From positions 1 to 64,000 of the forward strand of contig JADGDV010000007.1 of assembly GCA_016744695.1 (NCBI GenBank): 64,000 nucleotides of DNA, written 5' to 3'. The first letter of the stretch is position 1. Each line of letters begins with the position of its first letter. Positions 1-64,000 of this stretch are shown here, piece after piece. Position numbers and translations under genes: made by a program. This DNA is from Hahellaceae bacterium. GTDB lineage: Bacteria; Pseudomonadota; Gammaproteobacteria; Pseudomonadales; Oleiphilaceae. The notes below the pieces were generated by a model that did no database searches, was not told the origin of the DNA, and was given only the letters and a program-made list of their open reading frames with translations.

Positions 1-112
1 CATTCGTAGAACTTTTCTGAGATAAAGCTCACACTTCACTCTACTTTACTTACATTCCTAAACAAAAACTCACACTTAATGCGACATTCATCACCTTAAG
101 CACTTACACACA

Positions 113-137
113 AAAAAACCGCAGAGTGTGCGGTTTT
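113..137. terminator. Hairpin terminator (aaaaccgc agagtgt gcggtttt)
   Basis: Perfect inverted repeat flanked by A and T runs, just downstream of the minus-strand lipoprotein gene. Confidence 0.7.
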
Positions 138-169
138 GTAATAAAGTTACTTTCTAGCTTTATAGTTAA

Positions 170-2632
170 CTAGTCTACCAGTTTGGCTCCATCAGCCACC
201 TTGAACGGCGTAATATAGAACAAACTATTTCCTGCAGATGCCTTCCATAATGCCATTATTTTTTTGTCTCCATGGATTGCAACATCAATTAAAGTATCGT
301 CTCCTGCAGTACCAAACTGAGACCTCCATGCAACTTGACTTAGCTCATCATCACTCTCTACAGCTAATAAAGTTGCATCTAGCCCACCACTTGAAAGCTC
401 TCCACTTAATACACCCTGCGTATCCCCGCCGAGAATACCTCTGCTAGCGCCGCCATTCAACCCTTGCGCGATAGCAATAGCCAATGCTCTGTCCGGCACA
501 GTGGTATCGCCATACATTAAAGCACCCACTAAATCACTAGGCGCTTCATAGTTTAAAAAGGACCCATCTATACTGCCTCTCTCGGCACTGACGTTAAAGT
601 CAACACCATTATTATTTGTTAAATCACCCTGGGTGTATCCAGCTAACCAGCGTTGAGTATTAAATTTTGAACTAAAAGGTATGCTCACCTTCATTCTAGC
701 AACATCAGAAGTATAGTCGTCAAAAATTGTCCCCCACTGACGAATAGACTGAAAGCTCCCATCAAGTTTATATACCGCCTCAAAACTATCTACACCACCA
801 AAGGATACGCCCCCTAATACGCCAGAAGTAGAGCCGTACAAATACACAAACTCATCTGAAATAACGACTCCCGAAGGAATATCATCATTCAAACTACCCT
901 GCATACCCGACCAAACTTCATCACCAATAACATCGAGAACATATATAAAGGCATCTTTAGCCCCCACATTTATCACACCACTTTTAATAGAGTTATCTGT
1001 AGTTCCATAAACATACAAATTACCCTTATCATCCACAGATATCCCTGTAGCTAAATCATCTCCGGTAGAGCCAAACTGTTTTGTCCACTTAATCGAATAA
1101 AATTCATCACTAAATATTCTTGAGTACTTTCGAACAACAACATCACTACCACCAAACCCGGCACCCTCTACAACTGAATCAGTATTTAAAACTACAAAAA
1201 TTTCACGAAGATTACTTCTTTTATTCACCAATAGTTTGATGCTAGTTTCATTACCCCCTGCAGACGCAATAATTGAGTAAGCCGGAGTATTGGTTAGTGC
1301 TTTTGAATTCCCTGCTCTATCAAAAAACAAAATAACCGAGTCTGTATTCGGGCCAACTCCCCCTGACAGTTCTGTATTTAATACGGCAACAAAGCCATCG
1401 CCATCAACACCCATTGAGTTTGATTCGGCGCCATCGTCAGAGTTTGCCGTTAACTTATTGCTACTCCACTCATTAATGGTAATATTCAATGACTCTAACT
1501 TGAAAATTTTAGAAACATCGGCATCAACGATTAAAACCTCATCATTCTTTACTGCCGTAACATCATTATCACCGTCATCTAATATCGATACAGTAAAGCT
1601 TGATTCAGTCGTATTTTTAGGAAAAACAATAATGGCAGGGTTAAATTGATAATCCTCATCTTGCACAGTAGATCCAGTACCCAACTCCAAATTAACACTT
1701 AATTCGTAATCAACAGATTCTGAAAGCTCAAAGGTGTAATCTCCCGTTGTTTTCCCCTCAGATAAATACTCAGTTCCTCCGGCGAATATTAATTGAGGTT
1801 CATTATCTATCATTGTGCCACTAATTGAGCGAGGCAAAACAACCCACCCCTCAACAAGCGCACTATCGATAACCATTTCTTCCTGCCCCTCAATAAGGTA
1901 GTCATCATAAACATCGAGGGTAATTAAACAACGCGTAACACCTGGCTTAAATACTATTTGTTTTGTTCCTGACACATAGTCCCTACCAGGCCTCGTATAC
2001 CTTATATTAGCTTTATCTGTCTCACTTTCATCTTCGTCATATTTCGTTATTAACTGTATATCAAATATAACCCTTGACTCTGATGGAGCAGATAAACTAA
2101 TTACAACAGGAAATGGGTATATTTTCTCTCCCTCAGCACCATAACTAGTTAAATCTGGAACATCACACAAATCATCAACGTTATCAGTATAAATATCTTC
2201 ACTTTCAACGCCTTCAGTCATACGAAGGTTACTCACCTCAAACTGAGCGTCATTTCTGGCCATAGTCACGGTGAATCTCGCCACACTAACTTTCTTGCCA
2301 TCACTTACTTCTATTTCAATAATTTCATCTTTATTTTCGTAATTATCAAACTCTTCCCTATCGCTGATAACCGGCGTTCCAAATATCTTAAATGAGGGGT
2401 TTGCGCCATTTATTGTTTCAATCTTCAGCCACTCTGGCGCTGTAACTAAACGATAGTTTAAAAGACCGTCGCCACCATCAGCCCCGAGTGTCGCTTCATA
2501 ATACACATCAAAATAAGCAACAGGTGGCGGCGTCCCTAAGACTTGAATAGGGTCAGGTGCTGCAGTGTTTTCACAAGCGGTAATAAGTGAAGTAATAAAC
2601 ACAACAAAAAGCAATTTAGTAAGATGACGCAT
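170..2632 (-). CDS. Large secreted lipoprotein with Calx-beta-like segments and beta-propeller/SBBP-like repeats
   Basis: 820 aa; N-terminal signal with lipobox-like ITACEN; Calx-beta-like 'GRDYVSGTKQIVFKPGVTRCLITLDVYDDYLIEGQEE'; repeated 'WTKQFGSTGDDLATGISVDDKGNLYVYGTT' motifs. Confidence 0.7.
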   Translation of the reverse strand: MRHLTKLLFVVFITSLITACENTAAPDPIQVLGTPPPVAYFDVYYEATLGADGGDGLLNYRLVTAPEWLKIETINGANPSFKIFGTPVISDREEFDNYENKDEIIEIEVSDGKKVSVARFTVTMARNDAQFEVSNLRMTEGVESEDIYTDNVDDLCDVPDLTSYGAEGEKIYPFPVVISLSAPSESRVIFDIQLITKYDEDESETDKANIRYTRPGRDYVSGTKQIVFKPGVTRCLITLDVYDDYLIEGQEEMVIDSALVEGWVVLPRSISGTMIDNEPQLIFAGGTEYLSEGKTTGDYTFELSESVDYELSVNLELGTGSTVQDEDYQFNPAIIVFPKNTTESSFTVSILDDGDNDVTAVKNDEVLIVDADVSKIFKLESLNITINEWSSNKLTANSDDGAESNSMGVDGDGFVAVLNTELSGGVGPNTDSVILFFDRAGNSKALTNTPAYSIIASAGGNETSIKLLVNKRSNLREIFVVLNTDSVVEGAGFGGSDVVVRKYSRIFSDEFYSIKWTKQFGSTGDDLATGISVDDKGNLYVYGTTDNSIKSGVINVGAKDAFIYVLDVIGDEVWSGMQGSLNDDIPSGVVISDEFVYLYGSTSGVLGGVSFGGVDSFEAVYKLDGSFQSIRQWGTIFDDYTSDVARMKVSIPFSSKFNTQRWLAGYTQGDLTNNNGVDFNVSAERGSIDGSFLNYEAPSDLVGALMYGDTTVPDRALAIAIAQGLNGGASRGILGGDTQGVLSGELSSGGLDATLLAVESDDELSQVAWRSQFGTAGDDTLIDVAIHGDKKIMALWKASAGNSLFYITPFKVADGAKLVD

Positions 2633-2919
2633 GCAGATTTCCGTCTCATTTTTATAAGAAAAAACATAATATATACAATATGTAACAAACGATACTAATT
2701 GATTCCCCCTCTTTGAGCCATATAGAAAGTTTAGAAACCAATATCAGTTCACAATATCTATTAAGTCGCCCATGCTATTGAACCTGTGACTCTGATGATA
2801 AATAAAAGCGAACCACAGCCAAAACACATTCTAAAAGATTGAATAATTTTTAAGTGTCATAAACAGTCATATTAATTTAAAATCACGCCTTTATCGCTTC
2901 TCGAACACTAATATATAAC

Positions 2920-4320
2920 ATGCATAATATTGAATTAATCAAACTGCCATCCTACCTCCCCACCCTTACAGCCATAAAAAAATTATCTTCACTTGGGAAT
3001 GTTACTTGCCTCTCTGGTGGATGGGGGCAGAAAAACACAAATGAATTTTACGATATATTATCTGCGGCACCCTCACTACAACTACATGAACAGAATAAAA
3101 AACTGCACATAACCGATGAATACGGACAACGTTCTATAATAAAAAACATATCTAGTTTTGATTGGCTAGAGAATTATTTTAAAAACAAGCGCTTACCCAT
3201 TAACACTCAAAGCAATTCTCAAAATGAATTGCCTTATATTTTTGGTTTCATTGGCTACGCAAGTTACGATTATGGCAAACAGTTTGAAAAATTACCTGAA
3301 ACAACAATTGATGATACTCAGGTTCCTGATTTTCGAGGGGGCATATACCACTGGAATCTTATAAATGATAAAAAAAACAAGGTTTCATTTATCGCATTTG
3401 AGCCTCGCTGCTCCCACAGACTTAAAAACAAAATAATCAATTCACTTAATAATCAACCAATACCTAGCCCTACATTTTCATTAACAAACTGTTTCCAGCA
3501 AGACACAACAACAACAGATTATAAGAAATCTTTTAGACGAATACAGCGATATATCAACGAGGGGGACTGCTATCAAATTAACTATGCACACCGCCATCAA
3601 GCACAATACAAGGGCAACCCAGCTTTAGCCTACTCGCTTTTGCTTGATGAAATTAACACACCTTACTCTGCCTATTTGCAGTTTGATGACCATCAAATTC
3701 TCAGCCTTTCCCCTGAACGTTTCATATTAATTGATAATAACCATGTAGAAACAAAGCCTATCAAAGGAACAATTCATAGGGGGAATTCCAGTCAAGAAGA
3801 TAAACGCCTTATCACAAAGTTAAGCAAAAGCATCAAGGACAAAGCAGAAAACTTAATGATCGTCGACCTTTTGAGGAATGATCTAAACCGCTCTTGTTTA
3901 TCAGGAACCGTTAAAGTAGAAAAATTATTTGAAGTTGAAAGCTATCCAAATGTACACCACCTAGTAAGCACAATTACGGGAGAGATCTCAAACGAGACAT
4001 CCCCTCTTATGACACTTAAAAAAGCATTCCCTGGTGGCTCTATTACCGGAGCCCCAAAAATAAGAGCAATGGAAATCATTGAAGAGTTAGAAAGTCACCG
4101 TAGAAGCATTTACTGTGGCTCAATTTTCTATATGACTTTTGATGGCAACATGGATAGCAATATATGTATTCGCACCCTTCTCTGCAAAGATGACACTATT
4201 TATTGCTGGGGTGGAGGAGGAATTGTTTCCGACTCTAATTGCGAAGATGAGTATGATGAATCGATCACCAAGGTTAAAAATTTAATGGATATACTTGAAG
4301 ATGCTAGCAACCTTAAGTAA
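2920..4320 (+). CDS. pabB: Aminodeoxychorismate synthase component I
   Basis: Chorismate-binding signatures 'GDCYQINYAHR', 'KPIKGT', 'IVDLLRNDL', 'FPGGSITGAPKIRAMEIIEELE'. Confidence 0.9.
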   Translation: MHNIELIKLPSYLPTLTAIKKLSSLGNVTCLSGGWGQKNTNEFYDILSAAPSLQLHEQNKKLHITDEYGQRSIIKNISSFDWLENYFKNKRLPINTQSNSQNELPYIFGFIGYASYDYGKQFEKLPETTIDDTQVPDFRGGIYHWNLINDKKNKVSFIAFEPRCSHRLKNKIINSLNNQPIPSPTFSLTNCFQQDTTTTDYKKSFRRIQRYINEGDCYQINYAHRHQAQYKGNPALAYSLLLDEINTPYSAYLQFDDHQILSLSPERFILIDNNHVETKPIKGTIHRGNSSQEDKRLITKLSKSIKDKAENLMIVDLLRNDLNRSCLSGTVKVEKLFEVESYPNVHHLVSTITGEISNETSPLMTLKKAFPGGSITGAPKIRAMEIIEELESHRRSIYCGSIFYMTFDGNMDSNICIRTLLCKDDTIYCWGGGGIVSDSNCEDEYDESITKVKNLMDILEDASNLK

Positions 4321-4398
4321 CTAGAATAGAGTGAGACACTGAACAGGCCTCAATAAATGAGACCAGTTCAACAAGATCAAACCACTACAAACTCAACT

Positions 4399-5010
4399 CT
4401 AGCTATGCACTTCACTTGCCTTAATGAATTCCGCCTTCAATTCCTCATATTCATGAACAGCAGGAAACTGCGGAAACTCATCAATAACATTCTGTGGTGA
4501 CTTAAACAATATACCTGCCTCAGCCTGTTTCAACATTGTAGTGTCATTATAAGAGTCACCCGCCGCTACAACACGGTAATTCAACAATTGAAACGCTCTA
4601 ACTGATTGACGCTTTGGGTCTACCTGCCTTAATAAATAGTCAGTAATACGCCCTTCTTCATTCACTTCTAACTTATGACAAAGAAGCGCAGGGTATCCTA
4701 ACTTTGCCATTAGTGGCATAGCGAACTCATAGAAGGTGTCAGATAAAATCACGACCTGATACTTAGTACGTAACCAGTCTAAAAACTCTTTAGCACCAGG
4801 GATTGGGTCTAATTCACCAATTACTTCTTGAATAGCAGGTAAACCATAACCATGCTCATCCAAAATTCTCAAGCGCTGCTTCATTAACACATTATAATCA
4901 GGAATATCACGGGTTGTTGCCTTTAGTTCTTCAATTCCGGTTTTCTCTGCAAAAGCGATCCAAATTTCAGGGATTAAAACCCCTTCTAAATCAAGGCAAG
5001 CCAATTCCAC
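4399..5010 (-). CDS. thrH: Phosphoserine phosphatase / homoserine phosphotransferase ThrH-like (HAD family)
   Basis: 'ELACLDLEGVLIPEIWIAFAEKTGI', 'GDSYNDTTML'. Start re-assigned from 5088 to GTG at 5010, preceded by GGAG 8 nt upstream. Confidence 0.85.
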   Translation of the reverse strand: MELACLDLEGVLIPEIWIAFAEKTGIEELKATTRDIPDYNVLMKQRLRILDEHGYGLPAIQEVIGELDPIPGAKEFLDWLRTKYQVVILSDTFYEFAMPLMAKLGYPALLCHKLEVNEEGRITDYLLRQVDPKRQSVRAFQLLNYRVVAAGDSYNDTTMLKQAEAGILFKSPQNVIDEFPQFPAVHEYEELKAEFIKASEVHS

Positions 5011-5214
5011 GATAGACTCCAATTTATTTTGTAATGATAATTGAGTGTTTAAAGACGGTAATGATATATGAAATATAAATAGTGGCAAGAGGTGGTTGCC
5101 TTTAGATATAAATTTATACTTTTTTATTCTTTTTTGTTCAATTCATCTATCTGATAGGCTACTAACAATTCATAATACGTGTAATCCATACCGTTTTTAA
5201 AACAGAGAAATATA

Positions 5215-5958
5215 ATGACCACCTTTGACCAACTTTCATTTGAAGAAAATATAGATCAAATTAACAAGGAGCTTAGCGAAAAATCTCCTCGTGAAATTCT
5301 TAAGTTTGCTCTAGCTAATTTTAATAATATTGCAATTTCCTTTAGTGGCTCTGAAGATGTTGTTCTTATTGAACTTGCTCATAAGTTAAGTCCGTCACTG
5401 CAGGTATTTTCTCTTGATACAGGGCGCCTTCATCCAGAAACCTACCGCTTTATAGATCGCGTTAGAACTCATTATGATCTTGACATTGAAACTATGTCAC
5501 CACAGCCTGAAAAGCTTCAAGCGCTCACTAAAGCTAAAGGGTTATTTAGTTTTTATGAAGACGGCCATAAAGAATGTTGCGGAATACGTAAAATTGAACC
5601 TTTAAGAAGAAAGCTATCCACTGTTGATGCCTGGATCACAGGACAAAGAAAAGACCAAAGCCCAGGCACACGATCAAATGTTGCAGTAGTAGAAATTGAT
5701 GAAGCCTTTTCTTCTGGCGAAAAGAAACTGATTAAATTTAACCCGCTAGCAAACTGGGCATCGGAAGATGTATGGAATTATATCAAAATGTCTGAAGTAC
5801 CTTACAATGAGCTACACGAAAAAGGCTTCGTAAGTATTGGATGTGAACCATGCACTCGCCCGGTACTCCCCAATCAACATGAACGTGAAGGTCGTTGGTG
5901 GTGGGAAGAAGCTACACATAAAGAGTGTGGTTTACATGTAGGAAATATTCAGAAGTAA
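5215..5958 (+). CDS. cysH: Assimilatory adenylyl-sulfate / phosphoadenylyl-sulfate reductase, [4Fe-4S]-type
   Basis: '[15 protein letters not shown]', '[12 protein letters not shown]', '[23 protein letters not shown]' and terminal 'KECGLH'; CC...CxxC cysteines typical of APS reductases. Confidence 0.92.
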
Positions 5959-5981
5959 CTATCTATAAAATACAAGCGTTA

Positions 5982-6073
5982 CCTGTAGCCGTGATGCAGC
6001 GAAGCGGAATCAAGGGGGATCCTGGCTTCAACGAATAACCCCTGATTTCGCTTCGCTGCATCAAGGCTACGGG
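5982..6073. repeat. Imperfect long inverted repeat (REP/BIME-like)
   Basis: Left arm cctgtagccgtgatgcagcgaagcggaatcaaggggg; right arm reverse complement cccgtagccttgatgcagcgaagcgaaatcagggg; between convergent cysH and cysB. Confidence 0.85.
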
Positions 6074-6104
6074 TTATTTATATTAAACCTATCTTTTATT
6101 AAAC

Positions 6105-7082
<978 letters not shown>

Positions 7083-7234
7083 TCATCCTCCACACGCACT
7101 GGTATTAGTTAGGCCCATCCAAACAAAATGGTATAAAAATATAAATAAATATTCCTTTTCAGAATAGATCAATTCCTATAAATTGGCGACCCTATTCGAT
7201 TACTTCTTTAATAAAGGTAGTGTAGACCAATTTT

Positions 7235-8032
7235 ATGGACACACTGTTTGATTTTCATACAATAATGTATATTTTAGCTGGCGCAGGTGTCGGCTTGGCT
7301 GTTGGCATTACCGGTGTAGGCGGCGGCTCTTTAATGACGCCCTTACTTCTTCTTTTTGGGTTCCCTACCAATATAGCGATAGGTACAGACCTTATATATG
7401 CATCGATAACCAAGGCGGGAGGGGTATTTTCTCATCAACGCCAGTCAACCATTCAATGGGATTTAGTTTTTCGCCTTGCCAGAGGCAGCATCCCCGCATC
7501 TATTGTTACTGTTATCATTCTAAACGTGTATTTCGATAACCCTGAAAGTTACCAGCACGTACTCGTAACCACACTGGGTGTGATGTTAATGCTAACATCA
7601 GTCGTTTTATTATTTAAAGGGCGTCTTCAGGCGTTCAGTAAGTCAGCATTAGAGGGCGATTCATTTCTAATTAGACACAGAAACGCCCTAACAACATTAA
7701 TGGGAGTACTACTAGGTATCTGCGTTACGCTTTCATCGGTAGGTGCTGGTGCATTCGGTGCCGCTATTTTACTTGTTTTATACCCTAACCTCAGCCCAAT
7801 TAAAGTGATAGGTACCGATATAGCCCACGCGGTTCCACTCACCCTTATAGCGGGCCTTGGACACTTATCGCTGGGTAATGTGAACTTTGTTTTACTTATC
7901 AGCCTATTAATAGGCTCTCTTCCCGCCATCCATATTGGTACATTGTTAGGTAAACGAGTGCCTGACAAAATACTTCAGCCTACTCTTGCCAGCATTTTGT
8001 TGATAATTGGTGTAAAATACGCTTTTTTCTAA
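7235..8032 (+). CDS. TauE/SafE-family membrane permease
   Basis: 'GVGVTGVGGGSL'-type N-terminus ('AVGITGVGGGSLMTPLLLLFGFP'), internal repeat, multiple TM segments. Confidence 0.85.
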   Translation: MDTLFDFHTIMYILAGAGVGLAVGITGVGGGSLMTPLLLLFGFPTNIAIGTDLIYASITKAGGVFSHQRQSTIQWDLVFRLARGSIPASIVTVIILNVYFDNPESYQHVLVTTLGVMLMLTSVVLLFKGRLQAFSKSALEGDSFLIRHRNALTTLMGVLLGICVTLSSVGAGAFGAAILLVLYPNLSPIKVIGTDIAHAVPLTLIAGLGHLSLGNVNFVLLISLLIGSLPAIHIGTLLGKRVPDKILQPTLASILLIIGVKYAFF

Positions 8033-8085
8033 AAAGCTAACCGCCATGCTCATTATTATACTGATCAAACCAGAGCTGGTCGGGA

Positions 8086-10845
8086 GTGCTTTTTAAACAC
8101 ATTTATTCGGATATATGGATATACGAAACGGCGATGCTTTTAAAGACTAAATTCTTAGCTCCTGCTTACAACCCTAAAAGCGTTGGTAGAGATCGACTGA
8201 TTACGCGACTTGATAATCGCCATGGCCGGAAATTAACGACCATTGTGGCACCTGCAGGCTATGGTAAAACGACCCTGGTTACACAATGGATTAATAGTCA
8301 AGAATGCACACATTGCTGGCTTTCACTAGACGAGGCAGATAATGATACGCATCGCTTTTGGCAATATATTGTAGGCACTTTTAGCAATACTATTCAATCT
8401 TTAGGATTAGAACCTAAACAATTACTGGCTCAAAAAGAATTACCTATTGAAGCAGTCGTCACCGCATTAGTTAATGAATTGAGTACAATAACTAATGAAA
8501 CGCCAGTGTATCTAATACTAGATGACTATCACCTTATAAATAACAGTGAAATTCATCAAACCATTTCTTTTCTGATTGACTACCTCCCCCCATCAGTTCA
8601 AATCATTATTACTAGTAGAGTTGAACCATCATTACCCATCGCACGATGGAGGGTAAAAAACGTAGTTGATGAAGTACATGCACATGATCTCGCATTTTCA
8701 TTTGAAGAAAGTCGGCTATTTTTCAACGAATACATGAACTTAAACTTGTCTGATGAAGATATTGCCCTTGCCAGAGAAAAAACTGAAGGCTGGGTGGCCG
8801 CCATGCAGTTAGCTGTCATTTCCACTCAAGGGAATCCTTCTTCAGCCTCTAATGTTGAATTTTTCAAGACTTACTCCGGAGAAGATAGGCTCATCAGTGA
8901 TTATGTATTAAGTGAAATACTAGATTCACAACCTGATGACGTTAAAGATTTCTTACTTACTACTTCATGTCTTATCAGGCTTAATGCAGGGCTTTGCAAT
9001 GCATTGAGACAAGATAATAATAGCCAACTCTATCTTGATAAATTAAATCAAATAAACCTGTTTATTATCCCACTAGATACTCACAGCGACTGGTTTCGCT
9101 ATCATGATTTATTTCGTGAGTCTCTCCTGCAAAGGCTCAAGCATAATAACCCTGAAAAACTAAAAGACCTCCAAAAACGTGCGATTAACTGGCTATTAGA
9201 CCAGGGGCAAATGCATGAGGCTATTTACCAACTAATTCAACTCGAAGACTGGCAATGGCTGAGCAAGGTATTAGAAGAACACGGCAATACACTAATACAT
9301 GAGGGACACCACCTACCCGTTCTTGATTGGCTATCCCACCTTACCGAAGAAACACTGGATGAACACCCCCGGCTGCTCATGCTAAAAGTATGGGCCCTTT
9401 TCTTTGGCAACAAAATCGACATCATCCCCCCTCTTCTTAACCGCCTTGAAGATATTCTTGATAAACGTGTCTGTGATTCTCACCCTGAAGCTCAGGATGC
9501 ACTAGCTTTACATAGTGAGATTTCACTAATTCGCTCTCATCTTGCCCGTAGTCAAAGTGACCTCAGCACTGCAAGTCATTTAACTCAGCAAGTGTTGGAT
9601 GATTTAAATAATTCAGATATGCCCTTAAAATCCGTTACTTATTACGGGCTTGGGATGGACTGCTTTGCAAAAGGTGACCTTAAGTCAGCACGATCAGCAC
9701 TTGAGGCTTCCATTGAACATGGAAAAATTGAGAAGAAGTATTCTACTGTTCTATCTAGTACAGGCCTTTTAGGCTGGATTCTTTATCATCAAGGAGAGTT
9801 AGACCTTGCTAGAGAAACCTGCACTAATAACCAGCTGTGGATAGATAGTTATCACGACCAGTCACAACCCAAACTAGTATCTTGTTGGCAAAACTGTGCT
9901 TTAGCTCAGATATACAGAGAAAATAATCAACTGACTGTGGCTGAGTCTTATATTAACCCACTGTTAAAACATCTAGAGTCTGGTACAGAGCCTGGGCAAC
10001 ATATTCTCATTCAATATACACGTGCGCAGCTTGCTTTTACCGTAGGTGATTTTAATGACGCTATTAGCTGGCTAGATGATGCACTTAATGTTTGGGATCA
10101 TAAAAAAGATGCCCTAACCTTTGAACCGCCTTCACTTGAGGCGCTTAGAGCACGCTGCTATCTAGCACTTAATGATACAGAAAAAGCCAGTCACTGGGCA
10201 AAAAATGCTCGCCGCATTAATAATGGCATCTCTACTATAAACAATGAACAAATTGCTACAACTATCGCTCGCACACTTATAGCAAATGGACATTATCAAG
10301 ATGCTATAAACAATATAGCATTGGTGTTTGATGAGGCTAAAGACGGCGCGCATGTTAAGCATCTCATTGAGCTTTGGACCGTTAAAGCTTTAGCTTACGC
10401 TAAGCTCAATGATGTAGATAATGCACGAAGTTCAATCAATGAAGCCTTAACGCTATCAGCTAAAGATAAGTTCATTCGGATTTTCTGTGAAGAAGCCCCT
10501 GAAGTTAGAGATTTAATCTTACTTGCTAACAGTAATGCCATTCCGGATAGTTATAAAACGGAATTACATCTAGCATTAGATATAAATGAGCAAGCTCACG
10601 CTGTAAAAGAGAAACCTGCAACGCAATTACCCGCAAACGAAAGTGCCTTACAAGAGCCGCTGAGCCAACGGGAATTAGAGGTATTAGTGTTAATTAACGA
10701 CGGTTTGGCAAATAAAGTGATCGCCAACCAACTATTTCTTGCGCCCGCTACGATAAAAGCACATATAAGAAATATTTATGGGAAAATTGGCGCTAAGAGC
10801 CGTACTGAAGCGCTAGCGAAAGCTCGAGAGTACGGTTTACTTTAA
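8086..10845 (+). CDS. MalT-type ATP-dependent LuxR (LAL) transcriptional regulator
   Basis: Walker A 'APAGYGKTTLV', 'LDDYHLI' Walker B, TPR-like middle, C-terminal LuxR HTH 'LSQRELEVLVLINDGLANKVIANQLFLAPATIKAHIRNIYGKIGAKSRTEA'. Start may be internal (MLLKTKFLAPAYN). Confidence 0.9.
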   Translation: MLFKHIYSDIWIYETAMLLKTKFLAPAYNPKSVGRDRLITRLDNRHGRKLTTIVAPAGYGKTTLVTQWINSQECTHCWLSLDEADNDTHRFWQYIVGTFSNTIQSLGLEPKQLLAQKELPIEAVVTALVNELSTITNETPVYLILDDYHLINNSEIHQTISFLIDYLPPSVQIIITSRVEPSLPIARWRVKNVVDEVHAHDLAFSFEESRLFFNEYMNLNLSDEDIALAREKTEGWVAAMQLAVISTQGNPSSASNVEFFKTYSGEDRLISDYVLSEILDSQPDDVKDFLLTTSCLIRLNAGLCNALRQDNNSQLYLDKLNQINLFIIPLDTHSDWFRYHDLFRESLLQRLKHNNPEKLKDLQKRAINWLLDQGQMHEAIYQLIQLEDWQWLSKVLEEHGNTLIHEGHHLPVLDWLSHLTEETLDEHPRLLMLKVWALFFGNKIDIIPPLLNRLEDILDKRVCDSHPEAQDALALHSEISLIRSHLARSQSDLSTASHLTQQVLDDLNNSDMPLKSVTYYGLGMDCFAKGDLKSARSALEASIEHGKIEKKYSTVLSSTGLLGWILYHQGELDLARETCTNNQLWIDSYHDQSQPKLVSCWQNCALAQIYRENNQLTVAESYINPLLKHLESGTEPGQHILIQYTRAQLAFTVGDFNDAISWLDDALNVWDHKKDALTFEPPSLEALRARCYLALNDTEKASHWAKNARRINNGISTINNEQIATTIARTLIANGHYQDAINNIALVFDEAKDGAHVKHLIELWTVKALAYAKLNDVDNARSSINEALTLSAKDKFIRIFCEEAPEVRDLILLANSNAIPDSYKTELHLALDINEQAHAVKEKPATQLPANESALQEPLSQRELEVLVLINDGLANKVIANQLFLAPATIKAHIRNIYGKIGAKSRTEALAKAREYGLL

Positions 10846-10911
10846 ACGATGGTACAAATTTACGCCCTTTGGACGATTACTCTACGCCCCCCTACGCCCT
10901 ATTATAGAACC

Positions 10912-11023
10912 ATGATTTATTGAGTTGAACAAAACACGAATTCAGGCCTTGTGTTTTCTTTATCAACTAAACTTTGTTAGTCATATAAACGGTAACAGTT
11001 AATAACTGATACCGTTTTTTTTT
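10912..11023 (+). ncRNA. Candidate small RNA ending in a strong intrinsic terminator
   Basis: TATTAT -10-like box at 10900-10905, hairpin 10923-10968 (AGTTGA/AAAACAC ... GTGTTTT/TCAACT), terminator hairpin 10987-11017 plus T9. Confidence 0.4.
10987..11023 (+). terminator. Intrinsic terminator
   Basis: AAACGGTA-a-CAGTT-aat-AACTG-a-TACCGTTT followed by T run. Confidence 0.9.
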
Positions 11024-11047
11024 GCCTTTTTGTTTTGTACATTTTTA

Positions 11048-13198
11048 CTAGTCATATCTGCGCTTAAATGGAGGAAGTGAATCCAGTATCATTTTTCCAT
11101 AACGACGAGAGCTTAATCGACTATCAAATAAAGCCACCTGCCCATAGTCCGTCTCTGTTCTTAATAATCGTCCACATGCTTGTATTAACTTAGTAGAGGC
11201 ATCTGGAACAGAGGTTTCCATGAACGGATTCCCTCCTCTAGATTCAATCCACTCACTCAAACCTGCTTCGATGGGGTCATTAGGAACCGCAAATGGAATT
11301 TTGGCAATGAGGACATTGGTTAAATAGTCTCCAGGTAAGTCGATTCCTTCAGAGAAAGAAGCAAGACCAAATATTGTGCTCTGCTCTCCCTCATCAATTT
11401 TTCTTTTATGCTCACGGATTACTTCTTGCTTGCTCATTTCATCCTGAGTCATTATGGTATTTCTGAAGTCGGCTTCTAAACCATCCAATACATCATTCAT
11501 CTGCTTACGAGAACTAAATAATACCAGCGAGCCTTTTTGCCCCTCAACAAAGTGCGGCAATATTTCTATAATTTCCTCAGTATGCGCTGCACTATTGCTA
11601 GGGTCAGACTTCATTTTAGGCAGTCTTAATTCTGCTACTTCACTGTACTTAAAGGGGCTATTCACCTGTAAACAGGCGCTTTCATCAGGTAAACCTGATT
11701 TATTAATGAGGCGATTGAAATTACCGAGGGATGTTAACGTTGCAGACGTCAACAATGCGCCATAGCATTGACTCCACAGTCGACTATAAAGAAGACTATC
11801 TGCCATCAAGGGGCTTCCAAACATTTCAATATCTTCGTAATTATCAAATACTTTTTTTACTAACCATCGTGCAGAGGGTGGCTGACCTTTAATATCATCA
11901 CTTGAAAAGAACAACCACAACTCCTGGTAACTCTGCGCTCTATTTAATAATGACCCCATAACAGGAAACCAGCGCTCTCCGTCTTCTTTATCTAAACTTG
12001 AATCTGGCTTTTCATCTATTGAACGAATAATATCGTTATTAATCTCATCAATCAGTCGAGAGAGTGAAATAAATAGCTTTTTAAGTTCCGTGCAACTGGG
12101 TCTAAATTCATCTGGGACTATGCCCTCTGTAAAGCGATAAACAACTTGCGCATCCCTCCCTTGAGGAGAGAATCGATCATTACCAGCATCCCAGTCGAGT
12201 GATTGGTCAAACTGTTCATACATAGCCTCAATTTGAATATGAATAGGCTTTGTGATGTCAGTTATCTCTTCAACCGCCGTCTTTATTCGTGAAGAAGGCT
12301 TAATATAAGGAAGCAGCTCTGCTACTACCTTTGTTAACTGCTTCAACCAATTCTGACAGCCTTTTAAAGGGCTATGTACTGCAAAATGTCCTAATGCTTT
12401 ATCTGCTAAGTGATGCGCTTCATCAAACACATAAATGGTTTCGTCTTGAGCTGGTAAAACTACACCACCGCCCAAAGAAAGGTCAGCAAGAACCAAGTCA
12501 TGATTAGCCACTATCACGTCAGCATCTTCTAATAATTTTCTTGACTCATAATAACTACAACTATGAAAATAACTACAGCGCCGATTAGAGCATTGCTGGT
12601 TATCTGTTGTAATTAAGCTCCAGGTTTTATGCTCAATATTGTCAGGCCACTTATCTCGATCTCCATCCCATTGCTGATTTGCGTAGGCTGACAGCATTGT
12701 TTGAAAGAGGGGTTTATCATCAGCAGAACCTAAGCCGTTCTCTATCATAAACAAAGGCAAACTATCTTGGGAATTTTCGCCCTCAGCTAACTGAGCATCC
12801 AATTTGCTTAAACATAGGTATCGCCCTCGACCTTTAGCCAGGGCAAACTTAAATTTAAGCCCACTGTTTTTAACAACATCAGGTAAATCTTTAGCTACGA
12901 TTTGTTCTTGCAAGGCGGTTGTTGCCGTCGATATTACAAGCTTCTTTTGATGGTGAAGTGCTAAAGGAATGGCAGATATACAATAAGCGAGAGTCTTACC
13001 TGTGCCTGTACCTGCTTCTACGACACAAACTTTATGTTTTGATTTTCTGGTTCCATTTGAATCTGAATCAATTTCACCCAAATATCGTGCAAACTCAGCA
13101 ATCATCTGGCGCTGCCCATAACGAGAATTATAATCTTTATTGGACAAAAATTTTGAATATGCAGATTGGATATCTGTTTTTAACTGATCAGTTAGCAT
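11048..13198 (-). CDS. dinG: ATP-dependent DNA helicase DinG-like (XPD/Rad3 family)
   Basis: 'VEAGTGTGKTLAYCISAIPLAL', 'VFDEAHHLADKALGHF', 'FGLASFSEGIDLPGDYLTNVLIAKIPFAVP', Fe-S cluster-type cysteines 'CSNRRCSYFHSCSYY'. Confidence 0.9.
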   Translation of the reverse strand: MLTDQLKTDIQSAYSKFLSNKDYNSRYGQRQMIAEFARYLGEIDSDSNGTRKSKHKVCVVEAGTGTGKTLAYCISAIPLALHHQKKLVISTATTALQEQIVAKDLPDVVKNSGLKFKFALAKGRGRYLCLSKLDAQLAEGENSQDSLPLFMIENGLGSADDKPLFQTMLSAYANQQWDGDRDKWPDNIEHKTWSLITTDNQQCSNRRCSYFHSCSYYESRKLLEDADVIVANHDLVLADLSLGGGVVLPAQDETIYVFDEAHHLADKALGHFAVHSPLKGCQNWLKQLTKVVAELLPYIKPSSRIKTAVEEITDITKPIHIQIEAMYEQFDQSLDWDAGNDRFSPQGRDAQVVYRFTEGIVPDEFRPSCTELKKLFISLSRLIDEINNDIIRSIDEKPDSSLDKEDGERWFPVMGSLLNRAQSYQELWLFFSSDDIKGQPPSARWLVKKVFDNYEDIEMFGSPLMADSLLYSRLWSQCYGALLTSATLTSLGNFNRLINKSGLPDESACLQVNSPFKYSEVAELRLPKMKSDPSNSAAHTEEIIEILPHFVEGQKGSLVLFSSRKQMNDVLDGLEADFRNTIMTQDEMSKQEVIREHKRKIDEGEQSTIFGLASFSEGIDLPGDYLTNVLIAKIPFAVPNDPIEAGLSEWIESRGGNPFMETSVPDASTKLIQACGRLLRTETDYGQVALFDSRLSSRRYGKMILDSLPPFKRRYD

Positions 13199-13255
13199 GG
13201 GTCTTCAACATTAAATGAGGGAACGTAATAAGTAAAAATCATTACTTTATAGATG

Positions 13256-14065
13256 TTATCTAGGTGATTGCCAGTCTCTTAACACACCGACATTAAAGGC
13301 TTCGTCATCCAATGAAAGAACAACACCCTCTTCTGTAATTTGTACCACCTTTAAACCAGAAAAAACCTGCCCTTCTCTTAAATAGACGTTATTGATCATC
13401 ACTCTTCGAGAAGAAGGGGTGTCTGTAAAAATATGACTATTAAACATCAGGTCAGGGATTCGTCTTTGGAAAGATTGAGGGAAATCTGAAACATGCTTAA
13501 CTGAAGATAGATCAGGTTCATCTACAATCACCTCTTCACTTATATCATCATAGACAGGACCAGCATAAGGCCTTGCCCCACTTTTTGGCGTGATTATCAT
13601 TGGCTCTTCAATAACGGCTACCGATGGAGTGATTAACTCAGGTTCTGTAGACTTATATTCTAAACGGGTAGCCTTAGACAGTGTAGTTTTTGGTACAGCA
13701 TATTCAGGCGATATTATGGCCTCATCAGGATATATAACAGGGTCAACTCGCATCTTGTTTTGTTGATGTACAATTACAGGCTCAACATCTTGATCATAAG
13801 CAACAGGTGCATTACTTTCTTCTATATAACGTTGTGATACATCATCACTCACATCACCACTGTGACTATCACCCACATCAGCACTCAGCAACCAGTAGGC
13901 AATAAAAAGCATATTAAACAAAAGAAGTGCAGCAATGACCCAGGGCCACATAACTGATTTATGAGCAGAAGAATGAATTAAGGTTGAGCCTCCCCCTAAA
14001 CTAGGCACTTGACCTTGGTGTCTTTCTTCTTCTGATTTTTTAAGCGCATCTAATATGTAAGACAT
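13256..14065 (-). CDS. gspB: General secretion pathway protein B
   Basis: 'MSYILDALKKSEEERHQGQVPSL', single TM, C-terminal 'REGQVFSGLKVVQITEEGVVLSLDDEAF'; adjacent to gspA. Confidence 0.85.
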   Translation of the reverse strand: MSYILDALKKSEEERHQGQVPSLGGGSTLIHSSAHKSVMWPWVIAALLLFNMLFIAYWLLSADVGDSHSGDVSDDVSQRYIEESNAPVAYDQDVEPVIVHQQNKMRVDPVIYPDEAIISPEYAVPKTTLSKATRLEYKSTEPELITPSVAVIEEPMIITPKSGARPYAGPVYDDISEEVIVDEPDLSSVKHVSDFPQSFQRRIPDLMFNSHIFTDTPSSRRVMINNVYLREGQVFSGLKVVQITEEGVVLSLDDEAFNVGVLRDWQSPR

Positions 14066-14135
14066 TTACAATTCTCGGTAATAACCTGATTTTTTCATTA
14101 AACAAAGTAGCTTTAGATTTAATAGTTTTATTTAA

Positions 14136-15872
14136 CTAAGATCTAGGGGTGCCTGTTAAGCTGCTTTCTTTTTGCAATATAGGAACATTAGGGTTAATGA
14201 AATTATTAAGATAGATCAATGTTAGTGCGCCTGCGATTCCATCAGGTTTTAAGCCAACTTCTTTTTGAAACCAAATAATATTATCTTTGGTAGATATATT
14301 GTTACTTCGCTCAACACGTCCAGAATTGCCCGACATTTTAGCTTGAGTTTCCTTTACTTGACCCAGATGACTATTAAGCCATTTATCAGGATCATCCTCT
14401 ACGCCAGGTTTGATCACCCTTGATTCGTAGGGTGGTAACTGCCAAATAACGGAGTAATCACCATACCATTGCCGATCAATCGCTTCTAATGAGGTCCAGA
14501 TAGTTTTATTGCCTAGTGATATTTTTGCATAATCGCCCTCAAGGGCTAATAAGCTAATAAAAAAATCCTGTCCTTTATTGTTAGATAATTTAAGCACCGC
14601 AGGTCTATTGATGTTCAACAAACTTCTCCAGTTTCCTTGTTTATGCAAACAACGAAGACCTTCTAACTCTGCAAACTCACATGCAAATTTATGCTTATCG
14701 CGACTATAAGTTACGCCCCACGATTTAAGAACGTAGGTATAAGCAAATAATTTACTGTTAAAAGGGGGAGGCGTATATTCTAAAGAGGATAGATATTTTC
14801 GACCATAAAGTGCTTTAGGGTCTACTAATTCGGAACTTACCGTACCCGTACTGGGTTTAACCTCTTCGCTAATAACAGAGTGATTAGACGCAGGCACTTC
14901 AGATACGTTTTTTTCTATACTCTGGACTACGGGAATATTTTCAGGCTCTGCTTTCTTGCCTAAATTCAAATTAGATATTAATAAAATTAACAAAGCACCA
15001 AACACGAGACCAATACCAGCACCACTAATAACCCATGTAGGCAATGTTAAAGCATGCGCCCTTTTCTCTTCGCCCCGTATCTCTTTATATGCTCCTTTAA
15101 TATTAACAGCATTAACATCAGTAGCGCTTTGCGAGTAAGCGCCAAGTAGGGCTCTATCGCATATTAAGTTGATCAGCCTAGGGATACCGCCGCTTTTTCT
15201 GTATAGCATGTTAATCGCACCAGGTTTAAATAAAACCTGTTTTTGGCCTGCTACTCCCAGTCTATAACGTATATAAGCCTTCACTTCTTCTTTATTTAAG
15301 GCTTTTAAATGGTAACGAGCCGTTATTCTTTGCGCTAGTTGACGCAACTCTTGCTTAGCAAGAAGCTCTTGTAACTCTGGCTGTCCTAGTAAGATTATTT
15401 GAAGTAGTTTTTTTTCTGAAGTTTCAAGGTTTGTGAGTAATCGAAGCTGTTCAAGAACATCTACCCTTAAATTTTGAGCCTCATCAATCACCAATACCGT
15501 ATGATGCCCTTCAGAGTGAGCTTTCAGAAGATAGTTACTAATAAGGTCATTATAAATTTTGATTGATGAGTTAGGTGGGTAAGCGACTCCAAACTCATCA
15601 CAAATGTTGGCAAGTAACTCTCTAGCCGACAGCTTAGGGTTAACGATGAAGGCTACATCTGTATTTTCGGGTACTTGCTGCAAAAAACAACGACAAATAG
15701 TTGTCTTACCTGTACCGACTTCACCAGTAAGTACAACAAAACCACCCTGCCCTGAAACCCCATATAATAAATGAGCCAAGGCCTCTTTATGGCGCTCGCT
15801 CATATAAAGGTATCGGGGGTCTGGTGCAATTGAAAAGGGCAGTTCTTTAAGACCAAAGTAATCGCGGTACAT
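14136..15872 (-). CDS. gspA: General secretion pathway protein A (ExeA-type AAA ATPase with C-terminal peptidoglycan-binding domain)
   Basis: 'MYRDYFGLKELPFSIAPDPRYLYMSERHKEALAHLLYG', 'GEVGTGKTTICRC', 'VIDEAQNL', C-terminal 'FQKEVGLKPDGIAGALTLIYLN'. Confidence 0.92.
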   Translation of the reverse strand: MYRDYFGLKELPFSIAPDPRYLYMSERHKEALAHLLYGVSGQGGFVVLTGEVGTGKTTICRCFLQQVPENTDVAFIVNPKLSARELLANICDEFGVAYPPNSSIKIYNDLISNYLLKAHSEGHHTVLVIDEAQNLRVDVLEQLRLLTNLETSEKKLLQIILLGQPELQELLAKQELRQLAQRITARYHLKALNKEEVKAYIRYRLGVAGQKQVLFKPGAINMLYRKSGGIPRLINLICDRALLGAYSQSATDVNAVNIKGAYKEIRGEEKRAHALTLPTWVISGAGIGLVFGALLILLISNLNLGKKAEPENIPVVQSIEKNVSEVPASNHSVISEEVKPSTGTVSSELVDPKALYGRKYLSSLEYTPPPFNSKLFAYTYVLKSWGVTYSRDKHKFACEFAELEGLRCLHKQGNWRSLLNINRPAVLKLSNNKGQDFFISLLALEGDYAKISLGNKTIWTSLEAIDRQWYGDYSVIWQLPPYESRVIKPGVEDDPDKWLNSHLGQVKETQAKMSGNSGRVERSNNISTKDNIIWFQKEVGLKPDGIAGALTLIYLNNFINPNVPILQKESSLTGTPRS

Positions 15873-16020
15873 AGACTCTCTAAGATGCTATAAGCTAAAA
15901 TATACAGGTAGGTTACCCATTATTGTAAGCCATAATAGCGGTCTGGAGAGTTAAAGAAAACTCTCTTTTACTATGATTCATACTATTGGGCTTTTTACAC
16001 CCGCATTAACTGACTAGCAC

Positions 16021-17490
16021 TTACCCAATAACTCTAAGTTCAGCCGTTGAACGGCTATTTTTAATCTTTAATCGATCGATACATTTCTCAAGTGTTTGAC
16101 TAATCTTGGCGTGTGTTCGAATCATTGCTATTTTTGGCCATGTTGCCCTCTCCCCTTCTAATATCAATTCTTTTACAAATTCGGGCGAAGGGTTACTTAA
16201 TATATTCATGTAGTGTCGTAGGCTATAGCGTGGAGCTACGGTCACATCTCCATTGTAATTTTGAGCCATAATAGAATACATATGACCTGAAACCTGCCTG
16301 AATAATTCGATATCGACATTGTTACGCAAATAGTCAAATGCAGCTTTACCATGGAATTGCATTTCAGACTTCAGCACCCTAGCAGGTAGCGATAAAAGCC
16401 CCTTTTTTATCATCTTTTCATTCATATTTAAAAATGGGACGATATGGGGGTTAGTCTGGCTAACAATTGAAAAATTAACATCATAAAGATGCATTAGACG
16501 TTCAATTGGAAGGTCGCTTACCACGGAGCCATCCACCCAGCGAAGTTTGGGCATATAAGGCACCAAGTCTCCACTTGAATTTTTCTTCTTAAGCTCTACA
16601 GGAGGAAATATTCCAGGAACCGCACATGATGCTAAACTGGCACTCCAAACAGATAAATATGGTGAGGTAAAACCGCTCAACAGACGTTCTTTTTGATGTT
16701 GATGCACAGGTGAAACTGTAATATTAATACTTCGCCCTGTTCTTTCATAAGCCTCCTGAAAAGAATACTCACCAATATTTTTTCGAAGACAATTCTCTAA
16801 CTGCTGCTGATCCATTAAGCCGTCTCCCTTGAGACCACTCATTATTCCATTCCATTTCCAAGCTTTAAGATTATGACGGTTTGGATCGAGCATTTCTGGC
16901 AATTCTGCATCAGTATGCGTACCTAGCATGGCTGCCATTATTGACCCTACACTTGAGCCTGCAATAACCTGAGGTAAAACATCGCGCTCCCAAAGTGCTT
17001 TAATCACACCTATATGAAACATCCCTAATGATGCTCCACCACTTAGTAGTAATGAAGGTCGGCCATAACTCAGCAAGGTATCTTTAAAAAAATCTAGCTT
17101 TTTCTTGGGCGTTAGTTCTTTTATATTAGTATCGCAAATATAATTTAACGACTCACAAACCTGATTTACATACTCTTCAATAAGATGTTTTGTTCCGATA
17201 TTACTTCGATTATAAAGCTGATAGTTCCCCATATTACCCAAGTCATGATGCAAACCTTCTCGTAAAGAGCGAATCATCATGTCATGGTCTTTTTTCTGAC
17301 TCCATTCTCTTAGGTGAGTAAGGCGGTCATAGACTAAGTCATAATTGTACAAGTCAGATACAAAAGCTTCTTTCCATTCAACATTACGATCAAGATAATC
17401 TAACTCCAAGCCAGCATCTCTCCAGGAGTCATAATCCTGAGCGCTTTCCATTAGTTTCTTGTATTTTTTTCTTTTATTAATCATAAACAC
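16021..17490 (-). CDS. Patatin-like phospholipase with DUF3336-type N-terminus
   Basis: 'LLSGGASLGMFHIGVIKALWERDVLPQVIAGSSVGSIMAAMLGTHTD' (GxSxG), 'WVDGSVVSDLP'. Confidence 0.88.
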   Translation of the reverse strand: MFMINKRKKYKKLMESAQDYDSWRDAGLELDYLDRNVEWKEAFVSDLYNYDLVYDRLTHLREWSQKKDHDMMIRSLREGLHHDLGNMGNYQLYNRSNIGTKHLIEEYVNQVCESLNYICDTNIKELTPKKKLDFFKDTLLSYGRPSLLLSGGASLGMFHIGVIKALWERDVLPQVIAGSSVGSIMAAMLGTHTDAELPEMLDPNRHNLKAWKWNGIMSGLKGDGLMDQQQLENCLRKNIGEYSFQEAYERTGRSINITVSPVHQHQKERLLSGFTSPYLSVWSASLASCAVPGIFPPVELKKKNSSGDLVPYMPKLRWVDGSVVSDLPIERLMHLYDVNFSIVSQTNPHIVPFLNMNEKMIKKGLLSLPARVLKSEMQFHGKAAFDYLRNNVDIELFRQVSGHMYSIMAQNYNGDVTVAPRYSLRHYMNILSNPSPEFVKELILEGERATWPKIAMIRTHAKISQTLEKCIDRLKIKNSRSTAELRVIG

Positions 17491-17617
17491 TGCACAATAA
17501 GTTTCATAAGGGAGTTATTCGCTTATATTAACTATAGGCAGAGTTGAAGGTTTTTGCTGTTAACAAATGTAACGAGAAAAGAAGAGGTGGTAAATTTGTA
17601 CATCAAACTCAAAAGGA

Positions 17618-17638
17618 GGTGCGCATAGCACACCGTAC
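17618..17638. repeat. Single copy of ggtgcgcatagcacaccgtac REP-like unit
   Basis: Near-identical to the arms at 41221-41276. Confidence 0.6.
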
Positions 17639-17675
17639 AATAGATATTTTCTTAAGCTAAGCGTAGAGTGGCTAA

Positions 17676-18455
17676 TTAGAAGTCATCAAAGTCGTCGAAA
17701 TCTTCACCCGCAAACGGATCATCTACTTCCCCGTCGTTGATTAAAAAATCTCGATGCTGAATATAAGCGTTTCGGATAAACGTATACTTGTCGCCCATTA
17801 TAAGGTTTTCTGATGCGAGTAGATCACCCCGGACATCAACTAACCATATCGCCTTCTTGGCCACAAATAAGCTAAATTCATCTGACATGTAATATTGAGG
17901 ATCAAGGAATATATCAACTACCATCCCGCTACCGTCACGTATGCTGGAAGGTCCGAGAAAAGGCAACATTATATAAGGTCCTGAACCAACGCCCCATACC
18001 GCTAATGTTTGCCCGAAATCTTCTTTTGTCTTTTTTAAACCAAACTCTGTAGAAACATCAAAAAAACCAAGCAAACCAAAGGTTGTATTGAACATTACAC
18101 GGGTTGTGAGCTCAGCAGCCTGCCCGCCCTTAGCTTGAAAAAGAGAATTACTAATACTAATAACATCACCGATATTACCGAAGAAGTTAGTGATTCCTTT
18201 ATCGATAATAAGGGGGGTTATTTTTTTATAGCCCACGGCAACAGGCCGCAATAAGTATTCATCCATGGTTTCATTAAATGAATAAATCGAGCGATTAAAA
18301 CCTTCCCACGGGTCTATATCTTCATACTCGTTATACATTGCATCAGTAGACGCAGAATCATCGACGTTTGCCTGCGACGCGAATGATAATGTCATCATTG
18401 GAATACATGAAAGCAATAGAAAACATCTAATTGCCCGGTTGATCATAATTTTCAT
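17676..18455 (-). CDS. mlaA: MlaA/VacJ family lipoprotein
   Basis: 'DPWEGFNRSIYSFNETMDEYLLRPVAVGYK', 'FGQTLAVWGVGSGPYIMLPFLGPSSIRDG'. Confidence 0.92.
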   Translation of the reverse strand: MKIMINRAIRCFLLLSCIPMMTLSFASQANVDDSASTDAMYNEYEDIDPWEGFNRSIYSFNETMDEYLLRPVAVGYKKITPLIIDKGITNFFGNIGDVISISNSLFQAKGGQAAELTTRVMFNTTFGLLGFFDVSTEFGLKKTKEDFGQTLAVWGVGSGPYIMLPFLGPSSIRDGSGMVVDIFLDPQYYMSDEFSLFVAKKAIWLVDVRGDLLASENLIMGDKYTFIRNAYIQHRDFLINDGEVDDPFAGEDFDDFDDF

Positions 18456-18523
18456 CCTTAAATACTTACTCTCTGAACTCTGCTCATGTTGAATTTAAAA
18501 TAATGAACTTATTATTTGTATGT

Positions 18524-19645
18524 CTAGCATTTACGTATTAAAACACTTCCGACTGAATAGCCTGCACCAAACGAACAAATTACACCTAGCTCACCTTTGT
18601 TAAAGTCTTCTTTGTGTTTATGAAACGCAATTATTGATCCTGCAGAACTAGTATTTGCATACTCATCAAGAATAACAGGTGCTTCGCTTTCCTCAGCGGC
18701 ACGGCCTAACACTTTCTTGGAAATGAGTTTATTCATACTTAGGTTCGCCTGATGCAACCACATTCTTTTCAATTGATCAGAGCTTAAATCGTTCTCTTTC
18801 AGATGCTCAGATATAATCTGTGCAACCATAGGAACCACTTCTTTAAATACTTTTCTACCCTGTTGAACAAACAGTTTATCTACGTTGTTTTGTCCTGATT
18901 CATCACAACGATTTAGAAAACCAAAGTTATTCCTAATATTATTAGAAAACACGGTTTTTAATTTAGCACCGACAACTTCATATACATGGTCACTCGTAGC
19001 CTGATCCATCCGTTCGACAACAATAGCGGTACATGCATCACCAAATATAAAGTGGCTGTCACGATCTCTGAAATTCAAATGGCCTGTGCAAATTTCAGGA
19101 CTTATAACCAATACACCACGAGCAGAACCATTTTCAACCGCATTAATCGCCGCTTGTAAACCAAATGTAGCGGACGAGCATGCTACATTCATATCATACG
19201 CAAAACCGTCAATCCCTAGCTGTCCTTGTACTTCTACAGAGAGTGCAGGATAGGCTCTAGGCATATTCGAACAAGCAATGATCACGGCATCAATATCGGC
19301 AACTGTTTTACCCGCTTGAGCTAAAGCATCTTTCGCTGCAGCAACCGCCATGTCACACTGAATACTAGCCTCATCATTGCTGCGCTCTTCAATAAGCGGA
19401 GCCATTCTTTCTGGGTCAAGAATGCCTGTTTTATTAACAACATGCCTACTTTTAATCCCTGATGCTTTCTCTATAAACTCAGCGGATGACGCTTGTAAAG
19501 GTTCAATTATTCCGTCAGAAATAGCGGTAGAGTTCAACTCGTTATACGTTGCAACATACTGATTAAATGCCTCAACAAGCTCATCATTAGAAATAGTTTC
19601 TGGTGGGGTATAAAGCCCGGTACCACTAATTGCCGCCTTAATCAC
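18524..19645 (-). CDS. Beta-ketoacyl-ACP synthase III-like thiolase-fold enzyme
   Basis: 'SGTGLYTPPETISNDELV', catalytic 'AYDMNVACSSATFGLQAA', 'LHQANLSMN', 'EYANTSSAGSIIAF'. Confidence 0.88.
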   Translation of the reverse strand: MIKAAISGTGLYTPPETISNDELVEAFNQYVATYNELNSTAISDGIIEPLQASSAEFIEKASGIKSRHVVNKTGILDPERMAPLIEERSNDEASIQCDMAVAAAKDALAQAGKTVADIDAVIIACSNMPRAYPALSVEVQGQLGIDGFAYDMNVACSSATFGLQAAINAVENGSARGVLVISPEICTGHLNFRDRDSHFIFGDACTAIVVERMDQATSDHVYEVVGAKLKTVFSNNIRNNFGFLNRCDESGQNNVDKLFVQQGRKVFKEVVPMVAQIISEHLKENDLSSDQLKRMWLHQANLSMNKLISKKVLGRAAEESEAPVILDEYANTSSAGSIIAFHKHKEDFNKGELGVICSFGAGYSVGSVLIRKC

Positions 19646-19761
19646 TTAATATCCCCGCATTCATAATAATTTAACAAAAAAAGAGAAATAATATCATAAA
19701 ATCATATCTATAGGCGCATAAACTATAGTCGAATAAACCAACAACCCACTCTCTGAAAATC

Positions 19762-22700
19762 TTATCGCCTTACTTGTACCCACTGTTTGTTGAGTCGCTT
19801 CTCTGAAATGGTCATGGCCGTACCTAGTTTTTGCGAAAAGCATGAAACACGAAGCTCTTCTATCATCCACCGGTACGTTTCAAGTTCCGGATCTACAATA
19901 CCTTGCTGCTCATGCTTCTGTTTTATAGCCAAATATTGCTCCCAACACCCACTTATCATCGCTAGAAATGTTCTTTCGTTACCCATTTCGCGAGGCATTT
20001 TTTCAAACCGATCATTTGAGGCCTGTAGGTAACGCGGATAATGAAGTAACCACTCTTTTGGTGTTTCAGAAATAAAACCTAAGTAAACAAGGTTAGTTAA
20101 TTGTAGTTTAAGGTCTCCCAAAGAATGTGCTAAAGCAATGTTAATTTTACCCTTAAGTTTCTTCATTAACTGGTGATGCTTTGAGGCTATATCGTTAACT
20201 ATGACCGCTAACTCACTTGCTTGTTCAAAAAACACTGAACGAATATCATTTAACCAAGCCTGAAATTGTTCTTCACTCCTCGGGAAATCTCGTTCGGATA
20301 ACTGTTGAATAACGGTGCCCATCAATAAGTCATCAATTAAATCTGCTGCTTTAACATAAGGGGCAAATAATAAACTGGTTTGTTGAAATTTTGGCAGTTT
20401 ATCAATGGCATAACGCACTTGATCGGGTAAAGCGATCAATGTGAGCCTGGCTATAGCACGTATCGTTTTTCGGTTGGCACTTAGTCTATCATTGCATAAA
20501 ATTAATTTAATATGCTTTTTATGGTCTTCTAATGCAGGGATTAAATTGATTTTCATGCCCCCCTGATCAACTTCCTTATCGACTTCAAGCACGCCAAAGT
20601 CCCAGGCTAGTATCTCTTTTTCATACAACGCAGAGCCTTTATTATCGCTCTTAGGGACTTCAAACTTCACATCTTTAAAATCATCCATTAAACCGAGTAC
20701 ATCCCTGCTCTCTTTTTCTACCGCTCCCTTTTTGTCAACAACCTGCACATTAAATTTAAGATGGTCGTCAATGCCTTCCTGATTCCAGCTTTCTTCAGGA
20801 ATTAAAACACCCGTCATACGAGTAAGGTGTTTGCCAAGCACGCTAATCAGAGACTCATTAGATGGCTGCATTTTCTCTAACGCAGCGTCTACATAATCAG
20901 GTACAGGTACAAAGTTTTTGCGTAAACTTCTTGGTAGTGACTTGACTAATTGAATACATTTTTCACGAAGTAAACCTGGTACAAGCCATTCTAATCGATT
21001 CAAGGGAAGCTGTCGCACGGCTGCTCCCGGGACCAAAATTGAAACACCATCTCCTTCCTTGCCCGGTTTAAAACTATAATTCAGTTCAAAATTTATATTA
21101 TTCAGTGCGATGGTATCTGGGTAATTATCTTCAGATACTTCTGTGGCATCTCGCCTCATTAAAAATTCTTTTGTTAATTTGAGCGATTGCAAATCTTTAC
21201 TATTAAGTTTTTTCCACCATGAATCAAAATATCGACCACTAATAATACTTTTAGGAATACACTCATCATAAAATTCATAAAGCGTATCGTCATCAACAAG
21301 AATATCCTTCTTCCGAAGACGAGTTTCAAGTTCATCAACCTGCTCAATAAGCTGCATATTTTCTCGCCAAAAAGGCGCAGAAGACTTAAATTCACCCTGC
21401 ACGAGAGCATGACGAATAAATAACTCACGAGAGACAACAGGATCTATTGAACCGTAATTAATTTTCCTTTTAGAAACTATATCCAACCCGTATAACGAGA
21501 TTCGTTGAAATGCCACTGCCTGTGCTCGCTTTTGCTCCCAGTGAGGTTCAAAATAAGTACATTTGGTGATATGTGCTGCAATAGGCTCAAGCCATTCAGG
21601 TTCTATTCGTGCATTAATTCTCGCAAATACCTGCGAAGTCTCGACAAGTTCAGCACTAACAAGCCACTTAGGTGTTTTTTTATAACACCCAGAACCAGGA
21701 AAAATATTGAAACGTCGATTTCTTGCTCCTATATATTCTTTTTTCTCGTATTTTTCCCCCACATTATTTAACAAGCCTGATAATAATGATTGGTGTATAG
21801 CGTTGTAGCTTGAAGGCTCTTGGTTTTCAATATACTTAAGTTCTTTACAAACAAGGTGAAGTTGACGGTGCACTTCTCGCCATTCACGCATTCGCATATA
21901 GGATAGAAAATTGCGCTGACAATATTTCTTTAACTGATTACTAGATAGTTCTTGTCGCTGCTCTTCAAATCCATTCCAGAGATTTACAAAAGCAATAAAA
22001 TCAGAATCGGGATCTTTATACTTAGCATGCGCCTGATCAGAGGCTTGCATTTTTTCTTGAGGGCGCTCTCTAGGGTCTTGAATACTAAGCGCGCTGGTTA
22101 TGATAAGTACTTCACTTAAGCAGCCTTGTTTATTGGCTTCTACAAGCATTCGACCAATACGGGGGTCTGCCGGTATTTTTGCTAAGGAACGACCTTGATC
22201 GGTCATCATCCGTTTATCGGTAACAGCGCCCAGCTCAAACAACAATTTAAAACCATCATTAATCAATCGCGTATCAGGGCGGTCTACAAAAGGAAATTCT
22301 TCTATTTTTCCAAACCCTAAATCAATCATTTTTAAAATAACAGAAGCTAGGTTGGTTCTAAGAATTTCAGGGTCGGTAAATTCAGGTCTATTATTAAAGT
22401 CATCCTCGCCATACAATCGGTAACAAATACCCTCAGCGACACGACCACACCGCCCCATACGCTGGTTTGCGCTAGCTTGAGATATAGCCTCAATAGGCAA
22501 TCGCTGAATTTTTGAACGATAGCTATAACGACTAACGCGCGCGGTACCAGGGTCAATAACATAACGTATTCCTGGAACAGTAATAGACGTTTCAGCCACA
22601 TTAGTAGACAGAACAATACGACGACCTCGGTGCGATTTAAACACCCGCTGTTGATCCGCCGCACTTAAGCGCGCGTATAGCGGCAAAACCTCTGTATCTT

Positions 22701-23688
22701 TAAAGTCATAATCACGAAGATGCTTCGCTAAATCACGAATTTCTCTTTCGCCTGACAGAAAAACTAGAATATCGCCAAAAGATCTCTTAAGGGTGCGCTC
22801 TTCATCAATGATTTCAGTTACGGCTTGTGCAACGGCATCGTTAATACTAAGCTCGCCATCGTTATCACTTGCATCAAAAGGAGGCCTATAACGCGCTTCA
22901 ACAGGGTAAGTTCTTCCCGTAACCGCTATAACAGGGGCGTTATTGAAATGTGCAGAGAACCTTTCTACATCAATGGTTGCTGATGTAATAATAACTTTGA
23001 GGTCAGACCTTTTAACGAGTAATTTTTTTAGATAACCCAGTAAAAAATCTATATTCAGACTTCTTTCATGTGCCTCATCTATAATAATTGTGTCATAGGC
23101 ATTGAGATATCTATCGCGCTGAATTTCGGCCAATAAAATACCATCTGTCATCAGCTTAACACGTGTTGTATTTGACACTTTATCGGTAAAACGAACCTGA
23201 TAACCAATGACGTCACCTAATTCACAACCTACCTCCTCAGCAATTCGCATTGAAACCGCTCTGGCGGCTAATCGACGAGGTTGTGTATGGCCAATCAAAC
23301 CTTTAATACCGCGCCCCAGGTTCATGCAGATTTTGGGGATTTGTGTCGTTTTACCTGAACCTGTTTCACCGGCAATAATTACAATCTGATTATTTTCAAT
23401 AGCCTTTGCGATCTCATCGCTCTTTTGGCTAACCGGAAGCTCAGGCGGGAATATAATAGAAGGCCTAACCTTACCCCTTGCCTCTACCTGTCTAAGTGAA
23501 TGATCAATCTTTGACTGTAGCTCATTCAGCGCACGTTTTTTTTTCACATCGTCATCTAGCTGTCGCACTTTAGATAAGCGACGGCGCAAAAAAATTTGAT
23601 CTTTAATAAGGCAATCGCCTATCTGCACTTGAAGTGTTGAAGCTGAAATAGTCTTTTGTGTTTTATCTACAGTCATATCATCATTCAA
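19762..23688 (-). CDS. hrpA: ATP-dependent RNA helicase HrpA (DEAH box)
   Basis: 'IAGETGSGKTTQIPKICM', 'DEAHERSLNIDFLLGYLK', 'SATID', 'QRMGRCGRVAEGICYRLY', 1308 aa. Confidence 0.95.
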   Translation of the reverse strand: MNDDMTVDKTQKTISASTLQVQIGDCLIKDQIFLRRRLSKVRQLDDDVKKKRALNELQSKIDHSLRQVEARGKVRPSIIFPPELPVSQKSDEIAKAIENNQIVIIAGETGSGKTTQIPKICMNLGRGIKGLIGHTQPRRLAARAVSMRIAEEVGCELGDVIGYQVRFTDKVSNTTRVKLMTDGILLAEIQRDRYLNAYDTIIIDEAHERSLNIDFLLGYLKKLLVKRSDLKVIITSATIDVERFSAHFNNAPVIAVTGRTYPVEARYRPPFDASDNDGELSINDAVAQAVTEIIDEERTLKRSFGDILVFLSGEREIRDLAKHLRDYDFKDTEVLPLYARLSAADQQRVFKSHRGRRIVLSTNVAETSITVPGIRYVIDPGTARVSRYSYRSKIQRLPIEAISQASANQRMGRCGRVAEGICYRLYGEDDFNNRPEFTDPEILRTNLASVILKMIDLGFGKIEEFPFVDRPDTRLINDGFKLLFELGAVTDKRMMTDQGRSLAKIPADPRIGRMLVEANKQGCLSEVLIITSALSIQDPRERPQEKMQASDQAHAKYKDPDSDFIAFVNLWNGFEEQRQELSSNQLKKYCQRNFLSYMRMREWREVHRQLHLVCKELKYIENQEPSSYNAIHQSLLSGLLNNVGEKYEKKEYIGARNRRFNIFPGSGCYKKTPKWLVSAELVETSQVFARINARIEPEWLEPIAAHITKCTYFEPHWEQKRAQAVAFQRISLYGLDIVSKRKINYGSIDPVVSRELFIRHALVQGEFKSSAPFWRENMQLIEQVDELETRLRKKDILVDDDTLYEFYDECIPKSIISGRYFDSWWKKLNSKDLQSLKLTKEFLMRRDATEVSEDNYPDTIALNNINFELNYSFKPGKEGDGVSILVPGAAVRQLPLNRLEWLVPGLLREKCIQLVKSLPRSLRKNFVPVPDYVDAALEKMQPSNESLISVLGKHLTRMTGVLIPEESWNQEGIDDHLKFNVQVVDKKGAVEKESRDVLGLMDDFKDVKFEVPKSDNKGSALYEKEILAWDFGVLEVDKEVDQGGMKINLIPALEDHKKHIKLILCNDRLSANRKTIRAIARLTLIALPDQVRYAIDKLPKFQQTSLLFAPYVKAADLIDDLLMGTVIQQLSERDFPRSEEQFQAWLNDIRSVFFEQASELAVIVNDIASKHHQLMKKLKGKINIALAHSLGDLKLQLTNLVYLGFISETPKEWLLHYPRYLQASNDRFEKMPREMGNERTFLAMISGCWEQYLAIKQKHEQQGIVDPELETYRWMIEELRVSCFSQKLGTAMTISEKRLNKQWVQVRR

Positions 23689-23702
23689 AACATTTAAATT
23701 AA

Positions 23703-23730
23703 AAAACCCCGCTGTTACCAGCAGGGTTTT
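23703..23730 (-). terminator. Intrinsic terminator upstream of hrpA
   Basis: aaaaccctgctg gtaa cagcggggtttt + TTT on minus strand; no annotated gene it would terminate. Confidence 0.8.
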
Positions 23731-23816
23731 ATTGAGCTAAAGCTCAGTTCTAAGCTTATTTTGTAGCCTGTTAATCAGGCGACTAAGTTTACCAATAGCT
23801 AAGGTCTTAAGGGGAG
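23703..23816 (-). ncRNA. Candidate small RNA or hrpA leader
   Basis: TATGAT -10-like box (plus-strand atcata 23823-23828); hairpins GCCTG/CAGGC (23766-23780) and GAGCT/AGCTC (23734-23745); terminator 23703-23730 with minus-strand T run. Confidence 0.35.
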
Positions 23817-24109
23817 TGTCTAATCATACAAATATTGTAAGCTAAGCTACTGTTAAGCTGTCAGGTATTTTGACTGAGAATAACAGTTTTAAAGTGCGGT
23901 ATATAGCTGAATTTGACACCGCTATATTTATATCCAAAAACAAATATGCACTCCTGTTCACATTCGAACATTAAATGACTTTTTCGAATAATAAAAGTTC
24001 GTTACACTTTAGGCATATTTAAGCGTAGCCTTGATAGCCATACTTAAAAGATATCGCTCACCATACTTAATTTGAACAAAATTTAGAATGATCAGGAAGA
24101 ATAGAGATT

Positions 24110-25051
24110 ATGAAGCAGGAAGAAACTTTACTTTCAGCAAAAGACGGACATTCGATTTTTATTAGAAGCTGGAAACCCTCTCGCAAAAAAATAAAAGCCG
24201 TTATTCAAATTTCACACGGCATGGCTGAACACTCAGAACGGTATACAGAAACAGCCAAACAACTATGCGATGCAGGCTTTATGGTTTTTGCCCATGATCA
24301 TCGAGGGCATGGTCACTCAATCAACGGAGCGACAGTTGGATCTTATGGCAAGAAGAATGGCTGGGCATTAGTAAAAAGCGATCTTAACCAAGTTCATCAG
24401 CACATTGCTGAAAACATGCCCAATCTTCCCTTGTTTTTATTAGGACATAGCATGGGCTCTTTTATTTCAATGTCCTATCTTATTGATTTTCATCCTAATT
24501 TAGCTGGCGTGATATTATCAGGCTCTAATTATGATAAATCGATAAAATACAAAGCGCTTAAACCAATAATAAAGGCTGAAAAGATTCGTTTAGGCCATGA
24601 AGGTAGAAGTAAACTGATAGAATTTTTAACCTTTGGTCATTATAGTAAAGACATTGAGAGCCCTTCTACATCCTTCGACTGGCTTTCAAGAGATCCTGTT
24701 GAAGTGGATAGTTACATCAATGACAAACTCTGCGGTTTTTTCTGTACTAACCAGTTGTGGGATGACCTGACAGATGGGCTTATAGATATTTCTTCAACCA
24801 CTCGACTTAAAGATATTGAAGCCAACTTGCCTATCTATTTATTCGCTGGCGCTAAAGACCCGGTTGGAGAGCAAGGAAAAGGCGTTAGACGTCTTGTACA
24901 CCAGTTAATTGGCAGCGGCCATACAGATGTAACCTATCGTTTGTACCCTGATGGTAGGCATGAAATGCTGAATGAAACCAATAAAGAAGACGTCGTAAGA
25001 GATTTAACCGACTGGTTAATGACAAAAATCCGTCACTTAAATTTGACTTAA
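24110..25051 (+). CDS. Alpha/beta hydrolase, monoacylglycerol lipase-like
   Basis: 'QISHGMAEHSERYTETAKQL', 'HDHRGHGHS', 'LLGHSMGSFISMSYL'. Confidence 0.88.
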   Translation: MKQEETLLSAKDGHSIFIRSWKPSRKKIKAVIQISHGMAEHSERYTETAKQLCDAGFMVFAHDHRGHGHSINGATVGSYGKKNGWALVKSDLNQVHQHIAENMPNLPLFLLGHSMGSFISMSYLIDFHPNLAGVILSGSNYDKSIKYKALKPIIKAEKIRLGHEGRSKLIEFLTFGHYSKDIESPSTSFDWLSRDPVEVDSYINDKLCGFFCTNQLWDDLTDGLIDISSTTRLKDIEANLPIYLFAGAKDPVGEQGKGVRRLVHQLIGSGHTDVTYRLYPDGRHEMLNETNKEDVVRDLTDWLMTKIRHLNLT

Positions 25052-25168
25052 GTGAGACAAGTTCATTGTTTATACATTACATTACATAAATTCCATTGTT
25101 TGGTCTAAGCTTTATCATAAGATAGAGACACTTACCAAACAAACATAAGCTAACTAGCCGGCGTATAT

Positions 25169-25654
25169 ATGGAAGCATTAGAGAATATAACTTACGATGA
25201 GTTAAACATTGGTGATTCAGCAAGCTATACAAGAACCCTAACTGAAGAAGAATTAATTCTTTTTGCAGCGGTTTCTGGTGATGTTAATCCTGTTCATTTA
25301 GATAAAGAATATGCGAGTAAAACGTTATTTAAAGAACGTATTGCTCATGGAATGTGGTCGGGGGCATTAATATCAGCTGCACTAGCCACTGTTATTCCAG
25401 GCCCTGGAACCGTTTACTTAGAGCAGAGTCTTAATTTCAAACGGCCAGTGAAACTTGAAGATACGTTAACCATCAAGCTAACGGTATTACGTAAAGAAGA
25501 ACGAAACAGAGTAGCCTTTGAATGTGAAGTTATTAACCAAGAAGGCAAGGTAGTAGTGACAGGTGAGTCAACAGTCATCGCTCCCACTGAAAAAATATCA
25601 CTAGATAGACCAATCCTACCAAGAATTACCATAGGCGAGCTGCCTGAAGCATAA
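25169..25654 (+). CDS. MaoC-family (R)-specific enoyl-CoA hydratase
   Basis: 'SGDVNPVHLDKEYASKTLFKERIAHGMWSGALISAALATVIPGPGTVYLEQSLNF'. Confidence 0.9.
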   Translation: MEALENITYDELNIGDSASYTRTLTEEELILFAAVSGDVNPVHLDKEYASKTLFKERIAHGMWSGALISAALATVIPGPGTVYLEQSLNFKRPVKLEDTLTIKLTVLRKEERNRVAFECEVINQEGKVVVTGESTVIAPTEKISLDRPILPRITIGELPEA

Positions 25655-25674
25655 TACTTGCTTGGTTATCCTGA

Positions 25675-25702
25675 AAAAGCCTTCATTTTTTGAAGGCTTT
25701 TT
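25675..25702. terminator. Bidirectional terminator between convergent maoC-like and agmX-like genes
   Basis: aaaagccttca ttttt tgaaggctttt. Confidence 0.85.
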
Positions 25703-25739
25703 TATTTTTAAACAACAACGATTTTATTTAAAGATATTA

Positions 25740-26690
25740 CTACGATTGAAAGAAGTCTATTGGATATGTAACCACTTTAACATCCACAGGCATAGCGCCA
25801 AAATTAAACAACCTTACTCTAGAAACAATTTTCCGCTCCAGTTTAGGAGAATCCAGGTCCGAACTTACAATTTCACAAGATGAAACAATCCCATCAGGCT
25901 GAATGGTTAACCTTAATACCACTTTACCCTGCAGCGAAGGGTTCTTTCTTAGCTCGCGATTGTAAAGTGTAAATAATGACGACTTATTCTGATCAAAGAC
26001 TTGTCTAATATTACCACTGCTTCGTACCTTACCTTTAGAGCGTTTTTTAGCATCAGCGGTTAGCTTTTCAGCTTCACTTTCTTCTAGTACGGTTTCCGTC
26101 CTCGCAGCCAAAACGACTGTTTCTGCAGGAACAGCCATTTCACTTGTATTAACCCCCCCACTTCCCGCCCGAACACTGGCAGAATCTATAGCACTTGCTT
26201 TGGCGGCAATAGTTGGTGCCATCATTGAGCCAGTTGGTGTTGCTGTAAGCGCACTTGTATCCAATGACGCTCTCATATCAGCTAAGTCATCTTGGAGTGC
26301 TAACAGGCCTGATGACTTAGCTACTTTTTGAGCTTGTTTAACCGTTTGCTCTGGAGGAGACTTTTTTGGCTTAGGCTTGGGGTTTTCTTTTTTCTTTATT
26401 TCCGGCGGTTTTTCTTCCGGCTTTTTTTCAGGTTCTTTCTTTTCTTCTTTAGGTTTTTCTTGCTTTGGCTTTTCAAGCTGCTTTTTCTTCTTAATGATCA
26501 CTTTAGCCAACTGAGGAGGAAGTGCCTCTAATTGCGCTCTCTCCTTATCAGGCAGTGTCATACTTGGAATAATAAAGGCTATGGGTAAAGCCAGAATAAA
26601 TGACAAGATAAGAATAAGCCTGAATCGCTTAGACTCTTGCTCTACATTGCTCCAAGGGAGTGTAAGGTTATCAGTATGATGTTGACTCAT
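25740..26690 (-). CDS. TonB-like protein with AgmX/PglI-type C-terminal domain
   Basis: N-terminal TM 'LILILSFILALPIAFIIPSM', Lys/Pro/Glu-rich linker, C-terminal 'GKVVLRLTIQPDGIVSSCEIVSSDLDSPKLERKIVSRVRLFNFG'. Start adjusted to MSQHHTDN, just after the upstream exbD stop. Confidence 0.85.
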   Translation of the reverse strand: MSQHHTDNLTLPWSNVEQESKRFRLILILSFILALPIAFIIPSMTLPDKERAQLEALPPQLAKVIIKKKKQLEKPKQEKPKEEKKEPEKKPEEKPPEIKKKENPKPKPKKSPPEQTVKQAQKVAKSSGLLALQDDLADMRASLDTSALTATPTGSMMAPTIAAKASAIDSASVRAGSGGVNTSEMAVPAETVVLAARTETVLEESEAEKLTADAKKRSKGKVRSSGNIRQVFDQNKSSLFTLYNRELRKNPSLQGKVVLRLTIQPDGIVSSCEIVSSDLDSPKLERKIVSRVRLFNFGAMPVDVKVVTYPIDFFQS

Positions 26691-26691
26691 C

Positions 26692-27198
26692 CTATCCCTC
26701 ACTCTGCTTTGGAATTCTGGATACAGCGAGTGAAATATTGGTGTAGTTCGCATCAACACAACTATTCATGATTTTTTTAAGTGTGTGATACGGCACATTT
26801 TTGTCGCCCATAATAGTAATAGATAAACCATTCGATGAATCAGCAGGTAACAAATGTTTATTACGAGAAGCCTGATACTTTAGCTCTTCGCTAATACCCT
26901 CAATAATATCGCTCTCATCCTTGATATCTTTTAAGCTAGCTACTTTTCGCCCCTGAATAAGAACGTCACCACCTGCTAATGTTAAAATAATCGTTTCTTT
27001 AGGATTATGCTTAGCTGAAGATTCGGGCAACTTAAGTGATTTATTCTGTTGCAGCACTTTAACATCGGAGGAGTTTACCATTAGAAAAAAGACCAAAATG
27101 GTAAATATATCCATCAATGAAACGAGGTTAAGTCCTCCGGTTTTATGCATTCGCCCGTAATGGCGCTGCATGCGTCGGGCTCTTCTAGATACTTTCAT
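26692..27198 (-). CDS. ExbD/TolR family biopolymer transport protein (second copy)
   Basis: 'GGLNLVSLMDIFTILVFFLMVNSSD', periplasmic ExbD-like domain. Confidence 0.88.
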   Translation of the reverse strand: MKVSRRARRMQRHYGRMHKTGGLNLVSLMDIFTILVFFLMVNSSDVKVLQQNKSLKLPESSAKHNPKETIILTLAGGDVLIQGRKVASLKDIKDESDIIEGISEELKYQASRNKHLLPADSSNGLSITIMGDKNVPYHTLKKIMNSCVDANYTNISLAVSRIPKQSEG

Positions 27199-27710
27199 TG
27201 AGCCCCCTCCACTAAATTACTTGTAGGTAGAATGGGCGCATCACCTATTGATATTTCAGGGAACAGTTCAGCCTCTACAAGACTTGCAGCAACAACAGCA
27301 GGATACGATCGAGCTGTATCCATAGCACTAACAAGTGTTTGATAAGATGTATTCTTTTCGGCCAATATTGAAATATCTTTTTTATCAGGTAGGCGTGCCT
27401 TTAACTGCCTTAGCACCAAGCTTAATTCTTCAAACTGGTAAGTGTTAGCGATATTATCAACACGCTTAATCAGCCCACCTTTTGAGTCAGCTACGACTAA
27501 TGAATGCTCTCTAACAATTAGCTGTATCTGCAAGTTTTCTAGATCAACATCAAGCTCTTGAGAGTTCGCGGGGAAATTGAGATCTAATATACTTGTCTGC
27601 GAAAAAACCATACCTAATAAGAGCACAGGAACAAGAACAATCATCAAGTTCATAAATGCTGTAATATCTAGCTCTGCTTCAACGTGTAATTTTCTATGTT
27701 TCCTTCTCAT
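27195..27710 (-). CDS. ExbD/TolR family biopolymer transport protein (first copy)
   Basis: 'AELDITAFMNLMIVLVPVLLLGMVFS'; overlaps next ORF by 4 nt. Confidence 0.87.
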   Translation of the reverse strand: MRRKHRKLHVEAELDITAFMNLMIVLVPVLLLGMVFSQTSILDLNFPANSQELDVDLENLQIQLIVREHSLVVADSKGGLIKRVDNIANTYQFEELSLVLRQLKARLPDKKDISILAEKNTSYQTLVSAMDTARSYPAVVAASLVEAELFPEISIGDAPILPTSNLVEGAQ

Positions 27711-27819
27711 ACAACCTTTCTTCTTAGCTATTCCTTTAACGACAAAAGATCCAAAATCAAATGACGCCTACTTAAGATTGCCATCTTCGCGGGAATGACA
27801 GCATTTGATATTTAAGTAA

Positions 27820-28461
27820 TTAATCTCTATTGGAAGGTTGTTGTGAAATTATATTTAATAACTTTACACCGGCCATTTCAAAGCTATCAACAATTTCATT
27901 TGTTTTTGTCTGAAGAACCGCATGACTTAATAAAAGAGGAATCGCAGCCATTAGTCCGAAGGCTGTAGTATTCATTGCAACTGATATACTCTGTGAAAGT
28001 AATGATGCTTTTTCGGCAGGGTCCGCATTAGCAACAGCCGTAAAGGCAGCAATAAGACCTATAATAGTCCCTAGCAAACCTAATAGCGTTGCAACATTTG
28101 CTAGAGTCGCAAGATACTGTGTACGCTTTTCAAGGCGTGGTAGGGTTTCCATTAAGCCCTCTTCCATCGCATATTCAATATCTTCACGCTTCTGCTTATT
28201 AATAAGACGACTTAAGCCAGCCCCAATAATTGAAGCGATGGCTGTTGATGAATCATTTGAAAATTCAAGTGCATGCTTATAATCTCGTTTTTTTAATAAA
28301 GGTAAAATAGCTTTATCAAACGCACTTCGATTAGCATTTTTTGCCAGACTTAAATAAATAAATCGCTCAATAGCAATCGCTATTCCTAACACAAGCACGA
28401 TAGCAATCGGGTACATAAATGACCCACCTTCCTGAAAAAAACGAACTACCGTATCAGTCAT
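27820..28461 (-). CDS. MotA/TolQ/ExbB proton channel family protein
   Basis: 'FFQEGGSFMYPIAIVLVLGIAIAIERFIYL', 'LANVATLLGLLGTIIGLIAAFTAV', 'TTAFGLMAAIPLLL'. Confidence 0.92.
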   Translation of the reverse strand: MTDTVVRFFQEGGSFMYPIAIVLVLGIAIAIERFIYLSLAKNANRSAFDKAILPLLKKRDYKHALEFSNDSSTAIASIIGAGLSRLINKQKREDIEYAMEEGLMETLPRLEKRTQYLATLANVATLLGLLGTIIGLIAAFTAVANADPAEKASLLSQSISVAMNTTAFGLMAAIPLLLSHAVLQTKTNEIVDSFEMAGVKLLNIISQQPSNRD

Positions 28462-28531
28462 ATCCTTGAACTCTCCTGGTTAAAAATGTCTAGTTATGTA
28501 TTTTGTTTAGCCTAAAAATAGTATATCTATA

Positions 28532-28834
28532 TTATTTGCTATTAAGTGCTTGAACTCTAACTTCAAGCTTTTTTCTAAAATGAAAATCTTCTTTATGAAA
28601 ATAAGGGTCTAGTGGCTTAATAACGCCACTCAATATTGTATTAGGCGGATGCTGCGCTCTTTTTTGATAAGAGGGTGGCTGCCACGGAACAATATATAGC
28701 ACCTGTGGTTGATCATTACTCCCCATAACACTCATGCCTTCAATCTCGGCCTTAGCATCATTTGCTAGCGCTGTTGTTACATTAAAGGTACTAAAACATA
28801 GTATTAATAATAAGCTTAATGTATTTCTTATCAT
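28532..28834 (-). CDS. Small exported hypothetical protein in the ExbB/TPR operon
   Basis: 100 aa, signal peptide; 4-nt overlap with upstream TPR lipoprotein. Confidence 0.65.
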   Translation of the reverse strand: MIRNTLSLLLILCFSTFNVTTALANDAKAEIEGMSVMGSNDQPQVLYIVPWQPPSYQKRAQHPPNTILSGVIKPLDPYFHKEDFHFRKKLEVRVQALNSK

Positions 28835-29508
28835 CGACTGCGCCTTTTTAGATCTTTAATCCAACTTTTTACGTTTTTATCGATACCATTTGATGTTGAA
28901 TCATCTACAAGCACTAAATAACGCTCATAATGCTTTATTGCCTTAGTATAGTCATGCAAATAAATTTCGTTTAACACCGCTATATTATAATGGAGATCTG
29001 GGTTATCAGGGGCAACGTTTAAACCTTTAGAGTAATACTGTGATGCTTCTTTAAATTTCCCCTTTGACCGAGCAATAACACCTAAATTATTAAATGCCAG
29101 ATAATACTGACTATCGATCTCTATTGCTTGGGAGTAATAACGTTCAGCACTATCCTGATCATTATGCTCTTCTGAGATCAGCCCTAAATTATACAAAGGC
29201 GGTGCTAAGTCCGGATATTTTTTAACGATGCTAGTTAATAATTTATTAGCTTCAGGGAGGTTACCCTGATCAAGGTAAACAAGTGCTTTCTGATATTCAT
29301 TTAAAGCAACATCGTCAATCACCTTTGTTTTTTCAATTTTATGGCCCTTATTACCAGCAACCATACCATCATCTAGTTGCTGATTTTCAGGCAACCCGGA
29401 GCACGCAGATACCATGAAAACAATAAATGCAGTCATTACTATTTTGAAAAAAGCCTTAATTGAAGACAGCGCCTCAAATACCCTACTGAATGTTTCGATC
29501 ATAGCCAA
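28831..29508 (-). CDS. TPR lipoprotein
   Basis: Lipobox-like 'MVSACSG'; TPR units 'APPLYNLGLISEEHNDQDSAERYYSQAIEIDSQYYLAFNNLGVIARSKGKFKEASQYYSKGL'. Confidence 0.82.
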   Translation of the reverse strand: MAMIETFSRVFEALSSIKAFFKIVMTAFIVFMVSACSGLPENQQLDDGMVAGNKGHKIEKTKVIDDVALNEYQKALVYLDQGNLPEANKLLTSIVKKYPDLAPPLYNLGLISEEHNDQDSAERYYSQAIEIDSQYYLAFNNLGVIARSKGKFKEASQYYSKGLNVAPDNPDLHYNIAVLNEIYLHDYTKAIKHYERYLVLVDDSTSNGIDKNVKSWIKDLKRRSR

Positions 29509-32323
29509 TTGACTTCTCCCCTCTTAAATAACGTGCAGGAACAATTGTACCCAAAATTCGATAGCTTTCTTTTACCCAATCATCATAAATGCCATCTTTT
29601 GTTCGGCTAATGTTAATTTCGTGAACCGTTATCGATTTTTCTTCAAAAGGATACGCTTGTTCCTCAAGCAATATGTCATATTGCTCTAGCTGCAACTCAT
29701 CTAAAGAAGAGGGCCTTTCAGATGTCATAATGTCAGTACCTAGCATACGATACACCTCAGCGAGCTGAAAGGTCGCTTCGGTAGTATATTCCGCGACACC
29801 ATATTTAGGTACTTGCTGAAGTTGATCAACAACTACTTTAAGGAGTGCACTTTTCTTCTTAAGTGATTTCTTTAGAGGCAGTGTTAATTTTACTGAATCA
29901 AATTTCTCAAGATCATCTTTAGCCAAAGTCATGCTAGCTGATGCAGCTAAATACTTAGATCGGTCATCTCGATTTACTCCTGCAGAAGCATCAACAGCTA
30001 TTAATTTATTAAGCCACTTATCTCTCTTTGAGAAATGACCTTTTTCAGCATAGAAACCAACCATCGTTTGATGGGCCTCTATATATAAGTTATATGGTTG
30101 AGGATATTTATCTACATATTGCTGCAGTAATTCAATTGATTTATCTTTTACGCCTGCTGAAGAATATAAGTCAGCCGCCTGATAGAGTGCTTTTCTTGAT
30201 TTTTCAGGCGCTATACCCGGTTTTTCACTTAGTATAATCAACTGATCAGCGGCATCAATTTTATCACCGCTTTCTAGATAAGCATAAATCAGTTTATCAG
30301 GTACTGTTTCAGCTAAAGCATGACTGGGGAACTCTTTCTGAAAGCGCTTTAATACAGCAATTGCTTTTCGCCACTGCTTTAATTCAAGTAACTGCGTTGC
30401 AGCATCATATTGAGCATTGGGGCTCAAATCTGATTCAGGCATAATACGAGCTAAACGTAAAAATTGCACGACAGCTTGTTCACGGTCACCTACAACAACA
30501 GCGGCTTCACCCTGTTTATAAATAGATGCAGCACGACGATCTTGCAACAAGGCAAATGACTTATGCTTAGCCGTCATCAAATCAGTTGCCATATCATAAG
30601 CATTCTCAGCAGCCGCAAAGTTTTGTAATTCAAAATTTGCATGGCCATTTACCAACCAACTTGAACGTTTTAATTCCTTTGATGATAAAGGATGATCGAG
30701 CACAGCTTGAGAAGTCGACCTTGCTTCAATAAAACGCTGAGAACTTAAATATTCATTAGCTAAGTCATTTAATATAGCCGGTGTACGCTTATCATCAGGA
30801 AAATGACTAGCAAACAAATTTATACTTTCATAACGATGGCTTTGCTGCTCAATGTTTGAGTCTTTAAGGCCTAAGCTAATGTTCTTATTTCTCAGTGCAT
30901 TATGAGCTAATACCGCCGCATAACCTGCTTCTAGTGCAAATGAATGAGAACCCGATTGATAAGCAGAGTACTCATAATCATGAATAGCCCATTCATATTT
31001 TTGTATGTTATTAAACGACTCACCCGCTAAAAAACTATACTCACCTCTTTTAGGATCTAAAGGGAAGCTGTTCACTAACTGCCTATAGTAAGTGCCAGCC
31101 TTAGAATAGTTTGAAGTTTGAACCAATTCTTTTTTTGATCCTGATGCCTTTTGAGCTAAAACATAGTAATAATGAGATAGTTCATGAAGGTATTGTTGCA
31201 TCGATCTATCAACATCCGTTTCAACCGTATCATCTTGACGACTAATCAAAGCGCTGTAATTTGCTACAAATAGTTCTTTCTCTTGCCACACCTTAAGCGG
31301 GAATCGACCTTCTGTATAAGCGGCAATTATAGATTTATGCATTAGAGGCGAATTATTGTCGTTTGGATATCGGTTTATATAAGCTCTTGAGGCACTAGCA
31401 CTATCCTCATATCGCTCTTGCACTAAATAGAGCTGTGATAACTGTTCATAGAGCAAATAACTATATGAACGATTGCCTACCTCATCTAATAATGCATCTA
31501 CACTTTCTGCACCACTACCATATGAAAATGAAATACTAAGAACACGGAACGTATCACGTACTGTTTCGCCCTCAATTTCATCTAATTCAAAAAGAGGCTG
31601 CTGCTTATCTTTTGCTACTTTGCTCAATAGGTCTAGTACATTAATAAATGTCTTCCCTGACTCATCATACTTAGCCTGCTTAAACTGAGACCATCCCATC
31701 ATGAATACGGCTTTATCATAAAAATGGGAATCTTTACTATTCGCCAGAGATTTTTTATACGCTTTCTCAGCCTTTTTGTATTGGCCTAAGGAGAAGTTAG
31801 CCTCACCAACACGAAACTGAGCCTCTACTGCTAAGTAAGAGTTAGGATACAAACCAACTAACTGCTCAAGGCTTTTCAAAGATTTTTCATATTGCTCGGT
31901 AAAGTCGTAAGCTTTCGCTGTTTGATAAAGAAGTTCATCAATTCGATCATAATAAACACCCGTACCTACGATCATCTCATAGCTATCCAGTGCTTTTTTG
32001 TATAGCTCTCTTTCTTCTGTTAGTGAGCGCTCTTTTTGATCGCCATAAATAGCCTCAAGATTGGTAAGACGATGTAACACATCAATCCTGACTTCAGGGG
32101 CGGATGTTTCATTAAACAACCGCCTATAGCGGCGAATAATCTCTTTTACTGGCACCGATGGGAGTGGCTCTTGGTCAAAATTCAAAAATGCCGGTTTTAT
32201 ATCACCAATTGTTTCTGGTTCGGCATCAAAATCTACAGAGAATGACGATTTATTCGCCGCTTCCACTGAACTCATAAGAAACACTAAAGATAAAGTTATT
32301 CGATATATAAGAGAGCGTCTCAT
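29483..32323 (-). CDS. Large periplasmic TPR protein
   Basis: 946 aa, signal peptide, repeated TPR motifs 'YPNSYLAVEAQFRVGEANFSLGQYKKAEKAYKKSL'. Confidence 0.82.
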   Translation of the reverse strand: MRRSLIYRITLSLVFLMSSVEAANKSSFSVDFDAEPETIGDIKPAFLNFDQEPLPSVPVKEIIRRYRRLFNETSAPEVRIDVLHRLTNLEAIYGDQKERSLTEERELYKKALDSYEMIVGTGVYYDRIDELLYQTAKAYDFTEQYEKSLKSLEQLVGLYPNSYLAVEAQFRVGEANFSLGQYKKAEKAYKKSLANSKDSHFYDKAVFMMGWSQFKQAKYDESGKTFINVLDLLSKVAKDKQQPLFELDEIEGETVRDTFRVLSISFSYGSGAESVDALLDEVGNRSYSYLLYEQLSQLYLVQERYEDSASASRAYINRYPNDNNSPLMHKSIIAAYTEGRFPLKVWQEKELFVANYSALISRQDDTVETDVDRSMQQYLHELSHYYYVLAQKASGSKKELVQTSNYSKAGTYYRQLVNSFPLDPKRGEYSFLAGESFNNIQKYEWAIHDYEYSAYQSGSHSFALEAGYAAVLAHNALRNKNISLGLKDSNIEQQSHRYESINLFASHFPDDKRTPAILNDLANEYLSSQRFIEARSTSQAVLDHPLSSKELKRSSWLVNGHANFELQNFAAAENAYDMATDLMTAKHKSFALLQDRRAASIYKQGEAAVVVGDREQAVVQFLRLARIMPESDLSPNAQYDAATQLLELKQWRKAIAVLKRFQKEFPSHALAETVPDKLIYAYLESGDKIDAADQLIILSEKPGIAPEKSRKALYQAADLYSSAGVKDKSIELLQQYVDKYPQPYNLYIEAHQTMVGFYAEKGHFSKRDKWLNKLIAVDASAGVNRDDRSKYLAASASMTLAKDDLEKFDSVKLTLPLKKSLKKKSALLKVVVDQLQQVPKYGVAEYTTEATFQLAEVYRMLGTDIMTSERPSSLDELQLEQYDILLEEQAYPFEEKSITVHEINISRTKDGIYDDWVKESYRILGTIVPARYLRGEKSIGYDRNIQ

Positions 32324-34275
32324 TTCGATCCCCCCTCAGAAGATTTTTTTTGTAATAGCTTATTGGCCACTCGTTGTTTATTCGAATACTGAACCATTGC
32401 TACATATTCATAGAGGTGTGCAAGACGTTGCTGTGCTGTTTCATGGTGAGCTATAAACTCAAGCTTTTTAACATTTAATACTTTAAGCACATGCTCTGTT
32501 AATGCTTTATCTTGTTGCTGGCGAACAACCCCTAATTCTTGTTTTTTAATTATAATTTTTTTCTTAAGGCTCGAAACTCGTTGTTTGAATGACTCTAAAC
32601 TCACCGGTCCTTTTGCGATTAAACCTTCAAATGTTTTGAGCCCTTCTTTATAACGTTCAACTTCTTTATCCAAAACCCCAAGCGTTTCCTGAGTTAATCG
32701 TAAATTTCTTTCGTATTGTTCACTTGCCTCCCACATAACGAGACCATTAAGTCGGGCTAGCCTTTGCTTCAAATCTGTATATTCTCTTGCGCTTATAAGG
32801 GATTTTATCTTTAAAAGATTTCGATCAAGCTCATTAACCGAGTCCATTCTACGTAAAGTATGGCCTGCAGCTACCGAGAACACGTTACGGGCTTGCTCTG
32901 CACTCTCCAGAGAGACTTTTAATTTACTGGCCTCATTTGAAATATTATTAATTCGTTGTGCTCTGCTGTTAGTGTTAGCTTTTTTTATACGTTGATAATA
33001 GCCGCTAATTCTCTGCTTTAGCATCTCATCATAGACAGATAAATTGTGTTCCCATAATGAAAGGTTATCATTAAGAAATGCCAATTCAATAGACTGCTTT
33101 GCTAGTTGATGAAGTTCATTATCAGACATAATATATTTAAGGTAAGCAACCTTAGGTGTGTTCGTTGCGATACTGTCAGATAAAAACCATTCAAGGTCAT
33201 CTAAGGCACTTTTGCCAAAGAATGCATTACGTGCACCATTCTTTAATACCGCAGCCATAATTTTATCAATATTTCGGGACTCTTTATCGAAGACTGAAAT
33301 GGCTTCAAGGTAGGATGAAATAGCTTTACTGCTATAACCTTCTTTATCATAGGCAAAAGGGATTGCTAAAAAGGCATCTGCAACGCCTGAGTTTATCAGT
33401 GGATATTTTTTTACTCGATACCAAGACTGGATTGCAGACCTGTAACGTTCTTGACTAGAGTTCGCTACGCCGTGCATATACAGCGCTTTTGAGGCAAGAT
33501 CACTATCAACTCTCACTTGGTTTAAAAAGCTAAGGGCCTTCTCATAATCTTCTGCTTGTATTGAAAGGTAGCCCGCAGCCAATAAGGTTTGATCTTTTAA
33601 TTCAGCCTGAGCGGCTGTTTTTTTGGTATTTAATGCATCTGCTACACGGAGTGATATTATGGCACGGGTTGGCTCACTATCAATTTCAGAATAGGCAATG
33701 CCTAAATTATAATAAGCATAAGAAGACCATGCGCCATCGCTCATCTTGCCAAGTATGGCTGCTGCTTTAGTATATTTCTCAAGCTTAATATAACTATTCG
33801 CCTGATAATAAAGTAACTCAGAGAGCATTGATTTATTGAGTTTGGGTTTTGCTTTATTAAACCAAGCTAAGGCCTTATTCCACTCACCTTGATTATAAGA
33901 CACTTTACCTAGTTGAAAATAAGCTATCGATTTGGTTTCTGGAGAGCCCTTACTTTGTAGTTGTTCGAAAAACTCAGACGCTTGCTTATTAAGTCCAAAC
34001 TCAGATAAGGCATAAGCATAATCAAGTGTTAACTGCTCATTAGTCTCGCTGGCATTATGTACGTCAGGACTATGTATAATCGCATCAAAATAATCCTCTT
34101 TATAGAGTTCAAAAAGCATCAAACCTTTAGCAATATGAGAGGGCAATGGATCTTTTGCTAAACAAATAGAGGGGGCAAGAATGGAGAAGCAAAGAAATGT
34201 AAAAATCCCCACTATTAAATGCCGAGTACAATAATATAGTGAATGCCTTATCATTAAACTAAGCCTTAATGCCAT
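32320..34275 (-). CDS. TPR protein with C-terminal coiled coil
   Basis: 651 aa, 'SIAYFQLGKVSYNQGEWNKALAWFNKAKP', 'SSYAYYNLGIAYSEI'; 4-nt overlap with next gene. Confidence 0.8.
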   Translation of the reverse strand: MALRLSLMIRHSLYYCTRHLIVGIFTFLCFSILAPSICLAKDPLPSHIAKGLMLFELYKEDYFDAIIHSPDVHNASETNEQLTLDYAYALSEFGLNKQASEFFEQLQSKGSPETKSIAYFQLGKVSYNQGEWNKALAWFNKAKPKLNKSMLSELLYYQANSYIKLEKYTKAAAILGKMSDGAWSSYAYYNLGIAYSEIDSEPTRAIISLRVADALNTKKTAAQAELKDQTLLAAGYLSIQAEDYEKALSFLNQVRVDSDLASKALYMHGVANSSQERYRSAIQSWYRVKKYPLINSGVADAFLAIPFAYDKEGYSSKAISSYLEAISVFDKESRNIDKIMAAVLKNGARNAFFGKSALDDLEWFLSDSIATNTPKVAYLKYIMSDNELHQLAKQSIELAFLNDNLSLWEHNLSVYDEMLKQRISGYYQRIKKANTNSRAQRINNISNEASKLKVSLESAEQARNVFSVAAGHTLRRMDSVNELDRNLLKIKSLISAREYTDLKQRLARLNGLVMWEASEQYERNLRLTQETLGVLDKEVERYKEGLKTFEGLIAKGPVSLESFKQRVSSLKKKIIIKKQELGVVRQQQDKALTEHVLKVLNVKKLEFIAHHETAQQRLAHLYEYVAMVQYSNKQRVANKLLQKKSSEGGSK

Positions 34276-34844
34276 TCTGTAAACTTGAACTCAGGTTCAA
34301 TTTTTTGGGAATCTGACAAGCTGATTTCTATAAACTTTGAACGATTAGATTTTTCAAAATTAAAGTTTTTTTCCTTACGAAAATAATGATCATTAGCGCC
34401 CTGTCCGTTAAAAACAGCCGTCAGTTTATGTGGCCCTGATGATATATTCCCCATATAAAGGCGTTGTATACCGCCCTGTTCTAACGCTTTAATCTCTACT
34501 CCGGAATATAAATACGTAGTCGCTATTTTTCCATCAATTTTAATCTCTATTGAATCAAGTAAAAACTTACTTTTTGTTTTCAATGATAGAAATAGAGCCA
34601 CTTGAGTGTCCGCGGGGTAAAGTAATTCTTCTTCTAATTTAAATAGCGCTCTATTTAAATTAACAACCTCGGATTTTAACTTCTGAGCTGAAGCCTGAAT
34701 GGATTGATCTGCAGCCAGACTATCAACTGAAAAACCTATTGATAATGCAGCTATTATTGTTAATAAAAGCGCCCTCAACCGATAACCAAAACCGTTATTA
34801 AAACTAGTAAAATAAGTTTGTTTTAAGTTGTACTGCAATATCAT
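34266..34844 (-). CDS. Exported hypothetical protein, first gene of the ExbB/TPR block
   Basis: 192 aa with signal peptide; overlaps downstream TPR gene by 10 nt. Confidence 0.65.
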   Translation of the reverse strand: MILQYNLKQTYFTSFNNGFGYRLRALLLTIIAALSIGFSVDSLAADQSIQASAQKLKSEVVNLNRALFKLEEELLYPADTQVALFLSLKTKSKFLLDSIEIKIDGKIATTYLYSGVEIKALEQGGIQRLYMGNISSGPHKLTAVFNGQGANDHYFRKEKNFNFEKSNRSKFIEISLSDSQKIEPEFKFTEWH

Positions 34845-35067
34845 TCACTCATACTCTTTTTATTTTAAATAATGGTACAAACTGTTACAAATGCGAGATT
34901 GCGCAAATACTACCACCATTAGAAGATTTAATGACGTTATGTATTTCACCAATTTAATAAATAATTAAATTATTGTAGAAATAATTAGATTTTATTATTT
35001 TTTAAAGAGGTAAAAGTATCTATGCAGTAATAATGGGAGAGTATATTTTAAAAAATGTCCGAGGTTT

Positions 35068-35097
35068 ACCGGCGAAATAAAACTTCACCGGTTTTTT
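35068..35097 (+). terminator. Orphan plus-strand intrinsic terminator
   Basis: ACCGGcGAA ataaaac TTCaCCGGT followed by TTTTT; both flanking genes are on the minus strand. Confidence 0.6.
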
Positions 35098-35122
35098 CCT
35101 TTTAATAAATTCACATTACAGG

Positions 35123-36301
35123 CTACTTAGTAAGCTCTTTCATTCCCTTCTCAAGGCCCTGTATTGTTAAAGGGTACATCTTATCTTGCAATATCTGTTT
35201 GGTAATACCGAGCGAACCACCATTACCCCAGTAAGATTCAGGCATAGGGTTTAGCCATATAACCTTATCGAAGTGCTCTGTAACTCTCTGCATCCAAACT
35301 GCACCGGCCTCATCATTCCAGTGTTCAATACTGCCCCCTGGCTGGGTAATTTCATAAGGTGCCATTGAAGCATCACCAACAAAAATAACCTTATAGTCAG
35401 AAGTATATTTATGTATTAGATCCCATGTTTGGGTAGTTTCACTCACCCGGCGCACATTATTTTTCCATATGCTTTCGTATATAAAATTATGAAAATAGAA
35501 ATACTCAAGATGCTTAAATTCAGTTTTACAAGCAGAAAAAAGCTCTTCACAAACACGTACATGAGGGTCCATTGACCCACCTATATCTAAAAACAACAAT
35601 ACTTTTACCGTATTGTGCCGCTCAGGAACCATTTTAATATCAAGATACCCTGCATTACGAGCCGTTGACCGAATAGTATCATCTAAGTCGAGCTCTTCTG
35701 CAGCACCCTGTCGAGCAAATTTACGCAGTCGACGTAAGGCCATTTTAATATTTCTTATTCCAATGGTTACGCTGTCATCAAGGTCTTTATAACCTCTTTT
35801 TTCCCACACCTTAATTGCACGACCGTGTCGTGACTTATTTTGACCTATACTAAACCCTTCAGGGTTGTAACCATTAGCACCAAATGGCGATGTGCCACCC
35901 GTGCCAATCATTTTGTTACCACCTTGGTGTTTTTTCTTTTGCTCTTCAAGCCTTTCTTTAAACGCTTTAATAAGTTCTTCTAAGCCACCCATTCCTTCAA
36001 TAGCGGCTTTCTCTTCTTCTGTAAGCTGTTTTTCGAACTCTGCTCTTAGCCATTCATCAGGTATAGCCTGGGTTAAAAGATCATCAAGGTTTTCAATACC
36101 TTTGAAATAGCTGGCAAACGCACGGTCAAACTTATCAAAATGGCGCTCATCTTTTACCAAGCAAAGACGACTCAAAAAATAGAAGTCATCCAAATTTGCA
36201 AAAGCCAAATGTTCTTTAAGCGCCTCAAGAAGATCTAGAAACTCCCTGAGTGTTGCAGGCACCTTGGCTTTCCGAACTTCTAGAAAAAAAGATATCAACA
36301 T
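35123..36301 (-). CDS. VWA domain-containing CoxE-like protein
   Basis: 'KVLLFLDIGGSMDPHVRVCEELFSACKTEFKHLEYFYFHNFIYE'. Confidence 0.87.
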   Translation of the reverse strand: MLISFFLEVRKAKVPATLREFLDLLEALKEHLAFANLDDFYFLSRLCLVKDERHFDKFDRAFASYFKGIENLDDLLTQAIPDEWLRAEFEKQLTEEEKAAIEGMGGLEELIKAFKERLEEQKKKHQGGNKMIGTGGTSPFGANGYNPEGFSIGQNKSRHGRAIKVWEKRGYKDLDDSVTIGIRNIKMALRRLRKFARQGAAEELDLDDTIRSTARNAGYLDIKMVPERHNTVKVLLFLDIGGSMDPHVRVCEELFSACKTEFKHLEYFYFHNFIYESIWKNNVRRVSETTQTWDLIHKYTSDYKVIFVGDASMAPYEITQPGGSIEHWNDEAGAVWMQRVTEHFDKVIWLNPMPESYWGNGGSLGITKQILQDKMYPLTIQGLEKGMKELTK

Positions 36302-36317
36302 TGAATAGTCCTAAAAC

Positions 36318-37160
36318 TTAGCCTTTACGACGGCTCATAAATGCCAAGCGTTGTAGTAGGTGAACATCTTGCTCATTTTTCACTAAGGCCCCATACAGTG
36401 GAGGGATAGCCTGAGCTGGGTCATGCTCTTGCAATAATGAATTTCCTAACTCATCAGCCATCAATAACTTTAACCAATCAATTAGCTCAGATGTAGACGG
36501 CTTCTTTTTCAAACCTGGCACTTTTCGAACATCAAAAAAGATATCAAGCGCTTCTTTCACCAAGTCTTTCTTAATGTCAGGAAAATGAACATCCACAATC
36601 TGGTTCATGGTTTCAGCATCAGGAAAGCTAATATAATGGAAGAAACAACGACGCAAGAATGCATCTGGCAATTCCTTCTCGTTATTACTGGTAATAATAA
36701 CAATCGGACGCTTTGTTGCTTTTACGATTTGCTGAGTTTCATAAACAAAGAACTCCATTTTATCGAGCTCTTGTAACAGATCATTTGGAAACTCTATATC
36801 AGCTTTGTCAATTTCATCAATCAATAAAATTACACGCTCATCCGCTTCAAAAGCTTCCCAAAGCTTCCCTTTTACAATGTAATTCGATATATCTTCAACC
36901 CGACTATCGCCCAACTGAGAATCTCTCAATCGTGAAACTGCGTCATACTCATAAAGCCCCTGCTGCGCCTTACTAGTAGATTTTATGTGCCAGGGAATGA
37001 GCCTTGCATCGAGAGATTTAGCTAATTCTTCAGCCAGCATCGTTTTACCAGTACCCGGCTCACCTTTAATAAGCAGTGGACGTTGTAGCACGATAGCGGC
37101 GTTAACGGCCATCTGTAAGTCTTCTGTTGCAACGTATTGATCGGTACCTGTAAATTTCAT
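36318..37160 (-). CDS. MoxR-type AAA ATPase
   Basis: 'LLIKGEPGTGKTMLAEELAKSL', 'LLIDEIDKADIEFPNDLLQELDKMEF'. Start moved to ATG at 37160 (MKFTGTDQYVA) with AAAGG upstream. Confidence 0.88.
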   Translation of the reverse strand: MKFTGTDQYVATEDLQMAVNAAIVLQRPLLIKGEPGTGKTMLAEELAKSLDARLIPWHIKSTSKAQQGLYEYDAVSRLRDSQLGDSRVEDISNYIVKGKLWEAFEADERVILLIDEIDKADIEFPNDLLQELDKMEFFVYETQQIVKATKRPIVIITSNNEKELPDAFLRRCFFHYISFPDAETMNQIVDVHFPDIKKDLVKEALDIFFDVRKVPGLKKKPSTSELIDWLKLLMADELGNSLLQEHDPAQAIPPLYGALVKNEQDVHLLQRLAFMSRRKG

Positions 37161-37346
37161 GCAATGACCTTTAATAAAATTAGAACAATATTCTAGTAAG
37201 AGTATATTATTTAAAATTCTTGAGAACAATTGCGTTTAAACATTTTTTTACCAAATTAATTATACTTTGAACTACACTAGCATTAGTTCTGCCTGTATAG
37301 CCTTAAACAAAGGCATCATATTGTCCTAAATGGAGATTTAACCCGA

Positions 37347-38321
37347 ATGGCTCGTATATACAATGACAACACCTTATCAATAGGTAATACACCGCTCGTA
37401 AAGTTAAACCGGATTGTCACTGGAAGTGGCAGTGGTAATGTTTTCGTTAAAACCGAAGGTAGAAATCCTGGCTATTCAGTTAAATGTCGTATCGGCGCGA
37501 GCATGGTATGGGATGCAGAGCAATCAGGAAAACTTAAACCGGGCATGACCCTAGTTGAAGCAACCAGTGGCAATACAGGTATAGCACTCGCATTTGTTGC
37601 CGCTTCCAGAGGCTATAATCTTATACTGACCATGCCTTCTTCGATGAGCCTTGAACGTAGAAAGATACCAAAAGCACTAGGTGCAGAAGTCATTCTTACC
37701 GAACCCGCAAAAGGTATGAACGGCGCTATAGCAAAAGCTAACGAAGTCGTTGCAAGTAACCCCGACACGCATTTAATGCTTAAACAATTTGAAAACCCTG
37801 CCAACCCTAAGATACATGAAGAAACCACAGGTCCTGAAATTTGGAATGATACTGATGGTGAGATTGATATTCTTATTGCAGGCGTTGGAACTGGTGGAAC
37901 AATCAGCGGAATTTCACGTTATATTAAAAATACTAAAGGCAAGCAAATCACTTCAATTGCTGTGGAGCCTGAAACATCACCCGTTATCACTCAAACAATG
38001 AATAATGAAGCATTAACACCCTCACCTCATAAAATCCAAGGTATTGGTGCAGGCTTTATTCCTGCTAACTTAGATTTAGATATGGTTGATGCCACTGAAC
38101 TGGTTAGCAATGAGGATGCAATAGCATACGCTCACAAACTAATGAAAGAAGAAGGTATTTTAGCCGGTATTTCTGGAGGAGCCGCTGTCGCTGCAGCCTG
38201 TAGAGTCGCTGGACGTCACCCTGACAAGAATATCGTTGTTATCCTACCTGACTCGGCAGAACGTTATTTATCAAGCCCTCTATTTGAAGGCGCTTTCACA
38301 GATAACGAAACTGTTCAATAA
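37347..38321 (+). CDS. cysM: Cysteine synthase B
   Basis: '[11 protein letters not shown]', '[22 protein letters not shown]', '[16 protein letters not shown]', '[10 protein letters not shown]'. Confidence 0.92.
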
Positions 38322-38331
38322 ATCACTAACG

Positions 38332-38363
38332 TTGCCATTCTGCGAATTAATCACAGAATGGCA
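38332..38363. terminator. Hairpin between convergent cysM and VWA gene
   Basis: ttgccattctg cgaattaatca cagaatggcaa. Confidence 0.65.
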
Positions 38364-38378
38364 ATGAGCACAGAGCCG

Positions 38379-40790
38379 CTACCCTTTACCTTTATCCTCG
38401 TCATCATCAGTTGACGACAAATCATCAGTATCCGCTATATCAAAGTCTTCAAGGTTAAACTCATCTAAAGGGTCATCTTCGTCCTCGGCTTCATTCTGAG
38501 CCAAAATATCATCAACTAGTTCATCGGCTGTTTTTCCGTCAGGCAACTCATTACCGCTATCGCTGGACTCTATCTGCTCAGGCTCATCCAAATCTTCCAC
38601 TAAAGGCGGCTCTTCTTCATCAGCCACATCAAATTCAAGTTCGTCTAGCTGATCAAGTTCTGGCTCCGGTTCTGGTTCTGGTTCCGGTTCTGGTTCTGGT
38701 TCCGGTTCTGGTTCTGGTTCTGGTTCCGGTTCCGGTTCCGGTTCCGGTTCTGGCTCTGGCTCTGGCTCTGGCTCTGGCACTACCAGTTCGTCATCATCGT
38801 CTACAAAATCAAGTTCATCACCTAATATATCTTCTTCACTTTCTTTAATAACTTCTGGCTCATCTATAACCTCATCTTCTACCGATTCTTTTTCTAGATC
38901 CTCAGCAACTTTAGGTTCCGCCTTATTTTTACGGCGTTTAATAAACCAAACAGCTAAACCCACCACTAAAGCTATCACTAAAGATGCAGCGCCAGCGATA
39001 ATTCCGTAGAGCATCGTCTTAGACATTCCTTCCTCTGGCGCTTCTGGTGTAATAGTATTTTGCTCAAGTGTTTCTGGTATTTGAATCGAAGGAATTACCG
39101 TTGACTCCTCACCTTCCTCAGCGCTATTCAGTGGTTTTACAGCCGGCTCAGGATCCTTAACGCTTTCAACTACCTCTTCTGGCTCTGCCTCAGATATTGA
39201 TACATATTGATTTGTATCGGTTATGTCTCTTGGGAATTTAGCCTCAAACGATTTCGGAGCAAACTTAAATGGCTTTCCTTCTGCATTGATGCCTTTTACT
39301 TTTAATGCAACCTTATAAGCACCATCACCCTTCGTATTTTCTATAGGTAACTCCCAACGCTGCGACTCCCCTATAAAAGGAATCGTTCTAATAATACTTG
39401 AACCATCAGGCGCTTTTATTTTTGCAACTATAGAAGATTTTTCAAGATCAATATTTTTACTTCTTGGTGAAATGACAACCGTATATTTAGTTTCTTCGTT
39501 ATAGCCTGTCGCTGCTAGCTCTATATCAAAAGGGGATCTAAGATTTATAATCTGGCGCTGCTTTCTTTTGAACGTTTTTCCATCAACTAATACATTAACT
39601 TCATATTGACCCACTTTATGAAGTTTACGGATTCCATCGCGGAAATAACCATCCTCAGGCGGGTTATCCGAATCTGAAATAGTTTTTGTTCCTGATTTTT
39701 TATCTTCATTAATGAGGTTAAGTTTTACATCTAACAGAGACAAAAACTCTTTACTGGTTACAAGGACACCATCTTCTGTAAAGCTAACCTCTACTTTCAG
39801 ATGGTCTCCTGCGTAGAAGTTGGAAGGTAAGGGCAAAACACGCATACTTAGGTTACTAACCACTGTAACCCTACTATCAGGCTCAAGCTCTGCATCAATT
39901 CGCCATTCACCTTCTAAGGGCTGTTTTACTGTAATTAGGTCGTAGCCTTTGTCTCGGTACCAGCGCACAAACTCTGAATGCTGCTCAAACCCTTGTTTTG
40001 AATCATCAGGCCCAACCAAAATTGTTGCCTTACTTCCTTTTTGCCTAAAAATAAGTGCTGTAAATTCCTCAATACTTGAATCAACATCAAAGCGGTTCCC
40101 TTCCAGTGGAACCTCTTCCGCAGGCACTGCCTGATTAAAAGCTTGTAAGAATATCTTAGTGAGTTCTTCTGATGTTTCAGCGACCGCTGCATTGCCCCCG
40201 GTATTAACCGCCATTTTTTCTAGCAAAGGTATATCGGCATTTTGAGATAATGCAATGGTATGAATTTTAGCGCCACTTTGCTCAAACTTTTTTACGATTT
40301 CATTAAGAATTCGATCTCTTTCTGTGGCATTTTTTGAAGGGTCTCTATCGATATCAACCATTCCATCCGTTAATAGAATGAAATGCGTATTGTTAAATGA
40401 CTTGCCTGCAGTAATATCGTCACTGGCTTTCTGAAGTGCACTGCCAATATTGGTGTAAAGTGCAACGGAATTTATTTCCTTAGCTTTAGACTTTGCACTT
40501 TTTCTCCATTTATCATCCACTTTTTCGTGCTTAACAAGCATGTTTACATACTGACCAAATGTCCAAATACCGGCCTTACTTCCATCAGGTATTATTTCCG
40601 TTAAAAGGTTAACCGCTGGAATTCGCAAGTTATTTGGGTCATTTTTCTTCATGCTGCCAGAAATATCGATTAATACCCTAACATCCCCCTGAGTTTCAGA
40701 AACACTTTCAGGTTTGGCGGCATTAGCCGATGATAAGAGAATACTGACATTCAAGACAGCAATAAGAGCAAAGCGAAAAAAGGAGGTCAT
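38379..40790 (-). CDS. VWA-domain membrane protein, TIGR03503-like, with long Pro-Glu repeat tail
   Basis: '[27 protein letters not shown]' VWA/MIDAS; '[34 protein letters not shown]'; TM; (PE)~20 cytoplasmic repeat. Confidence 0.82.
38660..38778 (-). repeat. Hexanucleotide tandem array (GGTTCT/GGTTCC/GGCTCT) encoding the (PE)n tract
   Basis: About 20 consecutive 6-bp units inside the VWA gene. Confidence 0.95.
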
Positions 40791-40944
40791 GAGGAGCCTG
40801 CTATAAAATAAAATTAGGTATTACTAAATATTTATAGCAGATTTAACAATAAGAACAACGTGACTTTAAAAGAATTTTATGAGATTAATGACTTTAGTTG
40901 TTGTAATTTAAGAGTATATTCAACTACAGACTTAAAATAACTGA

Positions 40945-41190
40945 TCACTCACTTTCTTCCTTTATTAGTGAAAACCGCGGTTTAACACTGCCTTCATGCT
41001 CAACCTCCTCAATAAACATAGCTAAAGGTCTAACCCATAAAGCACCTTCACCATATAACGGACGATAGACCACAAGGTTTTCAGACGTTTCACTATGAGT
41101 GGCAGTGCCATACACCTGATATAAGCCACCCTTAAAATGCTGGTATTTACCTGGTGTTAATTGACCTTCGGGGTATTTTGAAATATCCAT
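40945..41190 (-). CDS. DUF1653 family protein
   Basis: 'LTPGKYQHFKGGLYQVYGTATHSETSENLVVYRPLYGEGALWVRPLAMFIEEV'. Confidence 0.88.
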   Translation of the reverse strand: MDISKYPEGQLTPGKYQHFKGGLYQVYGTATHSETSENLVVYRPLYGEGALWVRPLAMFIEEVEHEGSVKPRFSLIKEESE

Positions 41191-41220
41191 CTATTTTATA
41201 ACCTATTCATCAAATTAACT

Positions 41221-41276
41221 GCAGGGTGTGCCGCGCGCACCGTTTTCAAAAATTTGGTGCGCACAGCACACCCTAC
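41221..41276. repeat. REP-like inverted repeat pair
   Basis: gcagggtgtgccgcgcgcacc ... ggtgcgcacagcacaccctac, 18/21 complementary. Confidence 0.85.
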
Positions 41277-41281
41277 AAGGT

Positions 41282-41626
41282 TTAATTCTCCTGCAAGTGC
41301 AGCAGTTTGCGTATCACATATTCCAGCGTTAAAAGCGCTGTTAGAAGGGTAAGAGCTCCAAGTAAGTGCAAGCCCGCTTTAACAGCTAGCTGAGTATGAC
41401 CCATGATCCATTCATACCCTCCCACTAAATAAGCGGGAGCAAACCATTTTTGTTCAATACCAATATCAACCGGTGTTAGCAATAAAACAATAACCACTAA
41501 ACGCAGAATCTTAGTGGTATCTTTGAATGGAATAGAATGCGTCATCCTCCAAAAAACAAGAATAATTCCTAAGGCCGAAAGTAGGTATATCCCCCATGCG
41601 GCAAAGTAACTCTGGCTAAGTATCAC
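41282..41626 (-). CDS. Small integral membrane protein
   Basis: 114 aa, 3 predicted TM segments; 4-nt overlap with ycgN-like gene. Confidence 0.7.
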   Translation of the reverse strand: MILSQSYFAAWGIYLLSALGIILVFWRMTHSIPFKDTTKILRLVVIVLLLTPVDIGIEQKWFAPAYLVGGYEWIMGHTQLAVKAGLHLLGALTLLTALLTLEYVIRKLLHLQEN

Positions 41627-42078
41627 AGATTAATAACCCCTTCAATAATATGATCTTCCCACTCTGTTTCGGGCACATCATTTTCACTAATCACTTTATT
41701 TCTAACTGAACAGTTTGCTTTATGAACGGCATCTGATTCACCGGACACCAGTGGATGCCACTCAGGAAGAGACTTGCCTTCAAGAAGAAGGCGATAGGCG
41801 CAGCTGGAAGGCAGCCAACTAAATTCATCAAGTCGTTGTAGACTTAATGATATACAACTTTCCACCTTTTCTAACCTGCTTTCATAAGACTTACAACGGC
41901 AACTATGCTGATCAAGATATTGACATGCGATGTCCGTGTAATATAAATCACCCGTATCTTCATCTTCTAGCTTTTGTAAACAGCATTTTCCGCAACCATC
42001 ACACAGTTGCTCCCACTCGTCTTTCGACATTTCAGGAAGTGATTTTACCAGCCAGAAAGGAGAAACCTGTGCAATCAT
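41623..42078 (-). CDS. YcgN family (UPF0260) cysteine cluster protein
   Basis: 'EWEQLCDGCGKCCLQKLEDEDTGDLYYTDIACQYLD'. Confidence 0.92.
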   Translation of the reverse strand: MIAQVSPFWLVKSLPEMSKDEWEQLCDGCGKCCLQKLEDEDTGDLYYTDIACQYLDQHSCRCKSYESRLEKVESCISLSLQRLDEFSWLPSSCAYRLLLEGKSLPEWHPLVSGESDAVHKANCSVRNKVISENDVPETEWEDHIIEGVINL

Positions 42079-42083
42079 AAGTA

Positions 42084-42389
42084 TTAGTCTTCAACGTCTT
42101 TTAATTTTTTATTAAATTCAACTAAACCCGGCAAGTAGTTTTCTTCTACTGGAGGCATTTGTAAGAAATAGCCTTTATCTGATATATCAAAAAGGACTTT
42201 CTTTGCCTCTGCTCGTGCTAATTTTTTATCTTCGGTTAAAAGCATGTCAGTCACATGCATAGGTGAACCAAAGAAACCTAAAAGTTCTTCCGGGATGACT
42301 TTAATACCTTTAGCTTTTTCAATATAGACATACATTTCAGCCTTTTTTGAACTTTTATAGATTGAACAAATTAATCGATTACTACTCAT
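42084..42389 (-). CDS. YcgL domain protein
   Basis: 'ICSIYKSSKKAEMYVYIEKAKGIKVIPEELLGFFG'. Confidence 0.9.
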   Translation of the reverse strand: MSSNRLICSIYKSSKKAEMYVYIEKAKGIKVIPEELLGFFGSPMHVTDMLLTEDKKLARAEAKKVLFDISDKGYFLQMPPVEENYLPGLVEFNKKLKDVED

Positions 42390-43557
42390 TAAAATGGCTC
42401 GCTGTAGTCTCTTTAAAGGGTTTATTTAATAACTTAATACGCCACTCACCGAGCGCTTCTGGTAATTCAACTACACCACCTGAATTCTTTTTTTCATAAG
42501 TGTCTTGGATATAACATTCTAACAAACGTTTTTTACCCAAAAGTTCGGGCGTAATTTCTTTATCTAGCGCAACACGCTCTGCAGCTTTTTTTAACGAACG
42601 ATAAAAATCCAGCTTTACACCACTCAACGGGCGAGGGATACGTTGAATTTCAGGAGATTCTATTAACAAGGCTTTGATTGTATCTACAATATAAGCACCA
42701 TACTCTCTGAGTTGACCGTGCTTTAATATCTTTGAAGCCTGTAGTGCGTTGTGACTTTGAGGTAAAAGCTCAACTATTTCTAATAGCTGCTTATCGCTAA
42801 CAATGCGCCCTCGAGGTTTATTTTTTTTGCGGGCTTCATGTTCTCGCCATGTTGACAATGTTTTTAACATGGCCTGACTATTAAGTGGAAACTTCCATCC
42901 GCCCCGAAACTTAAGGTAATAAGTTTCAAGATTTAAACTGGCTTCTAATACAGCTTTATTAGTAAGAGTGCACTCTTGCTGAACGACACCAGCAAGATCC
43001 CTATTATCAAGTTGTTCTTTTATTTGCGGGTAAACTTGGTAGAGATAATGTACATCTTTTGCCGCGTACTCAAGCTGAGAATCACTTAAAGGCCTTTTTG
43101 TCCAATCTGAACGCGTTTCACCTTTATCAATAACCAAGCCAAGATACCGTTCAATGAAGTTTTGATAACTTAAAGAAATACCCTGTCCAAGTAATGCACA
43201 GGCTATTTGCGTATCAAATATATTCGCGGGAATACAGTCAGAAATACGTTGAAACAACACGACATCTTCACTCATTGAGTGCATGACTTTTATAGTTTCA
43301 CCCAGTAATAACGGCTTTAGCAGTGTAAGGTCTGTAATTTCAATCGGATCAATTAAATAAATACCCGTATCATCACAAATTTGAATCAAACCGGCTATAG
43401 GGTGAAAAGTATCGACACGAAGAAACTCAGTATCTAGCGCTATAAAAGGTTGCTGCATCCAGTACTGAATTTTTTCTTCTAGTCTGCCGCACTCTTTTAT
43501 TATCTCTATAGGAAAATCACAACCAAAATCACTCATACTTTCAACCATGCTACACAC
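42382..43557 (-). CDS. rnd: Ribonuclease D
   Basis: 'FIALDTEFLRVDTFHPIAGLIQI', 'YAAKDVHYLYQVYPQIKEQL', HRDC region. Confidence 0.93.
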   Translation of the reverse strand: MCSMVESMSDFGCDFPIEIIKECGRLEEKIQYWMQQPFIALDTEFLRVDTFHPIAGLIQICDDTGIYLIDPIEITDLTLLKPLLLGETIKVMHSMSEDVVLFQRISDCIPANIFDTQIACALLGQGISLSYQNFIERYLGLVIDKGETRSDWTKRPLSDSQLEYAAKDVHYLYQVYPQIKEQLDNRDLAGVVQQECTLTNKAVLEASLNLETYYLKFRGGWKFPLNSQAMLKTLSTWREHEARKKNKPRGRIVSDKQLLEIVELLPQSHNALQASKILKHGQLREYGAYIVDTIKALLIESPEIQRIPRPLSGVKLDFYRSLKKAAERVALDKEITPELLGKKRLLECYIQDTYEKKNSGGVVELPEALGEWRIKLLNKPFKETTASHFNE

Positions 43558-43602
43558 TCATACACCTTACAAATACCACCATGTAGGCAGCAACTTATTG
43601 TA

Positions 43603-44205
43603 TCAATCTTCAACAGGCTTTCGCCCTGCCAACGCATGACTTAAAGTACTGCCATCGACATACCCCAACTGACCACCTACAGGAATACCGTGTGCGATTT
43701 TAGTCACTAGAATATCACTACCGTCCAGCAAGTCAGCTATATAAAGTGCTGTGGCATCCCCTTCAACGCCGGAGTTTGTTGCCAGTATCAATTCGTGAAT
43801 AGAGGCTTCAGCAATAAAGCGTAATAACTTATCGATACCAATTTCTTCTGGCCCAATACCGTCAATGGGAGATAAGTGCCCCATTAAAACAAAGTAACGA
43901 CCATTGAAATTTCCAGATTGTTCTATTGCCATTAGGTCGGATGGTGTTTCTACAACACATATAACCCCTGTATTTCGTCGTTCATTAGTGCATATTTTAC
44001 AAATATCTTGCTCTGCAAGGTTTTGACATTGCTGGCAACGCCCTACTCCATCCAATGAAGCCGTGAGCGCTTTAGATAGACGAGCGGCTGAGTATCGGTC
44101 TCGCTCAAGTAATTGCAAGGCCATACGCTGTGCAGATTTACTTCCTACACCAGGCAAGCAACGCAGCGATTCAATTAATTCATCAACCAGAGGACTAAAA
44201 CTCAT
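43603..44205 (-). CDS. recR: Recombination protein RecR
   Basis: 'LPGVGSKSAQRMALQLL', zinc finger 'CQQCQNLAEQDICKIC', Toprim. Confidence 0.95.
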   Translation of the reverse strand: MSFSPLVDELIESLRCLPGVGSKSAQRMALQLLERDRYSAARLSKALTASLDGVGRCQQCQNLAEQDICKICTNERRNTGVICVVETPSDLMAIEQSGNFNGRYFVLMGHLSPIDGIGPEEIGIDKLLRFIAEASIHELILATNSGVEGDATALYIADLLDGSDILVTKIAHGIPVGGQLGYVDGSTLSHALAGRKPVED

Positions 44206-44247
44206 AAATTCCGTATCTTAAATATAATGATATTCTTTAAAAAGCAT

Positions 44248-44574
44248 TTAAAACGGCATTTTAAAACCAGGGGGCATTTCCATACCTGCTGTCATACCAG
44301 ACATTTTGCTTTTATTCGCTTCTTCAATTTTCCTTACAGCATCATTTACAGCCGCGGCTAAAAGATCTTCTAGCAACTCTTTATCTTCTTCTAATAAAGA
44401 AGGATCAATCGTTACCTTTTTAACATCATGTCGACCAGTCATCACGACTTTAACTAAACCAGCACCTGACTCACCATTAACCTCTGCATTAGCGAGCTCT
44501 TCTTGCGTTTTCTGGAATTGTTCTTGCATTTTTTGGGCTTGCTTCATCAATTCGCCCATTCCACCTTTATTCAT
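44248..44574 (-). CDS. ybaB: YbaB/EbfC nucleoid-associated protein
   Basis: '[56 protein letters not shown]'. Confidence 0.95.
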
Positions 44575-44598
44575 AACTTCCTCGTTTAATTTTTAATG

Positions 44599-46518
44599 TT
44601 AGGGATCTATTGGCTCTACTGTTGACTGTAATATGGTTGCATCAAAGCTATTTACAAGGGAGGCGACGTTAGGATCACCTTCTATGGCGCTTATTGCCAA
44701 CGTTAGTCGCTCCTGCTTCTTTCTATCTTTCCACTCAGAAGGCGTTTCAATATCAGGGCTTCCCATGACAAACTCGACCAGAAATGTTTCACCAAACTGT
44801 TGTTTGAATGCACCGACAATCCTAGATTTATGTGTTTCATTAAGTAGCCTGTAAGTGCCTTCAGATGCACTTAAAACAGCAGAGTTCTCTGTAAGATTCA
44901 ACCCTGTATTTGATGCTAAATTCTGAGTCATGCCTGATAGTTTCAACAAAGGAATAATATGCGGCCAAGCATTTTCCATTGTTAAAAATGATGCTATGTC
45001 GCAACCATTGATTTCAGGCTCACCTACTTCTTGTTCTTCTACTTTGCACTCATCAACTACGGGGTTTAAATCTTCAGCGTTTATTGGCTCAGCATTTAAC
45101 GTTTCTACATCAATAGAAACAGGGTCAACAACAGTCTCAATGGATTCTTGAACTGGAGGCGCTATGGATTCAATCGTTTTTTTTTGAGTAAAATCTACCC
45201 CTTGCTCAACAGACTCACTCCCTTGTGATTGCATATAGCTTTCATCATAAGTGGGCTCATTAAGCTGAGGATCGATAAAAGCCTGAGGCTCTGCTGAAGA
45301 GCCTTGCAAATCAACGGCAACATCATTGACAGCAACCGATGACTCAACTTGATTAACCTGCTGAGTTACGGGTTTATCAATAACACTCCCCGCTTCAGAG
45401 TTCTGTAATTGAACCTTTACGGGCGCTTCACCTATATTAGGCTGAAAGGCGAGCATTCTCAGCAACACCATCTCTAAACCAGCTCGCTGGTCTGGAGATA
45501 TAGGAAGGTCACTACGACCGACTAGTGCTACCTGATAAAACAATTGTACGTCTTCTGCAGATAAAGCTTTTGCTAATTCAACTATTTGCTGTTGATCACC
45601 CATCGAATTATCAGTGCTTTCTGGCACTGCTTGCTCTATCGCCACACGATGCAACACTGAAATGACATTTGCTAATACTGAACTGTAATCAGGGGAGAAC
45701 TCAGCCAATGAAGTCACTTCTGACAGCACCTGACGTGCATCAAGGTTAGCCACTGCTTCGATAATTCGGTAGACCTGCTTTTGGTCTATTGAACCGAGCA
45801 TGGCACTAACTTCACTCTCGGTTAAATTGTTATGCCCGTAAGCAATGGCCTGATCAGTTAAACTTAAAGCATCACGCATACTTCCATCTGCGGAACGAGC
45901 CAACAACCATAATGCACTGTCTTCAAATGCAATTTGCTCTTGCGTTAACACATTCTTCAAGTGGCCAACAATTCGCTCAGGAGGCATATTCTTCAAATTA
46001 AACTGAAGGCAACGAGACAAAATAGTAACGGGCAGCTTCTGGGGGTCAGTTGTCGCAAAGAGGAATTTTACGTGCTCTGGGGGCTCTTCAAGTGTTTTAA
46101 GCAAGGCATTGAAACTAGATGAGGAAAGCATGTGTACTTCATCTATCAAGTACACCTTAAATCGACCTCTGGTAGGCGCATACTGAACATTATCAAGCAG
46201 TTCACGCATGTCTTCTACTTTTGTTCTTGAGGCAGCATCTATTTCAATAAGATCAACAAAACGGCCTTCAGTGATTTCCCTACAGGTATCACACTCTCCA
46301 CAGGGTACTGAGGTTATTTTGCTTTCACAGTTTAGACATTTAGCAAGAATTCGACCAATGGTCGTTTTACCAACACCGCGTGTGCCAGTAAATAAATAAG
46401 CATGGTGTAGCCGTTGCTGATCAAGCGAATGTATTAATGCTTTTAATACATGCTCTTGCCCTACCATTTCTTTAAAATTTTGGGGGCGCCACTTTCTTGC
46501 GAGAACCTGATAACTCAT
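44599..46518 (-). CDS. dnaX: DNA polymerase III subunit tau (and likely gamma)
   Basis: 'MSYQVLARKWRPQNFKEMVGQEHVLKALIHSLDQQRLHHAYLFTGTRGVGKTTIGRILAKCLNC'; synteny dnaX-ybaB-recR. Confidence 0.95.
   Translation of the reverse strand: MSYQVLARKWRPQNFKEMVGQEHVLKALIHSLDQQRLHHAYLFTGTRGVGKTTIGRILAKCLNCESKITSVPCGECDTCREITEGRFVDLIEIDAASRTKVEDMRELLDNVQYAPTRGRFKVYLIDEVHMLSSSSFNALLKTLEEPPEHVKFLFATTDPQKLPVTILSRCLQFNLKNMPPERIVGHLKNVLTQEQIAFEDSALWLLARSADGSMRDALSLTDQAIAYGHNNLTESEVSAMLGSIDQKQVYRIIEAVANLDARQVLSEVTSLAEFSPDYSSVLANVISVLHRVAIEQAVPESTDNSMGDQQQIVELAKALSAEDVQLFYQVALVGRSDLPISPDQRAGLEMVLLRMLAFQPNIGEAPVKVQLQNSEAGSVIDKPVTQQVNQVESSVAVNDVAVDLQGSSAEPQAFIDPQLNEPTYDESYMQSQGSESVEQGVDFTQKKTIESIAPPVQESIETVVDPVSIDVETLNAEPINAEDLNPVVDECKVEEQEVGEPEINGCDIASFLTMENAWPHIIPLLKLSGMTQNLASNTGLNLTENSAVLSASEGTYRLLNETHKSRIVGAFKQQFGETFLVEFVMGSPDIETPSEWKDRKKQERLTLAISAIEGDPNVASLVNSFDATILQSTVEPIDP
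45170..45185 (-). promoter_or_regulatory. Candidate recoding site in dnaX (A9 slippery run)
   Basis: CAA AAA AAA ACG; -1 frame reads AAC GAT TGA, +1 frame reads CGA TTG AAT CCA TAG. Confidence 0.6.
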
Positions 46519-46748
46519 TTATCTAACCTAAGAACAATGGAACCGAGGGAAAAATACAGAGCAAGCTTATCATGCCTTAAGGAATTTTTTGAGTGATTTA
46601 TTAACGCGTGTCAGTTGACCTTACTAAAAATAGACATCTATTTTTTAAAACCTACTGAATGCATAAAATACACTAGCGTATAATCACACTTTAATGCCTT
46701 GATTAGCAATTGATATATTTTGCTTTAATTGCGGAAAAACACAGTCTT

Positions 46749-48221
46749 TTATTTAATATTAGCTTTAAGTAGCTCTTCATTAATTATTTTATCAAGCTCG
46801 CCAGTAAGCTTGAGGTATTCAAGTTTCCCCTGGAGTGCATGAACAATTTCAGGGCCTATTTTTTTGTTCAACGCGATATAACGGGAGGACTCTTTTAGCT
46901 GTAAAACCTCCTCAAAATCACTTGGGGCCAAGCCGTTCTGGGTTAGGTGCCAATTCGCTGTGTCGCGATTAAATGCCCAAAGATCTACTCGCTTACGTGA
47001 TAGCATTAATGCGCAATTTCTAGGAAAAGAAACTAAATAAGTATTATTTTTAGGATGACCTAAGCTCTCCAACACCTGAGCACCCACATCACTCCCTACG
47101 GCACAAATTTTATACTCCGACAACTCATCTATAGTCGTGCCTTGCTTCAATTCATTTTTTCTAGCGAGTAAGATTAAATTAGATCTATAAATAGGACCAA
47201 CCCAATTAAATTTAGGAGCCCTCTCCTCTGTTTTTGTCATGGCAAACACCACCGCATTATCCTGTTTTGTAAGTTCAGAATAAGCTCTAGCCCACGGGTA
47301 TATAGTTATTTTTCTTGTTTCTTCGTCTGCACCAAGTTGCTTTAGAATTTCAGTAACCACGGCAACCGACAGACCAGAGGGACCCTCATCGGTATTATAA
47401 TTAAGTGGCGCATTATCTTCTGTCAAAAACTGCAAACGACTTAGGCTATTGACCAAACCAAGATTAGATATAATTTCTTGATACTGCCCATTTCGACCTA
47501 ATGCTTGCAGACCTTGATTGAACTTATTTAATATACTTCGACCTGATAAATTTTCATCTGACGCTAACTCAAGAGGGACCAGCATATGTAATGAAGTATT
47601 CATTAGTTCATGCTCATCAAATTTGATCTGCCTGGAAGATTCACTAGGAAGTTCATCCAGTAAATATTGGCCCACATGATGATCAGCAGGAAACAGATCA
47701 ATTTCACCTTTGATCAGACCTTTAAGCGCATCCACATCCGACTCAAAAGACAAGCGTTCAAAAACATCATTTTTTAATGCGCCATCGAACAATGCACCGT
47801 AACTATAACCAGGTACCGTGCCTACTCTAAGCTCGGCTAACTCTGTTAAACTTTCCCAACTAACCAAACTCTCTGTACGATGAAATAACACTATAGAGGC
47901 ATGACTAATGGCCTGACTAAAGTGCATTTCTTTTTTTCGCTCTTCGGTTTCAATCCAACCAACTGTTGCATCATACTCACCTGCAAGCGTTTTCTTGTAG
48001 GCTTGCTCCCAGGGCATATATTCGAAATCTACATGTATGCCTTGCTCTTTTAATGCACGTTGAACCAAATGCGGAATTAAGCCCCCATAAGGTAAATGCT
48101 GCGAAACATACGGTGGCCACTCCCCCACCGCAACTTTAATGCTAGACGCTGGCTCCTGAGCGTTCACCACGCCAGCACCTAAGTTCAACATCAAATAAAG
48201 AAGCAGGTTAATTATTTTCAT
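46749..48221 (-). CDS. Extracellular solute-binding (SBP_bac_3-like) protein with two tandem domains
   Basis: Two SBP-like halves: 'IKVAVGEWPPYVSQHLPYGGLIPHLVQRAL' and 'LQFLTEDNAPLNYNTDEGPSGLSVAVVTEILKQLG'. Confidence 0.8.
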   Translation of the reverse strand: MKIINLLLYLMLNLGAGVVNAQEPASSIKVAVGEWPPYVSQHLPYGGLIPHLVQRALKEQGIHVDFEYMPWEQAYKKTLAGEYDATVGWIETEERKKEMHFSQAISHASIVLFHRTESLVSWESLTELAELRVGTVPGYSYGALFDGALKNDVFERLSFESDVDALKGLIKGEIDLFPADHHVGQYLLDELPSESSRQIKFDEHELMNTSLHMLVPLELASDENLSGRSILNKFNQGLQALGRNGQYQEIISNLGLVNSLSRLQFLTEDNAPLNYNTDEGPSGLSVAVVTEILKQLGADEETRKITIYPWARAYSELTKQDNAVVFAMTKTEERAPKFNWVGPIYRSNLILLARKNELKQGTTIDELSEYKICAVGSDVGAQVLESLGHPKNNTYLVSFPRNCALMLSRKRVDLWAFNRDTANWHLTQNGLAPSDFEEVLQLKESSRYIALNKKIGPEIVHALQGKLEYLKLTGELDKIINEELLKANIK

Positions 48222-48676
48222 TCAACATCCATATTTTTAATCATTAAAATTGAGCATAGCTCAACAAAGCCATATATTTTCACTCATCGAGTATTGTTCT
48301 ACCATACGCCTCTATAATATTCTACTTTAACCACCAACGAGGGTCATTGAAAGGCTTATATAGTGCACACCACTTCGGCTGATTTTTAACTTCAAATAAT
48401 TGAATTAGTTGCGTGCGACTGACGACTTAAAAGACAGGAGTATAATGATGCGAATGCCCATTATCGTTATATTGAAATCCTTCAGGACAAGCATTGTAGA
48501 TTAAAATATTAGATATCAAATCTAAGCGGGGAGTCTACTGTAAAAAACAGTTTCCATTTTTAAAGTAGCAAATTGTGTCAGCTTTAAGGAATGTCATTCA
48601 AACTAAACGGAAAATTATGTAAATTTTTGGTGAAGACTACAGAGTAAGATACAGTAGGAAAATAGAAATAAAAACT

Positions 48677-48791
48677 GGTGGCGACTTCCATCAGCTACAC
48701 CTCGGCACACAAGTCCACCGTTTCGGCTGCTCCCTTCCAGGCCTGACCGGGTCGACGGTATATTGTTGCGTGGGAACCAACGAAAGTCACC
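48677..48791 (-). ncRNA. ffs: 4.5S / SRP RNA
   Basis: Minus strand GGTGACTTTCGTTGGTTCCCACGCAAC...GGTCAGGCCTGGAAGGGAGCAGCC...GTGTGCCGAGGTGTAGCTGATGGAAGTCGCC; conserved SRP RNA loop and complementary ends. Confidence 0.93.
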
Positions 48792-48887
48792 ATAACAGAT
48801 ACAGACGCTTTCACTTCTGTTTCTAGAACAGGCGCATTCTAGCAAAGGTATTTTATTATTAAAAGAGCTTATTAAGGCTATTTTCTA

Positions 48888-49730
48888 TCAAACAGCCTTA
48901 ATACTACTTTTAGCTTTCATTGATTCAGGTAACGAAACGGCTAATTGTGACAAAGCTGACTCAATAGTTTCAATGATTTCATACTGAGGGTTAACCAATA
49001 ACACTCTTGATTTATTAAGTGGGGCTTTCTTTCCATCAATGGATTCACCTACAAACTCAAAATCACTGTAGTACATATTATTAATACCCGCGTCCTTTAA
49101 AATAGACACTATATAACGATCACTAGCAGATCGACCTGTCACAGATAAAGAAGATATTATCACCGCAGCGTCCCACTTATTTCGACACTGTATAATCAGG
49201 TTTGCCGTATCAGTTAAATCTTCTTCAATTACATAATCAGGGTCTATTAATACTGCGCCACCAATATCACCTACAGGTATTCGTTTTAGCACACGATCAA
49301 AAGCAGAACCATGCTCAACAAAAGCCTGAGAAGAAGCTTCAAATAAGCCGTTCAATTCAGTGTAGTCTTCTAGATTCAACTCAATAAGCGACATTGCATC
49401 TATAGGACGCAATAACTCTTTAGCAATAGCAGGAGAACCTGGGTATTTTAATAAAGGTAAGGATTGATTGAAAGATCTGATAATCTCAACATACTGATCG
49501 GTTAATTCATTTTTATTAGTTTGAAATAACACCTCAACATTTATACCCTCACCACCAACACTACCCGCTAGTGGAAGCTCATAAATGCCCGCACCGGCAT
49601 GCGCATCAATAAAATGTAATTGAGGTAAATGTTGTTTAAGCTGAGTTAAAACACCCGTTAACACCATATGTTTATGCACATCAAAAAAACCACCAGCAAC
49701 GGGACGTTTTTTACTAAAGAAGCCACTCAT
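48888..49730 (-). CDS. RlmJ-like protein (23S rRNA adenine N6-methyltransferase family) with altered catalytic motif
   Basis: 'GGFFDVHKHMVLTGVLTQLKQHLPQLHFIDAHAGAGIYEL', 'KYPGSPAIAKELLRPIDAMSLIEL' parallel RlmJ; DPPY position reads IDPDYVIEED. Confidence 0.65.
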   Translation of the reverse strand: MSGFFSKKRPVAGGFFDVHKHMVLTGVLTQLKQHLPQLHFIDAHAGAGIYELPLAGSVGGEGINVEVLFQTNKNELTDQYVEIIRSFNQSLPLLKYPGSPAIAKELLRPIDAMSLIELNLEDYTELNGLFEASSQAFVEHGSAFDRVLKRIPVGDIGGAVLIDPDYVIEEDLTDTANLIIQCRNKWDAAVIISSLSVTGRSASDRYIVSILKDAGINNMYYSDFEFVGESIDGKKAPLNKSRVLLVNPQYEIIETIESALSQLAVSLPESMKAKSSIKAV

Positions 49731-49874
49731 AAACTACTACCTAATTTAACCTTAATATCATTATTATCAGACGACCAAGCATACAGCACACAGAAAACCT
49801 TTTTTGAGTGCTACTTCTAAGATCTGAATCTATTGATTTTAAAGAGTATGTAGTATAGAGTACCGGCCCTTGCT

Positions 49875-49964
<90 letters not shown>

Positions 49965-50031
49965 TATTTGTTGATTTTATCAGCGTGTGAAGTAATCCTC
50001 TAAATTAGATTCAAGTAACGCTATTACTTAG

Positions 50032-50313
50032 ACAAACCCTCCCAAACCACTAGGTCGTTCAAAGCTGCATTGCGCTCCACCTTTAGGGAAAGGAACAATT
50101 TACGCTGAATCTCTAACTAGTTATATCAAGAGATTGGCCGATGCGCACTCTGTATCAGTAACTCTACTGCTGCACAATATTGTGATTCCCGATAATCAAA
50201 ACCACATCAAACACATGCACCCATACTGGCGTACAGCGATGAATTCGGTGAATGACTCAAGCTCAATGGTCGAGCAATTCGTATTTATGTTTGATGTGAG
50301 GTCGCCAGTGTAG
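50032..50313 (+). pseudogene. Truncated TniQ-like reading frame (not in the ORF track; no ATG start)
   Basis: Open frame between TAG 50029-50031 and TAG 50311-50313: TNPPKPLGRSKLHCAPPLGKGTIYAESLTSYIKRLADAHSVSVTLLLHNIVIP...; resembles TniQ N-terminus (PP..G...ESL.SY..RLA.AH). Confidence 0.6.
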
Positions 50314-50490
50314 ATGTACCATATATGATTGATACAAGACCAAACTTATACATCGAAGAAATTCGAGACGACTTCCCAAAATTAAATCATTCTAAGATAG
50401 AAAATAAATTTATGATAGAAAATCCGTCGCTTTCCTTAGCCAACGCCACAAATGCTCTTGCCCAACCAGCGGCGGCCTAGGGTGAATGTA

Positions 50491-50835
50491 ATGAAGCTTA
50501 AATTAGTTATTTTATTATCAGCTCTAATGCTAATGTCCTGCTCATCAGAAGAACTTGTGCTTGCAGGCCCTAATGGGTCATGGTGGGTCGGAAGTGATGA
50601 TGGAGGAGTATTCATTAATATAATTGACGACGAGATTGCCACTGACAAAATATATACGGGCACTATCTATTTCGACAATGATCAATCTATTTGGTATCAG
50701 GGAAAGCTTAAGTTAATTGGGAATATTGAGTTTTCTCCAGATAACCATACTCTTTATCAAGGATGGGATGGCGAGAGGCTGCTCCTTACAAACGCTGCTT
50801 ACCTTGAAGCGATTGAACCATTTCCAGAACTTTAA
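50491..50835 (+). CDS. Hypothetical lipoprotein
   Basis: MKLKLVILLSALMLMSCSSEELV with lipobox; start adjusted from 50452. Confidence 0.65.
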   Translation: MKLKLVILLSALMLMSCSSEELVLAGPNGSWWVGSDDGGVFINIIDDEIATDKIYTGTIYFDNDQSIWYQGKLKLIGNIEFSPDNHTLYQGWDGERLLLTNAAYLEAIEPFPEL

Positions 50836-50900
50836 CTACTTTACACACTGATGATTGCCAAAAGTGCTCATGTACTTTTATGAAAAATCCTCTGGTGTCA

Positions 50901-50940
50901 GGGCTTAGGCCCATTCAATTAATGGGGTTAAAGCCCTTTG
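50901..50940 (+). terminator. Hairpin terminator
   Basis: GGGCTTaGGCCCAT tcaatta ATGGGGTTaaAGCCC + TTTG. Confidence 0.65.
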
Positions 50941-51207
50941 TCTTAATTTTAATGATAATTTTGTAAGTGACTGCTTTGAATACTATGGCAGTCACTTCAG
51001 AATCATCAGTACGATATTTCTAGTTTGCTTTCAATCAGTAAAAATTTGACGTCCTGATGCCAGCTAATAGCACTAATAGTCATGTTCATCCATTGACTGT
51101 CAGACTGTTGCTGCGGGGTTCGTGAACTTATAAATACACCCACCTTAATTATTGAAAATTAAAGCTATTTTGATTGTATGTTAGATGGGTGTCTTCGTAA
51201 CTTATCG

Positions 51208-51459
51208 CTACCCTGCTTTTTGCTTATCAAAACACTGTAAGCCCATAGCTGACCCAGAGTCGAGCATGACGAAAACACAAGACTTTTTACTATTACTTTT
51301 AGGTGTGAACTCATAGACTTCTGAATTAGAACCCCACGTGTCTATCTCGTAATTATAATCAGGGTTGATAAGCGGATTGGTTGTTCCTGATGTAAAAGTA
51401 TCGTTATTGCAGCCCACTAAAATTCCAGTAAATCCTGCTATTAATATTAATTTCTTCAT
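51208..51459 (-). CDS. Hypothetical lipoprotein
   Basis: MKKLILIAGFTGILVGCNND lipobox; GGAG SD upstream of ATG at 51459. Confidence 0.7.
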   Translation of the reverse strand: MKKLILIAGFTGILVGCNNDTFTSGTTNPLINPDYNYEIDTWGSNSEVYEFTPKSNSKKSCVFVMLDSGSAMGLQCFDKQKAG

Positions 51460-51749
51460 CTCATAGCTCCATTCGTTTGTTGATACTGAGGAAACCCGCA
51501 CCAGACAGGAAAAATAGAACGGTACATTACATACCAGCTAAAGGGTAATGATTATTCTACTTGAAGTTTCAACTGGTCTTTAGCTAGCATGAAAAGACGC
51601 ACGCTTTAATTACTAGGGGTAACATATGATAACGAACGGCCTCATTGGTGCTACTCTTGATGTCTGAGGGGTTGGGGTTGGTTCCGCTGAGGCGAATATC
51701 CTGAGTAAACCCTCCAGACTTTTCAAATTTTAAATTAATTCATTTGCTG

Positions 51750-53675
51750 TTAATTTACATCAAGAGGAAAACTATCAAATTCCTCAGAGTTTAGCGAAAT
51801 AGTCACCTGCCATTTCCCTGGACTGTCCCTGGCTTGGTCTGGACTGTAATAGACATAGCTATAATTAAAACCATCACCGCTATTTTGTAACACGGTAAGG
51901 TAATCAAACACCCTACGACCTTTTGCATCAAATATCTCTACCAACAACTCATTTTGATCTCCTTCAAGACCATCAAGAGCGGTATAGATAAAAATGGGAT
52001 TACCACTATTTAAAGTAAAGCGAGAAACCTGATTTAATGGCGATAAAATGTGAGATATCGCCTCAGAAGCAATTGAAACACCAGACACCCCTTTTAACTC
52101 ACTCACAGGAAACACAAAGTTAGTCGTTTTTATTTTTTTACCATATTCATAAGAATTACTAAGAATAAGCTTTCCATTTTCAAAAAAAAGTTTCATATCT
52201 CCTGATAGCAAACCATCACTTAATATTCCGGTTGAAATAACCTTACCCGAAGGAGAGTATTCTTGATAGAGGCCGTTATATTTGTCATTTTTAATCGCTA
52301 GCTCTGTAGTTTTAAACCCTTCAGGATGGACTCTTGTAACTTTTTGAAGAACGTCATTTTCAAATAAGTGGAGTTCCTTTGGTCTATTGTTTTCGTTATA
52401 AACAATAGCCTCACCTTCTTTTCTCCCATTAACGTAAATAGTTTTAGAGACCATTCCACCTAATGAATCTTTTAATAGGTATAACTCATGAGGGGAGCTA
52501 GAATCTTCAGCAAATTTTTCAGCTAGCTCTACATACTGAGGGTAGTCTGCATTCCCAGGCTCTACTTTAACTGCTATCTGGTATGACTCACGAGCAGCTT
52601 GATACCTTTCAAGATACATTGCTATGTTACCTAGCTGATAAAACGAAAAGCTATCTGAAGGGTCTAAATGAGTTGCCTTTCTTGTTGCTATAAAGGCTTC
52701 TTCTGAGTTGCCTAATTTATGCTGAATAGCGCCTATTAACCTCCACGCAATGGCTCTATGGGGCCATAGCTCTACGGACTCATTAAGGTACTGAAGTGCT
52801 TCTTCAAACTGCAGATTGCAACTGTATGCTTTACCAACATTATAACTACTCCAGCTGTTACGATGAAACTCATAAACCTGAAGGTATTCAGCAACCTTAT
52901 CGCAAGTCTCCTGAGGCAAAGCATCCACATTATTAATCATCCACGAAACTTCAGTTGATTTTAACCATGGATAAGACACATATTCAGGCCTTAACTCTTC
53001 AATAAACTGCATTTCCTCATCAGTACTTCCACCCCATTTCGGATCTAGTGTAGATAGATACGCATGACGAACCCAATTGAGGGCTGGGTCCCGCAAAATC
53101 CCTTGACTATAAATATCCTTTTTGGGGGTATCACTCCCCTGTCTCAATGCTATATTTAATTCAATCGCATACGGATATGCAGTTTGAGCATTTATAGATT
53201 TTACTTTTTTAAGATCATCAATACTCAGTTTAAATAAACGACGCATCTCAATAAGATCGGACTGGGGTGTATTCCTAATGTAGTCAGTTCCCCTAGCGAG
53301 CACACCTTGATTCATCAAAAAGTTTGCTCTAACTATGTAAGGTACCGCTTTTTTCGGTGTAGCTTTAACCCATTCATCCAAATACTGAAGTAACCACTCT
53401 TCGTCTCTAACCAATGAGTTCAGCGCATATAATATTTCAATATCTTGACCATCCTTAGAAGGAAGCAAATGAAGCTCTAACTCATTTGACAGCTGAACAT
53501 ACTGCCTTTCTAAAAGCATTTTCAAGTACTGCTCACCATGAATTGATAGTTCAGGGGTCAAGCTTTCAGCACTGAAAACAGTAGTCGATGAGCTGAAGAT
53601 CTTATCTTTAAAGGCATAGCTCAAAGAAATTATTACGACAGCTAACAGAATTATAACTCTAGAAATTTGTGACAT
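51750..53675 (-). CDS. Membrane-anchored TPR protein with MORN/YwqK-like repeats
   Basis: TPR 'HRAIAWRLIGAIQHKLGNSEEAFIATRKATHLDPSDSFSFYQLGNIAMYLERY'; 'YVNGRKEGEAIVYNENNRPKELHLFENDVLQ' and 'YNGLYQEYSPSGKVISTGILSDGLLSGDMKLFFENGKL'. Confidence 0.75.
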   Translation of the reverse strand: MSQISRVIILLAVVIISLSYAFKDKIFSSSTTVFSAESLTPELSIHGEQYLKMLLERQYVQLSNELELHLLPSKDGQDIEILYALNSLVRDEEWLLQYLDEWVKATPKKAVPYIVRANFLMNQGVLARGTDYIRNTPQSDLIEMRRLFKLSIDDLKKVKSINAQTAYPYAIELNIALRQGSDTPKKDIYSQGILRDPALNWVRHAYLSTLDPKWGGSTDEEMQFIEELRPEYVSYPWLKSTEVSWMINNVDALPQETCDKVAEYLQVYEFHRNSWSSYNVGKAYSCNLQFEEALQYLNESVELWPHRAIAWRLIGAIQHKLGNSEEAFIATRKATHLDPSDSFSFYQLGNIAMYLERYQAARESYQIAVKVEPGNADYPQYVELAEKFAEDSSSPHELYLLKDSLGGMVSKTIYVNGRKEGEAIVYNENNRPKELHLFENDVLQKVTRVHPEGFKTTELAIKNDKYNGLYQEYSPSGKVISTGILSDGLLSGDMKLFFENGKLILSNSYEYGKKIKTTNFVFPVSELKGVSGVSIASEAISHILSPLNQVSRFTLNSGNPIFIYTALDGLEGDQNELLVEIFDAKGRRVFDYLTVLQNSGDGFNYSYVYYSPDQARDSPGKWQVTISLNSEEFDSFPLDVN

Positions 53676-53800
53676 TAAAAAATCATACCTTTTGAATTAT
53701 GTGTGTTTTCATAGCTATAGTTTATACCAAATATTACAGATACGCTTTAAAGTGTTTAATATCAATAAATTAGATTATATCGACATCAAGTATAACGTTT

Positions 53801-53947
53801 CTAAAAGTTAATTTTGATGCCGTGTAGTTTTATCATTAAGTAGCGAGATTTGGTTGCACTCGTGTTTGCTAAATCAAGAAGGCTTTCGGATATTCTTTTA
53901 CCGGAGCTCCCATGACCGCCAAGTATAATTATGTTTGTGTTTTCCAT
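53801..53947 (-). pseudogene. Truncated Rossmann-fold (saccharopine dehydrogenase/SDR-like) N-terminus
   Basis: MENTNIIILGGHGSSGKRISESLLDLANT... then divergence and stop; GGHGSSG nucleotide-binding motif. Confidence 0.5.
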
Positions 53948-53952
53948 AACGT

Positions 53953-54306
53953 CTATTTATTAATACTTGCCTTTATTATTTCTAACACTGATTCAGCTGC
54001 ATAATTCTTTGGCATAACTTCGTTTGCTGTAGCAGACAACTGAAATGCGCCCTCCATTGCAGCGATAACGATAGCACTCAGATGAACAACTTCTTTACTT
54101 TTTGTATTCTTACCTACCCAAACTTCTGCAATTAGTTTCTTAATAAGTTCTAATTGCTGCTTAATCAAGCCTTGGTAGATATCTTTAATTTCGGGCTGCC
54201 GGATAGATTCTCCTGCAATAACGACCCAAGCAGAAACGACTTCAGGTAGCTCTGATTCTCCGGTCGCCAAGCGAGCATTGATGAAAGTTGTTGGGCCTGT
54301 AAGTTT
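53953..54306 (-). pseudogene. N-terminally truncated TetR-family regulator (BetI-like C-terminal domain)
   Basis: FINARLATGESELPEVVSAWVVIAGESIRQPEI...IVIAAMEGAFQLSAT; in-frame TAG just upstream, no HTH. Confidence 0.6.
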
Positions 54307-54309
54307 CTA

Positions 54310-54693
54310 AGTCAGAATTGTGTTCCAAGTAAAACTCAAAAGATAGTTCACAATCTCATCATGGCTACCTCGCATTCCCATGTGCCTAGTAGTAATGATG
54401 AGATGCTAATAACTGATATAGACCTAGCAATACTCGGAAGCTCTGAAGATCGTTATTCTCGATTCGAAGCTGATGTGAGAAGAGAGTATAAAAAAGTACC
54501 TGACTGCATCTATAGAAGAAAAAGAAAGGCTGTTCTTAATGTCTTCTTAAATAGAGGTCGTATTTATTCTATATATCAATTTTATGATAAGTTTGAATCG
54601 CAAGCTCGAGTAAATCTCCGTAGGGAATTAAACTCATTATGTCGAGGCGGTGCACGAAAAGCTGAAAACCAAATTGATTACAGAAAGGGGTGA
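54310..54693 (+). pseudogene. N-terminally truncated HD-superfamily metal-dependent phosphohydrolase-like protein
   Basis: VPSKTQKIVHNLIMATSHSHVPSSNDEMLITDIDLAILGSSEDRYSRFEADVRREYKKVPD...FESQARVNLRREL matches the C-terminal half of predicted HD proteins; catalytic HD half missing. Confidence 0.65.
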
Positions 54694-54784
54694 GAGATTT
54701 AATAGCGCCCTACTAGGGCTGCCCATGCAGAATTCAAATTATTTAAACAAGCAACAGCCCTGGCTGTCGCTTTATAAGCCTGCC

Positions 54785-55342
54785 TCAAATATTCACCACC
54801 TTCATAGGTTGAAACTTGTCCTTGTCTGCTTTCGTCACAATGCTGGGTTTTTCATCTATAAACTGAATTTCTTTCACTCGGGCGCTAAAGCTACCAGGCA
54901 TAACCATTTCAACATTTTCGAGGATATATCTCACATACAACCCCCTACTATTTCGTCTTTTCTTTAGAAATCTTTCAGCTTCACTATCACTCATTTTAAG
55001 ATTAGGTAGTGCATCAAAATTAGTTATATTAACCACAATTTCTTTGGGTAAAACGCTGATATTATTGCGAGAGTCAAATATAAACGAGTCAGCCTGAAGA
55101 ACCGGGAATTCTTGATTTTTAAAATCATAACTATCCAACTTAGATGGAACCGTTACTTGATATGCAGACTTTAAATTACGCGTGTTAATTGCGTTACTAA
55201 GGTCTCCCACTGCTTTATTTAAACTACGCTGGTAAGCTATTTCATTACCCTGCATTGAAACCACCTTATTACCATATTGATAACGCAGGTAATCTTCTGC
55301 ATATATATTAAGATATGCTATTACTAACATCAACCCCTTCAA
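54785..55342 (-). CDS. Hypothetical protein, possibly the 3' part of a frameshifted lipoprotein gene
   Basis: 185 aa ORF; overlaps 55308-55541 ORF out of frame. Confidence 0.5.
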   Translation of the reverse strand: MKGLMLVIAYLNIYAEDYLRYQYGNKVVSMQGNEIAYQRSLNKAVGDLSNAINTRNLKSAYQVTVPSKLDSYDFKNQEFPVLQADSFIFDSRNNISVLPKEIVVNITNFDALPNLKMSDSEAERFLKKRRNSRGLYVRYILENVEMVMPGSFSARVKEIQFIDEKPSIVTKADKDKFQPMKVVNI

Positions 55343-55541
55343 GCATTAGCTCGTGCCATGTAAGCACTTCATAATGGTTAGATCCAGAATTACCATGATT
55401 TAGAGGTTCTTGAGTAATCGGGTTATTCCAACAAGAGATGCACTCACCACCAACATAAGTATGTTTACCATTTACGGCACATGCACTTAAAAGGCAGGTT
55501 ACAAAAACAACAATTAATTTATTAACAACATTCATCAACAT
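55308..55541 (-). CDS. Hypothetical lipoprotein (short)
   Basis: MLMNVVNKLIVVFVTCLLSACAVNGKHTYVGGECISCWNNPITQEPLNHG; lipobox LLSAC. Confidence 0.55.
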   Translation of the reverse strand: MLMNVVNKLIVVFVTCLLSACAVNGKHTYVGGECISCWNNPITQEPLNHGNSGSNHYEVLTWHELMLEGVDVSNSIS

Positions 55542-55943
55542 ATTCCCTGTAATAATTAAAACGTCCTAAATAATACGGTTATACCACTTTCACTCTAACG
55601 ATCAATACAGCGACCAACAGTAAAATCAAACCATGCCAATATTCAAGCATTGTCATCATTAGCTAGCTGCAATAGATTAATAAAAAAACGAGATATCGAC
55701 GGTAATTGAAAGGCTGCGTAGGCCGTAATACCTCCTTGTTTACATATCCATTCCATGGATAGTAGATAATTTGAAACAAACACCATCTAGTTAATGGCGC
55801 TTGTGCTGGATATGATAAGCATTCATATATCCAATTTCAATGACAACGACCTATTTACAAGACTTTGATATCGCTATCATTAACTCTGAGACTGCTGAAT
55901 ATCCGTTCCAGGACGCTCCAATTCTGTTTGGGGTTCTGCTATT

Positions 55944-56085
55944 TTAAAAAATTTTAGGGTTTTGATGTCGACCATTTAAACGGATCTCGAAGTGAACGTG
56001 ATTGCCAGTAGCATTACCGGTACGACCTACAGTTGCGATAGTTTGCCTCTTTTTTTACAACAACATTGAAATTAGAATAGTTAAT
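55944..56085 (-). pseudogene. Degraded M23 (LytM-like) peptidase C-terminal fragment
   Basis: Minus-strand frame ...[36 protein letters not shown]; the upstream part (NFNVVVKK) is in another frame. Confidence 0.65.
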
Positions 56086-56172
56086 AATATTTTAAAACAA
56101 GTATTCATTTATATTCGTATATATTCGTATATATTAAATTCGTTAATCTGTAAATAAATTATACCCACTATT

Positions 56173-56877
56173 TCATGCTGATATAATAATATTGGCAGCT
56201 AAGGCAATCAAAATAATGCCAAATACTCGTTCTAGCCAATGACTATATTTCTGTAACCAACTTAACCAATTAGGTCGAGAAAACAACCAAGCCACAGTGA
56301 TATACCAGCCCATATCCACTATCATCGCGGTAAAGGCATAAGCAAACTTGGCTATAAGAGGGGTCTCTGGGCCAACAATTTGGCTAAAAAGTGCAATAAA
56401 AAAGATAGCGGCTTTAGGGTTTAAACAAGCCATTAGAAAGCCATCACGAGCGGCATAAGAGACTTCATTTTCGTTTATCGTAGTACTAACAGTAACCATT
56501 TTCTTGCGCAGACCTTGGAAGCCAATCCAAGCTAAGAAAAAAGCTCCAACCCATTGAATAGCAATAAACACAGTGGGGAAACTATGAATCACGGCAGCCA
56601 ATCCAACAACGGATAATATGGCATAAATGCCAACTGCAAAGCCATGAAAGACACCCGTTATCATACCCTGTTGACGACCACCGTTTAGCGTGTGATTTAA
56701 CACCAGAGCTAAAGAAGGTCCCGGTGACATAGCACCTAACAAGCAAATACTAACAACGGTTAACCAAATGGAAAGAGTCATGAAATCACTTATATTTAAT
56801 GTCGATATAATATGGGATATGGCCACGGATGCTATTAAAACGCCTACCATACCCTCTAGCTCAGTCACAAAAGACAA
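56173..56877 (-). CDS. LysE family translocator (native start probably MTLSIWLTVV near 56780)
   Basis: 'CLLGAMSPGPSLALVLNHTLNGGRQQGMITGVFHGFAVGIYAILSVVGL'. Confidence 0.88.
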   Translation of the reverse strand: MSFVTELEGMVGVLIASVAISHIISTLNISDFMTLSIWLTVVSICLLGAMSPGPSLALVLNHTLNGGRQQGMITGVFHGFAVGIYAILSVVGLAAVIHSFPTVFIAIQWVGAFFLAWIGFQGLRKKMVTVSTTINENEVSYAARDGFLMACLNPKAAIFFIALFSQIVGPETPLIAKFAYAFTAMIVDMGWYITVAWLFSRPNWLSWLQKYSHWLERVFGIILIALAANIIISA

Positions 56878-56953
56878 ATAAACGAGCTAAATTTCGGGGT
56901 AACGGTCTCCCATAAATATTAACTAAACACAGCCGACTTTAACATCAAAATTT

Positions 56954-58171
56954 TCAAACCAGCATCTGCTGCAGTAATTTCTCGCAAGCTTTGTGATCTA
57001 AATATTTAGGTACAGGGTAGTTATAATGCGCCTCCTTTAAAGCCGCTTTGGCAATTGAGGAAATATCAGATGCCTGCAACGCATCCAGTTGCTTCGGCAG
57101 CTCGAATAACTTCAGCATTGACCTAATGTGATCAATGAACTTCTGCGCCAACTCTGCATCTGACTCATTGGCTTTTTTAAGACCACTCACTTCGGCTAGC
57201 TCAGCCAATCTCGAACCGGCGGCACTTTTGGAATAATCCAAAACATAAGGCAGCACAAGAGCATTCCCCACACCATGAGGTGTACCGTAATAGGCGCCCA
57301 AATTATGAGATATTGCATGTACATAACCTAAACTGGCTTTAGTAATCGCCAAGCTAGCATAATAAGAGGCTTGAGACATATTTTGCCTTGCAACAAGATC
57401 GGTACCGTCAACCATAACCTTAGGTAGATTTTCCATAATTAACCGCGTAGCAGCCAATGCATAAGCATCGGTTTCTGGAGTCGCATTAAGCGATATATAG
57501 GCCTCTATGGCATGTGTTAATGCATCCATTCCTGTGGCTGAGGTAATAGATGGGGGTAATCTGGTCATTAGTGCTGAGTCTAGTGCCGCCATCATCGGTA
57601 CCAGTTTAGGGTCAATAATCAAGCCTTTTTTATGGGTAATAGGGTCTGAAATTACGGCCCCTACAGTAGCTTCTGAACCTGTTCCCGCAGTAGTTGGAAT
57701 TGCAAAAAAAGGCATGGGCGCTTTCCATATACGTAGCATACCGACCATTTTTTCTATCGGTTTTCTATTGGTAGCCCCCGCGGCAATCACTTTAGCAGCA
57801 TCAAGAGAAGAGCCACCACCGAAAGCCAAGATAGCATCACTGTTATTCTGCTTTAAGAAAGCTAAACCATTATTGATATGGTCGTACGTTGGGTCAGGTA
57901 AAACTCCATCAAAAATAACCGTTGTCACGCCATTGTTATTTAGTCTTTTCTCAATATTATTCAGTAAACCTAACTTTACCAACATTGAGTCTGTCACAAT
58001 CATCACTTTTTTAATGCCCATCTGTGCAATAGCATCACACAGTTCAAGTGATGAACCTGGTCCACTAAATAATGTGGGTTTGGGCATGGGGACAACGTTA
58101 GCGGCTATCTTTAAGGCTTGCATTATGCTTTTGTAGGTTTGAATTTGAAGCGGGAATAACATGATTAACAT
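56954..58171 (-). CDS. Iron-containing alcohol dehydrogenase
   Basis: 'PKPTLFSGPGSSLELCDAI', 'AFGGGSSLDAAKVIA', 'IPTTAGTGSEAT', 'GMDALTHAIEAYIS', 'HAISHNLGAYYGTPHGVGNALVLPYVL'. Confidence 0.92.
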   Translation of the reverse strand: MLIMLFPLQIQTYKSIMQALKIAANVVPMPKPTLFSGPGSSLELCDAIAQMGIKKVMIVTDSMLVKLGLLNNIEKRLNNNGVTTVIFDGVLPDPTYDHINNGLAFLKQNNSDAILAFGGGSSLDAAKVIAAGATNRKPIEKMVGMLRIWKAPMPFFAIPTTAGTGSEATVGAVISDPITHKKGLIIDPKLVPMMAALDSALMTRLPPSITSATGMDALTHAIEAYISLNATPETDAYALAATRLIMENLPKVMVDGTDLVARQNMSQASYYASLAITKASLGYVHAISHNLGAYYGTPHGVGNALVLPYVLDYSKSAAGSRLAELAEVSGLKKANESDAELAQKFIDHIRSMLKLFELPKQLDALQASDISSIAKAALKEAHYNYPVPKYLDHKACEKLLQQMLV

Positions 58172-58376
58172 ACCTTCTTTTTATTATTTATAGACCCGGC
58201 ATTACTCTAAAGCCCTATCTGTTTTGCTAGTATCTCTTTCATGCTTTCACCTGAATGAGTTGTGGTTGTGAGTATGAATCAATACTAAAAACCAAGCAAG
58301 CGCTTGCTTCTAGCTTATAAGTGCTTTCAAATGATTAATGTGATGCTGTAACTAAGCTATATTAGAATATGCGAGT

Positions 58377-59573
58377 TTATGGAGAGTGGGGTAACTGATA
58401 ATAATCAACTGAAGCCATTTCTGTTAGTCGACTGTGGGCCCTTTCAAACTCAAAACATAAACTACCTTCAATATAAAGAGACGCTAGCGGGATTTCACTT
58501 GAAAGATATAGTTTCACTTTCCGCTCATAAAACTCATCAATTAATGCAATAAAACGACGGACAGCATCATCCATGCTTGAGTGAACAACTTCACGTTCTC
58601 CCGTTTGACCTGAACCAACGCTTCCATCTTCTGTACCCCGTGCTTTAATGTGTTCATAAGCACTTCCACTAAGAGAGGGTATATTCAATAAAAAAACGGT
58701 CTCAAACTGTTTCGCTAGTTGAATATAATCAAGATGACTGCGAGGGCCTTCACAGAGCTGTGAGAACGTAAAGCAAATAGATTTCTCATTATAGGATAAA
58801 CATCGAACCTCTCGCCCCAATACCGTGACGGCAACCGAATCACCCTCCCTGTAATCTTTATTAACCACCTCGATTAAACCCTCAACAGGAGGTAAATTAT
58901 AAGACTTAAACAATAACTTGATACTTTCCGGCTGCTCCATTGATACAGGCGCAGTTATAAAATAAATCTGTTTTCGCTCCAACTGGCGTTCACGGTGATC
59001 ATGAATTCCATCAAGATGCACCTTACAAGTATGTTGCTTAATGGCATCAATCGCAGGTAAAAAACGAGATCGTTGCAATCCGTTAAAATATAAATTCTCT
59101 GGCTCTATGTTACTCGTCGCCACTAATACGACATTAAACTCAAACAGATATTGCATTAACCGTCCTAGCAACATCGCATCACCAATATCTGAAACAAAAA
59201 ACTCATCAAAGCACAAAACCTTGTATTGCTTACTAAGATTCAAGGCAATAACCTTAAGTGGATCAGCCAAGCCTGTCGCTTCAATTAATTGTGTATGAAT
59301 TGACGCCATAAAGTGATGAAAGTGCTGCCGAAGACAATATCTAGGTTGTAAGCTAGTGGAGAATAAATCCATTAAAAATGTCTTACCCCTACCCACCTTT
59401 CCCCATAGATATAAACCTTTAATCGGTTCATTCTTAGCGCTAGCGTGAGTAAGCTGGCTATATAACTCTTCTAATAAGGTTATAGCATTATTCTGAGCAG
59501 AATCATGACTGACTAAACTCTCTTTAAGCAACTGTTTATATTGCTGTAAAGGGCTTGTTTTATGGGTGTTCAT
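58377..59573 (-). CDS. zapE: Cell division protein ZapE (AFG1-like ATPase)
   Basis: 'KGLYLWGKVGRGKTFLMDLF', 'CFDEFFVSDIGDAMLLGRLMQYLF', 'YFNGLQRSRFLPAI'. Confidence 0.88.
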   Translation of the reverse strand: MNTHKTSPLQQYKQLLKESLVSHDSAQNNAITLLEELYSQLTHASAKNEPIKGLYLWGKVGRGKTFLMDLFSTSLQPRYCLRQHFHHFMASIHTQLIEATGLADPLKVIALNLSKQYKVLCFDEFFVSDIGDAMLLGRLMQYLFEFNVVLVATSNIEPENLYFNGLQRSRFLPAIDAIKQHTCKVHLDGIHDHRERQLERKQIYFITAPVSMEQPESIKLLFKSYNLPPVEGLIEVVNKDYREGDSVAVTVLGREVRCLSYNEKSICFTFSQLCEGPRSHLDYIQLAKQFETVFLLNIPSLSGSAYEHIKARGTEDGSVGSGQTGEREVVHSSMDDAVRRFIALIDEFYERKVKLYLSSEIPLASLYIEGSLCFEFERAHSRLTEMASVDYYQLPHSP

Positions 59574-60494
59574 TTAAGAATCCGACAAGTGCATTATCAT
59601 CTTACTGAGCATATGCTCCCATTGCCGAGAGCCTACCGATGGCTCATCAACTATCAAGTGATTATAGTCTGCTCGAGCATCTTCACCTTTCTTAATTGAT
59701 TCTACCTGCCAGTGAGTTAATTTTTGTGTATTTATTAGTTCCAAAATGCCCGTGTACGATACAAGCTCATCGGATTTATCAATAAATAGAATAGTAGGAA
59801 TATTTATTCTGTCAGAGAGGTTATCTTCAAAATGATCTATTGCCTCATAAAGTGCATTATAGGCCCCAATCGGCGTTCCTGTATTAGCACGGTATTCTTC
59901 AGGTGAAAAACTAGGGATAACAACATTAGGAAATGAAGAAAACAAGGTAAAAATATGCGAGTAATAATGAATAGAAAGTGCAGGGGCAAATAACACCATA
60001 CGCTCAAAACTAACTTCGGGGCTAGAGACCATTAAGTCACAACCTAATAAACCTCCCAGTGAATAACCGACAAAAAATAAGGGCACCTTGTTCTCTTCTG
60101 CTCTCTTCTTTGCTACTTCAAATGCTTGATACACCTCACCACGCCATTGCTTATAGGTCACACTTTTAAAGCTTTTTAGACGTTGTTCATCACCAAGATT
60201 TACCATGTTATGGCCTGACAACGTTAAATTAAGCGTTTCGATCCCTTCATCATTTAAACGATCAATAACACTTTGCATTACATTTGGTTTTTGATTAAGC
60301 CCATGGATAACCAATGCAAACCCTTTTACTTCCTTTGAGTCAGGCACATACTCCCACTGATAAGCCTTAGGAAATACCTGTTTGCTTGTATCAACCGTTG
60401 AAATACTGTCATTCAAGGACGATTGGTTTGAGCAGGCATTCAATAGTATGACCAGACCAAAAAAAATGAATATCTGTTTCAAATAACAACGCAT
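59574..60494 (-). CDS. Alpha/beta hydrolase lipoprotein
   Basis: 'LLNACSNQ' lipobox, 'VIHGLNQKPNVMQSVIDRLN', 'FFVGYSLGGLLGCDLM'. Confidence 0.8.
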   Translation of the reverse strand: MRCYLKQIFIFFGLVILLNACSNQSSLNDSISTVDTSKQVFPKAYQWEYVPDSKEVKGFALVIHGLNQKPNVMQSVIDRLNDEGIETLNLTLSGHNMVNLGDEQRLKSFKSVTYKQWRGEVYQAFEVAKKRAEENKVPLFFVGYSLGGLLGCDLMVSSPEVSFERMVLFAPALSIHYYSHIFTLFSSFPNVVIPSFSPEEYRANTGTPIGAYNALYEAIDHFEDNLSDRINIPTILFIDKSDELVSYTGILELINTQKLTHWQVESIKKGEDARADYNHLIVDEPSVGSRQWEHMLSKMIMHLSDS

Positions 60495-60506
60495 TCTAAG
60501 TTCTCA

Positions 60507-60935
60507 TTACACTGAGCTACTACCTTGAATAGTCACAATGATATTTCTGGAGCCACCATAGTTTCTATGCTCACAAAGGTAAACACCTTGCCATACACCC
60601 AGGTTAAGCTGACCATCAGTAATAGGAATATTAAGACTGGCCCCTAATATACTGCTCTTTAGATGAGCAGGTAAATCATCACTACCCTCATAAACATGTT
60701 TGTAATAGGGTTCATTCTCTGGAACGGCCCGATTAAAGTAGCTCTCAAAATCTTGAAGAACCGTTGGATCTGCATTTTCATTTATCGTTAATGATGCAGA
60801 GGTATGTTTGATAAATATATTCATTAAACCAATACGCACAGAGGCAAGCTCAGGGAGCTTTATTAAAATCTCATCTGTGATCAGGTGAAACCCTCTAGCT
60901 GTGGCTTTTAAGCTTATTTCTTTTTGAATCCACAT
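60507..60935 (-). CDS. yjbQ: YjbQ/UPF0047 family protein
   Basis: 'GLMNIFIKHTSASLTINENADPTVLQDFESYFNRAVPE', 'GQLNLGVWQGVYLCEHRNYGGSRNIIVTIQG'. Confidence 0.92.
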   Translation of the reverse strand: MWIQKEISLKATARGFHLITDEILIKLPELASVRIGLMNIFIKHTSASLTINENADPTVLQDFESYFNRAVPENEPYYKHVYEGSDDLPAHLKSSILGASLNIPITDGQLNLGVWQGVYLCEHRNYGGSRNIIVTIQGSSSV

Positions 60936-61105
60936 GTCTTAACTCTGTCCTTTTGGTGTACAAGCTCTATGTGCATAAATTCTTTACTTGTTGATGTATT
61001 CTGTCAATTCATTGTTACCTAATGACAAGATCACTTTTTACTATGTACTTACAATAACGACTCATTAAAACACTATAAAAATTAAGTCGTATTAAGAGAT
61101 CTAAG

Positions 61106-61852
61106 GTGCAAATCGTGAAGACAATGATTAACTCAAGAATAATTTTAGCAGTAAAATCGGTGATATTTCATGCAGGTTGTAATATTGCGCTACTACTCCA
61201 TTGCTGTACGACCTTGTTGATAGCGCCATTATTGAATATTAGACAGAAACAGTATGTATTTACACGTTACAATATTTTTGTTTTATGGTGGAGCAAAGTC
61301 ATTTGCGGCGTGCATTACGAGATTGAAGGAAAAGAAAATATTCCTGAAGGCCCCTGCATTATTCTCAGTAATCACCAAAGCAGCTGGGAAACATTTTTAC
61401 TTCAAACACTCTTCTCACCACTGAGTACTGTGTTAAAGAAAGAACTACTTAACATACCCTTATTTGGCTGGGGCATACGCTTGCTTGACCCTATCGCGCT
61501 TGATAGAACTAAGCCCCTACAAGCCTTCAAACAACTGATTACACAAGGTCAACATAGAGTTTCAGATAAGCGCTCGGTCCTGATATTTCCTGAAGGTACC
61601 CGTGTATCTAAGGGAGAGCACGTGAAGTTTAATCGTGGAGGTGCTGCACTCGCTCACCATAGCCAAACACCGATTATTCCTGTTGCGCATAATGCAGGGT
61701 TATGCGTACCTTCACACAGTTTTATTCTAAGGCCGGGTACGATTACCGTTAGAATTGGAAAACCGATTTATTCAGAAGGTCGAAACAAGAAAGAACTGTA
61801 CGATGAATCCACCCAGTGGATCGAATTTAATAGGGATAAGTTAATGGCTTAA
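61106..61852 (+). CDS. plsC: 1-acyl-sn-glycerol-3-phosphate acyltransferase
   Basis: 'IILSNHQSSWETFLLQTLF', 'LIFPEGTRVSKGEHVKFNRGGAAL'. Confidence 0.9.
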   Translation: MQIVKTMINSRIILAVKSVIFHAGCNIALLLHCCTTLLIAPLLNIRQKQYVFTRYNIFVLWWSKVICGVHYEIEGKENIPEGPCIILSNHQSSWETFLLQTLFSPLSTVLKKELLNIPLFGWGIRLLDPIALDRTKPLQAFKQLITQGQHRVSDKRSVLIFPEGTRVSKGEHVKFNRGGAALAHHSQTPIIPVAHNAGLCVPSHSFILRPGTITVRIGKPIYSEGRNKKELYDESTQWIEFNRDKLMA

Positions 61853-61858
61853 TTTTTA

Positions 61859-63037
61859 TTATTCGTCTTCGAATAACTTTCCAAGCATAGCGTGATAAAT
61901 GTCTTTATCACCGATATAGCCAACAACCTTATTCTCATCAACAACAAGAACACCATGCCCTGTATGATAACGTATTTCCATTACAGTCTTCATGAGGGTA
62001 TTAGCATGAACCAATGTTGGCTGTTTCAGTAAAGATTCAATAGGGCTATCTGCCGACCAATTTTGTAGGTCGTGCTCTGCACTCCCAAACCGGACTCTGC
62101 TATTTAAAGGGGTTTCGCCTAGCTTCAACCAATAATCATGGCGACGGCTAAGACAATATTCACCATTTAGCGTGGGTAACTCACTAAGCGGCGTCAATAA
62201 GGCTTTCGCTTTTACAACTTCAACAGGGTTAGTATGCGCTACAAAGTTTCTAACATAGTCATCAGCAGGATTAAGAACAATATTTTCAGGTGTATCATGC
62301 TGAACAATCTCACCATCTTTCATGATCGCAATATGATTGCCCAGTTTTAAGGCTTCATCTAGGTCATGGCTCACAAATACCACTGTTTTATTAAGCTGTT
62401 CCTGTAATCGTAATAACTCATCTTGCAGTTGATTTCTAATCAATGGATCTAACGCTGAAAAAGGCTCGTCCATTAAAATAATGTCGGTTTCCATTGCCAG
62501 CGCTCTCGCTAAACCTACTCGCTGCTGCATACCGCCTGATAGCTCTGAAGGCTTTTTTGTAGCCCACTGAGATAAACCCACTAACTCTAACTGGTGCATG
62601 ACACGGTCACGCACTTGAGTACGCTCTAAACCTTTTTGTTCCAAGCCAAAGGCTACATTTTGTGCAACCGTTAACCAAGGCATTAAAGCAAACTTTTGGA
62701 ACACCATAGTGATCCTATCCATGCGAATTTTTCGCTTTTCAGCCTCGTTAAAGGCCAAAAAGTTTTGCATTCCCTGGTCAGTTTCTAAGAGCACTTCTCC
62801 CCTAGTGATTGGGTTTAGCCCGTTAGCCGTTCTCAACAAGCTTGATTTACCTGAGCCTGATAAGCCCATCAAAACACATATTTCACCTTTCGCAACCGAT
62901 AAGCTCGCATTACGCACACCCGCAGTTAAGCCAGTGGTTGCAAGTATTTCACTTCGACTCATACCCTGATCAAGTAGAGCTAGAGCGCGTTCAGGTCGTT
63001 TACCAAAAATAACATCTACGTCTTTAAACTCAATCAT
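61859..63037 (-). CDS. Glycine betaine/choline ABC transporter ATP-binding protein
   Basis: 'ICVLMGLSGSGKSSLLRTANGLNPITRGEVLLE', 'LSGGMQQRVGLARALAMETDIILMDEPFSALDPLIR', C-terminal CBS-like region. Confidence 0.92.
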   Translation of the reverse strand: MIEFKDVDVIFGKRPERALALLDQGMSRSEILATTGLTAGVRNASLSVAKGEICVLMGLSGSGKSSLLRTANGLNPITRGEVLLETDQGMQNFLAFNEAEKRKIRMDRITMVFQKFALMPWLTVAQNVAFGLEQKGLERTQVRDRVMHQLELVGLSQWATKKPSELSGGMQQRVGLARALAMETDIILMDEPFSALDPLIRNQLQDELLRLQEQLNKTVVFVSHDLDEALKLGNHIAIMKDGEIVQHDTPENIVLNPADDYVRNFVAHTNPVEVVKAKALLTPLSELPTLNGEYCLSRRHDYWLKLGETPLNSRVRFGSAEHDLQNWSADSPIESLLKQPTLVHANTLMKTVMEIRYHTGHGVLVVDENKVVGYIGDKDIYHAMLGKLFEDE

Positions 63038-63870
63038 TCTTGATGCCTGCTCTTGGATAATCGATCTAACATAATGGCCACAAGCACAATGGCCAAACCG
63101 GCCTCAAAACCCATAGCAATATCTACCGTATTTAATGCGCGAACAACCGGTTTCCCTAAGCCGTCTGCGCCCACTAAAGCAGCAATAACAACCATCGAAA
63201 GCGATAGCATTATGCATTGGGTTACCCCTGCCCTAATGCTTGACATGGCGGCGGGTATTTCTACTTTAACCAACAAATTTTTATTAGTGCAACCGAAGGC
63301 CTTACCCGCTTCTAATAATTCTGTCGGCACTTCTGATATTCCTAAATAAGTAAGCCTTATAGGCGCAGCTAATGCAAAAACAATGGTTGAAATCAAACCC
63401 GGAACAACACCTAAGCCAAATAACGTAAGTGTGGGAATTAAATAAACAAAGGTCGGTATGGTTTGCATTAAATCGAGAACAGGACGTAGAAAACGATAAA
63501 GCATAGGCCGGTGCGCCGCAGCAATGCCAACAGGCACACCAATTAATACGCAAGAACCGGTAGCAAACAAAACTAACGACAAGGTTTCAATCGTTTGCTG
63601 CCAATACCCTAGGTTCCAAATTAACAATAAGGATAAAGCACAAAATATCGCCGTACCCACACGTCTTTGACGCCAGACAGCAAAAGCAGCCACCAGCACT
63701 ATAAACGCCAAGGGGTGAAGGCTAGACAGAGTATCGATTAACCCCTGAATTAAGAACTCCAACGACATAGCAATAAAATCGAAAAACTCACCGCTATGCT
63801 CAATCAGGCCATCTATTAAATCTTCAGCCCAGTCACCGACGGGGATCTTATATTCAGTGATCCAATCCAT
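63034..63870 (-). CDS. Glycine betaine/choline ABC transporter permease
   Basis: 'LDLMQTIPTFVYLIPTLTLFGLGVVPGLISTIVFALAAPIRLTYLGI'; 4-nt overlap with ATPase gene. Confidence 0.92.
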   Translation of the reverse strand: MDWITEYKIPVGDWAEDLIDGLIEHSGEFFDFIAMSLEFLIQGLIDTLSSLHPLAFIVLVAAFAVWRQRRVGTAIFCALSLLLIWNLGYWQQTIETLSLVLFATGSCVLIGVPVGIAAAHRPMLYRFLRPVLDLMQTIPTFVYLIPTLTLFGLGVVPGLISTIVFALAAPIRLTYLGISEVPTELLEAGKAFGCTNKNLLVKVEIPAAMSSIRAGVTQCIMLSLSMVVIAALVGADGLGKPVVRALNTVDIAMGFEAGLAIVLVAIMLDRLSKSRHQE

Positions 63871-63873
63871 AGC

Positions 63874-64000
63874 TTATTTCAGACCTAGTTTTTCTTTAAC
63901 AACGGCTAAGGCAGGCTTACCATCAATACTTTTTACGCCAGACAACCACTGATCCAATACTTGAGGATTGTTTGTTAGCCATGCTTTGGCTGCATCATTC
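63874..64000 (-). CDS. Glycine betaine/choline-binding protein (3' end only, runs off window)
   Basis: Minus-strand NDAAKAWLTNNPQVLDQWLSGVKSIDGKPALAVVKEKLGLK*. Confidence 0.75.
   Translation of the reverse strand, partial: NDAAKAWLTNNPQVLDQWLSGVKSIDGKPALAVVKEKLGLK

Follow-up and report, generated by a model that had tools for sequence, protein, structure and literature searches.

In the dnaX gene examined here, a run of nine A's lies in the linker between the domains of the encoded clamp-loader subunit. The question that it raises is whether one gene gives two proteins, the full-length tau subunit and a shorter, gamma-like one, and whether the switch between them would be made by the ribosome or by RNA polymerase. 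The general production of gamma and its usefulness are debated. The original prediction for this locus held that a gamma-length product is made at the run, either by frameshifting or by slippage. We examine this proposal by sequence comparison, using the five genomes that are available for the genus (L001 to L005, Oleiphilaceae) and a sample of 193 dnaX genes, nearly all of them from one order of Gammaproteobacteria. The window, i.e. the whole stretch of DNA analysed, comprises 64,000 nucleotides of a source genome of 4.07 Mb in 77 contigs.

Gene and Predicted Products

The gene, the domains of its product and its neighbours are as follows.

44599..46518, minus strand: dnaX, tau subunit of the DNA polymerase III clamp loader, 639 aa, a single ORF
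DnaX residues 233-357: Pfam DNA_pol3_gamma3
DnaX residues 514-633: Pfam DNA_pol3_tau_5 (alpha-binding, domain V)
44248..44574, minus strand: ybaB/ebfC, next in the operon after dnaX (TIGR00103, 116.6 bits)
43603..44205, minus strand: recR (TIGR00615)

The dnaX product scores 802.8 bits against NCBIfam PRK07994 (NF005942; cutoff 613), and the gene order dnaX-ybaB-recR is that of E. coli. A scan of the dnaX gene against Rfam gave no family at gathering score. The candidate recoding site consists of three elements.

45177..45185, minus strand: A9 slippery run, dnaX codons 445-448, CAA AAA AAA ACG
45170..45172, minus strand: TGA stop of the -1 frame, reached via one extra A in the mRNA or a -1 ribosomal shift, predicted product 449 aa
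45162..45164, minus strand: TAG stop of the +1 frame, reached via one A lost or two A's added, predicted products 451-452 aa

The zero frame around the run reads ACT CAA AAA AAA ACG ATT GAA TCC, and the -1 reading continues past it as AAC GAT TGA. The run in a 639-residue dnaX, the two stops and the -1 product of about 449 residues, as originally described, are thus all confirmed in the sequence. Both stops lie at most five codons from the run; for the window gene by itself, this closeness is not statistically significant.

Messages with seven, eight, nine, ten, eleven and twelve A's are predicted to give DnaX of 448, 451, 639, 449, 452 and 640 residues, respectively, the last being tau with one extra lysine. 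The predicted products of 448-452 residues retain domains I-III and are without the alpha-binding domain V, which is the architecture of gamma. In the mechanism that we favour, the single dnaX gene would give tau (639 aa) as well as shorter subunits of the gamma type (448-452 aa, about 50 kDa). RNA polymerase would add or, less often, drop A's on the run, resulting in a mixed pool of mRNAs. Messages with nine or twelve A's would be read through to tau, and the others would meet the TGA (-1) or the TAG (+1) within a few codons. In E. coli transcription, insertions in homopolymers become more frequent the longer the run, up to nine bases, and most of them are of a single base (PMC5574713).

Conservation of the Run

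One alternative is that the linker, which contains lysines, carries the run by chance or as a low-complexity feature, that recoding is not programmed there, and that tau is the only product that matters. This would fit the observation that 86 of the 193 sampled dnaX genes have no site, and also the report of tau as the sole product when a number of dnaX genes, that of P. aeruginosa included, were expressed in E. coli (PMC3290774). Furthermore, a pattern search finds 57 overlapping A9 nonamers in the 4.07 Mb source genome, some of them inside other genes (about half of the matches were examined for context).

The statistics of the linkers argue against this alternative, however. When the window linker's own codons are shuffled, a run of nine or more A's arises in only 0.35% of the trials. 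The 193 linkers, most of which come from a single order, contain 26 runs of nine or more A's, compared to 0.51 expected, i.e. an excess of about 50-fold. The counts are 82 for A6 and 25 for A9-A10, with a dip to 3 for A8 in between.

The comparison within the genus points in the same direction. A run of exactly nine A's in the same phase is found in all five genomes, at positions that span codons 445-580. Synonymous changes, the suggested sign that such a run has no role, have not broken it in these relatives: the codons CAA AAA AAA are identical in 5/5, in a surrounding linker that cannot be aligned. As a control, columns of conserved lysine in the N-terminal domain of the five genomes have identical codons in 3 of 13 cases, and those of glutamine in 6 of 18. 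The A9 runs in other genes behave differently: for three genes of the source genome that have genus orthologues (a helicase, an HrpA-like helicase and a third gene), the run is interrupted in 12 of the 12 orthologues. The A9 run alone is thus not unique in the genome, and it is its conservation that singles out the run in dnaX. In view of these results, we regard a chance origin as very improbable.

The run in the HrpA-like helicase gene lies within the window, at 23536-23544 on the minus strand. It is a second in-frame A9, located near the start of the gene and absent in four genus relatives, and it is likely a source of truncated product or noise.

Another possibility is that the run is kept for the peptide that it encodes, for example as a site of protease cleavage or interaction, and that any gamma would arise by proteolysis, as is known for Caulobacter (PMC5009743). 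QKKT is indeed invariant in the genus, and no other consecutive residues of the DnaX linker are. However, a peptide would not account for the invariance of the synonymous codons. In addition, the sister genus retains A9 or A10 mostly in another reading phase, and encodes KKKT, KKKR or QKKT there. Since the run is found in another phase with other residues, it is the bases and not the residues that are conserved, and a role of the peptide is extremely unlikely.

The stops are also maintained. The -1 TGA, the conservation of which had been proposed as a check, is kept at the same position in 4/5 genus members, the exception being L005, where the close -1 stop has been lost and the -1 frame is closed only at the ninth codon. 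The +1 TAG is retained in 5/5, L005 included, and both shifted frames are closed within nine codons in all five. The TAG is formed across an NTA|GCN codon pair ahead of an alanine, in which NTA encodes I, L, L, I or V in the five members. The chance of finding NTA before this alanine in 5/5 is about 0.004 if the genomes are taken as independent, an estimate that is based on codon usage and was made post hoc.

On the strength of the conserved run, the claim that a gamma-length product is made here can be upheld: the A9 run is very probably a conserved recoding site for gamma-length DnaX.

Ribosomal Frameshifting versus Slippage

We now consider at which level the recoding would take place. In the first scenario, E. 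coli-type -1 ribosomal frameshifting would occur on A_AAA_AAA, aided by an upstream Shine-Dalgarno (SD)-like element, to make a gamma of 449 aa. Two stimulators had been described at the site.

45198..45203, minus strand: SD-like AAGGGG, 12 nt upstream of the run, a doubtful stimulator
45148..45173, minus strand: proposed weak hairpin UUGAAU...GUUCAA, not supported

The heptamer A_AAA_AAA is present in frame within the run, with the -1 TGA two codons on. The AAGGGG has a calculated duplex energy of -10.1 kcal/mol, placing it among the best 4% of its own linker. Furthermore, as in E. coli, no lysine tRNA other than tRNA-Lys(UUU) was found, and sister lineages in the order use A_AAA_AAG. All of these features are consistent with a ribosomal shift. 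On the other hand, the E. coli heptamer A_AAA_AAG is absent in frame at the window site, where a C follows the run. On E. coli ribosomes, A_AAA_AAA is much less prone to shift than A_AAA_AAG (PMC5009743), and a ribosomal shift does not need nine A's.

The SD-like element described about 12 nt upstream is present in the window gene, but it can be recognised in only two of the five genus members: it has a counterpart in L004 and is absent in L002, L003 and L005. The hairpin can be drawn, but it was rejected as a stimulator because its stability is no better than that of shuffled sequence (fold z of +0.7 for 50 nt, -0.26 for 40 nt and +0.45 for 60 nt). Downstream stretches of 40-60 nt in L001-L005 likewise give z of about 0. 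The same method applied to E. coli dnaX as a control yields z of -2.8 at 40 nt, 0.1 at 50 and -0.7 at 60, which indicates that the stem test has limited power.

The frames provide a further distinction. The loss of the close -1 stop in L005, together with the retention of the +1 TAG in 5/5, fits the needs of slippage and not those of -1 frameshifting alone. The variation of the run phase between related genera also speaks against the ribosomal scenario. Taken together, the weak conservation of the SD-like element, the null result for the hairpin and the closure of both frames shift the likely mechanism from an E. coli-type -1 shift to slippage of the Thermus type. We consider transcriptional slippage to be probably the main route to gamma at this site. 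An origin of gamma by -1 ribosomal frameshifting appears unlikely, but the ribosome may contribute in this species. Our inference is that RNA polymerase slips at the run and that gamma both builds up and has a use.

Two Site Designs in the Order

A recoding signal of either design is present in 107 of the 193 dnaX genes. A_AAA_AAG is found in 81 genes and A9-A11 in 26 (denoted A9+ below), and the remaining 86 have neither; among the relatives in the order that have a site, most thus bear the E. coli-type A_AAA_AAG.

The two classes were compared with tests in which related genes are treated as independent, so that relatedness has to be kept in mind when reading the p-values: the median distance to the +1 stop is 5 codons in A9+ genes and 15 in A_AAA_AAG genes (p=1.6e-7), while synonymous resampling gives p=0.0014 for closure of both frames in A9+ genes. 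For the A_AAA_AAG genes the corresponding value is 0.94, and the preference seen there is for the -1 stop (p=0.0034) and does not extend to the +1 stop. Upstream, an SD-like element is found in 23% of the A9+ genes vs 79% of the A_AAA_AAG genes, and the median z of the downstream stem is 0.04 vs -1.31. In the A9+ genes, the run occurs in phases 0, 1 and 2. A tree-controlled pair test of frame closure and SD-like element, for which there are 3 supported pairs only, is not significant. The A9+ and A_AAA_AAG designs differ in the way that two mechanisms would predict.

This has two consequences. The level of decoding would be predictable from the sequence, with one closed frame, an SD-like element and a stem for one design, and two closed frames without these elements for the other. 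Moreover, close relatives that have either design or none would make it possible to test directly why a lineage adopts one of them.

A number of genes in the sample have unusual sites. Two candidate sites per linker, an A8 and an A9, each with a -1 stop directly after it, are found in the dnaX genes of the Osedax symbiont Rs2 (L115) and an Oceanospirillaceae MAG (L123), and in Neptunomonas marina (L065) A_AAA_AAG occurs in two sites at a distance of four codons, each with a -1 stop nearby. Four genes of one family (L362, L363, L369 and L371; family f39) have A10 followed by G, giving A_AAA_AAG in frame, but the +1 stop is closer to the run than the -1 stop; they resemble slippage sites at which frameshifting might occur as well. 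Other slippery heptamers are mostly absent from dnaX genes without a run, CCCAAAG with a close -1 stop being found in L019, L033, L035 and L037. In the last three of these (genus g5), the CCCAAAG is in frame, the -1 stop is four codons on, and there is no A-run, making it possible that it is another shift site.

Comparison with Known Systems

In Thermus, gamma arises by slippage on nine A's, and nearby stops close both non-zero frames (PMC1088944, PMC5009743). The window gene resembles Thermus thermophilus dnaX in that tau is encoded in one ORF, the run is A9, and both shifted frames are closed nearby, and the short product predicted here is likewise without the C-terminal region of tau. All Thermus-type sequence features that were tested are found here, namely the A9 in a one-frame tau, the nearness of both stops, and, for the class as a whole, indifference of the run to phase and the weakness of stimulators, although the window gene itself has an SD-like element. 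The differences are that the present gene is from the Gammaproteobacteria, and that the site is located about 70% along the gene, compared to about seven-eighths in Thermus (PMC1088944).

With E. coli dnaX, the window gene shares the operon order, the predicted type of product and the close -1 stop, and the position in the linker is equivalent (codon 428 of 643 in E. coli, 445 of 639 here). It differs in that the run has no AAG, the SD-like element and stem are not conserved, and the +1 frame is closed too. The poly-A run is also reminiscent of the two-ORF dnaX genes with A7-A10 detected by GeneTack, for example in Chlorobium, for which slippage has been proposed (PMC3711429). There, however, slippage is needed for tau, whereas here tau is in the zero frame and gamma would be the recoded product. 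Judged by these sequence features, the site is most likely a further case of the known Thermus-like slippage design, in this case in the Gammaproteobacteria. A 2012 review held most bacteria beyond enterobacteria and Thermus to be without dnaX frameshift signatures (PMC3290774).

Evolution and Lysine tRNAs

In a tree of the DnaX N-terminal part, calculated with a quick method for the 193 rows, the A9+ label requires 11 changes (gains or losses alike), at least 6 of them on supported branches. The window gene belongs to a supported family clade that contains zero A_AAA_AAG genes by best-site class. The A9/A10 genes of this clade come from the window genus, the sister genus and one other genome, and its remaining genes are without a site. 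A run-type site is absent from the sampled Pseudomonas and Halopseudomonas dnaX genes, in agreement with the tau-only report for P. aeruginosa.

The presence of two lysine tRNAs has been proposed as a possible reason why Thermus uses slippage (PMC5009743). We considered a second lysine tRNA (CUU) as the reason in the present case, but the 44 tRNA hits of the genome, all but one of them called by ARAGORN, did not include any. Unlike in Thermus, tRNA-Lys(UUU) is the sole lysine tRNA detected, in two copies, as in E. coli. The two-lysine-tRNA explanation therefore does not fit this lineage. Overall, it seems somewhat more plausible than not that within one order of Gammaproteobacteria dnaX has repeatedly switched among A_AAA_AAG frameshifting, A9-A11 slippage and no recoding, with slippage used here despite tRNA-Lys(UUU) being the only lysine tRNA.

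Finally, a strict tRNA-Lys pattern misses 5/5 genus genomes. In the two tRNA-Lys(UUU) copies (L255 and L256; G000:C41:251589-251826) and in those of the genus mates, the T-arm is changed to ..GGGCGTTCGAGCCG, and in nearly all other family members it reads ..GGTTCGAATCC.
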